From: Streptococcus sp. Marseille-P6264
GTDB lineage: Bacteria; Bacillota; Bacilli; Lactobacillales; Streptococcaceae
DNA: 64,000 nt
Direction of reading: 5' to 3'
NCBI RefSeq assembly: GCF_902460355.1
Contig: NZ_CABPTO010000002.1
Span: 1-64,000, forward strand
Position 1 is the first letter of the stretch. The number at the start of each line of letters is the position of its first letter. Shown one piece after another: positions 1-64,000 of this stretch. The notes under the pieces were generated by a model. It was not told the DNA's origin. It saw nothing but the letters and a program-made list of their open reading frames with translations, and did no database searches. The translations under genes were made by a program, and so were the position numbers.

Positions 1-186
1 TACTTATACAGTCCACATTCTATATCTGAACTCTTAGCAGTGTATAGAAAATTTGGATTAGTTCCTGAACATTATGTATCAAAAGTATCAAAAATAATTT
101 TGCTTAATTTTAAGACTCATTTCATTTTTGATTTTATTTGTAGGTCATATTTGAAGTATAAAATAAAAAATAGACTAAAAATTTAG
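1..186 (+). CDS. 3' end of a polysaccharide-locus protein (partial)
   Basis: An open frame enters from the left edge and stops with TAG at 184-186, giving 61 residues that end in a basic tail (SYLKYKIKNRLKI). No start is visible. The residues are too few to place in a family. Position just ahead of a flippase, an acyltransferase and glf suggests a glycosyltransferase or other transferase of a cell-surface polysaccharide cluster, but that is inference from context. Base composition is as AT-rich as the following two genes. The 165 nt behind it (187-351) contain no further gene. Confidence 0.55.
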   Translation, partial: YLYSPHSISELLAVYRKFGLVPEHYVSKVSKIILLNFKTHFIFDFICRSYLKYKIKNRLKI

Positions 187-351
187 TTATATTGAGATCT
201 TATGCTTTTAATGATTTTTTCGGTAATTATATTAGTATTTTGTAAGTGCCATAAATGCAATAGTGACTTTTACGGAATATTCTTTAAAATAAGTTTACTA
301 AAACTCATAATGTCTGGTTATTTAAGTCGTTTTATTTAGGAGTATAGAATA

Positions 352-1773
352 TTGAAAGTATTAAAGAATTATATTTATAATTTATCTTATCAACTTTTAA
401 TAATTATTTTACCAATTATAACTACACCTTACATTACAAGAATATTTAATTCTAATCAACTAGGAGAATATGGCTATTTTAGTTCAATCGTCACTTATTT
501 TATTTTACTAGCTACGTTGGGTGTTGCCAATTATGGGACTAAGGAGATATCGGGTAATCGAGAGAAAATTCAAAAAAATTTCTGGGGGATATATACTCTG
601 CAACTTAGCGCAGCATTATTATCGATTCTCTTATATATTCTCTTGTGCATGGGAATCTCTACAATGCAAAATCCAGTGGCGTATATATTGGGCTTGAGTT
701 TGGTTTCTAAAGGACTAGATATTTCATGGCTGTTTCAAGGGTTAGAAGATTTCCGTAAGATTACGGCAAGGAATATCACAGTGAAGCTTGTTGGCGTAAC
801 TGCCATTTTCTTGTTTGTAAAATCAGCGAGTGATCTATACTTGTATGTTTTTCTTCTAACAGCATTTGAATTGTTGGGGCAGTTAAGTATGTGGCTCCCA
901 GCTCGTGAATTTATTGGAAAACCGCATTTTGATTTAGTATATGCCAAACGTCATTTGAAGCCCATTATTTTGCTATTCTTACCGCAGATTGCTATCTCGC
1001 TTTATGTGTCTTTAGATCGTACGATGTTAGGAGCGCTATCTTCTATAAGAGATGTGGGGATTTATGATCAGGCTTTGAAGCTTATTAATATTTTACTGAC
1101 TTTGGTAACTTCATTGGGAAGTGTCATGTTGCCACGAGTATCCAGCCTATTAGCAACAGGTGATCATAAAGCTGTAAATAGGATGCATGAGATGGCTTTC
1201 TTGATTTATAACTTGGTTATTTTTCCGATTGTAGCTGGAATGTTAATTGTTAATGATGATTTTGTTCAACTTTTCCTTGGAAGAGACTTTCAGGATGCAC
1301 GCTATGCGATTGCTATTATGATTTTCCGCATGTTCTTTATCGGTTGGACCAATATTATGGGAATTCAAATGTTGATTCCCCATAATAAAAATAAGGAATT
1401 TATGATTTCAACAACTGCTCCTGCTATTATCAGTGTTGGTTTGAATCTATTTTTTCTTCCTAAACTTGGTTATATAGGAGCAGCAATAGTTTCAGTCTTG
1501 ACAGAGTCTCTTGTATGGGGATTTCAATTGTTCTTTACACGATCATATCTCAAGGAGGTACCTATATTGGGATCAATGTTCAAGATTGTTGGAGCATCAG
1601 CTTTGATGTATGGAGTATTAGTATTCATAAAGGGATTTTTAGTTTTTACCCCAATTATAAATGTGGTAGTTTATGCAATTTTGGGAGCGCTGATCTACTC
1701 AATCGGTATTATAATTCTAAAGGTAGTTAATATTGGTGAATTGAAAGATATGGTAAAGAAAGAGGGAAGATGA
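352..1773 (+). CDS. wzx: Wzx-type polysaccharide repeat-unit flippase
   Basis: A 473-residue, very hydrophobic protein with about 12-14 predicted membrane helices from residue 8 to the end and short basic loops, the profile of the polysaccharide biosynthesis (PST/MOP superfamily) flippases. Such proteins move lipid-linked oligosaccharide repeat units across the cytoplasmic membrane before polymerisation. The opening (residues 20-45, with TPYITRIF and LGEYGYFSS) is typical of the family. The start is TTG with AGGAG 10 nt upstream. Four bases separate its stop from the acyltransferase start, so the two are probably co-transcribed. The gene is clearly AT-richer than the housekeeping genes of the window, as usual for exchangeable surface-polysaccharide loci. 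Confidence 0.85.
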   Translation: MKVLKNYIYNLSYQLLIIILPIITTPYITRIFNSNQLGEYGYFSSIVTYFILLATLGVANYGTKEISGNREKIQKNFWGIYTLQLSAALLSILLYILLCMGISTMQNPVAYILGLSLVSKGLDISWLFQGLEDFRKITARNITVKLVGVTAIFLFVKSASDLYLYVFLLTAFELLGQLSMWLPAREFIGKPHFDLVYAKRHLKPIILLFLPQIAISLYVSLDRTMLGALSSIRDVGIYDQALKLINILLTLVTSLGSVMLPRVSSLLATGDHKAVNRMHEMAFLIYNLVIFPIVAGMLIVNDDFVQLFLGRDFQDARYAIAIMIFRMFFIGWTNIMGIQMLIPHNKNKEFMISTTAPAIISVGLNLFFLPKLGYIGAAIVSVLTESLVWGFQLFFTRSYLKEVPILGSMFKIVGASALMYGVLVFIKGFLVFTPIINVVVYAILGALIYSIGIIILKVVNIGELKDMVKKEGR

Positions 1774-1777
1774 GACT

Positions 1778-2764
1778 GTGCGTAATAGTAATTTAGATTT
1801 GTTAAAAGTTATAGCTTGTATTGGTGTTGTCTTGCTTCATACTACAATGCCTGGATTTAAAGAAACAGGCGCCTGGAATATTTCGGCCTATTTATATTAT
1901 CTTGGGACCTATTCAATCCCTTTGTTTTTTATGGTAAATGGATTTCTACTTTTAAATAGAAAGACAATTGACTTTTCATATATTTTAAAAAAGGTTAAAG
2001 GAATTTTGTTAACAGTTGCTGTATGGAATCTTATTATTTGGATATGTCGAAGAGATTTTTCTATCAATCCGATTAAGAAGGTAATAGGTTCTCTGGTACA
2101 AAAAGGGTATTTTTTTCAATTCTGGTTCTTTGGAGCGTTATTAATTATTTATGTCACTTTGCCATATATCAAGAAATATTTAGTAAATCAGAAGAGATAT
2201 ATAATTATTTTGTTGTTTTTAACTTCAATAGGTCTTCTATTTGAGTTGGCTAATATTTTAGGTCAAAGAACTTTTCAATCATATATCCCACAAACATTTA
2301 GACTATGGACATGGTATTTTTACTACCTTGTAGGTGGTTACATTGGTTCGTTAGATTATGCAAGATTGACATTATTCATAAAATCATGGGGAAAATATTT
2401 AAGTTACTTATTACTATTTCTATCTCCATGTTATCTTTATTTAATGGCTAGTTTTGTTCATCATAATTTATTTGCAGAATACTTTTATGATAGTCTATTA
2501 GTGAAGGTTATTAGTATAGGAGTTTTTCTCTCATTTATAACACAGGAAAAAGAGTTAAATAATAAAATGATTACTCAAATTTCTTCTTTAACAATGGGAG
2601 TATTTATTATCCATACATATGTTATAAAATTGTGGGAAAAACTTGTGACTACTAGTTTTATAGGATATTCTCTACTATTTCCTTTAATTATACTAATAGT
2701 AAGTTTTACTTTAACTGGAATTCTAATGAGAATTCCATATGTGAAAAGAATCGTTAAATTATAA
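1778..2764 (+). CDS. acyltransferase family 3 membrane protein
   Basis: 328 residues with about ten membrane segments. The N-terminus (NLDLLKVIACIGVVLLHT, residues 4-21) matches the start of acyltransferase-3 proteins (OatA/WciG type), including the helix-1 histidine thought to be catalytic. Such proteins transfer acetyl or similar groups to sugars, here presumably a residue of the locus polysaccharide. The start is GTG at 1778, four bases after the flippase stop and inside the same transcription unit; glf follows after 13 nt. The sugar modified cannot be told from sequence. Confidence 0.8.
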   Translation: MRNSNLDLLKVIACIGVVLLHTTMPGFKETGAWNISAYLYYLGTYSIPLFFMVNGFLLLNRKTIDFSYILKKVKGILLTVAVWNLIIWICRRDFSINPIKKVIGSLVQKGYFFQFWFFGALLIIYVTLPYIKKYLVNQKRYIIILLFLTSIGLLFELANILGQRTFQSYIPQTFRLWTWYFYYLVGGYIGSLDYARLTLFIKSWGKYLSYLLLFLSPCYLYLMASFVHHNLFAEYFYDSLLVKVISIGVFLSFITQEKELNNKMITQISSLTMGVFIIHTYVIKLWEKLVTTSFIGYSLLFPLIILIVSFTLTGILMRIPYVKRIVKL

Positions 2765-2777
2765 AAAGGAGAATAAT

Positions 2778-3878
2778 ATGTACGACTATCTAATCGTTGG
2801 AGCTGGTTTGTCTGGAGCAATTTTCGCGCACGAAGCTACAAAACGTGGAAAAAAAGTAAAAGTGATTGATAAACGCGATCATATTGGTGGAAATATTTAC
2901 TGTGAGAATGTAGAAGGAATCAATGTCCATAAATATGGTGCCCATATCTTCCATACGTCTAATAAAAAAATTTGGGACTATGTCAATCAATTTGCTGAGT
3001 TTAACAACTATATTAACTCACCTGTCGCAAACTATAAGGGAAGTCTTTATAATCTTCCTTTCAATATGAATACTTTCTATGCTATGTGGGGGACAAAAAC
3101 TCCACAGGAAGTGAAGGATAAGATTGCAGAACAAACTGCTCATATGAAGGATGTTGAGCCAAAAAATCTGGAAGAACAAGCTATCAAGTTGATTGGTCCG
3201 GATATCTATCAAAAGTTGATCAAGGGTTATACTGAAAAGCAATGGGGACGCTCAGCGACAGAACTTCCTCCATTTATCATTAAACGCCTTCCAGTTCGTT
3301 TAACTTTTGATAATAACTATTTTAACGACCGTTACCAAGGGATTCCTATTGGTGGTTATAATGTGATTATTGAAAACATGCTTAAAGACGTAGAAGTTGA
3401 ACTTGGAGTAGATTTCTTTGCTCATCGTGAAGAGTTGGAAGCATCTGCTAATAAAGTTGTCTTCACAGGAATGATCGACCAGTATTTTGACTATAAGCAC
3501 GGAGAGTTAGAATACCGTAGCCTCCGTTTTGAGCATGAAACCTTGGACGAGGAAAATTATCAAGGGAATGCTGTAGTGAACTATACAGAGCGTGAGATCC
3601 CTTATACTCGTATTATCGAACACAAGCATTTCGAGTATGGCACGCAGCCAAAGACAGTTATCACGCGTGAATATCCGGCTGACTGGAAGCGTGGGGATGA
3701 GCCTTACTATCCGATTAACGATGAGAAAAATAATGCTATGTTTGCTAAGTATCAAGAGGAAGCTTCAAAGAATGATAAAGTTATCTTTTGTGGACGTTTA
3801 GCAGATTATAAATATTACGATATGCATGTGGTGATTGAACGGGCGCTTGAGGTCGTGGCAGATGAACTTGAAAAATAG
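2778..3878 (+). CDS. glf: UDP-galactopyranose mutase
   Basis: 366 residues, the normal length for bacterial Glf, a cytoplasmic FAD enzyme that interconverts UDP-galactopyranose and UDP-galactofuranose. The FAD-binding GAGLSG motif is at residues 8-13, followed by the family signatures HIGGN and YGAHIFHT, and the YTEKQWG segment near residue 155. It makes the galactofuranose donor for the polysaccharide of this locus and is its last gene, so the polymer probably contains Galf. A good Shine-Dalgarno (AAGGAG) lies 8 nt before the ATG. It is less AT-rich than the two genes before it, as usual for a shared nucleotide-sugar gene at the edge of a variable cluster. Confidence 0.95.
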   Translation: MYDYLIVGAGLSGAIFAHEATKRGKKVKVIDKRDHIGGNIYCENVEGINVHKYGAHIFHTSNKKIWDYVNQFAEFNNYINSPVANYKGSLYNLPFNMNTFYAMWGTKTPQEVKDKIAEQTAHMKDVEPKNLEEQAIKLIGPDIYQKLIKGYTEKQWGRSATELPPFIIKRLPVRLTFDNNYFNDRYQGIPIGGYNVIIENMLKDVEVELGVDFFAHREELEASANKVVFTGMIDQYFDYKHGELEYRSLRFEHETLDEENYQGNAVVNYTEREIPYTRIIEHKHFEYGTQPKTVITREYPADWKRGDEPYYPINDEKNNAMFAKYQEEASKNDKVIFCGRLADYKYYDMHVVIERALEVVADELEK

Positions 3879-4121
3879 CCTGAATTTTTAAATTTGAGTC
3901 ATTTTTTCAAAATTTAAAGTTCTATCTTAATCGACTTGATATAGAAAATATAGTAAAAAGCAGACTGTCCCCAACCCCCAAATGTCAAAAATATTCCCTG
4001 AAATGTCATTTTCTAGTGACTACCCCTACCTTTTGGCTCTAAAATGAGACCAGATACCTTTCTTGTCCCTAATCCCCTCCTTTTTGCGTTAAACTAGTGT
4101 TAAAGTAAAAAGATTGGAGTT

Positions 4122-4352
4122 ATGATGGAAATTCAAGAAATTTATAATCAATTCAGAGATTACTATGGGGAGCTTGAGGCTGAGTATGCTCATTGTCAAA
4201 AGACGAGCCTGGAGTGGGAAAGCCTGCATCTGCGCTATCTGATTTACTATTTGATGCGCTACGGTATCGGGGAGATGAAGTTTTTTAATGCCTATCATTA
4301 TCGGGCAGCTTATCGCTGGTATTTACAGTCCTTGATGTTGAGCTCAATCTGA
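4122..4352 (+). CDS. small hypothetical protein
   Basis: 76 residues rich in aromatic and acidic residues (Tyr and Trp throughout, for example IYNQFRDYYGELEAEY). No signal peptide, no membrane segment and no family I recognise. GGAG sits 2 nt before the first ATG (4122) and 5 nt before the second (4125), so the second may be the true start. A promoter-like TTGCGT followed by TAAAGT lies about 25 nt upstream. The 243 nt between glf and this gene hold only pyrimidine-rich sequence with no gene. The first 175-bp repeat begins five bases after its stop. Confidence 0.55.
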   Translation: MMEIQEIYNQFRDYYGELEAEYAHCQKTSLEWESLHLRYLIYYLMRYGIGEMKFFNAYHYRAAYRWYLQSLMLSSI

Positions 4353-4357
4353 TATTT

Positions 4358-4532
4358 GAGGCTGGGACAAAAGTCCTAGCCTCTCAATTGTCTTTGGATT
4401 GTCGAGCAAGACGCAGTGGTTGAGTGGGCTCTACTAGGCTGATTTCATCATCTTTTACAGCCCTACTCAACTGTGCGGAGGTGGGACGACGAAATCGAAT
4501 TCTAACGAATTACCGATTTCTGTCCCACTCTC
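4358..4532 (+). repeat. 175-bp dispersed repeat, copy 1
   Basis: Copy 1 of a six-copy intergenic repeat. It opens with a hairpin (GAGGCTGGGAC / GTCCTAGCCTC), has a middle hairpin built on TTGAGTGGGCT / AGCCCTACTCAA, and ends in a long hairpin whose outer stem is GTGGGAC / GTCCCAC. A run of six T after the last stem (4533-4538) gives a classic intrinsic terminator. Starts five bases after the stop of the small gene. No ORF inside. Confidence 0.95.
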
Positions 4533-4593
4533 TTTTTTATTCCCTTGGGAGGATAATTTATGATAAAATATAAGTAATACGGAGGTTGGCAAA

Positions 4594-5862
4594 ATGGAGA
4601 AAAGATCTGGAACCAAGCGACAAGTAGTATTAAGCAACCGTGCCTTTATCCTTGCTCTGTTGGGAGCAGTATTTGTATCAGCGGCAGCAATTTTATTTTT
4701 CCAAAGCATCATGGGGGTGCCTAAGGAAAGCGGTAGGAATGCTGCTAAAGATGCTTCTAAATCCTCCTCGGTAGCGGGAGAGAAGACCGACTCGAAAACG
4801 GTTCGCATTATGGCTAATGGCGACCTTTTGTACCACGATGGGCTTTATATGAGCGCTCAAAAGGCCGATGGCAGCTATGATTTTTCGGAAAATTTCACCT
4901 ATGTCAAGGACTGGCTCCAGCAAGGCGACTTGGTCTTAGGGGATTTTGAAGGAACCATTCGATCTGACTATCCTTTGGGAGGCTATCCGCTTTTCAATGC
5001 TCCGGAGGCTGTTGTGCCCGCTATTAAAGACGCCGGCTACCAAGTAGTGGATCTGGCCCATAATCACATCCTAGACTCAGGGCTTGAGGGAGTCTTTACG
5101 ACTGCTAAAGCCTTTGAAGATCACGGAATTAGTCCAGTCGGTGTCTATACTCACAAAAATAGGGATAAATCGCCCATCCTGATCAAAGAAGTAAAAGGTA
5201 TCAAGATTGCGATTCTGGCTTACTCCTATGGTTTTAATGGCTTGGAGTCCAATCTCAGCCAGAAGGAGATTGATCATCACCTGTCTACCTTTGATGAGGA
5301 TAAGATGAAGGCGGAGATTGAGCAGGCGGAGAAAGAAGCGGACATTACAGTAGTCATGCCGCAGACGGGGGTCGAATACCAGCTGGAACCAAATGAGGAG
5401 CAGGTCGAGCTCTATCATAAGATGGTGGATTGGGGAGCGGACATCATTTTTGGTGGACATCCGCACGTAGTGCAGCCTTCAGAAATCCTTGAAAAAGATG
5501 GTCAGAAGAAGTTGATTATCTACTCCATGGGGAATTTTATCTCCAATCAGCGGATTGAAACCATGGCTGGTGTGGATACGGCTGAGTGGACCGAGCGTGG
5601 TGTTTTGATGGATGTGACTATTGAAAAGACGGATAAGGGGACCATTATCAAAAAAGCTCAGGCACATCCAAGCTGGGTCAGTCGTGTGGAAAAGGGAACT
5701 TATTCACCAGAGGGTTATCCGCTTTACACTTATCAAACCCTTATCTTAGAAGACTTCATTGAGGGTGGAAAATATCGCAATCAGCTGGATCAGGCGACCA
5801 AAGATCGGATTGATACGGCCTATAAGGAAATGAAAGAGCATGTGCATCTGAATTGGAAATAA
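4594..5862 (+). CDS. CapA family protein (PGA_cap domain), membrane-anchored
   Basis: 422 residues. A single membrane segment at about residues 17-38 places the rest outside the cell. The C-terminal 340 residues have the metallophosphatase-like CapA fold of poly-gamma-glutamate capsule proteins: MANGDLLYHD, LGDFEGTI, DLAHNHILDSG, GGHPHVVQPSE and YSMGNFIS are its metal-site blocks in order. In Bacillus CapA takes part in poly-glutamate export; streptococcal homologues are orphan genes without capB and capC, as here, so the substrate is unknown. ATG has GGAGG 9 nt upstream. About 130 nt without a gene follow. No operon partner is evident. Confidence 0.85.
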   Translation: MEKRSGTKRQVVLSNRAFILALLGAVFVSAAAILFFQSIMGVPKESGRNAAKDASKSSSVAGEKTDSKTVRIMANGDLLYHDGLYMSAQKADGSYDFSENFTYVKDWLQQGDLVLGDFEGTIRSDYPLGGYPLFNAPEAVVPAIKDAGYQVVDLAHNHILDSGLEGVFTTAKAFEDHGISPVGVYTHKNRDKSPILIKEVKGIKIAILAYSYGFNGLESNLSQKEIDHHLSTFDEDKMKAEIEQAEKEADITVVMPQTGVEYQLEPNEEQVELYHKMVDWGADIIFGGHPHVVQPSEILEKDGQKKLIIYSMGNFISNQRIETMAGVDTAEWTERGVLMDVTIEKTDKGTIIKKAQAHPSWVSRVEKGTYSPEGYPLYTYQTLILEDFIEGGKYRNQLDQATKDRIDTAYKEMKEHVHLNWK

Positions 5863-5994
5863 GCACAAAAACGACACTCCCTTTTGTTTCTTTGCTTTCT
5901 TTGATGAAAAACGAACCATTATAGAGCCGACGAGCAAAATAGTTTCATTATCAAAGAATTTTATATATAATATAGGATACAAAAGGGGACAGGT

Positions 5995-6366
5995 ATGTAC
6001 AGCGTAATAGAAATGTATGGCGATTATGAGCCCTGGTGGTTTTTAGACGGTTGGGAGGACGATATCATTGAAAAAAGGTATTTCGATGATTATTATACCG
6101 CCCTCAAATACTATAAGCACCGCTGGTTAGAGATGTCTGAAGCATCGCCACTTTATAAAAGCCGCAGTGATCTTATGACCATTTTCTGGGATCCGACCGA
6201 TCAACGTTGGTGTGAGGAGTGCAATGAAGATATTCAGCAATACCACTCCCTACTTTTGTTAGAAAATGAACGTAAGATCCCCAAGAGCAAGTATCGTCCA
6301 GGCTACCGCAAGCAAAATGCTACTGAAAAACACCGTATTTGCAAAATTAAGGTGCGGGCTAGATAG
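5995..6366 (+). CDS. DUF1033 family protein
   Basis: 123 residues, cytoplasmic, rich in Trp and Tyr at the N-terminus (MYSVIEMYGDYEPWWFLDGWEDD) and basic at the C-terminus. It matches the DUF1033 family that streptococci and lactococci carry just upstream of the competence pilus operon. Function unknown. A GGGGACAGG Shine-Dalgarno precedes the ATG. A terminator hairpin follows, so it is not part of the comY transcript. Confidence 0.8.
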   Translation: MYSVIEMYGDYEPWWFLDGWEDDIIEKRYFDDYYTALKYYKHRWLEMSEASPLYKSRSDLMTIFWDPTDQRWCEECNEDIQQYHSLLLLENERKIPKSKYRPGYRKQNATEKHRICKIKVRAR

Positions 6367-6376
6367 AATAAAAGTC

Positions 6377-6409
6377 AAAGAATGGAGAAAATTTCTTCAT
6401 TCTTTTTTT
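6377..6409 (+). terminator. intrinsic terminator after the DUF1033 gene
   Basis: Arms AAAGAATGGAGAAA and TTTCTTCATTCTTT with a following T-rich run. The T-run also lies about 15-20 nt ahead of the com-box, where sigma-X promoters usually have a T-rich stretch. Confidence 0.75.
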
Positions 6410-6425
6410 ATTTTTTCTCATTTTG

Positions 6426-6433
6426 TGCGAATA
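6426..6433 (+). promoter_or_regulatory. com-box (sigma-X promoter) of the comY operon
   Basis: TGCGAATA differs at one base from the streptococcal com-box TACGAATA that ComX/SigX recognises. It is preceded by a T-rich stretch and lies 18 nt before the comYA start. The operon is therefore expected to be on only in competent cells. Confidence 0.75.
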
Positions 6434-6451
6434 GTAAGGTGAGGAGGACTT

Positions 6452-7393
6452 ATGGTTCAAAAAATTGCAAAGGAAATGATTCAATTGGCCAGGCAGGAAG
6501 CAGCTCAAGATGTCTATTTGATTCCCAAGAGCACCTGCTATGAGCTTTATATGCGGGTGGGTGATGAGCGGCGCTTCATTCAGACCTATGATTTTGATTT
6601 ATTATCGTCAGTCATCAGCCATTTTAAGTTTGTCTCAGGCATGAATGTCGGGGAGAAGAGGCGTAGTCAGCTAGGCTCCTGTGATTATGATTGTGGGGAT
6701 GTAACGGTCTCGCTTCGTCTATCAACTGTCGGCGATTACCGTGGCTATGAGAGTTTGGTGATTCGGCTTTTACATGATGAGGAGCGTGAGCTGCGTTTCT
6801 GGTTTGACAATCTGCCTGATCTTCGTAAAAAAGTAAATTCTCGCGGCCTTTATCTGTTTTCAGGGCCAGTTGGCAGTGGAAAGACGACGCTGATGCACCA
6901 GCTGGCCCAGATGAGATTTGGGCAGCAACAGGTCATGTCTATCGAAGACCCTGTGGAAATCAAGCAGGAAAATATGCTCCAGCTTCAGCTGAATGAAACC
7001 ATCGGCATGACCTACGATAGCCTCATCAAGCTGTCTCTGCGCCACAGGCCGGATCTCTTGATTATCGGAGAAATCCGCGACCAAGAAACGGCCCGAGCGG
7101 TGGTAAGGGCTAGTTTGACAGGAGCCACGGTCTTTTCAACCATCCATGCTAAGAGCATTCGCGGAGTGTATGAGCGCCTGCTAGAGCTGGGTGTCAGTGA
7201 AGACGAGCTGCGTATGGTACTACAGGGCGTTTGTTACCAGCGTTTAATCGGGGGAGGAGGTGTGATCGACTTTGTCAATCAAGACTATCAACAGCACGAA
7301 GCCAGTCTCTGGAACCAGCAGATTGACCAGCTTTTTGCAGATGGACATATCACAGCTGATCAAAGGCAGGCGGAAAAAATTATCTACGCCTAA
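6452..7393 (+). CDS. comYA: competence pilus assembly ATPase ComYA (ComGA/CglA)
   Basis: 313 residues, a GspE/PilB-type secretion ATPase. Walker A GPVGSGKTT is at about residues 138-146, the Asp box and Walker B region (LLIIGEIRD) near residue 205, and a His-containing TVFSTIHAKS block follows. It works on the inner face of the membrane and powers assembly of the DNA-uptake pseudopilus during natural transformation. First gene of comYA-G, GAGGAGG Shine-Dalgarno, 18 nt behind the com-box. Its 3' end overlaps the start of comYB by 53 nt. Confidence 0.95.
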   Translation: MVQKIAKEMIQLARQEAAQDVYLIPKSTCYELYMRVGDERRFIQTYDFDLLSSVISHFKFVSGMNVGEKRRSQLGSCDYDCGDVTVSLRLSTVGDYRGYESLVIRLLHDEERELRFWFDNLPDLRKKVNSRGLYLFSGPVGSGKTTLMHQLAQMRFGQQQVMSIEDPVEIKQENMLQLQLNETIGMTYDSLIKLSLRHRPDLLIIGEIRDQETARAVVRASLTGATVFSTIHAKSIRGVYERLLELGVSEDELRMVLQGVCYQRLIGGGGVIDFVNQDYQQHEASLWNQQIDQLFADGHITADQRQAEKIIYA

Positions 7394-8357
7394 GCAAAAG
7401 AAGATTATCGAGCTGTTTCGCAATCTCTTTACCAGCGGTTTTCATCTGGCAGAGATTGTCGATTTTCTACGGCGGAGTGCCCTTTTAGAAGAGGCCTATG
7501 TCGCCGAAATGCGTTCGGGTTTGGCTGACGGCCAGTCATTTTCTCAGATTATGAAGCGTTTGGGCTTTTCAGATAATGTGGTCACCCAGCTATCTTTGTC
7601 AGAGTTGCATGGAAATCTAAATCTTAGTTTGGGTAAAATCGAGGATTATCTGGAAAATCTATCCAAGGTCCGTAAGAAATTGATTGAGGTGGGGACTTAT
7701 CCCTTGATGCTGCTTGGATTTCTAGTGCTGATTATGCTGGGCTTGCGTAACTATCTCCTGCCTCAGTTGGATAGTCAAAATATGGCCACTCAGTTCATTC
7801 ATTATCTACCGCAGATCTTTCTGGGAGGCGTTCTGGTGATTTGCTTGCTGATTTGCGGTGGCTGGTTCTATTATCGCAAGAGCTCTAAGATGAGATTTTT
7901 CAGCCGTTTGGCCAAGTTTCCTTTTGTTGGCGCCTTAGTGCGGGCCTATCTGACGGCCTACTATGCGCGTGAATGGGGCAATATGATTGGGCAAGGGCTG
8001 GAATTGAGCCAGATCTTCCTCATCATGCAGGACCAGCCTTCTCAGCTCTTTCAGGAGCTGGGGCGAGACTTGGAGATGGCTCTAGGTGCGGGTCAAGGCT
8101 ATGCCGAGAAGGTCGGCACTTATCCCTTCTTTAAGAAAGAGTTGGCCTTGATCATCGAATATGGTGAGGTCAAGTCCAAGTTGGGTGACGAATTGGAATT
8201 GTATGCCGAAAAGACTTGGGAAGAGTTTTTCCTGAGAATCAATCGTGCCATGAATTTGATTCAGCCTCTCGTCTTTGTCTTTGTCGCCCTTGTTATCGTT
8301 TTACTTTATGCAGCCATGTTGCTGCCAATTTATCAGAATATGGAGATTCAATTATGA
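7341..8357 (+). CDS. comYB: competence pilus membrane platform ComYB (ComGB/CglB)
   Basis: A type II secretion F-domain protein of 338 residues from the chosen start ATG 7341 (MDISQLIKGRRKK). The open frame extends upstream to 7272 inside comYA, but the added residues do not look like the family. Three membrane helices (about residues 120-140, 160-180 and 315-335) separate two cytoplasmic helical domains, the usual layout of PilC/GspF proteins. It is the inner-membrane platform on which ComYA drives pseudopilin assembly. Overlaps comYA upstream and comYC downstream (ATGA), typical of translational coupling. Confidence 0.93.
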   Translation: MDISQLIKGRRKKLSTPKQKKIIELFRNLFTSGFHLAEIVDFLRRSALLEEAYVAEMRSGLADGQSFSQIMKRLGFSDNVVTQLSLSELHGNLNLSLGKIEDYLENLSKVRKKLIEVGTYPLMLLGFLVLIMLGLRNYLLPQLDSQNMATQFIHYLPQIFLGGVLVICLLICGGWFYYRKSSKMRFFSRLAKFPFVGALVRAYLTAYYAREWGNMIGQGLELSQIFLIMQDQPSQLFQELGRDLEMALGAGQGYAEKVGTYPFFKKELALIIEYGEVKSKLGDELELYAEKTWEEFFLRINRAMNLIQPLVFVFVALVIVLLYAAMLLPIYQNMEIQL

Positions 8358-8671
8358 AAAAATTAAAAACTTTGAAGGTTAAAGCCTTCACTCTGGTGGA
8401 AATGTTAGTCGTTCTTTTAATCATTAGCGTCTTGATGCTCTTGTTTGTCCCGAATTTGACTAAGCAGAAGGATGCTGTTTCAGATACGGGCAATGCGGCC
8501 GTAGTCAAGGTCGTAGAAAGTCAGGCTGAGCTTTATGAATTGAAGAATGTTAATGAAAAAGCCACTCTAGGGAAATTGGTTGCTGATGGTCGGATTACCG
8601 ATAAGCAGGTAGCATCCTATAAGGCCTACTATGGAAAAAACAGCAGTGAAGCTCGTACAGTTGCGGATTAA
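8354..8671 (+). CDS. comYC: major competence pseudopilin ComYC (ComGC/CglC)
   Basis: 105 residues with a type IV prepilin leader: a short basic start (MKKLKTLKVK), then AFTLVEML and a hydrophobic helix. The prepilin peptidase would cut just before Phe of FTLVE. ComYC polymerises into the transformation pilus that binds DNA. Its ATG overlaps the comYB stop as ATGA and it overlaps comYD by 41 nt. The ATG at 8354 is chosen because it gives the leader directly. Confidence 0.95.
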   Translation: MKKLKTLKVKAFTLVEMLVVLLIISVLMLLFVPNLTKQKDAVSDTGNAAVVKVVESQAELYELKNVNEKATLGKLVADGRITDKQVASYKAYYGKNSSEARTVAD

Positions 8672-9065
8672 GGCTTTTACGCTGTTAGAAAGTCTCTTGG
8701 CTTTATTTGTGGTCAGTTTCATTTTATTAGGTCTATCTGGCTCTGTTCAGGCTGGTTTCAATCAAGTGCAGGAGCAGCTGTTTTTCATGGAATTTGAGCA
8801 TCTTTATCAGGAGAGCCAAAAGCTAAGTGTGGCTGGACATGAAAAGATAAAATTGACCATTTCGGAGCGCAACATCTCCAACGGCTATCAGCAAGTAGAA
8901 TTTCCCAAGACTTTGCAGGAACATGCTCCCCAGACCATTCAGTTTGACCAGGCTGGCGGGAATTCTTCGCTCAGTAAGATTGTTTTTCAAACGGAGGATA
9001 AAAAGGTTGTTTACCAGCTTTATATGGGCAATGGAAAGTTTAAAAAGACGACGAATGAAGGCTAG
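8631..9065 (+). CDS. comYD: minor pseudopilin ComYD (ComGD/CglD)
   Basis: 144 residues. Prepilin-like N-terminus ([19 protein letters not shown], with the Glu five residues into the mature part) followed by a soluble domain. A minor pilin thought to initiate or cap the ComYC fibre. It starts inside comYC and its last codons overlap comYE. Confidence 0.9.
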   Translation: MEKTAVKLVQLRIKAFTLLESLLALFVVSFILLGLSGSVQAGFNQVQEQLFFMEFEHLYQESQKLSVAGHEKIKLTISERNISNGYQQVEFPKTLQEHAPQTIQFDQAGGNSSLSKIVFQTEDKKVVYQLYMGNGKFKKTTNEG

Positions 9066-9324
9066 CATTTTGCTGGAGGCCTTGGTGGCAATGGCGGTTT
9101 TTGCGGCTATTGCCAGCCTCCTGCTTGGCCAGATTAGTCAGTCGCGGCAGGAACAGACTCGCTTATTGAAGGAGGAGGAAGTCCTACGGGTTGCTCGGAT
9201 GGCCATGCAGACGGGACAGGAAAATCTGACGGTCAACGGCATTACAGTCCGCCAGGTTAAAACAGACCAGCAATTAACCGTCTATCACCAAGAGGAGAAG
9301 GTGCTCAGTGTTAAAAAACGTTAA
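9055..9324 (+). CDS. comYE: minor pseudopilin ComYE (ComGE/CglE)
   Basis: 89 residues from ATG 9055 ([16 protein letters not shown]), which gives the prepilin hydrophobic helix with its conserved Glu at once. ATG 9031 ([12 protein letters not shown]) would add eight mostly basic residues and is a fair alternative, since prepilins usually carry a basic leader. The frame stays open to 8923, but that part lies within comYD. The role is presumed to be a minor pilin of the DNA-uptake pilus. Confidence 0.85.
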
Positions 9325-9745
9325 AATCAAAGCTTTTACACTTTTAGAGACTCTAGTCGCCCTGCTGGTCTTGAGCGGTGGTATATTGGTCTTTCAGTCG
9401 ATGACCAAGCTTCTGGCTTTTGAACTGCGACATCAACAGGAAAATAAGCAGCAGGAATGGCTCTTATTTGTCGATCAGTTGGAGACGGAGCTATCGCGCA
9501 GCCAATTTGACCGAGTCGAAAACGACAAAATCTATGTCAAACAGGATGGCAAACATATAGCTTTGGGCAAATCTCGGAGTGATGATTTTCGCAAGACGGA
9601 TGCTTCGGGACGTGGCTATCAACCCATGATCTATGGACTTAAAGCTGCTCCGGTCAGTCAGGAGGGGGACCTTGTTCGCTTTCGCTTCCGGTTTGAAAAT
9701 AATTTAGAAAGAGAGTACATCTATCGTGTTCAAGATAAAAGTTAA
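9308..9745 (+). CDS. comYF: minor pseudopilin ComYF (ComGF/CglF)
   Basis: 145 residues from a GTG start. Prepilin signal [17 protein letters not shown] with Glu at the expected place, then a soluble domain ending in [11 protein letters not shown]. Overlaps comYE by 17 nt and comYG by 20 nt. Required for transformation in studied streptococci; exact place in the pilus not fixed by sequence. Confidence 0.9.
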
Positions 9746-10124
9746 GGCAGGCATTTTGCTCTATGCCCTCTTCATGGCAGCTGTCTTTAGCTTGCTCTTG
9801 CAATTTTATCTGAATCGGCAGGTGGCCAATCAGCGTCTCTTTCAAGCCAATCGGGAGCGGACAGAAGCCTATGCCTTGGCTGTTTTGACCAAGGAGACTG
9901 CCACAGAGGAGAACGGGCAATTAGCCTTCGACCAAGGGAGCACCCATTATCGCAGGCAGGGAAACATGCTGGAAGTCAGCAGCCAACTCGCCAATCAGAA
10001 GAGCTATTCTTTCTATTTTGAGAGCAAAAAGGAGCCAGAGAAGAAGGACAAAGAAGCTAAAGACTCCAAAGATACTAAAAAAACTAAAGTGCCCTCTCCT
10101 TCAACTGGCAAGAGAAGCGACTAA
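9726..10124 (+). CDS. comYG: minor pseudopilin ComYG (ComGG/CglG)
   Basis: 132 residues from GTG 9726. Short basic start, then [21 protein letters not shown]; the helix lacks the FTLxE glutamate, as is known for ComGG proteins. The C-terminal 35 residues are unusually charged and repetitive (Lys/Asp/Glu, [16 protein letters not shown]). Last gene of the comYA-G pilus set; a hairpin follows at 10153. Confidence 0.88.
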
Positions 10125-10152
10125 TATAAATGTAAAAGATTTGTAATCCGAT

Positions 10153-10178
10153 AGCCCTTGGAAAGAGGGCTTCTTTTT
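10153..10178 (+). terminator. weak terminator after comYG
   Basis: AGCCCT / AGGGCT stem of six pairs followed by TTCTTTTT. It would end or attenuate the pilus transcript before the methyltransferase gene. A TATCAT-like -10 follows at about 10180, so the next gene may also have its own promoter. Confidence 0.6.
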
Positions 10179-10204
10179 GGTATCATAAGACAACGGAGGA
10201 TGCC

Positions 10205-11170
10205 ATGAAATTTGAAAAAATAGAACGAGCTTTTCATCTACTTTTAGAAAACGTGCAAAATATCCAAAATACACTGGGGACCAATTTCTACGATGCCTTG
10301 ATTGAGCAGAATGGAATTTATCTGGACGGAGATACAGAATTACAAGAAATTCTGAAAAATAATGAGAAACTTCGTGCCCTGCATTTGACCAAGGAGGAGT
10401 GGCGTCGGGCTTATCAGTTTATTTTCATGAAGGCTTCTCAGACAGAGCCACTCCAAGCCAATCATCAGTTCACACCTGATTCGGTCGGCTTCTTACTGAG
10501 TTTTTTGATTGACCAGTTGGCCCAAGACAAGAGCATTGATTTGCTGGAGATCGGCAGTGGGACAGGGAATTTGGCGGAGACTCTACTCAACCACACACAA
10601 AAAAATATGGATTATCTAGGCCTAGAAATTGACGACTTGCTGATTGATTTGTCTGCCAGCATTGCCGAAGTCATGAATTCCAAGGCACACTTTGCTCAAG
10701 GAGACGCGGTACGGCCTCAGGTTCTGAAAGAAAGCGACTTGATTGTCAGTGATTTGCCAGTGGGCTATTATCCAGATGATGCAGTGGCGGCTCGTTATGA
10801 GGTTGCCAGTCCAGACGAGCATACTTACGCCCATCATCTCTTGATGGAGCAATCGCTAAAATATTTGAAACCGGGGGGCTATGCTATCTTTCTCGCGCCA
10901 AATAATCTGCTGACGAGCCCTCAAAGTCATCTGCTGAAAAAATGGCTACTGTCTAGCGCTCAGCTCTTGGCAATGATTTCTCTGCCAGAGAAGATTTTCG
11001 CGAGCCGGCAGAACGCTAAGACGATCTTTGTCCTGAGAAAACAAGGCGAATCAGATATCCAGCCGTTTATCTACCCTTTGCAGGACTTGCAGAGTCAGGA
11101 TGAAATCTTAAAGTTTCGTGAAAGTTTTCAAAACTGGGTCAAAGTTAGTGAAATTCGAACAAATTTCTGA
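10205..11170 (+). CDS. class I SAM-dependent methyltransferase (ComYH/YtxK-like)
   Basis: 321 residues. A helical N-terminal domain is followed by a Rossmann methyltransferase core: motif I LEIGSGTGNLAE near residue 117, acidic strand YLGLEID, and SDLPVGYYP at about residue 180 in the place of the N6-adenine methyltransferase NPPY motif. The same gene lies between the competence pilus genes and ackA in other streptococci (called comYH in S. mutans), where its loss can affect transformation. The substrate is not known. ATG with CGGAGG upstream. ackA follows after 35 nt that contain a promoter. Confidence 0.85.
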   Translation: MKFEKIERAFHLLLENVQNIQNTLGTNFYDALIEQNGIYLDGDTELQEILKNNEKLRALHLTKEEWRRAYQFIFMKASQTEPLQANHQFTPDSVGFLLSFLIDQLAQDKSIDLLEIGSGTGNLAETLLNHTQKNMDYLGLEIDDLLIDLSASIAEVMNSKAHFAQGDAVRPQVLKESDLIVSDLPVGYYPDDAVAARYEVASPDEHTYAHHLLMEQSLKYLKPGGYAIFLAPNNLLTSPQSHLLKKWLLSSAQLLAMISLPEKIFASRQNAKTIFVLRKQGESDIQPFIYPLQDLQSQDEILKFRESFQNWVKVSEIRTNF

Positions 11171-11195
11171 TATAATAGTTTGAAAACGCTTAAAG
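11148..11195 (+). promoter_or_regulatory. ackA promoter with cre-like site
   Basis: TATAAT at 11171-11176 is preceded at 17 nt by GTGAAA (11148-11153). Just downstream, 11180-11195 (TTGAAAACGCTTAAAG) fits the CcpA cre consensus WTGNAANCGNWNNCAW at all but two positions. ackA is known to respond to CcpA in Gram-positive bacteria. A cre behind the -10 would usually repress by blocking polymerase, so the sign here needs a test. Confidence 0.55.
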
Positions 11196-11205
11196 AGGTG
11201 ACGAG

Positions 11206-12399
11206 ATGTCAAAAACTATTTCTATCAATGCTGGAAGTTCGAGTGTAAAATGGCAACTTTATTCAATGCCAGAAGAAAAGGTGCTGGCTAAAGGTTTGAT
11301 TGAGCGGATTGGTCTCAAGGACTCAATCTCTACGGTTAAATTTGATGGTCGTTCTGAACGCCAAACCTTAGATATTGCTGATCATACACAAGCTGTGAAA
11401 ATTTTATTGGATGATTTGAAACGATTTGAAATTATTCAATCTTACGATGAAATCACAGGTGTTGGGCACCGTGTCGTAGCTGGAGGCGAGTATTTCAAAG
11501 AATCAGCTCTTGTGACTGACGATGTATTGGAAAAAATTGAAGAGTTGTCTCTATTGGCTCCTTTGCACAATCCTGCCAATGCTGACGGTATCCGTGCTTT
11601 CAAGCAACTTCTTCCAGACATTACCAGTGTGGCTGTTTTTGATACATCATTCCACACAACTATGCCAGAAAAAGCTTATCGCTATCCATTGCCAACCAAG
11701 TACTATACTGAAAATCAGGTCCGTAAATACGGAGCACATGGAACCAGCCATGAGTATGTAGCCCACGAAGCTGCGAAACTTTTGGGTAAACCGATTGAAG
11801 AATTAAAACTCATCACTTGCCACATCGGAAACGGTGCTTCTATCACAGCAGTTGATAAAGGGCGCTCAGTGGATACTTCTATGGGCTTCACTCCTCTTGG
11901 TGGAGTTATGATGGGAACACGTACGGGTGACATTGATCCAGCGATTATTCCATACTTGATGCAGCATACAGATGACTTTAACACGCCAGAAGATATTAGT
12001 CGAATTCTGAACCGTGAATCTGGACTGTTGGGTGTTTCAGAGAAATCAAGCGATATGCGCGATATTCATGAAGCTATGCGTGCGGGTGATGAAAAGGCAC
12101 GATTGGCAAATGAAATTTTTGTGGATCGCATTCAAAAATACATTGGTCAGTATTTAGCTGTTTTAAATGGAGCAGACGCAATTATCTTCACAGCTGGTAT
12201 CGGTGAAAACTCTGTGACTATCCGTCGCATGGTTATCGAAGGTATCTCTTGGTTTGGCTGCGATGTCGATCCAGAGAAGAATTTCTTTGGTGCTACAGGA
12301 GATATTTCAACAGAAGCTGCTAAAGTCAGAGTTCTGGTTATCCCGACAGATGAAGAGTTAGTCATTGCGCGTGATGTAGAACGCTTTAAAAATCAATAA
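11206..12399 (+). CDS. ackA: acetate kinase
   Basis: 397 residues, full length. Converts acetyl phosphate and ADP to acetate and ATP, the last step of the Pta-AckA or pyruvate-oxidase route in streptococci. Family blocks are present in order: [11 protein letters not shown] (residues 8-18), [58 protein letters not shown] and AGIGENS. AGAGGTGA Shine-Dalgarno before the ATG. It follows the comYH-like gene and is followed by copy 2 of the 175-bp repeat after six bases. Confidence 0.97.
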
Positions 12400-12405
12400 T
12401 CAAAA

Positions 12406-12580
12406 GAGGCTGGGACAAAAGTCCTAGCCTCTCAATTGTCTTTGGATTGTCGAGCAAGACGCAGTGGTTGAGTGGACTCTATTACGCTGATTTCATCAGC
12501 TTTTACAGCCCTACTCAACTGTGCGGAGGTGGGACGACGAAATCGAATTCTAACGAATTACCGATTTCTGTCCCACTCTC
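12406..12580 (+). repeat. 175-bp dispersed repeat, copy 2
   Basis: Same length and orientation relative to its upstream gene as copy 1, starting six bases after the ackA stop. First hairpin 12406-12431. The middle hairpin carries a perfect GCTGAT / ATCAGC tip. The last hairpin is followed by TTTTC, so it may serve as the ackA terminator. Confidence 0.95.
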
Positions 12581-12899
12581 TTTTCTTGTGACTTTATGAT
12601 TTCTATTTACTAAGATATTGATCCAAAGCTAGATGGGGCATGTTCCAATCAGTGTAAATAATCACGCATTGACTGAACATCAATTTGGCACAAGGTAGAT
12701 GACTTATCAAGATTAGATTGCTACTTGTTTGTATCTGGCGTGCTAAGTTGCTAACTAGAGGAGAAGAAAAAGACGATGTCCGGTAGGGAATCGTCTTTGA
12801 AGCTACTTATATTTTTTGGTAAAAAATCTGACTCTTCCAGAGGCTGCAGCTAGTTGAGTGTCTGGAGTGCTAGCCTTGGAGACTCGGCAATCAGGTAAG
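12581..12899. other. 319-nt intergenic region without a gene
   Basis: No ORF with a credible start is seen on either strand. A 9-bp hairpin, AAAGACGAT / ATCGTCTTT, lies at 12769-12798. It is 100 nt past the 3' end of the minus-strand pseudouridine synthase gene and lacks a long T-run, so it is a possible terminator only. The rest shows nothing I recognise. Confidence 0.5.
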
Positions 12900-13787
12900 C
12901 TATCGACTTCTAGCCTTGCTTCTGTGCCGTTTGATTTCTGCTTCAAAACTCTCTGACGGTGCTTCCACGCTGATGGTTTCTAGGGTGAATGGATGAGTCA
13001 ATGTCAGACGATGGGCATGGAGCATGAGACGGCCTTGAGGTTGGGGATGGTAGAGGGGATCACCAATGATGGGATGGCCGTGATGGGCAAGATGGACACG
13101 AATTTGGTGAGTCCGTCCTGTTTTCAATTGGCATTTGACCAAGGTTGCCTTGCCAAACTCCTTGAGTCGGGTTACATGAGTTTTAGCGTAGACTCCCTTT
13201 TTTGGATCAACGAGACGTTTCCGTCGGTCATGGCGGTCGCGTCCAATTTTATCTTTGTAAACGATGGTCTTGCTGGGAAATTTCCCTTGGGCAAGGGCCC
13301 AATATTCGCGGGAGATTTCTTTGTTTTCCAAGAGGCGGTTGAGAATGGGGAGGACAAAGGGATTTTTAGCAAACAGGATGGCGCCGCTGGTTTCTTTGTC
13401 CAGTCGGTGGACTACATAGCAGGTTTGTCCGACATAGCTTGACACATGGTTGAGCAGAGCGACTTCTGTCGGTTCATTGCCGTGACTTTTCATGCCGTTT
13501 GGCTTGTTGACGATAATGAGATGCTCGTCCTGATAAAGCACCTCGACTCGACTAGGCTGGCCAGCTAAGATTTCTTTTTCTGGATAGTCCTCTTTGTCAA
13601 AAGTTAGTTGAATGCTGTCGCCAGGCTTGACCAAAGTTTGCCAATGGATGGACTCACCGTTGACCAAGACGTGTTTCTTGGTTCGGAGAAAGTGACGAAT
13701 CTTTCGTGGGATGAGCAGTTGGCCTTCTAGTAATTCTTTGACGGTCATTAAAGGTAAACTTGCGGGGATAGTAATGGTAAATTTCAT
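12900..13787 (-). CDS. RluA/RluD-family pseudouridine synthase
   Basis: 295 residues. The N-terminal 60 residues are S4-like (RNA binding), then the RluA catalytic domain with HRLDKETSG (catalytic Asp) near residue 130, the YWAL block and the RTHQIRVHLAHHGHPIIGDPLY block. The enzyme isomerises uridine to pseudouridine in rRNA or tRNA; which position it modifies cannot be decided from the sequence alone. It stands alone, divergent from pbp2a with 151 nt between starts. Confidence 0.88.
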   Translation of the reverse strand: MKFTITIPASLPLMTVKELLEGQLLIPRKIRHFLRTKKHVLVNGESIHWQTLVKPGDSIQLTFDKEDYPEKEILAGQPSRVEVLYQDEHLIIVNKPNGMKSHGNEPTEVALLNHVSSYVGQTCYVVHRLDKETSGAILFAKNPFVLPILNRLLENKEISREYWALAQGKFPSKTIVYKDKIGRDRHDRRKRLVDPKKGVYAKTHVTRLKEFGKATLVKCQLKTGRTHQIRVHLAHHGHPIIGDPLYHPQPQGRLMLHAHRLTLTHPFTLETISVEAPSESFEAEIKRHRSKARSR

Positions 13788-13938
13788 GTTTTCATTGTAG
13801 CAAAAACTAGCCTATTTGGAAATGCTTAGCTGGAAAATGGAAAGAAGCTCTGCTATTTCCTTAAAGAAAGCTAAAAGAAATAGCAAGTAGCGGAGTCGCG
13901 CCTTGTGTCTGCATGGATAAGGTGATAAAATATGTTTT

Positions 13939-16161
13939 ATGAAGAAATTAAATGATATATTTGAAAAATTAGTCAATATGTTTAAAACGGATCATCCTCA
14001 GAAAAAAGTTGCTGAGGAGCTGGAGGGCGAGACGCCTGAGCCTAGCTATAGCCGCTCTGGTAAGAATCGGAAGAAGCCCCTGTCTCAACATCCCTTCCGC
14101 CGCTTTTGGCGCAGGTTCCATCTGACCAAGATATTCTTGATTCTCGGCTTGACCTTTGGTCTGGTGGTCGGTGGCTATCTTTTTTATGTAGCCAAGACGA
14201 CTAATGTCAAAGATTTGCAGAATGCTCTGAAAGCCACGACTTTGATCTATGATAAGGATGGAAACGAAGCGGGTAGCTTGTCTGGGCAAAAGGGAACTTA
14301 TGTCGAATTAGACGCGATTAGTCAGGACTTACAGAACGCTGTTATTGCGACAGAAGACCGTTCTTTTTATAAGAATGGCGGGATTAACTACAGTCGCTTC
14401 TTTCTGGCCATTTTAACTGCGGGGCGCTCTGGTGGTGGTTCGACCATCACGCAGCAGCTGGCCAAGAATGCCTATCTCTCTCAGGATCAGACCATTGAGC
14501 GGAAGGCTAAGGAATTTTTCCTAGCTTTAGAAATTAACAAAAAATACAGCAAGCAGGAAATCCTGACCATGTACCTCAATAATTCTTATTTTGGAAATGG
14601 GGTTTGGGGCGTGGAAGATGCCAGCAAGAAATATTTTGGTGTATCTGCCAGTCAGCTCAGCCTAGATCAATCAGCGGTCCTAGCTGGCATGCTCAAAGGA
14701 CCAGAGCTATATAATCCCCTGTATTCAGTCGAAAATGCGACCAACCGTCGTGACACCGTTCTTCAAAATATGGTAGCGGCAGGTTACATTGATCAGGCGA
14801 CGGCGGATCAGGCTGCGACGGTTGGCATTGGAGGCCAGCTAGTCGATGCCTACGAAGGTAAGTCAGAAGATTATCGCTATCCATCCTATTTTGATGCGGT
14901 TATCAATGAAGCGGTCAATGATTACGGTCTGACGGAAGAAGAAATCGTTAACAACGGTTATCGGATTTACACCGAATTGGATCAAAATTACCAAGCTAGC
15001 ATGCAGGTTATTTATAGCAATGTCGATCTCTTCCCACTGGCTGAAGACGGGACCCGGGCCGAGTCCGGAAGCGTAGCGCTGGATCCTAAGACGGGTGGTG
15101 TTCGGGCTCTGGTTGGCCGTGTCAACAGCGCTGATGGCTCTGCTTTTCGGACTTTCAACTACGCGACTCAGTCTGCTCGTAGTCCAGGATCGACCATCAA
15201 GCCTTTGGTGGCCTACAGCCCAGCTATAGCAGCCGGCTGGTCAACGGATAAGGAGTTAGATAATAGTCGGACAGTTTTTGGTGACTATAAGGTCAATAAC
15301 TACGGCAATATCCAAAGTTCACCGACGGTTCCAATGTATCAAGCCTTGGCTGAATCCCTCAATATTCCCGCGGTTTCAACAGTGGATGAATTAGGCGTGA
15401 GCAAGGCCTTCGAGTACGGTAAAAAGTTTGGCCTTAATATGGATAAGGTAGAACAGAATCTAGGTGTGGCTCTGGGAAGTGGCGTGACGACCAATCCACT
15501 TCAGATGGCCCAAGCCTATTCAGTCTTTGCGAATGATGGAGTTATGAATGACGCCCATCTTATCACCAAGATAGAAAATGCTAGTGGTCAGGTTGTCAAA
15601 ACCCACCGGCAGACTTCTACCCGCGTTCTCAATCGCTCAACCACAGAAAAGATGACTAGTATGATGCTGGGAACCTTCTCAAACGGGACGGGAGTCTATG
15701 CAGCTCCGTATGGCTATACAATGGCTGGAAAGACAGGAACGACAGAGACTGATTTTAACCCTGATTTGTCAGGAGACCAGTGGGTCATCGGTTACACACC
15801 AGATGTGGTTATCAGCCAATGGCTGGGCTTCCCTAAGACGGATGAAACTCACTATCTGACTGGTACAAGTGCCAATGAAGCTTCGGCTATTTTCCGCAAT
15901 GTCGCCAACACCATCCTGCCTTATACAGAAGGAACTTCCTTCTCGGGTGAGAAAAATGCTTATGCTGAAAATGGAATTTCCCCAGTCGATACCTACGGTA
16001 CTGGTCAAACGAATACGACTAGCGAAAATAAAGACTTCCTGAAAGATGTCCAGGAGCGGGCGCAAAATCTGGTAGATGATGCCAAGAAAGCTATCGATGA
16101 GTCTGGGATTACTGAAAAAGCCAAAAATCTATGGGATACCATTACTGGCTGGTTCCATTAA
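13939..16161 (+). CDS. pbp2a: class A penicillin-binding protein 2a
   Basis: 740 residues, a bifunctional peptidoglycan glycosyltransferase and transpeptidase. A 62-residue basic cytoplasmic tail precedes one membrane helix (about residues 63-88). The GT51 domain holds ATEDRSF with the catalytic Glu and GGSTITQQLAKN. The transpeptidase domain holds SPGSTIK (Ser of SxxK), SLN and KTGTTE. The C-terminal 60 residues are a low-complexity charged tail (KDFLKDVQERAQNLVDDAKK). Streptococcal pbp2a is known to precede rpmG-secE-nusG, as here. No strong Shine-Dalgarno is seen before the ATG (13939). The stop is 60 nt before rpmG, which has its own promoter. Confidence 0.95.
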   Translation: MKKLNDIFEKLVNMFKTDHPQKKVAEELEGETPEPSYSRSGKNRKKPLSQHPFRRFWRRFHLTKIFLILGLTFGLVVGGYLFYVAKTTNVKDLQNALKATTLIYDKDGNEAGSLSGQKGTYVELDAISQDLQNAVIATEDRSFYKNGGINYSRFFLAILTAGRSGGGSTITQQLAKNAYLSQDQTIERKAKEFFLALEINKKYSKQEILTMYLNNSYFGNGVWGVEDASKKYFGVSASQLSLDQSAVLAGMLKGPELYNPLYSVENATNRRDTVLQNMVAAGYIDQATADQAATVGIGGQLVDAYEGKSEDYRYPSYFDAVINEAVNDYGLTEEEIVNNGYRIYTELDQNYQASMQVIYSNVDLFPLAEDGTRAESGSVALDPKTGGVRALVGRVNSADGSAFRTFNYATQSARSPGSTIKPLVAYSPAIAAGWSTDKELDNSRTVFGDYKVNNYGNIQSSPTVPMYQALAESLNIPAVSTVDELGVSKAFEYGKKFGLNMDKVEQNLGVALGSGVTTNPLQMAQAYSVFANDGVMNDAHLITKIENASGQVVKTHRQTSTRVLNRSTTEKMTSMMLGTFSNGTGVYAAPYGYTMAGKTGTTETDFNPDLSGDQWVIGYTPDVVISQWLGFPKTDETHYLTGTSANEASAIFRNVANTILPYTEGTSFSGEKNAYAENGISPVDTYGTGQTNTTSENKDFLKDVQERAQNLVDDAKKAIDESGITEKAKNLWDTITGWFH

Positions 16162-16174
16162 TCGTCTAAACGGC

Positions 16175-16203
16175 TTGTCAAAGAAGTAGAAAACTGCTAT
16201 AAT
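16175..16203 (+). promoter_or_regulatory. rpmG-secE promoter
   Basis: TTGTCA at 16175-16180 and TATAAT at 16198-16203 with a 17-nt spacer, 19 nt ahead of the rpmG start. Confidence 0.75.
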
Positions 16204-16221
16204 AAGGGGAATGGAGGCGTC

Positions 16222-16374
16222 ATGGCATTAAAAAAAGCGAGTCTAGCGTGTACAGTTTGTGGGTCACGAAACTACTCAATCAAACTTAGTAGCACTCCAA
16301 AACCTACGCGTCTAGAAGTGAATAAATATTGTAAACACTGCAGTAAATATACACTGCATAAAGAAACCAGATAG
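16222..16374 (+). CDS. rpmG: 50S ribosomal protein L33 (zinc-binding form)
   Basis: 50 residues ([19 protein letters not shown]...). Two cysteine pairs, CTVC (residues 10-13) and CKHC (37-40), form the zinc knuckle of the C+ form of L33, which is used when zinc is available. Component of the large ribosomal subunit. GGAGG Shine-Dalgarno before the ATG. secE follows after nine bases. Confidence 0.95.
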
Positions 16375-16383
16375 GAGATAGTT

Positions 16384-16563
16384 GTGAAATTCATTAAAGA
16401 TGTTTTTGGATTATTGAGAGATACAACTTGGCCTACCCGTAAAGAAAGATGGACTGATTTCCTTTCCGTAATGGAATATACAGCATTCTTTGCTATTGTG
16501 ATCTATATTTTTGATAAGGTAGTTGCCAGCGGTCTCTTCCGCATAATCAACATGTTTTCATAA
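16384..16563 (+). CDS. secE: preprotein translocase subunit SecE
   Basis: 59 residues from GTG 16384 with AGGAGA upstream. The short single-helix Gram-positive form: an amphipathic part with the conserved TTWPTRKE motif (residues 14-21), then one membrane helix (about 33-50). It stabilises SecY in the Sec translocon. It normally runs straight into nusG; here copy 3 of the 175-bp repeat lies between them. Confidence 0.95.
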   Translation: MKFIKDVFGLLRDTTWPTRKERWTDFLSVMEYTAFFAIVIYIFDKVVASGLFRIINMFS

Positions 16564-16570
16564 GAAAGAT

Positions 16571-16745
16571 GAGGCTGGGACAAAAGTCCTAGCCTCTCAA
16601 TTGTCTTTGGAATGTCGAGCAAGACGCAGTGGTTGAGTGGGCTCTACTACGCTGATCTCATCAGCTTTTACAGCCCTACTCAACTGTGCGGAGGTGGGAC
16701 GACGAAATCGAATTCTAATGAATTACCGATTTCTGTCCCACTCTC
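16571..16745 (+). repeat. 175-bp dispersed repeat, copy 3
   Basis: Starts seven bases after the secE stop and separates secE from nusG. Differs from other copies at a few positions (for example AATGTCGAGC and TAATGAATTACC) while keeping 175 bp. Followed by ATTTG, not a T-run, so termination here may be weak. Confidence 0.95.
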
Positions 16746-16775
16746 ATTTGTCTGTAAAATATTTACCAAAATGCT

Positions 16776-16802
16776 TTGTAATTTTAGATTTTATGGTATA
16801 AT
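16776..16802 (+). promoter_or_regulatory. nusG promoter
   Basis: TTGTAA at 16776-16781 and an extended -10, TGGTATAAT, at 16794-16802. It lies between the repeat and nusG, so nusG does not depend on read-through from secE. Confidence 0.7.
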
Positions 16803-16858
16803 AAGGCTAGAATATCAAGCAGAAGCCCTAGGCTTTTTTATTTAGGAAAGGACAAAAC

Positions 16859-17395
16859 ATGGACAGTTTTGATAAAGGCTGGTTTGTACTGCAAACCTAC
16901 TCAGGCTATGAAAATAAGGTAAAGGAAAATCTCTTGCAGCGCGCTCAGACCTATAATATGTTGGAAAATATCCTGCGCGTGGAAATTCCGACTCAGACCG
17001 TGCAAGTCGAGAAAAACGGCAAGAGCAAGGAAGTCGAAGAAAACCGCTTCCCAGGTTATGTATTGGTTGAGATGGTCATGACGGACGAAGCTTGGTTTGT
17101 CGTGCGGAATACACCAAATGTAACTGGATTTGTAGGTTCACACGGAAACCGTTCGAAACCAACGCCGCTCTTGGAGGAAGAAATCCGCAGCATTCTGATT
17201 TCTATGGGACAAACGGTTCAAGAATTTGACTTGGATGTCAAAGTGGGCGATACAGTTCGCATCATTGACGGTGCCTTTGCTAACTATACTGGCAAAATCA
17301 CAGAAATTGACAATAATAAGGTCAAGATGATTATCTCTATGTTTGGAAATGACACGGTTGCCGAAGTCAACCTTAGCCAAATTGCTGAATTATAA
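16859..17395 (+). CDS. nusG: transcription termination/antitermination factor NusG
   Basis: 178 residues, standard length. The N-terminal NGN domain (residues 5-115) has GWFVLQTYSGYENKVKENL and RFPGYVLVEM; the C-terminal KOW domain has VGDTVRIIDGAFANYTGKI. Binds RNA polymerase and links it to Rho or the ribosome. AAAGGACAAAAC precedes the ATG. A terminator follows. Confidence 0.97.
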   Translation: MDSFDKGWFVLQTYSGYENKVKENLLQRAQTYNMLENILRVEIPTQTVQVEKNGKSKEVEENRFPGYVLVEMVMTDEAWFVVRNTPNVTGFVGSHGNRSKPTPLLEEEIRSILISMGQTVQEFDLDVKVGDTVRIIDGAFANYTGKITEIDNNKVKMIISMFGNDTVAEVNLSQIAEL

Positions 17396-17409
17396 TTTTG
17401 GAATGCACT

Positions 17410-17444
17410 AAAAGGAGCCGGAAAGCATTTTCCGCTCTTTTTTG
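17410..17444 (+). terminator. nusG terminator
   Basis: GAGCCGGAAA / TTTTCCGCTC stem (one bulged C) followed by TTTTTT. Confidence 0.8.
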
Positions 17445-17531
17445 TTAGCAGCGCTGAGATCTTAGATAAAGACTGGTGCTTCTGGCATCTTTGCAATTCA
17501 TTAAACTTGACCAATAACGTAACAAAACAAA

Positions 17532-17555
17532 AAAAGCCTGATTTTTCAGGCTTTT
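17532..17555 (-). terminator. terminator behind tRNA-Cys
   Basis: AAAAGCCTG / CAGGCTTTT, nine-pair stem with a six-base loop and A/T runs on both sides. It can end the minus-strand tRNA transcript and also act on the plus strand. Confidence 0.75.
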
Positions 17556-17590
17556 GGTCAGTATAAAGTCGGCTTTAAACCGATAAAAAA

Positions 17591-17660
17591 GGCGGTAGAC
17601 GGATTTGAACCGACGATCAAGCTTTTGCAGAGCCGTGCCTTACCACTTGGCTATACCGCC
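17591..17660 (-). tRNA. tRNA-Cys (GCA)
   Basis: Minus-strand cloverleaf: acceptor arm GGCGGTA / TACCGCC, D-loop AAGTGGTAAGGC, anticodon loop CTGCAAA (anticodon GCA), and T-arm GGTTCGAATCC. The anticodon stem has one mismatch and one G-T pair at its base. CCA is not encoded. 70 nt. Confidence 0.95.
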
Positions 17661-17672
17661 ACAACTCTTACT

Positions 17673-17701
17673 ATTCTACCTTAAAACGGCCTGTTCGTCA
17701 A
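17673..17701 (-). promoter_or_regulatory. tRNA-Cys promoter
   Basis: On the minus strand TTGACG (17701-17696) and TAGAAT (17678-17673) with a 17-nt spacer, 13 nt before the tRNA 5' end. Confidence 0.75.
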
Positions 17702-17786
17702 GAGCCTGACCCGACTTAAGTGAGAATTTCTTGAAGGATGGCTAGCAGATGGGCTGAATCAAAGCGAGAAAATAGTGTCCAAAGAC

Positions 17787-17815
17787 TTGTCAAAAGCTAG
17801 AAAATTTGATATGAT
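17787..17815 (+). promoter_or_regulatory. rpsB promoter
   Basis: TTGTCA (17787-17792), 17-nt spacer, TATGAT (17810-17815). Predicts a start near 17822 and a leader of about 115 nt. Confidence 0.75.
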
Positions 17816-17821
17816 AGTAGA

Positions 17822-17905
17822 TGCCGTTTAAACGGCAGAAATACTCATTTTAGATGAATTGTGGAGCCGTTGCCGATTGGTAGCTCTGCGAGCTGAAATC
17901 TAAAA
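17822..17905 (+). promoter_or_regulatory. structured leader of rpsB (candidate S2 autoregulatory RNA)
   Basis: The leader opens with the perfect palindrome TGCCGTTTAAACGGCA (17822-17837). A closing stem, TTTTAGAT (17848-17855) with ATCTAAAA (17898-17905), then encloses GC-rich internal helices such as GAGC / GCTC. The rpsB Shine-Dalgarno AAGGAG follows 25 nt later. Ribosomal protein operons are often self-regulated through such leaders; the link to S2 is inference. Confidence 0.5.
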
Positions 17906-17935
17906 GAGGAAAAAAACAAAAAGGAGAATTTACTC

Positions 17936-18718
17936 ATGGCAGTAATTTCAATGAAACAACTTCTTGAGGCTGGTGTTCACTTTGGTCACCAAACTCGTCG
18001 CTGGAACCCTAAGATGGCTAAGTACATCTTCACTGAGCGTAACGGTATCCACGTTATCGACCTTCAACAAACTGTAAAATACGCAGATCAAGCTTATGAC
18101 TTCATGCGTGATGCAGCTGCAAACGATGCAGTTATCTTGTTTGTTGGTACTAAAAAGCAAGCTGCTGAAGCTGTAAAAGAAGAAGCAGAACGTGCTGGTC
18201 AATACTACATCAACCACCGTTGGTTGGGTGGAACTCTTACAAACTGGACAACTATCCAAAAACGTGTTGCTCGTTTGAAAGAAATCAAACGTATGGAAGA
18301 AGAAGGAATCTTCGAAGTTCTTCCTAAGAAAGAAGTAGCACTTTTGAACAAACAACGTGCTCGTCTTGAAAAATTCTTGGGTGGTATCGAAGATATGCCT
18401 CGCATCCCAGATGTAATGTACATTGTTGACCCTCATAAAGAGCAAATCGCTGTTAAGGAAGCTAAGAAACTTGGTATTCCAGTAGTTGCGATGGTTGACA
18501 CAAATACTGATCCAGACGATATCGATGTGATTATCCCTGCTAACGACGACGCTATCCGTGCCGTTAAATTGATCACTGCGAAAATGGCTGACGCTGTTAT
18601 CGAAGGTCGTCAAGGTGAGGACGCTGTAGCGACTGTTGAAGCAGAATTTGCTGCAACTGAAACTCAAGCAGACTCAATCGAAGAAATCGTTGAAGTTGTA
18701 GAAGGCGACAACGCATAA
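17936..18718 (+). CDS. rpsB: 30S ribosomal protein S2
   Basis: 260 residues. S2 signatures: [22 protein letters not shown] at the start, then [18 protein letters not shown] and [32 protein letters not shown]-terminal acidic tail ([12 protein letters not shown]) is common in streptococci. Codon use is strongly biased, as in highly expressed genes. Separated from tsf by a hairpin, with which it is normally co-transcribed. Confidence 0.98.
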
Positions 18719-18739
18719 TTTTCATAAGTCAATTAACCT

Positions 18740-18768
18740 AAAGGGGCGGGGCTCAGCCCGGCCCCTTT
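18740..18768 (+). terminator. attenuator hairpin between rpsB and tsf
   Basis: A very GC-rich stem, AAAGGGGCGGGGC with GCCCGGCCCCTTT, around a three-base loop and followed by only a weak T-stretch. It probably allows partial read-through into tsf. Confidence 0.65.
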
Positions 18769-18799
18769 ATTTAAAAATAGTAAACATAGGAGAAGAAAA

Positions 18800-19843
18800 A
18801 TGGCAGAAATTACAGCTAAGCTTGTAAAAGAATTGCGCGAAAAATCTGGTGCTGGTGTCATGGACGCTAAGAAAGCATTGGTTGAAACAGATGGAGACAT
18901 CGAAAAAGCGATTGAATTGCTTCGCGAAAAAGGTATGGCAAAAGCAGCTAAGAAGGCTGATCGTGTTGCCGCTGAAGGTTTGACAGGCGTTTACGTGGAT
19001 GGTAACGTTGCAGCTATCGTTGAAGTCAACGCTGAAACTGACTTTGTTGCGAAAAATGCTCAATTCGTTGAATTGGTAAATGCTACTGCAAAAGTTATCG
19101 CAGAAGGTAAGCCAGCTAACAACGAAGAAGCGTTTGCATTGACAATGCCTTCAGGTGAAACCCTTGAAGCTGCATATGTATCTGCAACTGCAACTATCGG
19201 AGAAAAAATCTCATTCCGTCGTTTTGCTTTGGTTGAAAAGACTGATGCTCAACACTTCGGTGCTTACCAACACAACGGTGGCCGTATCGGTGTTGTTTCA
19301 GTGATTGACGGTGGCGATGACGCTCTTGCGAAACAAATTTCTATGCACATCGCTGCTATGAAACCAACTGTTCTTTCATACAAAGAATTGGATGAGCAAT
19401 TTGTTAAAGATGAATTGGCACAATTGAACCACGCTATCGATCAAGACAATGAAAGCCGCGCTATGGTTGACAAGCCAGCACTTCCACACTTGAAATATGG
19501 TTCTAAAGCTCAATTGACTGACGAAGTGATTGCACAAGCTGAAGCTGATATCAAAGCTGAATTGGCTGCAGAAGGCAAACCTGAAAAGATCTGGGACAAA
19601 ATCATCCCAGGTAAAATGGATCGCTTCTTGCTTGACAACACCAAAGTTGACCAAGCTTACACACTTCTTGCCCAAGTGTACATCATGGATGACAGCAAGA
19701 CAGTTGAAGCTTACCTTGAATCAGTGAATGCTTCAGTAGTTGAGTTTGTTCGCTTTGAAGTTGGTGAAGGTATTGAAAAAGCAGCTAACGACTTCGAATC
19801 AGAAGTTGCAGCAACAATGGCAGCTGCTCTTGGCCAAAACTAA
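18800..19843 (+). CDS. tsf: translation elongation factor Ts
   Basis: 347 residues. Exchanges GDP for GTP on EF-Tu. The N-terminal UBA-like domain holds [18 protein letters not shown], followed by [16 protein letters not shown] and the core motif [10 protein letters not shown] (about residues 75-85); two dimerisation subdomains follow. AGGAGA Shine-Dalgarno. Strong codon bias. Ends with a terminator. Confidence 0.98.
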
Positions 19844-19860
19844 TCTAAGTTTAAAACAAA

Positions 19861-19903
19861 AAAGATTGAAGAGAAAATAATTTCTTTTCAATCTTTTTAT
19901 TAT
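19861..19903 (+). terminator. tsf terminator
   Basis: Long AT-rich stem, AAAAGATTGAAGAGAAA with TTTCTTTTCAATCTTTT, ending in T residues. The flanking A-run also lets it act for the converging minus-strand gene. Confidence 0.8.
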
Positions 19904-19925
19904 GTTTGCCTGAATAGTTCTTCTT

Positions 19926-20615
19926 TTAAATTGAGAAGAACTGGCCTATAAGATAGGTAACAGTCATGGTCAAAAGTCCGATAGTGAGGTTACGGATCAT
20001 GGCATTTTTAATGGGTGCCTGTCCCAATTTTGCACTGGTATAGCCAGTTCCCAAGAGAGAAAGAGCTACAACAAGGACGGTCGCTGGAATCCGATAGATA
20101 GCCGGAAGCAAAACGATGGTCAACATGGGGAAAATTGCACCTATGGCAAAGGCTAGAAAGCTGGATATAGCAGCATGCCAAGGATTAGTGAACTCTTCGA
20201 CCTCAATGCCATACTTTTCCTCCACCAAGGCCTTGAGCGGATCTTGTAAGAAGGTGCGATTGGTCAAGAGTTGGGCAGAAGTCTCGCACTCACCATTTTG
20301 GACGTAGGAGGCGTAGAGGGACTGTCTGGCAATATCGGGATTCTTTTCCAAGAGTTCTCGCTCTCTAGCCACTGCAGCCTCCTCAGTGTCCTTCTGAGTG
20401 GAGACGGATACATACTCCCCGCCTGCCATAGAAAAGGCACCAGCAAAGACAGCAGCCAGACCAGATAGAAAGATAATCCAAACATCTTCCGTCGCACTGG
20501 CCACCCCGATGACCACCCCTGCGATAGAAATAATACCGTCGTTGGCCCCCAAAACTCCAGCCCGCAAAATATTCAGGCGTCCGCTAAAATTTTTGTCAAT
20601 CTTATGTTCTTCCAT
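19926..20615 (-). CDS. VIT/CCC1 family membrane protein (metal transport type)
   Basis: 229 residues. The family opening is seen (RLNILRAGVLGANDGIISIAGVVIGV, residues 13-38), then helices at about 45-70 with FAGAFSMAGGEYVSVSTQKD, a charged middle region (80-145) and three C-terminal helices, five in all. VIT1/CCC1 proteins move Fe2+ or Mn2+ out of the cytosol in eukaryotes; bacterial homologues are presumed metal exporters, unproven here. Stands alone, converging on tsf. Confidence 0.85.
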   Translation of the reverse strand: MEEHKIDKNFSGRLNILRAGVLGANDGIISIAGVVIGVASATEDVWIIFLSGLAAVFAGAFSMAGGEYVSVSTQKDTEEAAVARERELLEKNPDIARQSLYASYVQNGECETSAQLLTNRTFLQDPLKALVEEKYGIEVEEFTNPWHAAISSFLAFAIGAIFPMLTIVLLPAIYRIPATVLVVALSLLGTGYTSAKLGQAPIKNAMIRNLTIGLLTMTVTYLIGQFFSI

Positions 20616-20737
20616 TCTGAAACTTTTCTCTTTTCTTTTTATTTATAATGATTATAAATAAAAAGAATAATGAAGGCAAGTGAAAGTCGGAAAATGAGAA
20701 AAGTCCAACGATTTAAGGGAAAATTCCTATCAAAAAA

Positions 20738-20912
20738 GAGAGTGGGATAGAAATCGGTAATTCGTTAGAATTCGATTTCGTCATCCCACCTCCGCACAGT
20801 TGAGTAGGGCTGTAAAAGCTGATGAAATCAGCGTAGTAGAGCCCACTCAACCACTGCGTCTTGCTCAACAATCCAAAGATAATTGAGAGGCTAGGACTTT
20901 TGTCCCAGCCTC
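20738..20912 (-). repeat. 175-bp dispersed repeat, copy 4
   Basis: Minus orientation, starting 36 nt behind the leuS stop in the direction of leuS transcription. On the minus strand its last hairpin is followed by TTTTTT, a likely terminator for leuS. Confidence 0.95.
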
Positions 20913-20948
20913 CTATTTTATAATCACCATAAGGCTACCCCAAACTGC

Positions 20949-23456
20949 TTATTTTACTACGATATTAACCAATTTATTCGGCACACTAATAACTTTCACG
21001 ATTTCTTTACCAGCGATTTCAGACTTGATTTTCTCATCTGCCAGAGCTATTTCTTGCAGTTCCTCACGGCTCAGATCCTTGGCTACGACTAGCTTCGCAC
21101 GAACCTTACCCTTGATTTGAACTACGATTTCGACTTCTGCTTCGACCAGTTTGCTTTCGTCATAAGTTGGCCAAGCTACATAGGAGATGCTCTCGCCAGT
21201 TTGGCCAACTGCCTGCCAGAGTTCCTCAGCCAAGTGCGGTGCAAAAGGCGCCAGCAATTGGATAAAGCCTTTGGCATATTCGACATAGAGTTTTTCTTCC
21301 TTGTTGGCAGCATTGACAAAGATCATGAGTTGAGCAATAGCTGTGTTAAACTTGAGCTCCTCAATCTGCTCTGTGACAGCCTTGACTGTTTCGTTATATA
21401 CCTTGTCAAGAGGACCATTGTTATCCGCAACGATTTCTTTACTTGTAATCAAACGGTAAACACGGTCGAGGAACTTACGACTTCCTTCCAGACCTTCTTC
21501 GCTCCAAGCGATGGATGCATCCAACGGCCCCATGAACATTTCATAGACACGAAGTGTATCAGCACCGTATTGCTCCACTACATCGTCTGGATTGACCACA
21601 TTCTTCAGAGACTTAGACATCTTAGCAGGCGCCTGCTCCAGTTCTTCACCCGTTTCGATGTTGAAGAAAGAACCATCGCGTTTTTCCACCTTGTCTGTCG
21701 CTACCAGAGCACCGCGGTGGTCACGGTAGCTTGTTCCCAAGATCATTCCTTGGTTAAAGAGTTTTTGGAAAGGCTCTTTTGTTGGAACGACACCGAGGTC
21801 ATAAAGGAATTTATGCCAGAAGCGAGCGTAGAGGAGGTGGAGTACGGCATGTTCTGCACCACCGATGTAAATATCAACTGGCAGCCAAGCCTTGAGCAAG
21901 TCTTCGTCTGCTAATTTCTCATTGTTATGCGGGTCAATGTAACGCAGGTAATACCAGCTAGAACCTGCCCATTGAGGCATGGTGTTTGTTTCACGACGAC
22001 CTTTGACACCGTCTTCGCGAGTCACTTCCAGCCAGTCAGTCAGATTGGCCAGAGGGCTTTCACCAGTACCAGAAGGACGGATATCCTTGGTTACAGGCAG
22101 GACAAGCGGCAGTTCATTTTCAGGGACAGCTGTTGAAGTGCCATCTTCCCAATGAATGATTGGAATCGGCTCACCCCAGTAGCGTTGACGACTAAAGAGC
22201 CAGTCGCGCAGGCGATAGGTGACTTTTTCATTTCCGACACCTTCTGCTTCCAGCCAAGCAACCATCTTCTCAATAGCGGCAGCCTTGTCCAAGCCATCTA
22301 GGAAGCCCGAGTTGATATGCGGACCGTCCTCTGTATAAGCAGCTTCAGCAACATTGCCACCCTCTAGAACCGGAATAATCTCTAAATCAAACTGCTTAGC
22401 AAACTCCCAGTCGCGCTCGTCGTGCGCAGGAACGGCCATGATGGCACCAGTTCCGTAGCTTGCAAGCACATAGTCGGCAATCCAGATTGGGATTTCCTTG
22501 CCATTGACAGGATTGATGGCATAAGCTCCTGTCCAGACACCGGTCTTATCCTTAGCCAAATCAGTCCGAGCAAGGTCTGATTTGAGGCTGGCTGAATGTT
22601 TGTAGTCTGCTACTGCTTGAGCTTGTTCTGCACTTGTAATAGCATCAACGAGAGCATGCTCTGGAGCCAAAACAGCATAGGTCGCACCAAAAAGAGTATC
22701 CGGACGAGTGGTAAAGACGGTGAAGTCCTTGTCTGTGTCCTTAATCTTGAAGGTTACATTAGCACCGGTTGATTTACCGATCCAGTTGCGCTGCATGTCC
22801 TTGATAGACTCTGGCCAATCCAGTTCCTCCAAGTCATTGAGCAAACGCTCTGCATAGGCTGTGATTTTCAGCATCCACTGGCGCATAGGCTTGCGGACGA
22901 CTGGATAGCCACCGCGCTCAGATGTGCCATCTGGCAGAACTTCCTCATTGGCGATAGCCGTTCCTAGCTCTTCCACCCAGTTTACTGGGACTTCAGCTTC
23001 ATAAGCCAGGCCTTTTTCGTAAAGCTTGGTGAAAATCCACTGGGTCCACTTGTAGTAGTTGGGGTCAGTGGTATTAACTTCCCGGTCCCAGTCATAAGAA
23101 AATCCCAGAGCATTGATTTGACGCTTAAAGTTGGCAATATTTTCTGCTGTAAAGTCAGCTGGGTCATTTCCTGTATCCATAGCGTACTGCTCAGCTGGCA
23201 GTCCAAAGGCATCCCAACCCATAGGATGCAGGACATTATAGCCCTGAGCCCGCTTGTAGCGGCTGAGGATATCTGTCGCCGTGTAGCCCTCAGGATGTCC
23301 TACATGGAGCCCCGCTCCTGATGGATAAGGAAACATATCCAGCGCATAAAAGTTAGGCTTCTCCTTGTCAGTACCTGTCTTGAATGTATGGTGCTCAGCC
23401 CAGTATTTCTGCCACTTGGGCTCGATTTCTTTGTGATTGTAAGTTGCCATAATCAT
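20949..23456 (-). CDS. leuS: leucyl-tRNA synthetase
   Basis: 835 residues from ATG 23456, or 833 from the in-frame ATG at 23450 ([17 protein letters not shown]); GGAG is 5 nt before the first and 11 before the second, so either is possible. Class I synthetase charging tRNA-Leu. The HIGH motif appears as [10 protein letters not shown] near residue 50, the editing domain lies at about 220-420, and KMSKSLKN is near 615. The C-terminal anticodon-binding and tail domains are complete. An extended -10 (TGGTATAAT on the minus strand, 23510-23502) lies about 50 nt upstream. Confidence 0.98.
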
Positions 23457-23629
23457 TTACTCTCCAACGATCTTTTCTGTGTTCTAGACACGTTTCTATC
23501 TATTATACCATTTTCAAGGGATTTTGAAAGCAACCGGCGAAGGAGAATGAAGAAAATCTTTGCGGCTTGACCTTGACTTATTTTTAAAAAAGATAGAATG
23601 AAAGCAAGTTTAAAAAAGTGAGGTTGAGG

Positions 23630-24352
23630 ATGACAAGGAAGATTTTATTTCAGATTGTTGAGCCCCATCAAAAGGAAAATGCGATTGAAAAAGCCTATGA
23701 TGTGCTTATGTTCCTGACTATTATTGTCAGCCTGATCCCCCTGACCACCAAGAGTCACACCGGAATCTTCATGTGATTGGATTTTGTGTCAACGATTATT
23801 TTTATTATTGACTATATCCTTCGGCTTGTAACGGCCGATTATAAATTGGAAAAGGGGAAGTTTTCTTTTTTCCTCTATCCATTTACCTTTCTGGCGCTGG
23901 CTGACTTGCTCTGCATTTTACCTTCTCTCTTTTTGTTGAATAATAGTTTGCGGCTCTTTAAGATTTTGCGCATGCTTCGTATCTTGCGCGTCTTCAAGTT
24001 TATTCGCTATTCTAAAAATATCCAAATACTGACCAATGTCTTAAAAAAGCAGAAGGACAGTTTGATGATCGTGGGCCTTTTGGCTTTCGGCTATATCTTC
24101 ATCTCTGCCCTTATCATTTTTAATGTAGAATCCAGCACGTTTCCTAATTTTTTTGACGCTCTCTACTGGGCAACCATTTCCCTGACGACAGTTGGTTATG
24201 GTGATATTTATGCAGTTTCAACGACTGGAAAAATTATTACTATGATTTCTTCCTTTTTAGGAATCGCCATTGTGGCTCTGTCCGCTGGTATCATCACGGC
24301 CGGCTATATGAAAGAAATCAAAGAACTACAAAACCTGTTTAGGGATCCCTAA
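23630..24352 (+). pseudogene. voltage-gated-type potassium channel, interrupted by an in-frame TGA
   Basis: ATG 23630 with a GAGG Shine-Dalgarno opens a frame that meets TGA at 23774-23776 after 48 residues, then continues unbroken for 191 residues to 24352. Read through, it is a 240-residue one-subunit channel: an N-terminal tail, S1 (about 26-48) broken at its end, S2, S3, a basic S4 (LRLFKILRMLRILRVFKFIRY), S5, a pore with the K+ selectivity filter TTVGYGD, and S6. The TGA stands where TGG (Trp) would be expected. TTG 23777 follows at once, but the product would lack S1. Most likely a recent nonsense mutation. Confidence 0.8.
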
Positions 24353-24365
24353 ACAGGTTTTTGCA
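24331..24365 (+). terminator. terminator made from a perfect 30-nt palindrome
   Basis: 24331-24360 equals its own reverse complement; the half-site is AAACCTGTTTAGGGA. It overlaps the last codons and stop (24350-24352) of the channel gene and ends in T residues. Active on both strands. Confidence 0.8.
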
Positions 24366-24404
24366 TATGCCTTCACTTTTCTACAACTTTAGCCAGGGTT
24401 CCTT

Positions 24405-25283
24405 TCATTTCGTAACCTTTTTAATAAAAAAGTGGAGTGTTAATAGAGCAACAATAATAAGTGAAATATAAACTAGCATGAATTGATTAGAAAGATGATC
24501 CCCACCAGCATTCTGCAATACTACTCCATAGGATTCCTTGTATTCATTTACCACCGAACTTGGAGCACTCTCAAATACTTGAGCAATTGAGTCTTTCATC
24601 AAAACTTGTTTTAAAAGTGCATTCACTTGTGTCATAGGAAACCAAGTCATAACCTGCCGCAAAGTTTCCCCAACCGATCCGATAGAAAGATAAACTCCTG
24701 AAATAAATCCGATAAAGGTACCGACGATCGTACTTAAAGTGGTAAAAGCTGAACTTGTTCGAATAAAGGCTAATACAGGAAGAACAATAGTAGCTGATAG
24801 GACTGTTGATAAGCTAACAATTCCAAAAATCTTTAGATAGTCCATAGCCGAATAATCTAGAAGTGAACTAAAACCATTGAAAATCCCAATCGCAAAGACA
24901 CAAGAGAACATGGTGAGGATAATCCCAAATAGGATTGCAAAAATAGCATAGGATAGTTCAACCTTGAAATTAGAAATGGGACTAACCTTGAAATCTTCAC
25001 TCAGTTTCTTTTCTTTATCTGAGACCATTACTCCAAACGCTCCTAAAGTACTGGTCATAGAAATAATCGTCGTCAAACCTGATATCAACCAATAGTTTAC
25101 CATCTTAATCGTATCGCTCGAAGCAGTGTCACTACCTAACGCCTCCCTAATGGCATCAATCTGGATTTGGCCTATAAAGACTTGATAGACTAAAATTAAG
25201 ATAATAACTGACAAGAATGACATGAAAAACGCCAAACGATCTCGCGTGTATACTTTCCTATTTCTAGAAATTAGTTCAAACAT
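24405..25283 (-). CDS. ABC-2 type transporter permease
   Basis: 292 residues with six membrane helices: one at about 18-38, then an extracellular stretch, then five from residue 60 to the end. The layout is that of ABC-2 drug or bacteriocin exporters (DrrB/NodJ-like). Its start overlaps the end of the ATPase gene by 8 nt. It should form the membrane channel for that ATPase. The substrate is not evident; antimicrobial export is the most common role. Confidence 0.85.
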   Translation of the reverse strand: MFELISRNRKVYTRDRLAFFMSFLSVIILILVYQVFIGQIQIDAIREALGSDTASSDTIKMVNYWLISGLTTIISMTSTLGAFGVMVSDKEKKLSEDFKVSPISNFKVELSYAIFAILFGIILTMFSCVFAIGIFNGFSSLLDYSAMDYLKIFGIVSLSTVLSATIVLPVLAFIRTSSAFTTLSTIVGTFIGFISGVYLSIGSVGETLRQVMTWFPMTQVNALLKQVLMKDSIAQVFESAPSSVVNEYKESYGVVLQNAGGDHLSNQFMLVYISLIIVALLTLHFFIKKVTK

Positions 25284-26205
25284 TCATTTCTCCTCCTGTT
25301 TCTTTTAATAAGTTCAAATAAGCTGCTTCCAAGTTTGAATATTCCACATTAAATGCTTCAATGATAGACTTATCTTGGTTTTCAGAAATAATTTCCATCA
25401 TTTCTTCAACAGAAACATCTTTAAAAACAATCTCTCTTTCTGACAAAACTTGACATTTGTTCATAAATTGCGATACCGACAGTGAGGTTACAGACTGACC
25501 TTCTTTTAAGCGCAAATTCAAGTTAGTTGTCGAATGCTTTTCGATAAAAGTAGCAATATCTCCTGAGTAATAAAGATTACCAGAAATTAAAACATGAAGA
25601 ATATCACATCCAGCCATCTCTTCTAAATAATGAGTGATGAGAACTACCGTCATATTATCTTTCTTATTCAACTGATTGATAGCATCCCATAAATCATGTC
25701 GAGATTGTGGATCTAGACCAGTGGTTGGCTCATCCAGTAATAGAAGTGATGGTTTAGGTAGCAGAGCACGAGCAATATCTACTTTGCGTTTCTGCCCTCC
25801 TGACAAACTTCCGTATTTTTTATTTTTAATAGATGCAACATCTAGATAGTTTTGTAAATCCCTAATCCTCTCCAAGACCTTGGCCTTAGATAAGCCATAC
25901 AAGGCACCTCTAGATACCAAATTTTCCTCTACTGTTAAATTTTCATCCAAACGATTGCTTTGAAAAACGAATCCGATATGGCGATAAAAATCTTTTGTGG
26001 ATAGAGAATGTCCGTCAACTTCCCAGCTAATATCTCCTGAGCTTTGTTTGAAATTTTGAATAAGGAGATTAAAGAGAGTCGTTTTACCCGCACCATTGGG
26101 CCCAAGAAGACCATAGAACTTGCCTTCTTCCAAAACTAAATCAATTCCCTTCAAGGCTTCAAAGGAGCCATAGTTTTTCTTAATATTTTTTAATCTAATT
26201 TCCAT
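25276..26205 (-). CDS. ABC transporter ATP-binding protein
   Basis: 309 residues. Walker A GPNGAGKTT (residues 36-44), Q-loop VFQSN, signature LSGGQKRKVDIARALL, Walker B LLLLDEPTTGLDP, H-loop LITHYLEEM, then a C-terminal domain of about 90 residues as in the DrrA/CcmA-like group. Pairs with the overlapping permease. It lies directly downstream of the peptide-type regulator on the same strand, with a -10 (TATAAT, 26268-26263 minus) and a palindrome between them, which suggests regulator-controlled export. Confidence 0.9.
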   Translation of the reverse strand: MEIRLKNIKKNYGSFEALKGIDLVLEEGKFYGLLGPNGAGKTTLFNLLIQNFKQSSGDISWEVDGHSLSTKDFYRHIGFVFQSNRLDENLTVEENLVSRGALYGLSKAKVLERIRDLQNYLDVASIKNKKYGSLSGGQKRKVDIARALLPKPSLLLLDEPTTGLDPQSRHDLWDAINQLNKKDNMTVVLITHYLEEMAGCDILHVLISGNLYYSGDIATFIEKHSTTNLNLRLKEGQSVTSLSVSQFMNKCQVLSEREIVFKDVSVEEMMEIISENQDKSIIEAFNVEYSNLEAAYLNLLKETGGEMNV

Positions 26206-26262
26206 TTTTTATGACCAAATTCCTTCCTCAAGAAGAAGTAACTTCTTTTTTATACTCCCACT

Positions 26263-26307
26263 ATTATAAGAAATTAATAAACAGAGGTGTGAGGACATTC
26301 ATGTCCT
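26263..26307 (-). promoter_or_regulatory. promoter and candidate operator of the ABC exporter
   Basis: A perfect inverted repeat AGGACAT-2-ATGTCCT (26292-26307) sits directly upstream of the -35 position (CACACC, a poor -35) of a TATAAT (26268-26263) on the minus strand. A palindrome next to a weak -35 is the usual place for an activator site. The regulator at 26353-27270 is the obvious candidate to bind it. Confidence 0.5.
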
Positions 26308-26310
26308 ATT

Positions 26311-26345
26311 AAAAAAACTCTATGAGTTCCTATACTCACAGAGTT
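26311..26345 (-). terminator. terminator of the regulator gene
   Basis: Stem AACTCTATGAGT / ACTCACAGAGTT with one internal mismatch. The A-run at 26311-26317 gives a T-run on the minus strand. Confidence 0.75.
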
Positions 26346-26352
26346 CAGTTGT

Positions 26353-27270
26353 TTATTCATCAATTTTACTATAACGTCTTATATCCTGCTCCCAGTCCAG
26401 TCTCATATTCTCCTTAAGGACATCTTCTGGCAATAGCTCTAGCATTAGCTTGATCTTTTGATAGTTATCCTCAGCTTCTTCACGATTGTTTTCCAAGAAG
26501 AGAGCGATTTTCCACTGAAGCGCATAGCTAAAGACTCGATCTTGAAAATCATTTCTCCTAGTCATCAGCTCTTCCAGGGCTCGTAATATTTTAGGTAGGA
26601 GGTCATATTCTTGATAATGTGACAAGACGCCCGCAGCAAAAATGATTCTGGCCTGGATTTTTTCCAATCCATTGGTCGGATAATCAACTACTGCCACAAG
26701 TAACTTGTTTAGCAAACAAGTAAACTCCTTCTTGTCAAAATCTTTCAAACCAAGCGCCAACAGACGTAAATCAATGATTTCTAGATCCATTTCCGTTAAT
26801 TTTTCTTTGGCCAAAGCCTGATCCAGATATTCATCTATTAAGCCTTGATCATAGGCAATATTTTCCGTTAAAACCATATCATTCTTGGCCTGCTTAATCT
26901 GAAGATAAAGTTGTTCTTCCTCAGGGAGCTGATCGAAATACTTCCGATAGATTTCCTCGATCATCTCTTCTCTCTGTTGAAGACGTTCTCCATCGCCATA
27001 GTGATAAAGCTTTTCCAAGCGATACTTCAATTCAAGATAGCCTGATGGCAATTCGAATCGCTCTCTATTTGCTAGCCTATCCAGTGATACCTCCAGTTGC
27101 TCAGCAATATAGAGAGCTGTTGCGATGGTAGGCAGAGACTGGCCTTTCTCAATTCGCTGTAGCTGCCGCGTTGTCAAAATGTCTTCTTCCCCACAAATGG
27201 CCTGACGACTCAAGCCTTTTTCTTCTCTTAGAGATTGAATTCTCTGTCCTAGCTCTTCCTTGAATTCCAC
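26353..27270 (-). CDS. XRE-type regulator with TPR-like C-terminus (RRNPP/TprA-like)
   Basis: 305 residues from GTG 27270 (MEFKEELGQRIQSLREEKG), chosen because AAGGAG lies 8 nt upstream. The longer frame to ATG 27324 would start upstream of the extended -10 TGCTATAAT (27309-27301), so it cannot be translated from that promoter. An HTH_3 domain at residues 5-65 (LSRQAICGEEDILTTRQLQRIEKGQ) is followed by about 230 residues of paired helices like the peptide-binding repeats of PlcR/TprA/Rgg regulators. These bind short secreted peptides. No obvious peptide gene is adjacent. Probably controls the ABC exporter downstream. Confidence 0.8.
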   Translation of the reverse strand: MEFKEELGQRIQSLREEKGLSRQAICGEEDILTTRQLQRIEKGQSLPTIATALYIAEQLEVSLDRLANRERFELPSGYLELKYRLEKLYHYGDGERLQQREEMIEEIYRKYFDQLPEEEQLYLQIKQAKNDMVLTENIAYDQGLIDEYLDQALAKEKLTEMDLEIIDLRLLALGLKDFDKKEFTCLLNKLLVAVVDYPTNGLEKIQARIIFAAGVLSHYQEYDLLPKILRALEELMTRRNDFQDRVFSYALQWKIALFLENNREEAEDNYQKIKLMLELLPEDVLKENMRLDWEQDIRRYSKIDE

Positions 27271-27300
27271 ATCAGGATCTCCTTCTTCCAGATATCTCCT

Positions 27301-27309
27301 ATTATAGCA
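27301..27309 (-). promoter_or_regulatory. extended -10 promoter of the regulator gene
   Basis: TGCTATAAT on the minus strand, 30 nt before GTG 27270, with no good -35. It decides the start codon of the regulator. Confidence 0.65.
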
Positions 27310-27418
27310 TAATTTGATCATCAAAATTTATCTCTGTAGCTACAAATAAAAACCTGACCAAAGAACTTTATCTGAAGCTCCTTTAGTCAGGTTATTATGT
27401 CTTCTTATGACTTGTTTG

Positions 27419-29311
27419 TTACCAAATCACCACGCGCTCTTCTGGACTGCGCCACATGCCGTCTCCTTCTTGGACATCAAAGGTCGTAAAGAAGTCGTCA
27501 AAGTTTGGTAGCTGGACATTGGTCCGAAGTTTAGCGGGTGCATGGACATCGACGCTGGCTAGAAGCTTCATGTACTCTTCGCGTCCCTTCATCCGCCAGA
27601 TGCGGGCAAAGTTGGTGAAGAATTCCTCCGCAGAGAAATCGTCTTCTTTCTTGGCTGCTTCGAGAGCGGCTGCAATACCGCCCAAGTCCGCTACATTTTC
27701 TGAAACGGTCAGCTTGCCATTGACCTTGGCACCGTAAGAATCTAGACCTTCAAACTGGTCGATGACTTTCTGAGTCCGCTCAGTAAAGGCTTGGTAGTCA
27801 TGCTCCGTCCACCAGTTGTTGAGGCTGCCGTTTTCATCAAAGGAAGCGCCATTGGTATCAAAGGCATGGGAAATCTCATGGGCAATGACCGCTCCGATAC
27901 CGCCATAATTGGCTGAAGAAGACTGGTACAGGTCATAGAAAGGTGCCTGCAGGATAGCCGCTGGGAAGACAATCAGGTTTTTCTGAGGATTGTAGTAGGC
28001 ATTGACCATATGGGCTGGCATTCCCCATTCTTTGTAATCCACTGGCTGGTTCCACTTGCTCCAACCATGCTTGATTTCCACTTGTCGAAGCTTCTGAGCA
28101 TTTTCGAAGAGGCTGAGATTTTCATCCACAATCTTGTCTGCGTAGCGCTCAGGCAACTCCTCTGGGTAGCCGATATAAGGCTTGATGACATTGAGTTTGA
28201 CAATGGCCTTGTCCCGAGTTTCTGGTGTTAGCCAGTCATTGCTTGCGAGGCGTTCCTTGTAGACTTGGATCATGTTGGCTACTTTTTGCTCCACATCGGC
28301 CTTGGCTTCAGGGGAGAATTTTTGTCCAGCATACCAGAGCCCGATGGCTTGATTGAAAGGCGCTTGAGCTAGGTAAAAGGCAGCTTTTTTCTTGTCTTGC
28401 GCCTGAGGTGTTCCAGACAGGGCGCGACGATAAGCGCCTGCTAGGACACGGATTTCGTCAGTCAAGTAGGCTTCAGCTGACGCGATAGCGTTAAAGATAA
28501 GCACGGCCTTGAGCAGGGGCCAAGTCTCCTCGCAGTAGAATTGGTCGGCAGCCTGCCAGAAACGCTCCTCTGGTACGATAATCTGGTCAGGAATTTGCCC
28601 GATGAGTTGGGTGAAGATCGCATCTAAAGGCAGATTCGGTGCTAAGGCTTTGAAATCTTCCCACTTGTAAGGGTGGTAAAGCTTGGCATATTCTGAACTT
28701 TCCTCCCGTGACAGAACGACTTTGGCAATTCGAGCATCCAGTTCTAAAACCTTATCCAGTAAATCTTGGATTTCTTCTGCTGAAAATTCGAATTTTTGCA
28801 GCAAAGCTTCGGAAGATTCGCGCCATTTTTTCAAGAGTTTATCCTTTTGAGGATGCCCATCAGCATAGTAGGTTGTATCTGGGAGAATAGTACCTGGCGC
28901 ATCTGCCCAGAGGACATTGATACGGGCGTCCATAAAGTCAGGCGCTACACCAAAAGGAAAGAAATTGGGCTTACCAGCCAGTTCAAACTCGGCAATCTTT
29001 GTGGTAAATTCTGCAAAGGAGTTGAGTGCTTGGTATTCCGCAATCAAAGGCAAAACAGGCTTGATACCGAGTTTTTCCCGCTTGTCATAGTCAGCTGCTA
29101 AACGGTGGTACTTGATAAAGTTTTGCAAAATAGCATCGTCAGGAACTTCCTCACCCTGCAACCATTTATCGGTAGTGGAGAGCATCAGCTTTTCAATCTC
29201 ATCTGATAAATCTGTGAAGCCGCCGGTTACAGGCTTGTCATCTGGGATAACGGCCGTTTTGGCCCATTCGCCATTAATGGCGTCATAAAAATCATCTTGT
29301 AAACGTGTCAT
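27419..29311 (-). CDS. pepO: M13 family zinc endopeptidase PepO
   Basis: 630 residues from ATG 29311 (MTRLQDDFYDAINGEW), the usual PepO length; the frame runs 13 codons further to a TTG without support. Neprilysin-like: zinc motif HEISHAFD near residue 480 and the third-ligand block ENVADLGG near 535. Cleaves oligopeptides; streptococcal PepO can be found at the cell surface although it lacks a signal peptide, as here. Divergent from the manganese transporter operon, an arrangement known in other streptococci. Confidence 0.95.
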   Translation of the reverse strand: MTRLQDDFYDAINGEWAKTAVIPDDKPVTGGFTDLSDEIEKLMLSTTDKWLQGEEVPDDAILQNFIKYHRLAADYDKREKLGIKPVLPLIAEYQALNSFAEFTTKIAEFELAGKPNFFPFGVAPDFMDARINVLWADAPGTILPDTTYYADGHPQKDKLLKKWRESSEALLQKFEFSAEEIQDLLDKVLELDARIAKVVLSREESSEYAKLYHPYKWEDFKALAPNLPLDAIFTQLIGQIPDQIIVPEERFWQAADQFYCEETWPLLKAVLIFNAIASAEAYLTDEIRVLAGAYRRALSGTPQAQDKKKAAFYLAQAPFNQAIGLWYAGQKFSPEAKADVEQKVANMIQVYKERLASNDWLTPETRDKAIVKLNVIKPYIGYPEELPERYADKIVDENLSLFENAQKLRQVEIKHGWSKWNQPVDYKEWGMPAHMVNAYYNPQKNLIVFPAAILQAPFYDLYQSSSANYGGIGAVIAHEISHAFDTNGASFDENGSLNNWWTEHDYQAFTERTQKVIDQFEGLDSYGAKVNGKLTVSENVADLGGIAAALEAAKKEDDFSAEEFFTNFARIWRMKGREEYMKLLASVDVHAPAKLRTNVQLPNFDDFFTTFDVQEGDGMWRSPEERVVIW

Positions 29312-29401
29312 GTTTTTCTCGCTTTCCTGCTTTTGATATAACCTTATCAAAATTAGCTTTTTTTTTCAAATATTTCCTATATTGATTTTAAGGATTTTTT
29401 A

Positions 29402-29439
29402 AAAATTAACTTGACTTAATTTTCATTTTAATGTATATT
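29402..29439 (+). promoter_or_regulatory. promoter and metalloregulator operator of the Mn transporter operon
   Basis: -35 TTGACT (29411-29416), 17-nt spacer, -10 TATATT (29434-29439). A perfect inverted repeat, AAAATTAA (29402-29409) and TTAATTTT (29416-29423), brackets the -35. This is where DtxR-type ScaR/PsaR repressors bind ahead of sca/psa operons in S. gordonii and S. pneumoniae, so Mn2+-dependent repression is expected. Confidence 0.75.
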
Positions 29440-29459
29440 AAAACAAAAGAGGTGTAACA

Positions 29460-30179
29460 ATGATTGAAATGAAAAATTTAAGTGTCAGTTATCAAGGACA
29501 GCTGGCCTTAGAACCAACTTCTTTGACAATAAAAGGACCGACTATCACAGGGATTATCGGACCAAACGGGGCTGGAAAGTCAACTCTCATAAAAGGTATG
29601 TTAGGAATTGTTGATAGTGAGGGGCAGACCTTTCTAGACAGAAAACCCATGAAGCAAGAATTAAACAAGATTGCTTATGTAGAGCAGAAGATTCACATTG
29701 ATTATAATTTCCCCATCAAGGTTAAGGAGTGTGTGTCTCTGGGCTTATATCCTAAGATCAAGCTCTTTCAACGCCTCAAAGCGTCTGACTGGGAAAAGGT
29801 TGCTCAGGCTTTGAAAATCGTTGGTTTAGAAGATTTTGCTGAGCGGCAGATTAGCCAGTTGTCTGGTGGGCAATTTCAACGGGTCTTGATTGCCCGTTGC
29901 TTGGTTCAGGAGGCGGACTATATTTTCCTAGATGAGCCTTTTGTTGGGATTGACTCGGTCAGCGAAGAGATTATTATGAAAACACTCCGTCAGCTAAGAA
30001 AAGACGGGAAGACGATTTTGATTGTCCACCATGACTTGGGCAAGGTGGTCGCTTATTTTGATCAGGTCTTGCTACTTAACAAAAAAGTCGTCGCTTTCGG
30101 ATCAACTGAGAGTACCTTCACCAAAGAAAATATGCAGCAGACCTACGGCTCTCAGCTCTTTATGAATGGAGGTGCCTAG
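29460..30179 (+). CDS. psaB: manganese ABC transporter ATP-binding protein (PsaB/ScaC type)
   Basis: 239 residues. Walker [10 protein letters not shown] (residues 34-42), signature [15 protein letters not shown], Walker [14 protein letters not shown]-loop IVHHDLGK. Energises Mn2+ uptake by the permease and lipoprotein encoded next; the three genes are named psaBCA in S. pneumoniae, scaCBA in S. gordonii and ssa in S. sanguinis. GAGGTG before the ATG; overlaps the permease frame by 14 nt. Confidence 0.93.
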
Positions 30180-31017
30180 GATGATTCAGGAATTTATTCA
30201 AGGCTTACATGACTTTCATTTCCTGCAAAATGCTTTGATTACAGCCATTGTGATTGGAGTGGTGGCCGGTGCCGTTGGATGTTTTATCATTCTGCGAGGC
30301 ATGTCACTCATGGGGGATGCCATCTCTCACGCGGTGCTGCCCGGTGTGGCTCTGTCTTATATTTTGGGGATTAATTTCTTCATCGGTGCCATTACCTTTG
30401 GCTTACTAGCTTCCATCATTATCACTTACATCAAGGGCAATTCTATTATCAAAAGTGACACGGCTATCGGGATTACTTTTTCTTCCTTCTTGGCTCTGGG
30501 GATCATTTTGATTAGCGTTGCCAAGAGTTCGACCGACCTCTTCCATATTCTCTTTGGGAATATCTTGGCGGTACAAGACCTTGATATGTGGATTAGTATT
30601 GGCGTGGGTATTTTAGTGCTGCTGGTCATTAGTATTTTCTTCAAGCAACTTTTGCTGACGTCCTTTGACCCGCTCTTAGCCCAAGCTATGGGAATGAAGG
30701 TGAATTTTTACCACTATTTGCTGATGATTCTATTGACTCTGGTATCTGTCACAGCCATGCAAAGTGTCGGAACGATTCTGATTGTGGCCATGCTGATTAC
30801 ACCAGCTGCGACAGCCTATCTCTATGCCAAGAGTCTCAAGACCATGATTTTATTGTCATCTGTCTTGGGGGCTGGTGCATCTGTTTTAGGTCTCTTCATC
30901 GGTTATAGTTTTAATGTTGCAGCAGGTTCTAGTATCGTTCTAACCTCTGCCCTGATCTTTTTGGTTTCATTTTTTATCGCACCAAAACAGCGGTATTTAA
31001 AAAGAAAAGTAAAATAA
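30166..31017 (+). CDS. psaC: manganese ABC transporter permease (PsaC/ScaB type)
   Basis: 283 residues, or 278 if started at ATG 30181, which has GGAGGT upstream and is the more usual start ([12 protein letters not shown]). About eight or nine membrane helices of the ABC-3 family, with the [16 protein letters not shown] block near residue 48 and a C-terminal [10 protein letters not shown] tail. Forms the Mn2+ channel with the ATPase before it and the lipoprotein after it. Confidence 0.92.
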
Positions 31018-31038
31018 TATATTTATGGAGGATTTCCA

Positions 31039-31971
31039 ATGAAAAAATGTCGTTTCTTAGTTCTGCTTTTGCTGGCTTTTGTCGGCCTAGCAGCCTGCTC
31101 TAGTCAAAAAAGCAGTACCGAGACTGGTTCTTCAAAATTGAATGTTGTTGCGACCAACTCGATTATTGCGGATATTACAAAGAATATCGCTGGCGATAAG
31201 ATCAATTTGCACAGTATCGTACCTGTCGGCCAAGACCCACATGAATACGAGCCTCTGCCTGAAGATGTCAAAAAGACTTCCCAAGCGGATCTGATCTTCT
31301 ACAATGGGATCAACTTGGAAACAGGCGGTAATGCTTGGTTCACAAAATTAGTAGAAAATGCTAAGAAGAAAGAAAACAAGGACTATTATGCTGTCAGCGA
31401 AGGTGTGGACGTGATTTACTTGGAAGGCCAAAGTGAAAAAGGGAAAGAAGACCCTCATGCTTGGCTCAACTTGGAAAATGGGATCATCTATGCTCAAAAC
31501 ATTGCTAAGCGTTTGAGCGAAAAAGACCCAGCTAACAAAGAAACTTACGAGAAAAATCTTAAAGCTTATGTGGAAAAATTAAGCGCTTTGGACAAGGAAG
31601 CCAAAGAGAAATTCAACAACATTCCTGAAGAAAAGAAAATGATTGTAACCAGCGAAGGTTGCTTCAAATACTTTTCTAAGGCCTACAATGTGCCATCTGC
31701 CTATATTTGGGAAATCAACACTGAAGAAGAAGGGACTCCAGACCAAATTAAAACTTTGGTTGAAAAACTACGCAAGACGAAAGTGCCATCTCTCTTTGTG
31801 GAATCAAGTGTAGACGACCGTCCGATGAAGACCGTTTCTAAAGACACCAACATTCCGATCTACGCTAAAATCTTTACTGACTCAATCGCTGATAAAGGCG
31901 AAGAGGGTGATAGCTACTACAGCATGATGAAATACAACTTAGAAAAGATTGCAGAAGGTCTGTCTAAATAA
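31039..31971 (+). CDS. psaA: manganese-binding lipoprotein adhesin (PsaA/ScaA/SsaB type)
   Basis: 310 residues. Signal peptide with lipobox LAAC (Cys at about residue 20), so it is lipid-anchored on the cell surface. Cluster A-1 solute-binding fold with the four metal ligands in recognisable blocks: His in DPHEYEP, His in DPHAWLN, Glu in TSEGCFKYF and Asp in FTDSIAD. Captures Mn2+ for the PsaBC permease and is a known colonisation and virulence factor. GGAGG Shine-Dalgarno 21 nt after the permease stop. Confidence 0.96.
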
Positions 31972-32122
31972 TAATAAGAGGTTGGGAAGATAAAATCCTA
32001 ACCTCTTTATTTCTGAAGAACAAGTTTCACATGGAGTCGCTCTCAAATTTTCGGTCAAATTATTCGAAAAAAATCACAATTCGCAGTACAATGGAGCTAT
32101 CAAACATGAATGGAGACTTCCT

Positions 32123-32614
32123 ATGACAACTTTTCTCGGAAATCCTGTAACCTTTACGGGTCAGCAACTTCAAGTCGGCGACACAGCCCACGATTTTAGC
32201 CTGACAGCTACTGACCTTTCAAAGAAAACTCTGGCTGATTTTGCTGGTAAAAAGAAAGTCCTCAGCATCGTACCGTCTATCGATACTGGTGTCTGCTCAA
32301 CTCAGACTCGTCGTTTCAATCAAGAACTCTCTGACTTGGATAATACCGTTGTTATCACGGTTTCAGTTGACCTACCTTTCGCCCAAGGCAAATGGTGTGC
32401 TGCTGAAGGCATCGAAAATGCTGTCATGTTATCTGACTACTTCGACCATTCTTTCGGCCGTGACTATGCTGTCCTCATCAATGAATGGCACCTTTTAGCC
32501 CGTGCAGTCCTTGTCTTGGACGAAAACAACACTGTGACTTACGCTGAATATGTGGATAACATCAACACCGAGCCAGATTATGATGCAGCCATTGCGGCAG
32601 TCAAAAGTCTGTAA
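32123..32614 (+). CDS. tpx: thiol peroxidase
   Basis: 163 residues, an atypical 2-Cys peroxiredoxin. Peroxidatic Cys58 in DTGVCSTQT and resolving Cys92 in GKWCAAEG. Reduces hydrogen peroxide and alkyl peroxides with thioredoxin. It follows the Mn transporter as in other streptococci (psaD), linking Mn uptake to peroxide defence; a 151-nt gap with a short AGGTTGGGA...TCCTAACCT hairpin and a possible promoter separates them. Confidence 0.95.
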
Positions 32615-32707
32615 AGAATTATACTTTTCCAAAAAATGCACTTAATTCTTCATAAGAGTTGAGTGTATTTTTGTCTTCTTGACTAAAAAATTTGGAGAAT
32701 ATAAAAA

Positions 32708-32733
32708 GACAAACATCAATTTTGACGTTTGTC
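32708..32733 (-). terminator. terminator between tpx and the telA-like gene
   Basis: Stem GACAAACATCAA / TTGACGTTTGTC with one G-T type pair; an A-rich flank (T-rich on the minus strand) lies at 32701-32707. Serves the minus-strand telA-like gene and possibly tpx. Confidence 0.65.
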
Positions 32734-32766
32734 TACGAGTTGAAAGAGCTTGGATGGCTCTTTTAC

Positions 32767-34023
32767 TTATTCTAAAGTTAATTCTTTCTGGGCTTCCTTG
32801 CCTTGATCCAGCAGGGCTTGGATAATCTTTTGATCACGCAGTTTGACAGAGTTGTTGATAGTCTCTGCGGATTGGATGACGGCCGCTTCTAGCAGAGCGC
32901 GTTTTTCCCGTCCCTTATCAATGGCTTCGATAATGCCTTGGTTTTGTGCGACGAGGCTTTCTGCTAGCTTGGTGACAGACTCGACAGCGATAGTAGGGCT
33001 TTGGGAAATCCGCTCCAGCTGAGGGATAACTTCCTTGCTGGTCTCAGCGAGCATTTGCAGGGCAGCGTTATTGGCATTAGAGATGGCGTCAGCCACCTGA
33101 CCAGACTTCATGGATTGCTGGAGAATGCCTAACTGGGCGATAGACAGCTTCATCGTTGGAATGGTATTGCGGCGGAGCATTCCAAGCTTTTGTCGCATAT
33201 CAGAAGAAACCTTGACCAGATTGCGCATTTGAGGCGTGGTTGCCCAAGCCACATAGAGACGGCTGACATATTCAGTGTGTTGCTGCTCTAGGGTATTGAC
33301 CACCTCTGTCATTCGGGCTAATTCTTGCGATTTGACTTGGTAATCAACGGTTGTCATATCTAGCTGAGCGACTTCAGCCTGCAGCTTGAGTGCTCGATTG
33401 CCAGCTTCTTGCTGAGCAGCTTCGATAAAGGAAATGACTCCGACGAGGTTTTCAATTGATTTGGTATTGTCCTCAATCAGCATTTCAGCAGAAACAATAT
33501 TGCGAGCCAGAACGTCCTCTTGCTTGACGACCGTTGCAGCCATGCCGTCCATTTTCTGCTCAATATTTTGTGAGTCGAAATAGAATTCTTGAAGGGTGTT
33601 TTTGCTCTGTTTGAAAAGTTTTTCCAGGAAATTAGGCTTCTTGTCTAGTTCTGCTACTTGAGCGTCCTTGTATTTTGCGACAAAGCCATTGAGTTCTTTG
33701 TTAGTGTTTTTTAAGAGCTCATCTACCTGAGGAATTTGTAATTTTTTCTGTTCGGCTAAGATACGATTGACAGTACCGTTGACCTCTTCTACAGCAGATT
33801 GGCCAAAGTCCAGCAAGGCATTTTGGTCTGACACGAAATTATCCACAAGCTGAGGCGCTTTAGCCGTAATCGCGCTCTGTTGCTCAGGAGTCAGCTTTTC
33901 CAGAAAAGTGAGCTGTCCGTTTTCTTGGATTGTGTTGGCTTCGATGATTTCTGTTGTTTTGTCGCTTTTGCTAATGGCATTGTTGGCAATTTTATCAATG
34001 TCAAAATTAAATTCTTGGCTCAT
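32767..34023 (-). CDS. TelA family protein (toxic anion resistance type)
   Basis: 418 residues, no signal peptide, mostly long helices with coiled-coil potential (for example residues 60-130 and 190-260). The conserved TelA blocks ATTPQMRNLVKVSSDMRQKLGMLRRNT and PTMKLSIAQLGILQQ are near residues 255-295. Named from tellurite resistance, but streptococcal members are linked to cell-envelope stress and antimicrobial tolerance; molecular role unresolved. Second gene after the XpaC-like gene, 24 nt apart. Confidence 0.85.
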   Translation of the reverse strand: MSQEFNFDIDKIANNAISKSDKTTEIIEANTIQENGQLTFLEKLTPEQQSAITAKAPQLVDNFVSDQNALLDFGQSAVEEVNGTVNRILAEQKKLQIPQVDELLKNTNKELNGFVAKYKDAQVAELDKKPNFLEKLFKQSKNTLQEFYFDSQNIEQKMDGMAATVVKQEDVLARNIVSAEMLIEDNTKSIENLVGVISFIEAAQQEAGNRALKLQAEVAQLDMTTVDYQVKSQELARMTEVVNTLEQQHTEYVSRLYVAWATTPQMRNLVKVSSDMRQKLGMLRRNTIPTMKLSIAQLGILQQSMKSGQVADAISNANNAALQMLAETSKEVIPQLERISQSPTIAVESVTKLAESLVAQNQGIIEAIDKGREKRALLEAAVIQSAETINNSVKLRDQKIIQALLDQGKEAQKELTLE

Positions 34024-34047
34024 AGTTTCTCCTTTGGTTTATCTAGC

Positions 34048-34893
34048 TTAAAAGCCAGTGTCTGTTTGCTTTTCTTTGTCTAAGATACGCAGGCTAATGT
34101 CAAAATCTCTCAAATCAGCTTCATTTAATTGGCGCAGCGCCTCGTCTAGGTCCAAGTCAAACTGCTCGATAGCTGCTTTGGCTTTGGCTAGTCGCTCCTC
34201 TGCATTGTAAAAATCTTTGGGAGAAGCTTTGATTTTGAGGTAGCCTTCTAAAATATCTTCGTAGTGCTCCATCTGGGACTGATGGATGGCAGTCAGTTCT
34301 TCCTTGTTGTTGCTTTCGGATTGAGAGATTTTTTGCAGAATGGCCTCGTGGTCAATCTGAATATTGTGAACCGTAGCGACCAATTCTGGGGCTAGCTCTT
34401 CTAGACTAGTTTTCTTAGGCTGCGCTTCTTTTTGCCTTTTCTCACGTTCAATCTTTTGCAGTTGTTTATCAATTTCTTCGGTTACAGTAGCAATTTTAGT
34501 CTGAATGCGCTGGTAGACAGAGGCAGGGATTTCATCTCGCAATTCTTTAGCAACGTTTTTGATATAGGTGAGTTGGGGAAGAATTTGCAGAGCTAAATCC
34601 TGGTAATCTTCCTTCTTGCCGTATTCTTGGTAGCTTTCTAATTCTTTAATACGGCGGTCAGCCTGCCCAATCTCTGCTTTTAAATCTTCAATACGGCCAA
34701 TGCTGGCTTGTTTAGCTTCAATACGAACTCTTTTCTGCCTTTGGTAGCGATAGATTCCGTAGCCAATACCTCCCAAAATAGCAATGGGGATCAGATAGCT
34801 GGCTACCACTCCAGAACCAAAAATAATTGCAAGTATCCAAATCCAGCTAAACCATTCCGGCTGCTGGTTAGAATAATTCTTTCTTCTTGACAT
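34048..34893 (-). CDS. XpaC family membrane protein
   Basis: 281 residues. Two closely spaced membrane segments at about residues 14-44 (WFSWIWILAIIFGSGVVASY and a second short stretch) are followed by a cytoplasmic region that is almost all charged helix with strong coiled-coil character (70-170). Matches the 5-bromo-4-chloroindolyl phosphate hydrolysis (XpaC) family, which typically pairs with telA. The phosphatase name comes from a cloning phenotype and no catalytic motif is seen. First gene of the pair. Confidence 0.78.
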   Translation of the reverse strand: MSRRKNYSNQQPEWFSWIWILAIIFGSGVVASYLIPIAILGGIGYGIYRYQRQKRVRIEAKQASIGRIEDLKAEIGQADRRIKELESYQEYGKKEDYQDLALQILPQLTYIKNVAKELRDEIPASVYQRIQTKIATVTEEIDKQLQKIEREKRQKEAQPKKTSLEELAPELVATVHNIQIDHEAILQKISQSESNNKEELTAIHQSQMEHYEDILEGYLKIKASPKDFYNAEERLAKAKAAIEQFDLDLDEALRQLNEADLRDFDISLRILDKEKQTDTGF

Positions 34894-35080
34894 GAACCTT
34901 TCTCTTTCTTCTCAATATGATATCTCTATTTTAACATAAAAGCTGGTTTTTGAAGGAGAAAGATTGATATATTCAATCGCACTTTTAGATTTGATGAGAA
35001 TGTTTGCCTCATCAAGAAAGAGCTTTGCTTCCTTTCCTGCAAGCAAGCGCAAGAGTTCTTTTTTATCACAAGTGGGCAAA

Positions 35081-35115
35081 CAAGAATCGCAAGGAATCCC
35101 CTGCGATTCTTGTTT
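35081..35115 (-). terminator. terminator of gshF
   Basis: An 11-pair stem, CAAGAATCGCA / TGCGATTCTTG, with a ten-base loop. Lies just past the gshF stop. The following plus-strand TTTT and preceding A residues allow action in both directions. The region 34894-35080 has no supported gene. Confidence 0.75.
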
Positions 35116-35117
35116 TA

Positions 35118-37370
35118 TCAGTCCATTTCTGGGAAAAGTTTGGCCAGTATTTTAGGTGTGATACTTTGCCCCGGCCCCTCAGCGCAATAGGTGTGCATAT
35201 ACATAGAGGGGTTGAAGTTGAGCTCGATGCAGGTACAGTTGGGATTTTCCTTTGTGGAAATAGCAGAGCTGTCAGGGATGATTAGGTCAACGCCACAAGC
35301 CCAAGCTCCCATAGCCTTTGCCATGTCCGCAGCTAGTTCTTTATAAGATGGGTGCATGCTGTCTGTGACGTCAATCGAGTCTCCGCCAGTAGAAATATTG
35401 GAATTGCGCCGCAAGTTAACTTTAACTCCAGCAGGCAAGATACCATCTGCTCCATAGCCTTGCTGGTCCAGCATGAGCAACTCAATGTCTCCCAGTTCAA
35501 TGATTTCGAGCGGTGATCGATGGTCTCGACCGCGCAGGGGATTGTCGTTTTTGATGGCAACCAATTCTCTCACGGTGTGTTGACCGTCTCCAACGACATT
35601 AGCTGCCACGCGCAAGAGGACTGCCTCACATTGACCGTCTAAGACAAAGAAGCGGTATTCCGTTCCAGAGATGAATTCCTCCACCAAGACGGCAGCGTCT
35701 TCTGAAAAAGCAATCTCCAAAGCCTTGCGATAGGCTTCCAGGCTAGCTGGTTCTTGGAAGATAGAGATGCCCAGTCCGAAGTTAGTTGACTTAGGTTTGA
35801 CAACAATTTGTCGGTTTTTAATCAAAGGATAGTAGGCCAGTCCTTCTTCAAGAGAAGAAAACTCTGCCCCAGCCGGAACAGGAAAATCAGCTGCTGCCAA
35901 AATCTTTTTGGTGACTGTTTTATTGGCCATGGCCAGAGGGATGACATAGTTATCCTTAGAGGTCATGTTTCCGTTTTTGACATACTCCACATGCTGACCA
36001 TGCCAGAGCTTGAGAAATTGATCGTTTTCATCTAAAATTTCGAGGTGGAGTCCTTTCTGGAGAGCGTCAAACATCAGCATTTGAGTGGACAGCTCCATCT
36101 TTTCGTAGCCCTTGAGGGCGTAGGGTGCAGTCCAGGCGTAATCTCGATATTTCCGTGCTTTTGCCAGTCCAAATGCTGATAGGGAATTCTTTTCAATATG
36201 GGGCAATAATTGCCCTGCCAGAGTCAGCTTGGGCTCAGCCAGCGTAGCTCTGACTTGCGCTAGCAATTGGCGGTAGGCCTCAGGGAGATTGAAATGCTGA
36301 ATCACATTTTCCATAGCTTGGAGAATAGCAGAGCTGTCGGCCTCTGCAGGTAGAGGCGTCAAGGGGTGAGCCAGAGCAACGGCATCGTTGAGAGCATGAG
36401 CCGCTTGTAGCTGTGTATCGCTATCTGTCACATCATCCAGCCACAATAGAGCCAAGAGAAAGAGATGGACCGTGTCCAAGGTTTCTTGACTGATGCCCAA
36501 AACGTCGAAAGGATTGAGGTCGAAACAGCGCAGTTCCAAGTAAGTAATGCCTTGTTCTAGGTAATCTCGATTTCGTTTTTGACCGCGAAAGCGCACGGGC
36601 GAGTAGAATTCCTTTTCCGCACTTAGGTCGCCAGACTTGACATAGGATTCGATGTCCGAAACATAGCTTTCCAGCGAGCGAAATGATACATGGATATGCT
36701 CGTCATTGACGTAGCCGTGATGGCTATTGCGGAGTGAGCGAACAGGAGCCTCAACTGGCTCATCGTAAAAGCCAGCTTCTGCCAGTGGAGCCGCACCATA
36801 AAGATAGGTCAAGAACCAGCGGAAACGGAGGAAATTACGAGCCAATTTGAGATAGAGGGCATTTTTGAAATCTTTGAGCGATGCGAAGCCACTAGCCTCA
36901 AAGAGAGCCGTCATCAAATCTTTTCCTAACTCGATATTGTAATGAATGCCGGAAATGGTCTGGAGGCGTTTGCCATATTTTTCCGCTAAACCTTGCCGAT
37001 AATGGAGTTCGTAGGTATTTTCGAGGTGGGCAATTTCAATCTCGTCTTCTCGGAGTTGGGGAGGCATGGACAAGGGCCACATGAGTTCATCTTTGGGAAT
37101 GGAGCGTCCAGCTACATCGGTGATGGCACCCAGCAGGCGACGAGCCTCCTGAGTTGAAGAGGAAATGGGCGTAATCAATTCGAGCTGTTGCTCGCTAAAA
37201 TCTGTCTGGATATAGGGATGAAAACTCCGAGAACCCAGAGAGCTGGGATGGGGAGTTGATGCCAGTGTCCCAGCCTCTGTCACGCGTAGGGATTCTCTCT
37301 CCAGTCCAAAAGTCGCCTGTAAGATCGGGCTGGCAGGGTCTAGCTTTTCGAGTAAACGATCAATAGTCAT
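35118..37370 (-). CDS. gshF: bifunctional glutamate-cysteine ligase / glutathione synthetase
   Basis: 750 residues, the length of streptococcal GshF (GshAB). The N-terminal 450 residues are gamma-glutamylcysteine ligase (FGLERESLRVT, TDFSEQQLELITP, YLELRCFDLNPF). The C-terminal 300 are an ATP-grasp domain (VVKPKSTNFGLGISIF, VEEFISGTEYRF, ELNFNPSMYMHTY) that adds glycine. It makes glutathione, aiding oxidative-stress defence beside tpx and the Mn transporter. AAGGACGG precedes the ATG; TATACT (minus) lies about 20 nt upstream of it. Confidence 0.96.
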   Translation of the reverse strand: MTIDRLLEKLDPASPILQATFGLERESLRVTEAGTLASTPHPSSLGSRSFHPYIQTDFSEQQLELITPISSSTQEARRLLGAITDVAGRSIPKDELMWPLSMPPQLREDEIEIAHLENTYELHYRQGLAEKYGKRLQTISGIHYNIELGKDLMTALFEASGFASLKDFKNALYLKLARNFLRFRWFLTYLYGAAPLAEAGFYDEPVEAPVRSLRNSHHGYVNDEHIHVSFRSLESYVSDIESYVKSGDLSAEKEFYSPVRFRGQKRNRDYLEQGITYLELRCFDLNPFDVLGISQETLDTVHLFLLALLWLDDVTDSDTQLQAAHALNDAVALAHPLTPLPAEADSSAILQAMENVIQHFNLPEAYRQLLAQVRATLAEPKLTLAGQLLPHIEKNSLSAFGLAKARKYRDYAWTAPYALKGYEKMELSTQMLMFDALQKGLHLEILDENDQFLKLWHGQHVEYVKNGNMTSKDNYVIPLAMANKTVTKKILAAADFPVPAGAEFSSLEEGLAYYPLIKNRQIVVKPKSTNFGLGISIFQEPASLEAYRKALEIAFSEDAAVLVEEFISGTEYRFFVLDGQCEAVLLRVAANVVGDGQHTVRELVAIKNDNPLRGRDHRSPLEIIELGDIELLMLDQQGYGADGILPAGVKVNLRRNSNISTGGDSIDVTDSMHPSYKELAADMAKAMGAWACGVDLIIPDSSAISTKENPNCTCIELNFNPSMYMHTYCAEGPGQSITPKILAKLFPEMD

Positions 37371-37451
37371 TATTTTTTCCGTCCTTAGTATAGTACTTTC
37401 AGTTTATTATAAAAAAGGCCAGAAAACAACTATTCACTACGTTTTTAATGA

Positions 37452-37495
37452 ATTTCCGAACTTTTATCGCCATTTGTTGGATATATTTCGTTAAA
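37452..37495 (+). promoter_or_regulatory. candidate PurR box pair upstream of purA
   Basis: ATTTCCGAACTTT (37452-37464) matches the PurBox AWWWCCGAACWWT exactly. After 18 nt, ATATTTCGTTAAA (37483-37495) is an inverted copy with two mismatches in its core. Paired opposite PurBoxes at this spacing are the known PurR arrangement. The pair lies about 70-140 nt ahead of the purA promoter, in the 301-nt divergent gap with gshF. Confidence 0.55.
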
Positions 37496-37562
37496 ATAGA
37501 AAAATCCAAAAAGAATTATTCGCTTTCAAAAGTGAAAATCCAAATTTAAAAGATACCTGATC

Positions 37563-37591
37563 TTGAAAAAAATTCAAAATTTTCTTATAAT
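37563..37591 (+). promoter_or_regulatory. purA promoter
   Basis: TTGAAA (37563-37568), 17-nt spacer, TATAAT (37586-37591). The transcript would start near 37598 and carry a TGCAGG / CCTGC hairpin (37609-37626). Confidence 0.75.
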
Positions 37592-37638
37592 AAAGTGTAA
37601 GATACGTTTGCAGGTGAAACTCCTGCCTTGTAGATTAA

Positions 37639-38964
<1,326 letters not shown>

Positions 38965-38978
38965 GCAAATGAAGACAA

Positions 38979-39153
38979 GAGAGTGGGACAGAAATCGGTA
39001 ATTCGTTAGAATTCGATTTCGTCGTCCCACCTCCGCACAGTTGAGTAGGGCTGTAAAAGCTGATGGAATCAGCCTAGTAGAGCCCACTCAACCACTGCGT
39101 CTTGCTCGACAATCCAAAGACAATTGAGAGGCTAGGACTTTTGTCCCAGCCTC
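38979..39153 (-). repeat. 175-bp dispersed repeat, copy 5
   Basis: The only copy in opposite orientation to its upstream gene (purA). On the plus strand its terminal hairpin (GAGGCTAGGAC / GTCCCAGCCTC) is followed by TTTTT, so it still works as a terminator. The next gene starts 25 nt later with its Shine-Dalgarno just beyond the repeat. Confidence 0.95.
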
Positions 39154-39178
39154 TTTTTGAAAGCAGAAAGAGGAAAAA

Positions 39179-39835
39179 ATGTATCAAACGATTTTATTTG
39201 ACCTAGACGGTACCTTGACCAATTCAGAACTAGGGATTACCAACTCGGTGGCCTATGCCTTAGGAAAATATGGGATCCAAGTGCCAGACAAGAAAGCCTT
39301 AAGAGTCTTCATCGGTCCGCCCTTGCAGGAGTCTTTTGAGCGCTTTTATGGATTTTCTAAGGAAGAATGTTTAAAGGCCATTGACTACTATCATGAGTAT
39401 TTTTCTGAAAAAGGTCTTTATGAAAATGAGGTCTATCCAGGTATCCCTGACTTGTTGGCGTCTTTGAAGCAGGCTGGAAAACAGTTGATTGTAGCTACGT
39501 CAAAACCTGAAGAATTTTCCATTCAAATTCTCAAGCATTTTGGTTTGTATGACTATTTTGATTTTGTCGCTGGTGCAACCATGGATAGAAAACGTAGTAA
39601 AAAATGCGATGTTATCCAGTATGCCTTAGAGCAAAATGGGATTACAGATTTGGCGCATACCATCATGATTGGAGACAGGGAGCACGATGTGCTTGGCGCT
39701 CAAGCGCAAAAGCTTGATTCTATCGGCGTCCTTTATGGCTTTGGTAGCAGGGAAGAATTGGAAGAAGCCGGAGCCACTTATATTGCCCAAAAAGTTAGCG
39801 ATATTGCTAAAATTATCAATATTCAAAAAGCTTAA
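39179..39835 (+). CDS. HAD superfamily phosphatase (Gph-like)
   Basis: 218 residues. Motif I FDLDGTLTNSE (residues 7-17) with both catalytic Asp, a four-helix cap domain (18-80), motif II VATSKP near residue 103, the lysine region KRSKKCD near 143 and motif IV MIGDREHDVLGA near 163. Resembles phosphoglycolate phosphatase and pyrophosphatase PpaX, but substrates of this family cannot be read from sequence. AGAGGAAAAA before the ATG. Lies between purA and tadA. Confidence 0.85.
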   Translation: MYQTILFDLDGTLTNSELGITNSVAYALGKYGIQVPDKKALRVFIGPPLQESFERFYGFSKEECLKAIDYYHEYFSEKGLYENEVYPGIPDLLASLKQAGKQLIVATSKPEEFSIQILKHFGLYDYFDFVAGATMDRKRSKKCDVIQYALEQNGITDLAHTIMIGDREHDVLGAQAQKLDSIGVLYGFGSREELEEAGATYIAQKVSDIAKIINIQKA

Positions 39836-39934
39836 GTTTTATTTAAGATAGGCCAGCTATACTAGAAACATAAACAAAGACCTCCTAACTTTGTTTAAAC
39901 CTCCTAAACTTTTTCATAATAATCTCCCATAAGA

Positions 39935-39958
39935 GTCGCCCAATCGGCGGCTTTTTTG
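39935..39958 (+). terminator. terminator before tadA
   Basis: AGTCGCC / GGCGGCT stem with loop AATC plus flanking base, followed by TTTTTT. Confidence 0.8.
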
Positions 39959-39976
39959 TGAGTCATAAGTTGCCTG

Positions 39977-39985
39977 TGGTATAAT
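39977..39985 (+). promoter_or_regulatory. extended -10 promoter of tadA
   Basis: TGGTATAAT. It overlaps an in-frame upstream ATG (39984), which therefore cannot be the tadA start. Confidence 0.7.
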
Positions 39986-40016
39986 GAACAAAGAAACTAA
40001 AAGGAAGAGGGAAGAG

Positions 40017-40484
40017 ATGGACTACACGATAGAGGAAAAAGAGATATTTATGCGGGAAGCTTTGAAGGAGGCAGAGATTGCCCTCGCCAATGATGAAATA
40101 CCGATTGGCTGTGTTTTGGTCAAGGATGGTCAGATTATCGGACGCGGGCATAATGCACGTGAGGAGCTGCAGCGGGCGGTCATGCATGCGGAAATCATGG
40201 CGATTGAAGAGGCCAATCAGCGTGAAAATAGCTGGCGCCTGCTGGATACGACGCTTTTTGTCACCATTGAGCCCTGTGTCATGTGTAGCGGGGCTATCGG
40301 TCTGGCTCGGATTCCAAAGGTGATCTATGGAGCGAAAAACCAGAAATTCGGGGCTGGGGGCAGTCTCTACGATATCCTGACGGATGAGCGCTTGAATCAC
40401 CGCGTAGAGGTTGAAAGCGGCCTTTTAGAAGAAGAATGTGCGGCGATTATGCAGAACTTTTTCAGAAATCGCAGGAAAAAGTAG
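40017..40484 (+). CDS. tadA: tRNA-specific adenosine deaminase
   Basis: 155 residues from ATG 40017 (MDYTIEEKEIFM), with GGAAGAGG upstream; the ATG at 39984 lies inside the -10 box. Deaminates the wobble adenosine of tRNA-Arg(ACG) to inosine. Zinc-site motifs HAEIMAI (His and the proton-shuttle Glu) near residue 57 and PCVMC near 87. Followed by the SRP RNA gene, an order known in streptococci. Confidence 0.96.
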   Translation: MDYTIEEKEIFMREALKEAEIALANDEIPIGCVLVKDGQIIGRGHNAREELQRAVMHAEIMAIEEANQRENSWRLLDTTLFVTIEPCVMCSGAIGLARIPKVIYGAKNQKFGAGGSLYDILTDERLNHRVEVESGLLEEECAAIMQNFFRNRRKK

Positions 40485-40514
40485 AGAAAATTAGCCAAAA
40501 AAGAAAGTTTGTGT

Positions 40515-40520
40515 TATACT
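40515..40520 (+). promoter_or_regulatory. -10 of the SRP RNA gene
   Basis: TATACT preceded by TGT (extended -10), about 8 nt before the RNA 5' end. Confidence 0.6.
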
Positions 40521-40526
40521 AATTAG

Positions 40527-40605
40527 TGGAGCAACAGTTCTGCGTGAAGCGGGTCAGGGGAGGAATCCAGCAGCCCTAAGCGATTTGAACTGTGTGCTCT
40601 TTTTC
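40527..40605 (+). ncRNA. ffs: signal recognition particle RNA (4.5S type)
   Basis: A single long hairpin closed by GAGCA..CAGTTC (40529-40540) with GAACTG..TGCTC (40587-40599). The apex holds the SRP domain IV signature: GTCAGGGGAGGAATCCAGCAGCCCT in outline, with the asymmetric AGCAG loop and the GGAA tetraloop. The RNA partners Ffh in targeting membrane proteins. T-run follows. Confidence 0.93.
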
Positions 40606-40649
40606 TATGCCTCTTAACAAATCAACTCCGAAGGAGGAAGATGAGTTTA

Positions 40650-40840
40650 GAGACATTGACGCAGTTTGAGCAAAGTGAGAACTAGGTTCCGATATTTAAG
40701 AATCAAGCCTGTGTAAGGCGCAGATGAATATTGGAGCAGTGAATCTAGTTTGAACGGACCTGAAATGAATTCAGCTGACATCCAATCTTAAGAAGCATAT
40801 TGGTTTTCTTGTCAATCAAAACTGTTCTTCTCAATAGGCC
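40650..40840 (+). ncRNA. probable structured small RNA, 6S RNA-like
   Basis: Part of the 403-nt gap between ffs and pgi, which has no ORF. It can fold as a long rod. An outer stem pairs ATTGA..CAGTTTGA (about 40655-40671) with TCAAAACTG..TCAAT (about 40815-40835). An upper stem pairs AACTAG and CCGATATT (40680-40697) with AATATTGG and CTAGTT (40727-40750), capped by GCC / GGC. A small CCAAT / ATTGG hairpin lies on the 3' side of the middle. This rod with a central open region and the CCGATATTT..GGCGC element resemble 6S RNA. Ends are approximate. Confidence 0.5.
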
Positions 40841-40922
40841 TAAGATTTGTTGACTTGCGCAAACGATTGCTCTCAGTTATGCCCTAGGGTTAGCTTATTT
40901 AGAAAAATAGTATAGAATAAAA

Positions 40923-40980
40923 ATGTAAACGTTTTAAAATAGTAAAAGTACTTGCTTATTTTTTCTTAAAGCGTTATCAT
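40923..40980 (+). promoter_or_regulatory. pgi promoter with cre-like site
   Basis: TTGCTT (40952-40957), 17-nt spacer, TATCAT (40975-40980). Upstream, ATGTAAACGTTTTAAA (40923-40938) fits the CcpA cre consensus with one mismatch. Position ahead of the -35 would allow activation. Confidence 0.6.
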
Positions 40981-41008
40981 AAAAGAAAAGAACAATTGGA
41001 GGATAAAC

Positions 41009-42358
41009 ATGACACATATTAAATTTGACTATTCAAAGGTACTGGATAAGTTTGTAGCACCACATGAATTAGATTATATGCAGCCTCAAGTGACTGCAGC
41101 AGATAATGCTCTACGAAACGGAACAGGTCCTGGAGCAGAAATGACAGGCTGGTTGAATTTGCCTGAAGAATATGATAAAGATGAATTTGCTCGTATTCAA
41201 AAGGTGGCTGCTAAAATCCAATCTGATAGTGAAGTGTTAATCGTCATCGGTATTGGAGGATCTTATTTAGGGGCACGTGCAGCGATTGATTTCTTGAATA
41301 ATTCTTTTGTAAATCTACAAAGCAAGGAAGAACGTAAGGCACCTCAAATCCTCTATGCTGGTAATTCTATCTCTTCAAGCTATTTGGCTGATTTGATAGA
41401 TTATGTATCAGACAAAGATTTCTCTGTCAACGTTATTTCTAAGTCAGGAACAACTACAGAGCCTGCTATTGCTTTCCGTGTCTTCAAAGAACTCTTGGTT
41501 AAGAAGTATGGTCAGGAAGAAGCAAATAAACGGATTTATGCAACTACAGACCGCGCTAAAGGTGCAGTTAAGGTTGAAGCAGATGCTAATGGCTGGGATA
41601 CTTTTGTAGTGCCTGATAGTGTTGGTGGTCGTTTTACAGTATTGACAGCAGTGGGACTCTTGCCAATCGCAGCTGCAGGGGCTGATATCAGCAAGTTGAT
41701 GGAAGGAGCAAATGCTGCTCGCAAGGCTTATGCTTCTGATAAGTTGGCTGAAAATGAAGCATATCAATATGCAGTTGTACGCAATATCTTGTACCGTAAA
41801 GGTTATCTGACAGAAGTTCTAGCTAACTACGAACCATCTTTGCAATACTTCTCAGAATGGTGGAAGCAACTGGCTGGTGAGTCAGAAGGTAAAGACCAAA
41901 AAGGTATCTACCCAACTTCAGCCAACTTCTCAACAGACCTGCACTCTTTGGGGCAATTTATTCAAGAAGGAACTCGTATCCTCTTTGAAACAGTTATTCG
42001 TGTAGATAAGCCTCGCAAAAATGTGTTGATTCCTGAATTAGCAGAAGACTTGGATGGCCTTGGTTATCTGCAAGGAAAAGATGTTGACTTTGTCAATAAG
42101 AAAGCAACAGATGGAGTGCTGTTAGCTCACACAGACGGCGGAGTGCCAAATATGTTTGTGACCCTGCCTGAGCAAGATGAGTTCACTTTGGGCTATACTA
42201 TTTACTTCTTTGAGTTAGCTATTGCTCTTTCTGGCTACCTGAATGGTATCAATCCATTTGATCAGCCTGGAGTTGAGGCTTATAAGAAAAACATGTTTGC
42301 TCTTCTTGGGAAACCAGGCTTTGAAGAGCTGGGTGCTGAGTTGAATGCACGCCTTTGA
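41009..42358 (+). CDS. pgi: glucose-6-phosphate isomerase
   Basis: 449 residues, the normal Gram-positive length. Interconverts glucose-6-P and fructose-6-P. Signatures: [15 protein letters not shown] (about residues 72-86), [14 protein letters not shown] (145-158), [15 protein letters not shown] (205-220) and the [11 protein letters not shown] region near 315. Biased codon use. GGAGG Shine-Dalgarno. It precedes the sorbitol genes, whose product fructose-6-P feeds the same point of glycolysis; S. mutans has the same order. Confidence 0.97.
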
Positions 42359-42391
42359 TTCTCATATGCTTTGAGTTCATTCAGGATATAA

Positions 42392-42427
42392 AAAGATCCA
42401 CAGGTTCATTTCTTGTGGATTTTTTAG
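42392..42427 (+). terminator. pgi terminator
   Basis: ATCCACA / TGTGGAT stem followed by TTTTTTA, so the sorbitol operon is transcribed separately. Confidence 0.8.
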
Positions 42428-42481
42428 TACAAGCCTCTTAATTAGTTTATTATTTTTTTGAACAGTGTAAAAAAGAGTGTC

Positions 42482-42510
42482 TTAATTCTTTTATGAAAGC
42501 GCTGTATAAT
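42482..42510 (+). promoter_or_regulatory. sorbitol operon promoter with cre site
   Basis: TTAATT (42482-42487), 17-nt spacer, TATAAT (42505-42510). ATGAAAGCGCTGTATA (42493-42508) has a perfect left cre half and overlaps the -10, a repressing position for CcpA. The weak -35 fits a need for the GutR/GutM activators. Confidence 0.65.
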
Positions 42511-42542
42511 TGCCTTGTAAATAAAATTTGAGAGGTATCAAA

Positions 42543-43343
42543 ATGAATGATTGGTTAGACATTAAAGGCAAAACAGTTCTTGTGACGGGTGCGTCATCTG
42601 GGATTGGTAAGGCAATCGTCGAAGAATTGTTGGAATTAGGAGTCAATGTAGCGAATTTTGATCTTAGCGACAACGATTTACGTCACCCGAATCTATTATT
42701 TGTAAAAGTTGATGTAACTTCTCGCTCTGAAGTAGAAGAGGGTGTTGCCAAAATAGTTGAAAGATTTGGCAATATTGATGCGGTAGTCAATAATGCAGGG
42801 ATTAATGTTCCTAGATTATTAATTGATGCAGAAAATCCTAAAGGTCCTTACGAGTTAGACGATGAAACGTTTGAAAAAGTAACAATGATTAACCAAAAAG
42901 GTCTGTATTTGGTTAGTCAGGCAGTAGGCCGGATTCTGGTTCAAAACGGAAAAGGTGTAATTGTGAATATGGCTTCAGAAGCAGGCTTGGAAGGTTCTGA
43001 AGGACAAAGTGCCTATGCTGCAACGAAAGCGGCAGTCTATAGTTACACTCGTTCATGGGCGAAAGAGCTTGGTAAACATGGTGTACGTGTGGTTGGAATT
43101 GCTCCAGGAATTATGGAAGCTACGGGACTTCGAACTCTTTCTTATGAGGAAGCTCTTGCTTATACTCGTGGAAAGACGGTAGAAGATATTCGAGCTGGTT
43201 ATGCTTCAACTTCAACGACTCCATTGGGACGGAGTGGGAAACTACGGGAAGTAGCTGATCTTGTAGCGTTCTATATTTCAGACCGTTCTAGCTATATAAC
43301 AGGTGTCACTACAAATATTGCCGGAGGTAAAACTCGCGGTTAA
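42543..43343 (+). CDS. gutD: sorbitol-6-phosphate 2-dehydrogenase
   Basis: 266 residues from ATG 42543 with GAGAGG upstream; the frame extends to a TTG at 42528 that has no support. Short-chain dehydrogenase: NAD-binding TGASSGIGKA (about residues 15-24), VNNAGIN, and catalytic YAATK near 160. Oxidises sorbitol-6-P to fructose-6-P. First gene of the sorbitol operon; the substrate is assigned from the adjoining GutM and glucitol PTS genes. Confidence 0.9.
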   Translation: MNDWLDIKGKTVLVTGASSGIGKAIVEELLELGVNVANFDLSDNDLRHPNLLFVKVDVTSRSEVEEGVAKIVERFGNIDAVVNNAGINVPRLLIDAENPKGPYELDDETFEKVTMINQKGLYLVSQAVGRILVQNGKGVIVNMASEAGLEGSEGQSAYAATKAAVYSYTRSWAKELGKHGVRVVGIAPGIMEATGLRTLSYEEALAYTRGKTVEDIRAGYASTSTTPLGRSGKLREVADLVAFYISDRSSYITGVTTNIAGGKTRG

Positions 43344-43366
43344 AACAATGAAGGTGGGGAAGAGAG

Positions 43367-45232
43367 TTGACCTTAGTAAATCGGTGGTATAATATTTTAG
43401 ATAAAATGGTCTCGCAGCCAACTTATTCCTTGGTAGATATGCGCTCAGAACTGGATATTAGCTTGCAAACCTTGCAAAAGAGTATCCAACAATTAAATGA
43501 TGTTTTGGCTCCTAATATCCAGATTATCACACAAGATGATCAGTTAATGTTAGAAGTGTATGACTATACAGAGTTGGAAAGGATTTTATCTGGTAGTTTA
43601 AAACAGGAGAGTGACTTCAATTCTTCCAGTAAAAGAATTGCCTATTTGCTAAAACGTTTAATTGAGTCAACCTCCCCTCTTCTTATTGACGACTTGGCTG
43701 AGGAAGTAGGTGTTAGTAGAAGTACCCTTAATAAGGATTTGAAACAAGTAAAATCTTTGGCAGAGAGTTACTCTATCACTATTTCAGGAAAGCCCAACCG
43801 TGGGCTGGAGGTCTTGGGGAGCGAGCTGAATTTGCGCTTACTCTATATTCACCAAGTGGCTCCTTACTTTGAAGGAAGGACACTCACTGAGGCAACATCT
43901 TCTTTTCTGGAGACGCTAGTTCAGGACTATAAAATCCCTAAAGAAACACAGGAACTCCTTCGAAAGACCATTTCAATTATGGTGGAGCGTATTCATACAT
44001 CTAGAGTGTTGAATTGTCCTATTCCTTACTATAGGAATGATTTAACAGAGACACATTTGGCTGAGAAATTAATCTATCATATTGAGATGACTTATAAGAT
44101 TTCCCTCAGTCAGTTTGAGATAGACTTTTTGTGTTTTCCGTTTAATGTCCGTTTTATTGACACTTTAAGCAAGCCGTCTTATCAATCTGAACAGCTTTCA
44201 AACATTTTTCAAGGGATTGTCAAGAAAGTCAAAGAAACAATGTTGGTTCACTTTGATGATGAAGAGTTATTTGAAGAAATCAAATCTCATCTAGGCCCCT
44301 TAATCAATCGACTGATTTTCCATGTGCAAGCTAATGATATATTTCATGGCGAGGTTCAAACTCAATATCCTTTTGCTTTTGAAATGGCAAAAATAGCTGG
44401 AGAAGAACTATCTGTAATTTTTGGTTCTGAATTGGAATTATCTGAAATCGGATATCTGGCTTTGTATTTTGAAATGATTTTAAGAAAGCAAAATTCTGCT
44501 GTTAAGGGTTCTCGCAAGCAGATAGCTGTAGTTTGCACAACAGGAAGAGGAACTGCTGCGATGATTATTCAGCAACTCAGGCGAGTCCTTGGAAATGATA
44601 TAGACATTACCCAACATTCTGAAGAGGATTTTAATGTAGAGCTGAACCAGGAATATTTTGCAATTTTTACGACGGTGCCTCTGAAATATAAAAATTCCAA
44701 ATCTCCAGTCATTCAAGTTAATCATCTTTTTGATGATCAATGGCTGCAGGAAGAATGGCAGAGGGCCAATGCTTTTCATCAAAAAAATCTAGAAACAGTC
44801 AGCTTACGCTTTCTTCGGTTGAGCCCCCAAAAAACCTATCAGCAATACTTGCTAAATATGGTTGCAGAGTTAGAGAAACTTCAGATGATTGATGAAGGGT
44901 TTAGAAATCGGATAATTGATAGGGAGAAAAAGCAATCAACCATTTTTGGTGGAGGAATTGCCTTCCCCCATACAATTAACCAGGGTTATGCAAAGACTAT
45001 TTTAATGTTCGGAAAACTAGAAGAGCCTTATCAAAAAGAAGATGAATGGATTGAATTTATCTTTCTAGTCGCCATTCCCTCAGAAATTGAAAGAAAAATG
45101 GAAAGTGAATTGCTGGAATTGTATGACGACATTTTTCGAATTGCAGGAGAGCCTTCTCTAAAAGAAGCATTGAGGGCTGTAGAAACAGAGACAGAGTTTC
45201 TATCATTTTCTAAGAGTAAAGGAGTATTTTAA
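43367..45232 (+). CDS. gutR: PTS-regulated transcriptional activator of the sorbitol operon
   Basis: 621 residues from TTG 43367, with AAGGTGGGG upstream. Domain order of the MtlR/BglG-type activators: two N-terminal helix-turn-helix domains (about 5-60 and 85-150, VSRSTLNKDLKQ), two PTS regulation domains (about 190-290 and 300-395, each with conserved His), an EIIB-like domain with CTTGRGTAA near 385-470, and an EIIA-like domain with FGGGIAFPH (about 520-528). PTS phosphorylation couples its activity to sugar supply. The gutM start overlaps its last base. Confidence 0.9.
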   Translation: MTLVNRWYNILDKMVSQPTYSLVDMRSELDISLQTLQKSIQQLNDVLAPNIQIITQDDQLMLEVYDYTELERILSGSLKQESDFNSSSKRIAYLLKRLIESTSPLLIDDLAEEVGVSRSTLNKDLKQVKSLAESYSITISGKPNRGLEVLGSELNLRLLYIHQVAPYFEGRTLTEATSSFLETLVQDYKIPKETQELLRKTISIMVERIHTSRVLNCPIPYYRNDLTETHLAEKLIYHIEMTYKISLSQFEIDFLCFPFNVRFIDTLSKPSYQSEQLSNIFQGIVKKVKETMLVHFDDEELFEEIKSHLGPLINRLIFHVQANDIFHGEVQTQYPFAFEMAKIAGEELSVIFGSELELSEIGYLALYFEMILRKQNSAVKGSRKQIAVVCTTGRGTAAMIIQQLRRVLGNDIDITQHSEEDFNVELNQEYFAIFTTVPLKYKNSKSPVIQVNHLFDDQWLQEEWQRANAFHQKNLETVSLRFLRLSPQKTYQQYLLNMVAELEKLQMIDEGFRNRIIDREKKQSTIFGGGIAFPHTINQGYAKTILMFGKLEEPYQKEDEWIEFIFLVAIPSEIERKMESELLELYDDIFRIAGEPSLKEALRAVETETEFLSFSKSKGVF

Positions 45233-45729
45233 TGAGTTCGCTAATAATTTTCGCTGTATTTGTCATGGCAGCTTATGTATTTCAAATGTTCCTCGGCTGG
45301 CAGCAACTTAAAGACTTCAATAAGACCTACACGATGCTCCGAAAACTGGGGCGCGTAGCGATTGGCAGGGAGTCCGGAAGAATCAAATCCGGTACGATTG
45401 TCATGTTCGCGGTTGATGAAAACGGTCGGGTTCTTAAAGCTAGCAAAATGCAAGGAGTCACAATCTTAGCACGTTTTCAAAATATGGACGATTATGTTGG
45501 AGAAGACATCCATTATTTTGACAAGTATAATCCTCTTGTGAGAAAAGAAAATAAGTTGATGCAATCAGCCATAGAAGATGCTAGAAAAGTCTATCTTTGG
45601 CATGAGGCAGGTATTGAGAAAGAGACAGGTTCATCTGATTCTTTTCTGGGATTCGGCTTTTATGCGAATTACTTACAATTATCTATTAAACAGTTATTTA
45701 AAAAAAATAAGAAAGGGAGTTCCTTATGA
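45232..45729 (+). CDS. gutM: sorbitol operon activator GutM
   Basis: 165 residues. One N-terminal membrane segment (LIIFAVFVMAAYVFQMFLGW) is followed by a GutM domain (TMLRKLGRVAIGRESGRIKSGTIVMFAVDENGRVL). In E. coli GutM activates the glucitol operon; its mechanism is poorly known and its membrane anchor is unusual for a regulator. Overlaps gutR by one base and the IIC gene by four, so the operon is tightly coupled. Confidence 0.92.
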   Translation: MSSLIIFAVFVMAAYVFQMFLGWQQLKDFNKTYTMLRKLGRVAIGRESGRIKSGTIVMFAVDENGRVLKASKMQGVTILARFQNMDDYVGEDIHYFDKYNPLVRKENKLMQSAIEDARKVYLWHEAGIEKETGSSDSFLGFGFYANYLQLSIKQLFKKNKKGSSL

Positions 45730-46268
45730 ATCACATTACAAATTTTGCAGAGAGTTTTATGAAACTCTTCCAATTAGGTGGAGAAACCTTTATTAGCTGG
45801 ATGACAAATATTGTGCCGCTTGTCTTAATGCTATTGATTGCAATGAATACACTTATCGCTTTCTTGGGAGAAGAGAAGGTCAATTCTCTGGCTAAGATTT
45901 CTGCCAAAAATCCTATTAGCCGGTATATGATTTTACCTTTCATTTCAGCCTTTATGCTGGGGAATCCGATGGCAATCAGTATGGGACGTTTCTTACCAGA
46001 ATATTATAAACCTAGTTTTGTAGCAGCTCAGATGCAGTTCTGCCACACTTCAAATGGTGTATTTCCGCATATCAATCCTGGGGAATTGTTTGTATGGATG
46101 GGAATTGCAACAGGAATTCAAACTTTAGGTTTAAGTCAAATGGACTTAGCCATTCGTTACATGCTTGTTGGGCTTGTCATGAACTTTGTAGGCGGTTGGG
46201 TGACCGATTTTACAACTGCTTATGTAGCAAAACAGCAAGGTGTTACCTTGAGTAAAACATTTGATTGA
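45726..46268 (+). CDS. srlA: PTS glucitol/sorbitol transporter subunit IIC
   Basis: 180 residues with four to five membrane helices; the EIIC-GUT family hallmark [34 protein letters not shown] is at about residues 85-120. Forms half of the split sorbitol permease together with the next gene product. ATGA overlap with gutM. Confidence 0.93.
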
Positions 46269-46284
46269 TAGAAAGAGTGAAATT

Positions 46285-47265
46285 ATGTCATATAAGAGTA
46301 TAAAAGTTGTTAAAGGAAATGGCGGCTTCGGAGGACCTTTGGTCATTACACCTAGTGAGGCTAAGCACAAATTTATCTATATCACTGGCGGCGGAGAAAA
46401 GCCAGATATTGTAGATAAAATTGCTGATTTGACCGGTATGGAAGCTGTTAACGGGTTTAAAACTTCTATCCCTGATGAGGAAATTGCTTTAGCAATCGTG
46501 GATTGTGGCGGTACTCTTCGCTGCGGTATTTATCCTAAAAAGGGGATCCCTACAATCAATATTGTCGCTACAGGGAAAAGTGGCCCTCTAGCTCAATATA
46601 TCACTGAGGAAATCTATGTGTCAGCAGTTGGCCTTAATCAAATTTCTGCTGCTAATGAAGATGAAAAAGAGACAACTGTGGTAACAGAAAAGCCAACTTA
46701 CGATACTACTAAAAAAATTACAGAGCAAAAAGCTGAAACAAGTATTGTAGCACGAATTGGGATGGGCGCTGGGAAGGTCGTTGCGACTTTCAACCAGGCT
46801 GCTCGTGAAGCCATCCAAACAATGCTCAACACAATCATTCCTTTCATGGCCTTTGTTTCCTTGCTGATTGGGGTTATTCAAGGTTCCGGTGTTGGAAATT
46901 GGCTGGCAAAATTAATGGTTCCCCTAGCAGGGAACATCTGGGGACTCATTTTGATTGGCTTTATCTGTTCCTTGCCATTCCTTTCTCCTTTGTTAGGCCC
47001 CGGAGCTGTTATCAGTCAGATTATTGGAACCTTAATTGGAGTTGAAATCGGCAAAGGGAATATTCCGCCCCAAATGGCTCTGCCAGCTATATTTGCTATC
47101 AACACTCAAAACGGTTGTGATTTCATTCCTGTAGCACTCGGTCTATCTGAAGCCAAGTCTGAAACAGTTGAGGTTGGTGTCCCTTCTGTGCTTTATTCAC
47201 GCTTCCTCAATGGTGTTCCGCGGGTGCTAGTAGCTTGGATAGCTAGTATTGGTCTTTATCAGTAG
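46285..47265 (+). CDS. srlE: PTS glucitol/sorbitol transporter subunit IIB(C)
   Basis: 326 residues from ATG 46285 ([19 protein letters not shown]). The frame reaches back to a TTG at 46261, overlapping srlA. The N-terminal IIB domain carries the phosphorylatable Cys in [13 protein letters not shown] (about residues 74-86). A linker (125-150) leads to a membrane IIC part with four or five helices. Transports and phosphorylates sorbitol with SrlA and SrlB. Confidence 0.93.
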
Positions 47266-47363
47266 ACCTTTGATAGATGCACGTAAACATAGCAACTATT
47301 ATGTTAAACTTATCTATAAGCATAAGTTTATGACAGATTTGAGAAAGGATGAATAGGAATTAG

Positions 47364-47735
47364 ATGAAGAAAATTTTTGAAGCTAAAGTAATTCAAGTGG
47401 GGCCTGAAGCTCAGAATATGATTCAAGATGCCAATATGCTCATTTTGTTTGGAGAAGAAGCTCCGGAAGACTTAGCAGAGTATTGTTTTAAAATCGATAA
47501 CAAAAATCTTCTAGGTGCAATACTAGAAGGTGGAAAGCTAGTCGTAGATAGTCAGGAATATTCGATTACTGCCGTAGGAAATGTAGTAGAAAAAAATCTA
47601 ACTGGACTGGGCCATATCACGATTTCTTTTGATGGTTCAAAAGAGGGCAGCCTGCCGGGCACTCTCCATGTTGCAGCAGACCAAGCAGTAGTAATTGAAA
47701 AGAGCTCTACCATTCAGATTTTCGAAACTGCTTGA
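47364..47735 (+). CDS. srlB: PTS glucitol/sorbitol transporter subunit IIA
   Basis: 123 residues of the soluble EIIA-GUT family. GHITISFDG near residue 90 and LPGTLHVAADQ near 100 are family blocks; the second has a histidine, but I cannot tell which residue is phosphorylated. It passes the phosphate from HPr to SrlE. It lies 98 nt after srlE, with AAGGATGAATAGG upstream, and ends the operon. Confidence 0.92.
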   Translation: MKKIFEAKVIQVGPEAQNMIQDANMLILFGEEAPEDLAEYCFKIDNKNLLGAILEGGKLVVDSQEYSITAVGNVVEKNLTGLGHITISFDGSKEGSLPGTLHVAADQAVVIEKSSTIQIFETA

Positions 47736-47792
47736 CCATAATAAAATTTCAAATCAAGCAATTTAGAAAAATAAAAGTCTAAAACTAGGTAC

Positions 47793-47816
47793 AACCTCCC
47801 TTCTAGGAGGTTTTTT
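47793..47816 (+). terminator. sorbitol operon terminator
   Basis: AACCTCC / GGAGGTT stem, loop CTTCTA, followed by TTTT. Confidence 0.85.
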
Positions 47817-48390
47817 GCTATTTTAAAAAATAGATTTTATCATGTTTTGTTAGTTAGCTCGCTATCTAGCTTGTCTTTTACTTACTTATCTATTCAGCTC
47901 TATTCAGCAGCAGTTTTCCTTTCCCTGATTATATGTTACAGTCAGAGAAGATGCAGGAGCAATGGGATAGGCTTTTATCCAGAAAGTTGAGCTGGCTGCT
48001 ATTTGGACGGTTCTAGAAAAGCAGAGGACCAAGATCGGAAAGGAGTTCGGATGAAGTTATTTTTGGCTGAAAAAGTGAAACAAAAATAGTCATATATAGT
48101 TGGTTTTGTGGGCACGGAAGAGAGTTCGTGCCTTTTTGCTTGTGTGCTTTCAAGCTAAGCCAGTTCAAAATATGATATACTGGAATAAAGTTATATTAGC
48201 ATGACAAGTTTCACGCTAGGCTACTGTCTTCAAATAGTTATTTTATAAAAGGTAGCCATCCTGACAGTTTGTGCAGCTATTTGACCGGTATGGTTATAGA
48301 AAATAGAATAGCAGTATTCAGCGAGCAAGAATTGTTAACTATTAGACGAATCGTCTTTTCAATGATAGAAGAGCCAATAGAGGAGGAGTT
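47817..48390. other. 574-nt region without a supported gene
   Basis: Between the operon terminator and the first paralogous membrane-protein gene. No ORF over 45 codons with a credible start. It contains one clear intrinsic terminator (48111-48137) with no gene in front of it. Short frames at 47933-48016 (27 residues) and 48290-48418 (42 residues) lack Shine-Dalgarno sequences. Could be decayed coding DNA or host a small RNA ending at 48137. Confidence 0.5.
48111..48137 (+). terminator. orphan intrinsic terminator
   Basis: GGCACG / CGTGCC stem with a ten-base loop and TTTTT. No coding gene lies within 370 nt upstream. Confidence 0.75.
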
Positions 48391-49743
48391 ATGGGAAAGA
48401 GAAATCTGGAAGCTTTGAGGCAGAAGCATCAATCGAAATTCAAGAAGTCTCAAACGAAAAAGCCAGCAAATAGCCAACCATTCTTTCTATCTAAATGGAA
48501 AACCAAGGGAGACCAACATATCAAATCATCTACTGGATTGCAAGAAGCGCAGGGGAGCCCGGAAGAAAATCAAGCTCGTCCTTCCGTTTCGTCTCCATCA
48601 AAAGTGGCATTTCCAATAGAGAGCTCAAGCAATGAGCCGTCTGCCGTCTCTTCGATAGAGGACAAAAACGGCTATGGGGCTAAAACAAGTTCTCAAGACC
48701 AGCCGGTGTTTTCTGAGCAGTTAGAAGGAGTTCAGCAGGTAAAGGAGCCTCTGTCGCTTCTATCACAGAATTTGTTGGAATTAAAGCAGAGGGAGCTGAA
48801 GCGTCTCATTTCTAGTTTAGAATCACTGAAAGCTAAAAAACAAAATCAAGTTTTTCGTGGAAATCAAGTTAGCCAGTCGATGTCAGGCCTTATAACTGAA
48901 GCAAAACAGACCAAGCTTTCTCCGCGAATATCTTCTAATGAGCTTGCTAGAGAGATAGATAAAGTAGAGTTTAAGAAGAAAAAACTAGGAATCTTTTCTA
49001 AGATATGGATGGTGATACTTTTCGTTTTAGGGATTATAGCCTCAATGTATAGCATAGTAGAGCAGTGGAAAAAGAATGCTGATTTAAAACGCATGGAAGA
49101 AGCCGCAGCTATTTCTCGTATGTTAGACTCATATGGAAAGGATCAAGATTTAAAATCTGATAATCGTCCAGAATGGATTGCTAAGAAAGAGGAGTACCAG
49201 TTTCATATCACCTATGATGATATCACTTCTTTATTCTCAGACTTCACTTCATCGGTTCCAAATCTGACAAAGGTCGACGAGGTGGTTGCAAAGTTAGGGA
49301 AAGCTGAGTCTGGTAGGGAAACGAACCAAGATAATCTAATCAAGACAATAGATTTAAACTATTCACAAGCAGGGACAGAGGCGAAAGTTAAGCTCTCTTT
49401 TAAGAGCTATCTTGGTCCTTCTGAAACTCTTAAGTTGGAATCCCTAAAATGTACGCATCTCAGTAGTGCGCAACTGCCTAACCGAAATGCTCAGCTCACT
49501 CGTCAAGATCTTTCTGGTATAGAGAAAGGAAAGACCTATCAAGAGATTGTCAGTCAGTTGGGACTTCCAGAGCGCCTCGATTGGCATGGGGGAATCTTGA
49601 GCTATACGACTTTATCGATTTCTTATCGTTTGGAGGATGGTCAAGAGGTTAGTTTTTCTTTTGAAAAAGATGACACTCAAAGCTATCGACTGAAAGACAG
49701 CTCAGGTTTGGCAAGCGAAGCAGGAGAAGCAAGTGCTCAGTAG
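48391..49743 (+). CDS. single-pass membrane protein of unknown function, paralogue 1
   Basis: 450 residues. A short N-terminal motif, RNLEALRQKHQSKFK (residues 4-18), is followed by a long low-complexity, Ser/Gln/Lys-rich cytoplasmic region (20-190), one membrane helix (about 206-224) and an extracellular part. The latter seems to hold two tandem units: one with VDEVVAKLGKAESG (about 308-321), the other with KTYQEIVSQLGLPERL (about 384-399). Each is followed by beta-strand-like sequence, as in BamE/BLIP-like folds. AGGAGGAG before the ATG. A related gene follows 75 nt later. I do not recognise a function. Confidence 0.75.
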   Translation: MGKRNLEALRQKHQSKFKKSQTKKPANSQPFFLSKWKTKGDQHIKSSTGLQEAQGSPEENQARPSVSSPSKVAFPIESSSNEPSAVSSIEDKNGYGAKTSSQDQPVFSEQLEGVQQVKEPLSLLSQNLLELKQRELKRLISSLESLKAKKQNQVFRGNQVSQSMSGLITEAKQTKLSPRISSNELAREIDKVEFKKKKLGIFSKIWMVILFVLGIIASMYSIVEQWKKNADLKRMEEAAAISRMLDSYGKDQDLKSDNRPEWIAKKEEYQFHITYDDITSLFSDFTSSVPNLTKVDEVVAKLGKAESGRETNQDNLIKTIDLNYSQAGTEAKVKLSFKSYLGPSETLKLESLKCTHLSSAQLPNRNAQLTRQDLSGIEKGKTYQEIVSQLGLPERLDWHGGILSYTTLSISYRLEDGQEVSFSFEKDDTQSYRLKDSSGLASEAGEASAQ

Positions 49744-49818
49744 TGCTTGCCTAGCAGGAAAATCAGCCGTTTGTAGAAAGGGAATGAGCAATCAAGTTTT
49801 TAGTTGATAGGTGAAAAG

Positions 49819-50721
49819 GTGAAAGATAGAAATTTAGAAGCATTGAGGCGGGAGCATAAATCCAAGTTTAAAGCCAGAAACACTTCGTCGGTCAAGAATC
49901 AGCGGGAACGAGGAGTCACCCTCGAACAGACAAAGGAAGAAGAAAGGAAAGAAAAGCAGCGAACAGAGTCAGCAGGCAATCCTAATGGCCAGCTTTTAGC
50001 AAAGTCTGTGCTATCTCGTTATGCCTCACTCTTAGTGATTGCCGCAGTTCTAGTGGGACTGATTAGCTTCTTTATGATGTATATGCGACCAACTTTTAAG
50101 TCAGAAGGAAATCAATCGGCTATATCGTCTGTTAATACTGTTCCGACAGAATCAGAAAATAAGATAGAGATCCTGACGGAGAGTAGTTCACCTTTTATTG
50201 AAGATAATCGAGAGGTAGATTTTCCATTCGAAGAGATATTCGAGTTGATTAAAACTATGAACCAACCTAATGTGTCTCCAGAGGATATCGTTGAGAAGTA
50301 TGGGAAAGCCAGCTCTGGGAGTGTGGATAATCGTGTGGAGAATAGTCAACTGGTACTGCTTTCATACAAGCTAACAGGAAGAAAAGGAGTTGTTAATATG
50401 CGTCTTAGGAGTACTGGAGGAGGAATGGAGCTCTATACGGTATCTGCAGCTTTCTTCCAGAATGCTGGGGAATCAATTACGAAGACAGTTGATGATTATC
50501 GGTCGCTCATTCCCAAAAGTGATCGAGAAGGAATGGAAGTCAAGCAAGCCATAGAAGAACTGGGGATGCCTAAGAGTATTTATGCTCATAAACCGTTTAA
50601 ACAACAAGTTGATTTTTTTAGTATGAGCTATCCAACTAAGGAAAAGATGTCTGTTTCGTTGTATTTTGACGAAGTGAATGGGACTTACCGCCTCACCAGT
50701 ATAATGACAAGTACGGTCTGA
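49819..50721 (+). CDS. single-pass membrane protein of unknown function, paralogue 2
   Basis: 300 residues from GTG 49819 (MKDRNLEALRREHKSKFK). This start aligns with paralogue 1; the frame extends five codons to a TTG. A charged linker, one membrane helix (about 68-88), then an outside region with the same two-unit plan: DIVEKYGKASSG (near 155) and EVKQAIEELGMPKS (near 240), the latter followed by strands ending in YRLTSIMTSTV. The cytoplasmic linker is about 130 residues shorter than in paralogue 1. Tandem duplication is the likely origin; function unknown. Confidence 0.75.
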   Translation: MKDRNLEALRREHKSKFKARNTSSVKNQRERGVTLEQTKEEERKEKQRTESAGNPNGQLLAKSVLSRYASLLVIAAVLVGLISFFMMYMRPTFKSEGNQSAISSVNTVPTESENKIEILTESSSPFIEDNREVDFPFEEIFELIKTMNQPNVSPEDIVEKYGKASSGSVDNRVENSQLVLLSYKLTGRKGVVNMRLRSTGGGMELYTVSAAFFQNAGESITKTVDDYRSLIPKSDREGMEVKQAIEELGMPKSIYAHKPFKQQVDFFSMSYPTKEKMSVSLYFDEVNGTYRLTSIMTSTV

Positions 50722-50772
50722 GAGCCTAGACTGAGAGCACGGATTTTTTCTTAAATAGACAAGGATAGAAGG

Positions 50773-50832
50773 ATGGGAAAAAGAGATAAGGAAGGCCAAT
50801 TTCATCTGAATAAACTCCAAGAGTCCAAATAG
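50773..50832 (+). pseudogene. possible remnant of a third paralogue start
   Basis: A 19-codon frame, MGKRDKEGQFHLNKLQESK, with AAGG 8 nt upstream. It opens like paralogue 1 (MGKRNLEALRQKHQSK) and sits where a third tandem copy would begin, then stops. Could equally be chance. Confidence 0.25.
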
Positions 50833-50873
50833 CTACTAGCTGCTAATAAAGTCACAACTGCATAGTCGAATTA

Positions 50874-50882
50874 TGTTATAAT
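50874..50882 (+). promoter_or_regulatory. extended -10 promoter of dapH
   Basis: TGTTATAAT. The leader behind it can form a GGAGAGG / CCTCTCC hairpin (50901-50921) before the real Shine-Dalgarno AGAGGTGA. Confidence 0.65.
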
Positions 50883-50955
50883 AGAGAAATAAAAGAGATA
50901 GGAGAGGGGACTTTCCTCTCCAAACAAAGAATAGAAAGAACAAAGAGGTGACACC

Positions 50956-51654
50956 ATGTCTGCTACGAAAATGAATGCTCAAGAAATTATCAAATTCATC
51001 GCTGATGCCAAGAAAAAAACTCCTGTCAAGGTAACCTTCGATGGAGAATTGCACGGAGCGATTCCTTGGTCTGTTGTGAAATTAGGCAATGTTCTTTTTG
51101 GAGACTGGGAAGAAATCAAGCCGCTCCTAGTGAACTTAGAGGAAAATAAGACCTATGTCGTAGAGCAGGATGCCCGCAACTCTGCAGTGCCGCTTTTGGA
51201 CAAGCGCGATATCAATGCCCGTATTGAGCCGGGCGCTATTATCCGTGACCAAGTTGAAATTGGTGATAATGCTGTCATCATGATGGGAGCAGTCATCAAT
51301 ATCGGTGCAGAAATCGGTGCTGGAACCATGATTGATATGGGTGCTATTCTGGGTGGCCGAGCGATTGTCGGCAAAAACAGTCATGTCGGTGCTGGTGCTG
51401 TTCTGGCGGGAGTCATTGAGCCAGCTAGCGCAGAGCCAGTTCGGGTTGGAGACAATGTGCTGATTGGTGCCAATGCAGTTGTGATTGAAGGTGTACAAAT
51501 TGGCAGTGGTTCCGTTGTTGCGGCTGGTGCGATTGTGACCCAGGATGTTCCGGAAAACGTAGTAGTTGCTGGCGTTCCAGCACGAGTTATCAAGACCATT
51601 GACGAGAAGACCCAGCAGAAGACAGCTCTGGAAGACGCTCTGCGTACTCTTTAA
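50956..51654 (+). CDS. dapH: tetrahydrodipicolinate N-acetyltransferase
   Basis: 232 residues. The N-terminal 90 residues are the DapH cap domain. From about 95 on, hexapeptide repeats ([33 protein letters not shown] in outline) build a left-handed beta-helix that ends with [10 protein letters not shown]. Acetylates tetrahydrodipicolinate with acetyl-CoA in the acetylated branch of the lysine pathway. The next gene encodes the matching deacetylase, which supports the assignment. Confidence 0.95.
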
Positions 51655-51739
51655 TATTGGTTAAAAATAGCCGCCCTTGAACTTCATCGGGGCGGTCTGA
51701 CTCTTTGTTTGTACTGACAAGATTTTAAAGGAAAGAAAA

Positions 51740-52873
51740 ATGCTTGATTATCTGAACATTCGCCGTGATTTACACCAGATACCAGAAATCGGTCTGGAAG
51801 AATACAAGACTCATGCCTACCTGATGCAGGTCATTGATGGCCTGACAGCAGGTCTAGACTTTGTGGAAATCCGAACTTGGCGGACTGGTATTTTGGTCTT
51901 TATCAAGGGAAGTTCACCCGATAAGACGATTGGCTGGCGGACAGATATTGATGGTTTGCCGATTGTGGAGGATACAGGTCTGGACTTTGCCAGCACTCAT
52001 GAGGGTCGCATGCATGCCTGCGGACACGATATGCACATGACGGTGGCTCTAGGCCTGCTGGAGCAAGCTGTGAGGGCTCAGCCTACCCACAATTTGCTCT
52101 TTCTCTTTCAGCCTGCTGAGGAAAATGAAGCTGGCGGTATGCTCATGTACGAAGACGGTGCCTTTGGCGACTGGTTGCCGGATGAATTTTACGGCCTCCA
52201 TGTGCGGCCAGATCTCAAAGTTGGCGATATTGCCACTAATAGAGGAACGCTTTTTGCTGGCACCTGCGAAGTCAAGCTGACTTTTAAGGGGAAGGGGGGG
52301 CATGCGGCTTTTCCTCATGAAGCCAATGATGCTTTGGTGGCGGCTAGCTACTTTATCACCCAGGTGCAGACTATTGTCAGCCGCAATGTCGATCCTATCG
52401 AGGGGGCGGTTGTGACCTTTGGTTCGCTCCATGCTGGCACGACCAACAATGTCATCGCAGAAACGGCCTTTTTGCATGGCACCATTCGGACTCTGACTCA
52501 GGAGATGAACATCTTGACTCAGAAGCGCTTACGGGAAATAGCAGAGGGTGTGGCTCAAAGTTTCGGTCTGGAATTGGACTTGGAACTCAAGCAAGGCGGT
52601 TATCTGCCTGTAGAAAATCATCCTGGCTTAGCAGACGAATTGATGGACTTTTTCCAGAAGGAAGAAGGGGTTCAGCTGATTGATATTGCGCCGGCTATGA
52701 CAGGCGAGGATTTCGGCTATCTGCTCAGCAAGGTCAAGGGCGTCATGTTCTGGCTGGGAGTGGACAGCCCCTATGCTCTCCATCATCCCAAGATGACACC
52801 GGACGAGGCAGCACTGCCCTTTGCGATTGAAAAGATTGGGAAATTCCTAGATTATAAAATCAACGAAAGATAA
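51740..52873 (+). CDS. N-acetyldiaminopimelate deacetylase (M20 family)
   Basis: 377 residues. M20D amidohydrolase: metal-site blocks [21 protein letters not shown] (near residue 95), [12 protein letters not shown] (near 130) and the dimerisation domain [15 protein letters not shown] (near 185). Removes acetate from N-acetyl-diaminopimelate to give LL-diaminopimelate. The pairing with dapH, 85 nt apart, distinguishes it from general M20 peptidases. AAAGGAAAG before the ATG. Confidence 0.92.
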
Positions 52874-52892
52874 AAAAGGTGGGGTGAGCCGC

Positions 52893-53429
52893 ATGAAAAA
52901 AGAACTACGACAAACTGTACTAAAGCAAATGAAGAAACTGTCGGGAAAAGAAAAAGAGCTGGCAGATAGCTGGCTGACCCAGCACTTGCTCAGTTCAGCA
53001 GCTTATCAAAACGCTCAGGTCATCGCTACTTATCTTTCCATGCCGCATGAAGTCTCAACTGCAGCCTTTATCAAGCAGGCTCAGTTAGATGGCAAGCGTG
53101 TTTTAGTGCCCAAAACCTATGGCCAGGGTCGGATGATATTTGTAGATTATGATGAAAGTTGCCTGCAAAAAAGCTCTTTTGGACTTATGGAGCCGATAAG
53201 TGAAGAGGCTGTTGATAAGACAGAAATTGATCTGATTCATGTGCCGGGTGTGGTCTTCAATTCTCAAGGCTTTCGGATCGGTTACGGCGGTGGCTACTAT
53301 GACCGTTATCTGGCTGATTATGCAGGAGCATCCATCAGCACTATTTATGCAGCCCAGCAGGCAGATTTTACACCAGCTCAACATGATGTTGCAGTAAAGG
53401 AGTTACTCATTTATGAAACAAATCTTTGA
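52893..53429 (+). CDS. 5-formyltetrahydrofolate cyclo-ligase
   Basis: 178 residues from ATG 52893 (MKKELRQTVLKQMKKLSG), placed 9 nt after GGTGGGG; the GTG at 52884 would be too close. Converts 5-formyl-THF to 5,10-methenyl-THF with ATP. The hallmark GYGGGYYDRYL is near residue 131, and PGVVFNSQGFRIG precedes it. Its 3' end overlaps the rhomboid gene by 17 nt, a conserved pairing in Gram-positive bacteria. Confidence 0.95.
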   Translation: MKKELRQTVLKQMKKLSGKEKELADSWLTQHLLSSAAYQNAQVIATYLSMPHEVSTAAFIKQAQLDGKRVLVPKTYGQGRMIFVDYDESCLQKSSFGLMEPISEEAVDKTEIDLIHVPGVVFNSQGFRIGYGGGYYDRYLADYAGASISTIYAAQQADFTPAQHDVAVKELLIYETNL

Positions 53430-54096
53430 TAGAGACTATCCCGTGACAAGCATTTTGCTTATCCTAACGAGCCTTGTTTTCGCCTTGATGTTTCTTTCCT
53501 ACGGTTTTCAATACAGCAGTACGGATGCCTTGTATCGCTTTGGGGCAGTACGTGGCTATACAATCCAAGAGATGCCTATAGAATTTTGGCGAGTTTTTGC
53601 CGCTATTTTTGTCCATATTGGTTTAGAGCATTTTGTGGTTAATATGCTGACGCTCTACTTTCTTGGTCGACAGATTGAAGCTATCTTCGGCTCTTGGAAA
53701 TTTTTGATACTCTACCTGATGTCAGGAGTGATGGGGAACTTATTTGTTGTCTATTTTTCACCCGACAGCTTGGCAGCTGGGGCTTCTACTGCTCTTTTCG
53801 GTCTTTTTACTTCCGTTGTTGTGCTTCGTTATGCTACGCGAAACTACTATCTGCAGCAGCTGGGTCAGTCCTATATGAGCCTGCTGGCTGTCAATCTGAT
53901 CATGAGTTTTTTACCGGGAATTAGTCTTGCAGGCCACTTGGGCGGTCTAGTCGGTGGAGCTTTAGGAGCTGTGATCTTACCAGTTTCAGGAGAGCGCTAC
54001 GCTTTTAGCAAGTCTCAACGTTTTTTAGCATTAGCGGCCTACCTTGGATTAGCAGCTATCCTGATTTTTCTGACTTTTCAACGACCAATTTTTTAA
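53413..54096 (+). CDS. rhomboid family intramembrane serine protease
   Basis: 227 residues with about seven membrane helices. Catalytic Ser lies in GASTALFGLF (near residue 117) and His in GHLGGLVGG (near 175); HIGLEHFVVNMLTLYFLG near 65 is the conserved loop and helix. Note Thr after the Ser, where GASG is more common. Cleaves membrane proteins within the bilayer; substrates unknown. Starts within the last codons of the cyclo-ligase gene. Copy 6 of the repeat starts 12 nt after the stop. Confidence 0.93.
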   Translation: MKQIFDRDYPVTSILLILTSLVFALMFLSYGFQYSSTDALYRFGAVRGYTIQEMPIEFWRVFAAIFVHIGLEHFVVNMLTLYFLGRQIEAIFGSWKFLILYLMSGVMGNLFVVYFSPDSLAAGASTALFGLFTSVVVLRYATRNYYLQQLGQSYMSLLAVNLIMSFLPGISLAGHLGGLVGGALGAVILPVSGERYAFSKSQRFLALAAYLGLAAILIFLTFQRPIF

Positions 54097-54108
54097 GAAA
54101 TGAACTCA

Positions 54109-54283
54109 GAGTCTGGGACAAAAGTCCTAGCCTCTCAATTGTCTTTGGATTGTCGAGCAAGACGCAGTGGTTGAGTGGGCCCTACTACGCTGATTTCATC
54201 GGCTTTTACAGCCCTACTCAACTGTGCGGAGGTGGGACGACGAAATCGAATTCTAACGAATTACCGATTTCTATCCCACTCTC
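54109..54283 (+). repeat. 175-bp dispersed repeat, copy 6
   Basis: Opens with GAGTCTGGGAC (one base different from GAGGCTGGGAC). In the middle hairpin ATCGGC replaces ATCAGC, which keeps pairing through a G-T pair. Codirectional with the rhomboid gene. ATTCTTTTT follows. Confidence 0.95.
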
Positions 54284-54444
54284 ATTCTTTTTATAAATAT
54301 GATGTTTATGAAGTAAGGGATTTTACTTTAAAGGCTCATAATAAGTCATAAATCAGGAATAAACTGGGAATGTTTCTATCTCTACTTTTTCATCAATGTA
54401 TGTTTTCTCTATTTTCTATCTGTAAAAGGTATAAAAAAACATTT

Positions 54445-54483
54445 TTGTAAGCGCTTGCAAAAAGATCTAAAAAGGACTATACT
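54445..54483 (+). promoter_or_regulatory. C69 dipeptidase promoter with a perfect cre site
   Basis: TTGTAAGCGCTTGCAA (54445-54460) fits the CcpA cre consensus at every fixed position and contains the -35 (TTGCAA, 54455-54460). Spacer 17 nt, -10 TATACT (54478-54483). Strong catabolite repression is expected. 54284-54444 hold nothing else recognisable. Confidence 0.85.
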
Positions 54484-54532
54484 AGAACTATAAACATCAA
54501 GGGTATCCCCAAAAAATAAAAAGGAGTTCATA

Positions 54533-56509
54533 ATGAAGAAGACAATCTTTAAAATTGCTATTTCATTAATGGCAATCATGCTCTTACCTGTCCAAGCTGT
54601 GCAAGCTTGCTGTGGTTTCATTATTGGTCGGCATTTGACCAAGGATGGATCAACACTTTTTGGTCGTACAGAAGACTATCCTTACTACCCGAATGGTGGC
54701 AAGCACAACAAAAACTATGTTGTTGTGGAAGCCAAAAAATATAAGGAAGGCGACCAGATTGTGGATGAGTCCAATGGTTTCACCTATCCACGTGCAGCCA
54801 GCGAAATGAAATATACTGCAACCTATGATTCTGCGCGTGGTGATGGTAGTAACGGTGCTTTTGGAGAACATGGCTTTAATGAAGCAGGTGTTTCTATGTC
54901 ATCCACAGTCACAGCAATCCCAAATAAAAAGGTCCTTGAAAAAGATCCTTTAAAAGCAGATGGCTTGGCAGAAGCTGCTATGCTAGATGTGATTTTGCCT
55001 CGTGCCAAAACAGCTCGTGAAGCAATCGAATTGCTTGGAAAAGTCATCCAAGAAAAGGGCTCTGCTGAAGGGAATACAGTGGTTGTTGCCGATCAAAAAG
55101 AGACTTGGTACATGGAAATCTTGTCTGGCCACCAATACGTAGCCGTGAAAGTGCCAGAAGATAAATACGCGGTATTTGCTAATACTTATTACCTTGGCCA
55201 TGTAGATTTGAAGGACAAAGAAAATGTTATTGCTTCTGAAGATGTAGAGAAAGTAGCCAAAGAAGCAGGAAACTACAAGACAGATAAAGATGGTAATTTC
55301 CATATTGCTAAATCATACGGCCCTGAAAAATATGCAGAAGGCGACCGTTCTCGTACATATGCAGGAATCACACTACTTGATCCAAAATCTAAAATTACTT
55401 ACGAAGATGAGGAGTACGAGCTTTTCCGCTCTCCAACAGATCCAAACAAGAAATTCACTCTTGAAGATGCCTTTGCGATGCAACGGAACCGCTTTGAACA
55501 TTTGAATGGCCGTTTCGTACCAGATGATCAAATTGGCGTTAAGAAACAAGGTGATGATGGAGCAAATGATGCTGTTCGGAAAGATCAGTACAAATACGCT
55601 TTAGGTAATGAAAATGTTATCGATGCCCATGTCTATCAAATTGATCCGAAACTACCAAAATCTTTCGGTGGTAAAGTTTGGCTCGGTTTAGGACCATCAC
55701 GCAACACACCATATGTACCTTTCTATGGTAACGTTCAGGATACTTACAAGGCCTTTAAACCACAGACAGCTACTTATGATCCAAACTCATGGTACTGGAC
55801 AGTATGGCACATTGACCAAATGGCTATCAAGAACCAAGATATCTTTGGAAAAAGTGTTCAGGACCATTGGAAAGAGTTGGAAAAACAATGGATTATTGAG
55901 CAAAAAGCAAGAGATGATAAATATGCTGCTTTGAAAGGAAATGAAGAAGCTGCGAAGGCTGCAGAATCAGAAGTAACCAATGAAGCTTTAGCTAGATCTG
56001 AGCGTCTATTTGGATATTTCAAAAACTATGAGGCTCAAATGCAGGCTCAATTAGCAGCAGCTGGACGTAAAGATGATCCATATAGAGCGTCTCTTCCTGA
56101 TGATTATAAGGAACCATCTACTCCAGAAAAAGAACCTGAAAAGGAATCAGAGAAACCAGCTCCTGGTCAAGAACCAGAGAAGAAGCCAGAAGATCCAGCT
56201 CCTAGTCCAGAGCCAGAAAAAACTCCAGAATCCACAGTTGCAAATGCAGCAGGCAATCCAAATAACCGCTTTGGCTATGCGGCTACAAAAGGTAAGATAA
56301 CAAGTGTCCAAGTCTTTGAGCAACCAAAATCATACGGCGAAGCTCCTAGTCCAGAGCCAGAAAAAACTCCACAAACCACAGTTGTCAATACAGCAGGCAA
56401 TCCAAATAACCGCTTTGGTTATGCGGCTAATTCTGATAATGGAAAAAATTTCAAGAATGTAGAATCATTCCCTAACACTAACTACTCTTCCAACCAAGAC
56501 AATAAGTAA
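54533..56509 (+). CDS. secreted C69 family dipeptidase with C-terminal repeats
   Basis: 658 residues. A signal peptide (1-26, ending VQA) is cut to expose CCGFIIGRHLTKDGSTLFGRTEDY, so a cysteine becomes the N-terminal nucleophile of the Ntn-hydrolase fold (PepD/C69, residues 27-520). The C-terminal 125 residues are Pro/Glu-rich (EPEKESEKPAPGQEPEKKPE) and carry two copies of a unit ending NPNNRFGYAA (near 585 and 630). No LPXTG anchor or wall-binding domain that I recognise, so it is released or held by the tail. AAGGAG Shine-Dalgarno; monocistronic; cre-controlled. Confidence 0.88.
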   Translation: MKKTIFKIAISLMAIMLLPVQAVQACCGFIIGRHLTKDGSTLFGRTEDYPYYPNGGKHNKNYVVVEAKKYKEGDQIVDESNGFTYPRAASEMKYTATYDSARGDGSNGAFGEHGFNEAGVSMSSTVTAIPNKKVLEKDPLKADGLAEAAMLDVILPRAKTAREAIELLGKVIQEKGSAEGNTVVVADQKETWYMEILSGHQYVAVKVPEDKYAVFANTYYLGHVDLKDKENVIASEDVEKVAKEAGNYKTDKDGNFHIAKSYGPEKYAEGDRSRTYAGITLLDPKSKITYEDEEYELFRSPTDPNKKFTLEDAFAMQRNRFEHLNGRFVPDDQIGVKKQGDDGANDAVRKDQYKYALGNENVIDAHVYQIDPKLPKSFGGKVWLGLGPSRNTPYVPFYGNVQDTYKAFKPQTATYDPNSWYWTVWHIDQMAIKNQDIFGKSVQDHWKELEKQWIIEQKARDDKYAALKGNEEAAKAAESEVTNEALARSERLFGYFKNYEAQMQAQLAAAGRKDDPYRASLPDDYKEPSTPEKEPEKESEKPAPGQEPEKKPEDPAPSPEPEKTPESTVANAAGNPNNRFGYAATKGKITSVQVFEQPKSYGEAPSPEPEKTPQTTVVNTAGNPNNRFGYAANSDNGKNFKNVESFPNTNYSSNQDNK

Positions 56510-56525
56510 TTGAATAACTTATAAG

Positions 56526-56554
56526 AAAACACCTAGTAAATCTAGGTGTTTTTT
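56526..56554 (+). terminator. terminator after the C69 dipeptidase gene
   Basis: AAAACACCTAG / CTAGGTGTTTT stem, loop TAAAT, then T residues. Works for both converging genes. Confidence 0.85.
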
Positions 56555-56602
56555 GTACGATGTTAAAAGCTGATGCATCAGCTAATCTATTGTTCGAGCG
56601 CT

Positions 56603-57508
56603 TTATTTATTTTTTGTTTTCTTATCTAATTTTTTGCCCAAATCAATAATGTATTGCTTCAAATCATCCTTAACTTGAGGGTGTTTGAGGGCATAATCAA
56701 TAGAAGTTTTCATGAAGCCAAACTTGTCGCCGACATCATAGCGGTCGCCTTTAAATTCGCGGGCAAAAACGCGCTGAGTCTTGTTGAGGGTATCAATGGC
56801 ATCAGTCAGTTGAATTTCATTGCCAGCGCCAGGAGTTTGTTTTTCTAGGATTTCAAAAATTTCTGGTGTAAGCAGATAGCGTCCGATAATTGCCAAATCA
56901 CTTGGTGCATCTTCTGGTGCTGGTTTTTCAACAAATTTTTCAACGCTGTAAAGGCCATTGACGCCTTCGCCTTGCGGTGCAATAACACCATAAGCAGAGA
57001 CTTCTTCGTGAGGAACCTGCATAACTGCAATTGTAGATGCGTGGGTTGCCGCATAGTCATCCATGAGTTGCTTGGTGAGTGGCACTGCCTTGTCATTGGT
57101 AATATCCATCAAATCATCACCTAGCATGACCACAAAAGGTTCATTTCCGACGAAAGCCTTAGCTTGAAGGACGGCATCTCCTAGCCCACGTGGATGGCTC
57201 TGACGGATGAAATGCAAGCCAATACCAGTGGTTTCGTCCACCAGCTTGAGCAGGTCGTTCTTGCCCTTTTCCTTGAGGTTGTATTCTAGTTCAAAGTTGG
57301 AATCAAAGTGGTCTTCTATGGAGCGTTTTGACTTTCCTGTGACAACCAGAATGTCTTTGATTCCAGACTTAAGAGCTTCCTCGACGATAAACTGAATAGT
57401 TGGTTTGTCAACGATCGGCAGCATTTCCTTGGCTAGTGCCTTAGTGGCTGGTAAAAAGCGGGTACCGAGACCGGCTGCAGGGATGACTGCTTTTCTGACT
57501 TTTGACAT
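56603..57508 (-). CDS. galU: UTP-glucose-1-phosphate uridylyltransferase
   Basis: 301 residues. Makes UDP-glucose from UTP and glucose-1-P for cell-surface polymers. Nucleotide-binding start [29 protein letters not shown] (residues 8-36), then VMLGDDLMD near 130 and VEKFVEKP near 190. Short Lys-rich C-terminus. AAGGAG before the ATG. Follows gpsA by 30 nt on the same strand, the usual streptococcal order. Confidence 0.97.
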
Positions 57509-57538
57509 AATTTTCTCCTTTATAAAAAATACTGTAAC

Positions 57539-58555
57539 TTAAGACCACTCATTTTCAGCTTTGAATTCATTGCTCATCATATCATGAATGGCATCTTTGA
57601 TATCATGGCCGTCATAGATAACCTTGTAAATAGCCTGGGTAATTGGCATGTAGACACCGAGCTCTTGAGCTAGTTCGTAGGCAGCTTTGGTGGTCGAGAT
57701 TCCTTCGATAACCATGCCCATATTAGCTTCAATGTCAGCCAATTTTTCGCCACGACCCAGCGCATCTCCAGCCCGCCAGTTGCGAGAGTGGACAGAAGTT
57801 CCTGTGACAATCAAGTCGCCGACACCAGAAAGACCGCTGTAAGTCAGAGGGCTGGCTCCCAGTTTGACACCCAGTCGGGTAATTTCAGCCAGTCCGCGTG
57901 TGATGATGGCAGCTTTGGCATTGTCACCATAACCCAGTCCATGGAGAGCTCCAGCTCCGACTGCGATGATGTTTTTGAGAGCACCTGCTGTCTCCACTCC
58001 AACGACATCAGTATTGGTGTAGAGGCGGAAATAGTGGTTGCTGAAGAGTTCCTGCACATACTTAGCGGTTTCGAGGTCCTTAGATGCTGCGGTAATCAGG
58101 GTAATGTCGCGAACGATAGTTTCTTCAGCATGGCTAGGTCCTGAAACAACGACAATCTCGCTACGCAAGTCTGCAGGGATTTCTTCTTCCAGAATAGTCG
58201 AAATCCGTTTGTGGCTGTTAGGCTCTAATCCCTTGGATGCGTGCATGATTTTTACCTTGTGATCCAAGGTTTGCGCAACTTGTTTGGCTACCAGACGAGT
58301 CACCTTGGTCGGTACGACAAAAAGCACAGCATCGACGTTTTCTAGAGCATAGTTCAAGTCATGATAAGCCTTAATTTCCTCGCTTAGAACCACATCTTTG
58401 AAATAGCGTTTGTTTGTATGTTGGTGATTGATTTCGTCAATCTGCTCTGCAATATTGCCCCAAATTCGGACTTCATGGCCATTATCATTGAGGACTTGCG
58501 ATAGAGCCGTTCCCCAAGAACCGGGGCCAACCACAGCAATTCGTTGTTTATCCAT
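57539..58555 (-). CDS. gpsA: glycerol-3-phosphate dehydrogenase [NAD(P)+]
   Basis: 338 residues from ATG 58555 ([22 protein letters not shown]), with AAGGAG 4 nt upstream; the frame is open to 58591 but without support. Rossmann motif GPGSWGTA (about residues 10-17), [28 protein letters not shown] and the catalytic Lys in [12 protein letters not shown] near 192. Makes glycerol-3-P for membrane lipids from dihydroxyacetone-P. Confidence 0.96.
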
Positions 58556-58644
58556 CTTTTCTCCTTGTACGAGACCCACAAAAGGCCTCAATCAATTTAG
58601 AGTTATTTATTATATTGTACCATATAATAACTGAAATTTCCTAC

Positions 58645-58672
58645 TTGACATTGTTTTTATCTATGATATAGT
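58645..58672 (+). promoter_or_regulatory. promoter of the ABC exporter pair
   Basis: Consensus TTGACA (58645-58650), 16-nt spacer, extended -10 TGATATAGT (58664-58672). A strong constitutive-looking promoter divergent from gpsA. Confidence 0.75.
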
Positions 58673-58712
58673 AAGGAAGCTAAACAAAGTTAAAAATCTA
58701 CGAGGAGGAATT

Positions 58713-60419
58713 ATGTTCAGAAAAGCTTTATCAGCCTATAAATTATTTATCTTTTTATCTCTTCTGATGACATCGCTGATGCTAGCTAGCTCGCTGTTGC
58801 AGCCCCTGTATCTCAAAGATGTCTTGAATGCTCTTTTGGCAGGAAATCGGCAAGAAATCTATCGTTTGGGGGCTTGGTTACTGGGCTTTGGTCTGGTTGG
58901 CTTGCTTGCTGGCGGGGCAAATGTGACCCTGGCAGCCTATATTGCGCAAGGTGTGTCGTCAGATTTACGTGAAAAAACCTTTCGGAAAATACAGACCTTC
59001 TCCTATGCCAATATTGAACAGTTCAATGCGGGAAATCTCGTCGTCCGCATGACCAATGATATCAACCAAGTGCAAAATTTGGTCATGATGATGTTCCAGA
59101 TTTTATTCCGCCTGCCTATTCTATTTTTAGGTTCCTTTATTTTGGCGGTAGTGACCATTCCTTCCTTGTGGTGGGTGATTGTCCTGATGGTCTTTTTGGT
59201 CTTCTTTTTGACAGGAGTGATGATGGGCTTGATGGGTCCACGCTTTGCCAAATTCCAAGTCCTCTTAGAAAAGATCAATTCGATTGCCAAAGAAAACCTG
59301 CGTGGCGTCCGTGTCGTCAAATCTTTCGTGCAGGAGAGAGAACAGTATCAGAAATTTACGCAAGTTTCAGATGAACTTCTGGAGCAAAATCTCTTTATTG
59401 GATACGCCTTTTCGATCGTTCAACCAATGATGATGATCGTCGGCTACGGGGCTGTCTATCTGACTATGTGGCTCTTGTCTAGCATGATACAGATGGATCC
59501 AGGCTTGGTTAGCTCGATTGTTTCTTTCATTTCTTACTTGAATCAAATCATGTTTACCATCATCATGGTTGGCTTTTTGGGCAATACCGTTACGCGTGCC
59601 ATGGTGTCGATTCGGCGGATCAAGGAGGTCTTGGATACAGAGCCAGCGATGACCTTCAAGAATGAAGCTGAAGAAGATCTGGAAGGTAGTCTGGTCTTTG
59701 ACCATGTGACCTTTACCTATCCGACAGATACAGAGCCCATGCTCAAGGATATTAGCTTTGAAGTCAAACCGGGAGAGATGATTGGTGTTGTCGGAGCGAC
59801 AGGAGCAGGAAAATCAACTCTGGCCCAGCTCATTCCACGTCTTTTTGATCCTCAGGAAGGTTCTATCAAGATTGGTGGCAAGGACTTGCGAGACATTAGT
59901 GAAGCTTCGCTGAGAAAAAATGTCTCTATCGTTCTGCAAAAAGCTATTTTATTTAAGGGGACGATTGCGGACAATCTGCGTCAAGGAAAGCAAAATGCTA
60001 GCCTGCCAGAGTTAGAACAGGCGGCGCGCATTGCTCAGGCGAGCGAGTTTATCAATCGCATGGAAGATACCTACAACAGCCAGGTCGAAGAACGGGGAAA
60101 TAATTTCTCTGGCGGACAAAAGCAGAGAATGTCCATCGCGCGTGGTGTCGTCAGCAGTCCCAATATTCTTATCCTAGATGACTCGACTTCCGCTCTGGAT
60201 GCCAAGTCCGAAAAACTGGTTCAAGAGGCGCTGAACAAGGATTTGAAGGGAACAACGACCATCATCATTGCCCAGAAGATTAGCTCTGTGGTTCATGCAG
60301 ACAAGATTTTGGTGCTAGATCAAGGGCGTTTGATTGGGCAAGGTAGACACGCAGACTTGGTTGCTACAAATGATGTCTACCGAGAAATTTATGAGACTCA
60401 AAAAGGAAAGGAGGACTAA
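58713..60419 (+). CDS. heterodimeric ABC exporter, subunit with degenerate ATPase
   Basis: 568 residues: six-helix membrane domain (about 12-300), then the nucleotide-binding domain. Walker A GATGAGKST is near residue 365 and signature FSGGQKQR near 470. The catalytic Glu after Walker B is Asp (ILILDDSTSALD) and the H-loop His is Gln (IIIAQKISS). So this half carries the non-catalytic residues, while its intact signature serves the partner's active site. Length and order resemble PatA/PatB (S. pneumoniae) or SatA/SatB (S. suis) multidrug exporters; substrate not proven. AGGAGG before the ATG. Confidence 0.9.
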   Translation: MFRKALSAYKLFIFLSLLMTSLMLASSLLQPLYLKDVLNALLAGNRQEIYRLGAWLLGFGLVGLLAGGANVTLAAYIAQGVSSDLREKTFRKIQTFSYANIEQFNAGNLVVRMTNDINQVQNLVMMMFQILFRLPILFLGSFILAVVTIPSLWWVIVLMVFLVFFLTGVMMGLMGPRFAKFQVLLEKINSIAKENLRGVRVVKSFVQEREQYQKFTQVSDELLEQNLFIGYAFSIVQPMMMIVGYGAVYLTMWLLSSMIQMDPGLVSSIVSFISYLNQIMFTIIMVGFLGNTVTRAMVSIRRIKEVLDTEPAMTFKNEAEEDLEGSLVFDHVTFTYPTDTEPMLKDISFEVKPGEMIGVVGATGAGKSTLAQLIPRLFDPQEGSIKIGGKDLRDISEASLRKNVSIVLQKAILFKGTIADNLRQGKQNASLPELEQAARIAQASEFINRMEDTYNSQVEERGNNFSGGQKQRMSIARGVVSSPNILILDDSTSALDAKSEKLVQEALNKDLKGTTTIIIAQKISSVVHADKILVLDQGRLIGQGRHADLVATNDVYREIYETQKGKED

Positions 60420-60420
60420 T

Positions 60421-62199
60421 ATGAAGACAGCAAAATTTTTCTGGCAATATTTTAAACAGTATAAACTGGCCTTTTTGGTCGTCATGATTATGATTGTCAT
60501 CTCGACGGTTTTACAGGTTCTCTTTCCGATTTTTACTGGTCTCGCCATCAGTGAGCTGGTAGAGTTGGGTAGTGCTTTTGCGAGTGGCAAGCTTGCTTCA
60601 GGTGATGTTTCAGCCTTTGCTGCTTTTCAAGGAATCATGTGGAATTTAGCGCTGGCTTTCATCTTCCTTTCGCTATCTAGCTTGATCTACATGCTATTGA
60701 TGAGTCGGATCATTTCCTACTCAACCAATGAAATGCGCAAGGGGCTCTTTGGAAAATTAGCTCGCTTGACCGTTTCCTTCTTTGACCGCCATCAAGACGG
60801 GGATATCTTGTCGCGTTTTACCAGCGATTTAGATAATATCTTGCAGGCTTTCAACGAGAGCCTAGTCCAAGTGATGAGCAATATCGCTCTTTACATTGGT
60901 CTGATTATCATCATGTTTATGCGGCATGCGACCTTGGCTTGGGTGACGATTGCCAGTACGCCAGTAGCCATCATTGTCTTGGTGTCCATCGTCAAGCTGG
61001 CTCGCAAGTACACAGACTTGCAGCAAAAAGAAGTTGGTCAGCTCAATGCTTATATGGATGAGACGATTTCCGGCCAGAAGGTAGTCATTGTACAGGGAAT
61101 GCAAGAAGAAGTCATCAAAGGCTTTGTCCAGCAAAATGATAAGGTTCGGTCAGCTACTTTCAGAGGACGCGCTTTTGCTGGCTTACTCTTTCCTGTCATG
61201 AACGGAATGAGCCTGATCAATACGGCTATCGTGATTTTTGTGGGTTCAGCCATTATGCTCAATGATCCTAATGTGAAGACCTCAGTAGCCATTGGTCTGA
61301 TTTCAACCTTTACACAGTTTTCTCAACAATACTATCAGCCCATCATTCAGGTTGCGGCAAGCTGGGGAAGTCTGCAGCTGGCTTTCACTGGTGCGGATCG
61401 GATTCAGGAAATGTTTGATGCGCCTGAGGAAGTGCGCCCGCAGAATGCTCCAGCCTTTACCGAGCTGAAAGAAGGCGTCGAGATAAAGCATGTGGATTTC
61501 TCTTATGTCGAAGGTAAGCCGATTTTGAAGGATGTTTCCATTTCAGCGCCAAAAGGCAAGATGATAGCTGTTGTAGGACCGACAGGATCGGGCAAGACGA
61601 CCATTATGAACCTGATCAATCGTTTTTACGATGTGGATAAGGGCAGTATCGAATTTGACGGGCGCGATATCCGAGACTATGACTTGGATAGCTTGCGCAG
61701 TCATGTAGGTATCGTTTTGCAAGATTCTGTCTTGTTCAGCGGAACCATTCGAGACAATATCCGATTTGGAGTACCGGATGCAAGTCAGGAGATGGTTGAA
61801 ATCGCTGCGCGTGCTACTCATATTCACGAGTATATTGAAAGCTTGCCTGATAAATATGATACGATCGTAGATGATGATCAAAACATCTTTTCAACAGGTC
61901 AAAAGCAATTGATTTCAATTGCTCGAACCCTTTTGACCGATCCTCAAGTACTGATCTTGGATGAGGCCACCTCCAATGTTGATACGGTAACCGAGAGCAA
62001 GATCCAGAGCGCGATGGAGGCCATTGTGGCAGGCCGAACCAGCTTTGTCATCGCTCACCGCTTAAAGACCATATTGAATGCGGACCAGATTATTGTCTTA
62101 AAAGATGGGGAAGTCATTGAAAGAGGCAATCATCATGAATTGCTGCATCTAGGCGGCTTCTATTCTGAGCTTTACCACAATCAATTTGTATTTGAATAA
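60421..62199 (+). CDS. heterodimeric ABC exporter, catalytic subunit
   Basis: 592 residues from ATG 60421, one base after the partner's stop. Six membrane helices (about 15-325), with a longer first outside loop than the partner, then the ATPase: Walker A GPTGSGKTT near residue 385, Walker B VLILDEATS with the catalytic Glu, H-loop IAHRL. The signature is altered (FSTGQKQ instead of LSGGQ). The changes are complementary to those of the partner, which is typical of asymmetric exporters such as PatAB or TM287/288. Confidence 0.9.
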   Translation: MKTAKFFWQYFKQYKLAFLVVMIMIVISTVLQVLFPIFTGLAISELVELGSAFASGKLASGDVSAFAAFQGIMWNLALAFIFLSLSSLIYMLLMSRIISYSTNEMRKGLFGKLARLTVSFFDRHQDGDILSRFTSDLDNILQAFNESLVQVMSNIALYIGLIIIMFMRHATLAWVTIASTPVAIIVLVSIVKLARKYTDLQQKEVGQLNAYMDETISGQKVVIVQGMQEEVIKGFVQQNDKVRSATFRGRAFAGLLFPVMNGMSLINTAIVIFVGSAIMLNDPNVKTSVAIGLISTFTQFSQQYYQPIIQVAASWGSLQLAFTGADRIQEMFDAPEEVRPQNAPAFTELKEGVEIKHVDFSYVEGKPILKDVSISAPKGKMIAVVGPTGSGKTTIMNLINRFYDVDKGSIEFDGRDIRDYDLDSLRSHVGIVLQDSVLFSGTIRDNIRFGVPDASQEMVEIAARATHIHEYIESLPDKYDTIVDDDQNIFSTGQKQLISIARTLLTDPQVLILDEATSNVDTVTESKIQSAMEAIVAGRTSFVIAHRLKTILNADQIIVLKDGEVIERGNHHELLHLGGFYSELYHNQFVFE

Positions 62200-62210
62200 A
62201 TATATACAGA

Positions 62211-62245
62211 AACGGAGGTATTTCATGAGGCTACCTTCGTTTTTT
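62211..62245 (+). terminator. terminator of the ABC exporter operon
   Basis: AACGGAGGTA / TACCTTCGTT stem (one G-T pair) and TTTTTT. Confidence 0.85.
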
Positions 62246-62404
62246 GTTTTTGATATTCATTTATCTCGCCCTAAAAATCAGAAGCTAAAAAGTCTGTCGT
62301 TTATCCTCTGATTGATTAGAGGATTCAAGAAACGTTTTGCTTTTTCGCTTGATTATAATATAATAAACGTAAGTGAAGTGTTAGTAAGTATAGGTGACTA
62401 GGAG

Positions 62405-63397
62405 ATGGGAATGGGATCAAGTAAGGGGAAAAAGAGGATTCAGACTTGCCAGAAATGCGCTCTCTGGTCTATTTTTGTGCTGGTAATTTGTTGCCTTGCT
62501 TTTATTTATTCTAAGGCTAGTATGCCCGATAGCAATCAAATGAAAATCGGGGCGACCTATATGACCATGAACAATGATTTTTATCAAACCTTGAATGCTG
62601 AATTGGAGAAAAAAACCAATCAACAGGGGAGTCGGCTCTATGTTCGTGATTCGGAGTTAGATGAGAAAAAGCAGAGCCAGCAAATTGCTTATTTTATCAA
62701 AGAGAAAGTGGATATCATCGTCATCAATCCAGTAAAGAGTGACAGCCCAGCTATTATCAAGGCTTTGAATAAAGCTAAAAAAGCGGGTATTCGCATTATC
62801 GTGGTAGATGCGCCAATGAGCAAGCAAGTAGCTGTTGACACGACTATCGTGTCAGATAACTATCAAGCGGGAGTTTTGATTGCTAAAGATATGATGAGTC
62901 GGCTTTCCGAGGCGAATATTCTCTTGCTTGAACACCAGAATGCCATCTCAGCTATGGACCGGCTACAGGGCTTTCTGGATACGATCAAGGGCCATCCCAG
63001 CTATCGAATCGTTTCTCAGCTGGAGACTTTGGGACAGACCGAAGAAAGCATGCCCCAGGTCAAAAATGCCTTGGATAATGGCTCGGAATTCAACGTTGTC
63101 ATGGCTCTTAATGACCGTGCAGCAATCGGTGCCTTAGCAGCAATCAAAGATCAAGGTGTCGCAGAAAAAATTTATATCTATGGGGTTGACGGCTCTCCAG
63201 ATATTAAGAATTTTTTAGCCAATACGAATGACATTCAAGGAACAGTGGCCCAATCGCCTATTCAGATGGGACGAAAGGTGGCAGAAGTGATTGAGCTGCT
63301 GCGGGAAAAGAAATCCTGTGACAGCCAGTATCTGATACCAGTCCGCTTGATAAACAAGGACAATATCAGCGAGTATACAGTTACAGGGTGGCAGTAA
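62405..63397 (+). CDS. membrane-anchored sugar-binding-type protein (Peripl_BP_4 fold)
   Basis: 330 residues. One membrane helix (about 20-37) without a lipobox anchors a ribose/xylose-binding-type domain: IGATYMTMNNDFYQTLNAEL, VDIIVINPVKSDSPAIIKAL, IVVDAPM, ALNDRAAIGALAAI and IYGVDGSPD are the usual blocks. The ligand is unknown. Its stop overlaps the next gene, a multi-helix membrane protein (TAATG), and no ABC permease gene is seen in the window. This suggests a ligand sensor for a membrane kinase rather than a transporter. ATG 62405 has CTAGGAG upstream; ATG 62411 is also possible. Confidence 0.78.
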   Translation: MGMGSSKGKKRIQTCQKCALWSIFVLVICCLAFIYSKASMPDSNQMKIGATYMTMNNDFYQTLNAELEKKTNQQGSRLYVRDSELDEKKQSQQIAYFIKEKVDIIVINPVKSDSPAIIKALNKAKKAGIRIIVVDAPMSKQVAVDTTIVSDNYQAGVLIAKDMMSRLSEANILLLEHQNAISAMDRLQGFLDTIKGHPSYRIVSQLETLGQTEESMPQVKNALDNGSEFNVVMALNDRAAIGALAAIKDQGVAEKIYIYGVDGSPDIKNFLANTNDIQGTVAQSPIQMGRKVAEVIELLREKKSCDSQYLIPVRLINKDNISEYTVTGWQ

Positions 63398-64000
63398 TGA
63401 AACCAAACAAAAGCATTTTTTACAGTAAAATAGCTCTGATGGTCATCAATTTTATAGCCATTGTCTATAATGCTTCGATTTACCTCTTTGCAACTAATTA
63501 TGCCGTAACAAGAGGCTTCAGTCACTCGCTTTTGGAACGCTTAGATGCCATTCCAGGATCGCCCAGTTTCATTTTTCTGATTTCCATTATCTTTTATGCC
63601 TGCCTATTGCTGGTGATGTACTATCGGGAAAAGCATCCCAATCAGCTATCCGTTTATGATAAGGTGACCATGATTGAGATTTTGCTGATGCTGGTCATCT
63701 TTACTGCTTTGCATTCGTCTTACAACGGGCTGATTCTTCTTGTTTTTGCAGATATTTTCTATGGCTCCAAAGAGTTCAATGCCTCCAAGGACAAAAAATA
63801 CTGGTTTTCCTTTATTATTTTGAGTTTCAGTATGTTGCTATTGTCAAACTACGACCTGCTGTCGCTCTTTGTCAAACTGCCTTCATTGGATACCTATATT
63901 CGTTTTTATCCAGAATCTATACGTTTGCTGCTGCTTTTTGGAAAGAACTTTCTTTTCTCCCTCAATATTGTCGTCTTTATGATTTCCTTGCTCTTTTATA
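63397..64000 (+). CDS. multi-helix membrane protein, probable sensor kinase (partial)
   Basis: ATG 63397 overlaps the stop of the binding-protein gene. The 201 residues visible contain about five or six hydrophobic helices with short loops (IALMVINFIAIVYNASIYLFA, FIFLISIIFYACLLLVMYY, IEILLMLVIFTALH and so on). The frame runs off the window, so a catalytic domain, if present, is not seen. A two-component sensor is the likeliest reading from context; a permease cannot be ruled out. Confidence 0.55.
   Translation, partial: MKPNKSIFYSKIALMVINFIAIVYNASIYLFATNYAVTRGFSHSLLERLDAIPGSPSFIFLISIIFYACLLLVMYYREKHPNQLSVYDKVTMIEILLMLVIFTALHSSYNGLILLVFADIFYGSKEFNASKDKKYWFSFIILSFSMLLLSNYDLLSLFVKLPSLDTYIRFYPESIRLLLLFGKNFLFSLNIVVFMISLLFY

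Follow-up and report, generated by a model that had tools for sequence, protein, structure and literature searches.

A tandem array of paralogous single-pass membrane proteins beside dapH in Streptococcus, with predicted BLIP-type heads outside and a conserved N-terminal tip

Two neighbouring genes in a Streptococcus genome encode membrane proteins that begin almost alike and differ over much of their remaining length, which raises the question of what their common start is kept for, what their outer parts bind, and how such genes come to stand side by side. The window, that is, the whole stretch of 64,000 nucleotides that we analyzed (G000:C2:1-64000), belongs to a genome of 2.04 Mb; those of its relatives that carry names are entered as Streptococcus cristatus, S. 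sinensis and S. sanguinis SK49. The two genes, copies 1 and 2, lie head to tail on the + strand in adjacent frames. In the following list, membrane helices are placed at Kyte-Doolittle maxima, and BLIP-fold units are placed from predicted models.

47908-48066, + strand: scar of a response-regulator-like gene (upstream region and first codons; DNA 80-82% similar)
48391-49743, + strand: copy 1, 450 aa, with a tip, a long linker (predicted helix at residues 118-157), one membrane helix and two predicted BLIP-fold units
48400-48441, + strand: putative cytoplasmic tip of copy 1, residues 4-17, RNLEALRQKHQSKF
49003-49059, + strand: membrane helix of copy 1, residues 205-223
49213-49455, + strand: predicted BLIP-fold unit 1 of copy 1, residues 275-355
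49501-49704, + strand: predicted BLIP-fold unit 2 of copy 1, residues 371-438
49819-50721, + strand: copy 2, 300 aa from GTG 49819 (305 aa from TTG 49804)
49828-49869, + strand: putative cytoplasmic tip of copy 2, residues 4-17, RNLEALRREHKSKF
50023-50079, + strand: membrane helix of copy 2, residues 69-87
50227-50454, + strand: predicted BLIP-fold unit 1 of copy 2, residues 137-212
50488-50715, + strand: predicted BLIP-fold unit 2 of copy 2, residues 224-299
50773-50832, + strand: remnant of a copy 3, its first 5 and last 14 codons, 255 missing in frame
50956-51654, + strand: dapH (name from recall), right-hand neighbour of the arrays

It should be noted that the names dapH, pgi, PTS operon, LysR-type regulator, pyrK/pyrD and response regulator stand here for neighbours that we take to be such from a by-eye reading of their translations. 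The start of copy 2 is more probably GTG 49819 than TTG 49804, because the tip is then in register with the other copies.

A sequence-only reading of this locus had described the pair as paralogues with the motifs RNLEALRxxHxSKFK, VAKLGKAESG and VEKYGKASSG, all of which are present as given. In BLASTP comparisons, the N-terminal tips are identical at 14 of 24 residues (E 2e-5) and the outer parts at 23% of 156 columns (E 3e-5); by this measure the similarity is beyond chance, and copies 1 and 2 are paralogues. Each protein has a single strongly hydrophobic stretch in the Kyte-Doolittle profile, in agreement with the one membrane helix proposed for each, and this stretch is preceded by a charged region of 68 residues in copy 2 and 204 residues in copy 1. 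The N-terminus of both proteins is most likely inside, because K/R exceed D/E before the helix (36 versus 21 in copy 1, 18 versus 10 in copy 2) and fall below D/E after it (29 versus 37 and 24 versus 30, respectively).

The outer regions had been described as two BamE/BLIP-like units in each protein, and structure prediction had been proposed as a check. The inputs to AlphaFold2 were alignments of family members (24 and 22 sequences) taken from the window and from the loci L018-L025; because the second window protein was part of each alignment, the models are only partly independent of each other. The mean pLDDT was 72.1 for copy 2 and 64.7 for copy 1; by ten-residue blocks, the heads were mostly at 82-93, with dips to 56-78, and the linkers mostly below 50. 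Both predicted heads consist of two units, each with two helices and four strands (alpha-alpha-beta4), as the earlier description had it, and the predicted folds of the two proteins agree. The top chain for both models was 3D4E (copy 2: Z 13.0, rmsd 4.1, 146 aligned residues, 20% identity; copy 1: Z 12.6, rmsd 3.5, 150 aligned residues, 15% identity), followed in both cases by BLIP, BLIP-I and BLP chains at Z 9.0-10.2 over 141-148 residues; these Z values come from a second structural comparison that was run on the candidates of Foldseek. Foldseek alone gave 3D4E for copy 1 at E 3.1e-5. For copy 2, it gave no match at E ≤ 0.001, its first rows being unrelated folds, and BLIP-superfamily chains appeared at rank 14 (DUF2874) and rank 22 (YpmB). 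BamE chains matched the second unit of copy 1 only, at Z 5.6-8.1 (best 8.1, with 71 residues aligned). Thus, the BLIP half of the proposed resemblance extends to both predicted heads, whereas the BamE half is the poorer one and is confined to that unit; a BLIP-type fold of both outer regions is supported by the models.

Sequence profiles were less informative than the models in naming the two proteins. No usable name came from Pfam, NCBIfam or PADLOC, and no Pfam or NCBIfam model reached its cut-off; the Pfam search extended to E 10, although the HMMER filters drop most matches above 0.1. Neither protein drew the BLIP model PF07467 within this limit of E 10, nor the SmpA_OmlA/BamE and PEPSY models; rows for ATPase_gene1, HAAS and MoaA were below the curated cut-offs and were rejected. 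The best score of DUF3862 (PF12978) was 13.1 bits, for copy 1, under the gathering cut-off of 25 bits, and this model matched 2 of 15 relatives at E ≤ 0.1 (best 6.6e-5). Profile searches against PDB sequences found nothing significant (best E 0.22 in one, no match in the other).

We then turn to the chromosomal setting. We examined 20 loci (the window, L018-L025 and 11 of 14 further stretches), all of which had been fetched for holding family members; the second-site stretches L066, L067 and L074 were excluded from this count. The dapH gene is present in 17 of these loci, and in all 17 the family members run up to it on the same strand, with 65-446 bp between array and dapH. A comparison of copy number between strains, also suggested earlier, gives 2-9 members at these 17 sites when frames, including some fragments, are counted. 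The remaining loci are L061, in which no dapH is reached before the end of the stretch, and L068 and L069, with one relative each, located elsewhere. The pair had further been described as bounded by gene-poor DNA. This holds upstream, where a 655-bp gap contains one terminator-like site and the scar of another cassette, but not downstream, where dapH begins at 50956, 234 bp past copy 2. The gene that the scar resembles is response-regulator-like, as recognized by eye; L024 and L063 carry it intact next to their arrays, together with a kinase-like gene and a gene for a small, secreted-looking protein. Promoter-like and terminator-like sites near the genes were no commoner than in shuffles, and an operon is therefore not claimed.

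Other secreted-looking proteins were seen in this part of the chromosome. The window encodes a large one at 54533-56509, with C-terminal proline-/glutamate-rich repeats and AGNPNNRFGYAA motifs, and relatives of this protein, which differ in their ends, are encoded downstream of the arrays of L023, L024 and L025. A secreted-looking protein that ends in LPKTG lies inside the array at 10019-10906 of L061 (as two frames), 7345-8232 of L062 and 6414-7331 of L070.

Of 197 Streptococcus genomes searched with a profile, 117 matched at E ≤ 0.001 and 80 gave no match; by our own count of the resulting table, 41 of the 197 have four or more family matches. Eight single-match genomes were looked up: the match covers the second-unit region only in five, and most of the head in three. 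Twelve genomes were chosen from the non-matching ones, and dapH was found in eight of them at E ≤ 1e-30. No family member was detected at E ≤ 0.01 in these eight dapH stretches, and in four of the eight, pgi and dapH flank an interval that holds other frames. Because non-matching genomes hold other frames there, the interval by dapH is, on these comparisons, variable in the genus. The window's genome also has a second array, at G000:C1 ~539,000-541,830 (6037-8834 of L074), with LysR-type and pyrK-like flanks and three members, one of which is split by a frame change. A relative in a single frame is found at 6156-7121 of L066.

A frame of 19 codons behind the pair had been suspected to be the start of a third copy. 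An intact copy 3 of 274 aa lies after copy 2 in L018, L019 and L020, which come from sister strains, and the window's DNA aligns with the beginning of this gene as far as 50787 and with its final part from 50788 onwards. In L019 and L020, the interval between these matches is exactly 765 bp, or 255 codons; in L018, where the matches share a few bases, its length may be off by an indel. The suspicion was correct for the first five codons, but the frame also holds the last 14 codons of copy 3, and by its junction the frame 50773-50832 is the leftover of copy 3 after an in-frame deletion. Another remnant of copy 3, at 6940-7314 of L025, arose by a different internal deletion, with the start readable and the end in another frame. 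Judged by these two deletions, in the window and in L025, copy 3 has been lost at least twice.

Exchange between members was studied with seven genes that were compared to reference copies by blastn. Four of these, the second copies of L023, L024, L025 and L021, combine the copy-2 tip with other heads: the first 136-157 bases are those of copy 2 (93-98% identical), and the switch falls within the linker, ahead of the membrane helix; the head is that of copy 3 in L023 (92%) and L024 (76%), whereas in L025 and L021 it resembles SK49 copy 2 (75-77% across its end). The other three, the third copies of L025 and L021 and the fourth copy of L063, have the copy-2 head (74-85%) behind the N-terminus GRKVQREW. 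We also built a tree of 84 heads, after dropping frames below 200 aa and exact repeats; the tree was made by a quick method and contains long branches. The copy-2 head of the window falls into a set of 12 rows (SH-aLRT 95), seven with the N-terminus GRKVQREW (tip-B), four with NLEALR (tip-A) and one with another. Five N-terminal classes require 11 changes on this tree, compared to a shuffled mean of 42.4, which argues that tips mostly follow heads and that swaps are occasional. As far as these alignments go, the arrays turn over by internal deletion and by tip exchange between heads.

The tip itself is the most constant part of these proteins that we compared across copies and strains. Among 10 tips from diverged copies, M1, L9, R10 and F17 are kept in all and H13 in nine, so the N-terminal similarity persists in a broader alignment. 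A 21-position tip profile was searched in 118 genomes and gave 25 matches at E ≤ 2e-6 in 12 genomes (next best E 0.01); each match is at the start of a family member, except for one remnant start (G008, 59-aa frame). In the window's genome, the profile matches copies 1 and 2 only, and the clear matches to the motif among the 118 genomes are thus on the family alone. The tips of copies 1 and 2 are identical at 11 of 14 residues with a dS of 2.9, which is near saturation (dS is undefined in nine other within-genome tip pairs). Recent gene conversion was considered as the cause of the likeness between these two tips and excluded, because their synonymous sites are saturated. Across strains, dN/dS was calculated as a ratio of means, with undefined dS values dropped. 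The values for the tip are 0.09 in copy 1 (28 pairs, 20 codons) and 0.00 in copy 2 (6 pairs, 17 codons), and the tip of copy 3 has no change in 3 pairs. Conservation along the tip has its strongest periodicity at 100 degrees per residue (as high in 132 of 20000 permutations), and the conserved residues make up one helix face. The sequence-only reading had proposed docking of the tip to an intracellular partner; constraint on the protein sequence and one-faced conservation are what docking predicts. The best reading of the tip is a docking helix for a common cytoplasmic partner; alternatively, it may be conserved for targeting or membrane association, which would look the same.

A strongly kept tip would also fit contacts made from inside by envelope regulators of the CopD/TseB kind, whose heads or membrane part would bind the cell's own peptidoglycan synthases or hydrolases, with the tip placing them at the division site. 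CopD of S. pneumoniae, as described in the accessible part of PMC10653890, has the same plan; its two PEPSY domains are placed in the BLIP superfamily by the authors, and it contacts PBP1a and PBP2b independently of its extracellular domains. However, the window's proteins gave no PEPSY row in the Pfam search, and the published GpsB-client motifs, SRxxR(R/K) or (S/R)RS(R/G)(K/S)xR (PMC6335420), are absent from the tips, the only part compared, by eye. Moreover, 2-9 members at dapH, deletions and fusions would be unlike core division machinery, as would the 80 of 197 Streptococcus genomes without a match. We consider this the main rival of an inhibitor function and somewhat unlikely.

Linkers and heads evolve faster than the tip. 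The linker, earlier called variable, has a dN/dS of 0.36 in copy 1 and 0.46 in copy 2, above that of the tip, and the head has 0.27 and 0.33, respectively; the values for copy 3 (3 pairs) are 0.42 for the linker and 0.18 for the head. For whole genes, dN/dS is 0.39 in copy 1, 0.37 in copy 2 and 0.03 in dapH, and dN of the heads is higher than that of dapH, ~8-fold in copy 1 and ~14-fold in copy 2. By these ratios, the heads are under purifying selection overall. The sole stretch above 1, residues 201-245 of copy 1 (48991-49125 of the window), comprises membrane helix and stalk; its dN/dS of 1.28 reflects, in the strain alignment, two alleles of this region. The copy-2 stalk has a dN/dS of 0.92. 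A family in decay, with little present function and kept by recombination at a variable site, could account for the remnants in the window and L025 and for the frame-split member of the second array, but values of 0.37-0.39 for whole copies 1 and 2 and of 0.00-0.09 for their tips indicate constraint, and we regard decay as very improbable.

Within the heads, variability was compared between predicted structural elements in two sets of eight sequences, with inward and outward faces assigned from hydrophobicity and not from coordinates. Strand residues that face outward vary most in both sets: 0.184 in the copy 1 head, compared to 0.122 in loops, 0.084 at inward strand residues and 0.037 in helices, and 0.414 in copy-2 heads, compared to 0.286, 0.251 and 0.195, respectively. 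In each protein, one strand shows the opposite. Permutations reached the excess of outward strand residues over loops and helices in 157 of 5000 cases for copy 1 and in 14 of 5000 for copy-2 heads. BLIP binds via its sheet.

Turnover of the arrays could likewise point to surface receptors, decoys or phage-exclusion proteins that change under pressure from phage or host. In PHROGs, a moron family called BLIP matches copy 1 (E 1.8e-6), and the unnamed phrog_11491 matches 6 of 10 proteins at E ≤ 0.01. On the other hand, tblastn searches of 50,697 phage records gave no match when two members of the family other than the window proteins served as queries, the PADLOC matches were weak (best E 0.0027), and the heads do not show positive selection overall. 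This explanation appears improbable.

A further possibility is that the genes confer immunity to LXG toxins of type VII secretion, as TipC does against TelC. In the accessible text of PMC6193138, TipC is a single-pass protein with an outward inhibitory domain, the concave sheet face of which is the binding site, and paralogues occur in operons; five LXG matches occur in G017 (L019), which bears an array, and four in G020, which has two family matches. However, the LXG model PF04740 has no match in the window's genome (E ≤ 0.001) and none in G008, G016 and G024, each of which carries five or more family matches, and LXG immunity is disfavoured because of these absences. In addition, no toxin gene was recognized by eye among the frames around the arrays, and TipC2 is described, in the same part of that paper, as having no strong resemblance to known structures. 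We find such a role quite improbable.

Paralogy, the position of the array, the change in copy number, deletion remnants, chimeras and the constraint on the tip all follow from comparison of the sequences themselves. Beyond them, we tentatively favour, a little short of an even chance, a BLIP-type protein tethered to the membrane that binds or inhibits an exported partner differing from strain to strain, combined with a shared docking helix inside, because copy number changes, modules are exchanged, heads evolve faster and the tip slowly. The purifying selection on the heads speaks against it, as does the fact that no toxin gene was recognized by eye beside the arrays read. That BLIP-fold proteins of the envelope are partner-binding inhibitors is a proposal made in the available part of PMC2954215. 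Under this tethered-inhibitor reading, copies 1 and 2, together with the lost third, would form a tandem array of single-pass proteins, with N-terminus inside and fold as predicted. Their paired BLIP-fold units would face outward, and the outward sheet face would bind an exported protein in the wall zone, which the head would probably inhibit or neutralize. The one-faced helical tip would give every tip-A member one common docking partner or site in the cytoplasm. Duplication, deletion and head/tip exchange at the linker may renew the specificity of binding, and the outside target would vary between strains. A more general version, in which a few docking helices are recombined with changing BLIP-fold heads into a modular repertoire of strain-specific tethered inhibitors, independent of LXG and directed at variable exported proteins of the cell itself or of its neighbours, seems to us rather unlikely.

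These questions matter because BLIP-fold proteins are widespread in bacterial envelopes and few have known partners, according to the accessible parts of PMC2954215 and PMC10653890. Oral streptococci offer a natural experiment, in that a given tip occurs on several heads and a given head with several tips, at one chromosomal site in close strains. Tip and head are separately testable, which could show whether BLIP-type heads are a changeable binding repertoire. The BLIP fold is already known; no description of the array or the family was found in the freely accessible literature that was searched.

Compared to known systems, TipC is similar in its outward domain on one membrane helix and in the occurrence of several paralogues together; it differs in being encoded with telC and in having, as described in the accessible text of PMC6193138, a different fold, and the window's genome has no LXG match. 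The likeness to BamE/SmpA_OmlA is limited to the second unit of copy 1, without a Pfam match. CopD of S. pneumoniae and TseB of B. subtilis share an inside part, one membrane helix and two BLIP-superfamily domains outside (PMC10653890), a plan that the window proteins are predicted to follow; however, CopD has PEPSY domains and a 16-residue tail, whereas the window proteins have 68 or 204 residues before the helix and occur as tandem copies. The two-unit fold of BLIP, BLIP-I and BLP is common to the window heads, on predicted models; BLIP is secreted with a signal sequence, according to the available part of PMC2954215, whereas the window proteins are membrane-anchored and have a long cytoplasmic part. 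The closest structure, 3D4E, a putative beta-lactamase inhibitor protein of Streptococcus mutans (NP_721579.1), differs from the window proteins in sequence, with 15-20% identity, and has the two-unit BLIP fold in common with their predicted heads.
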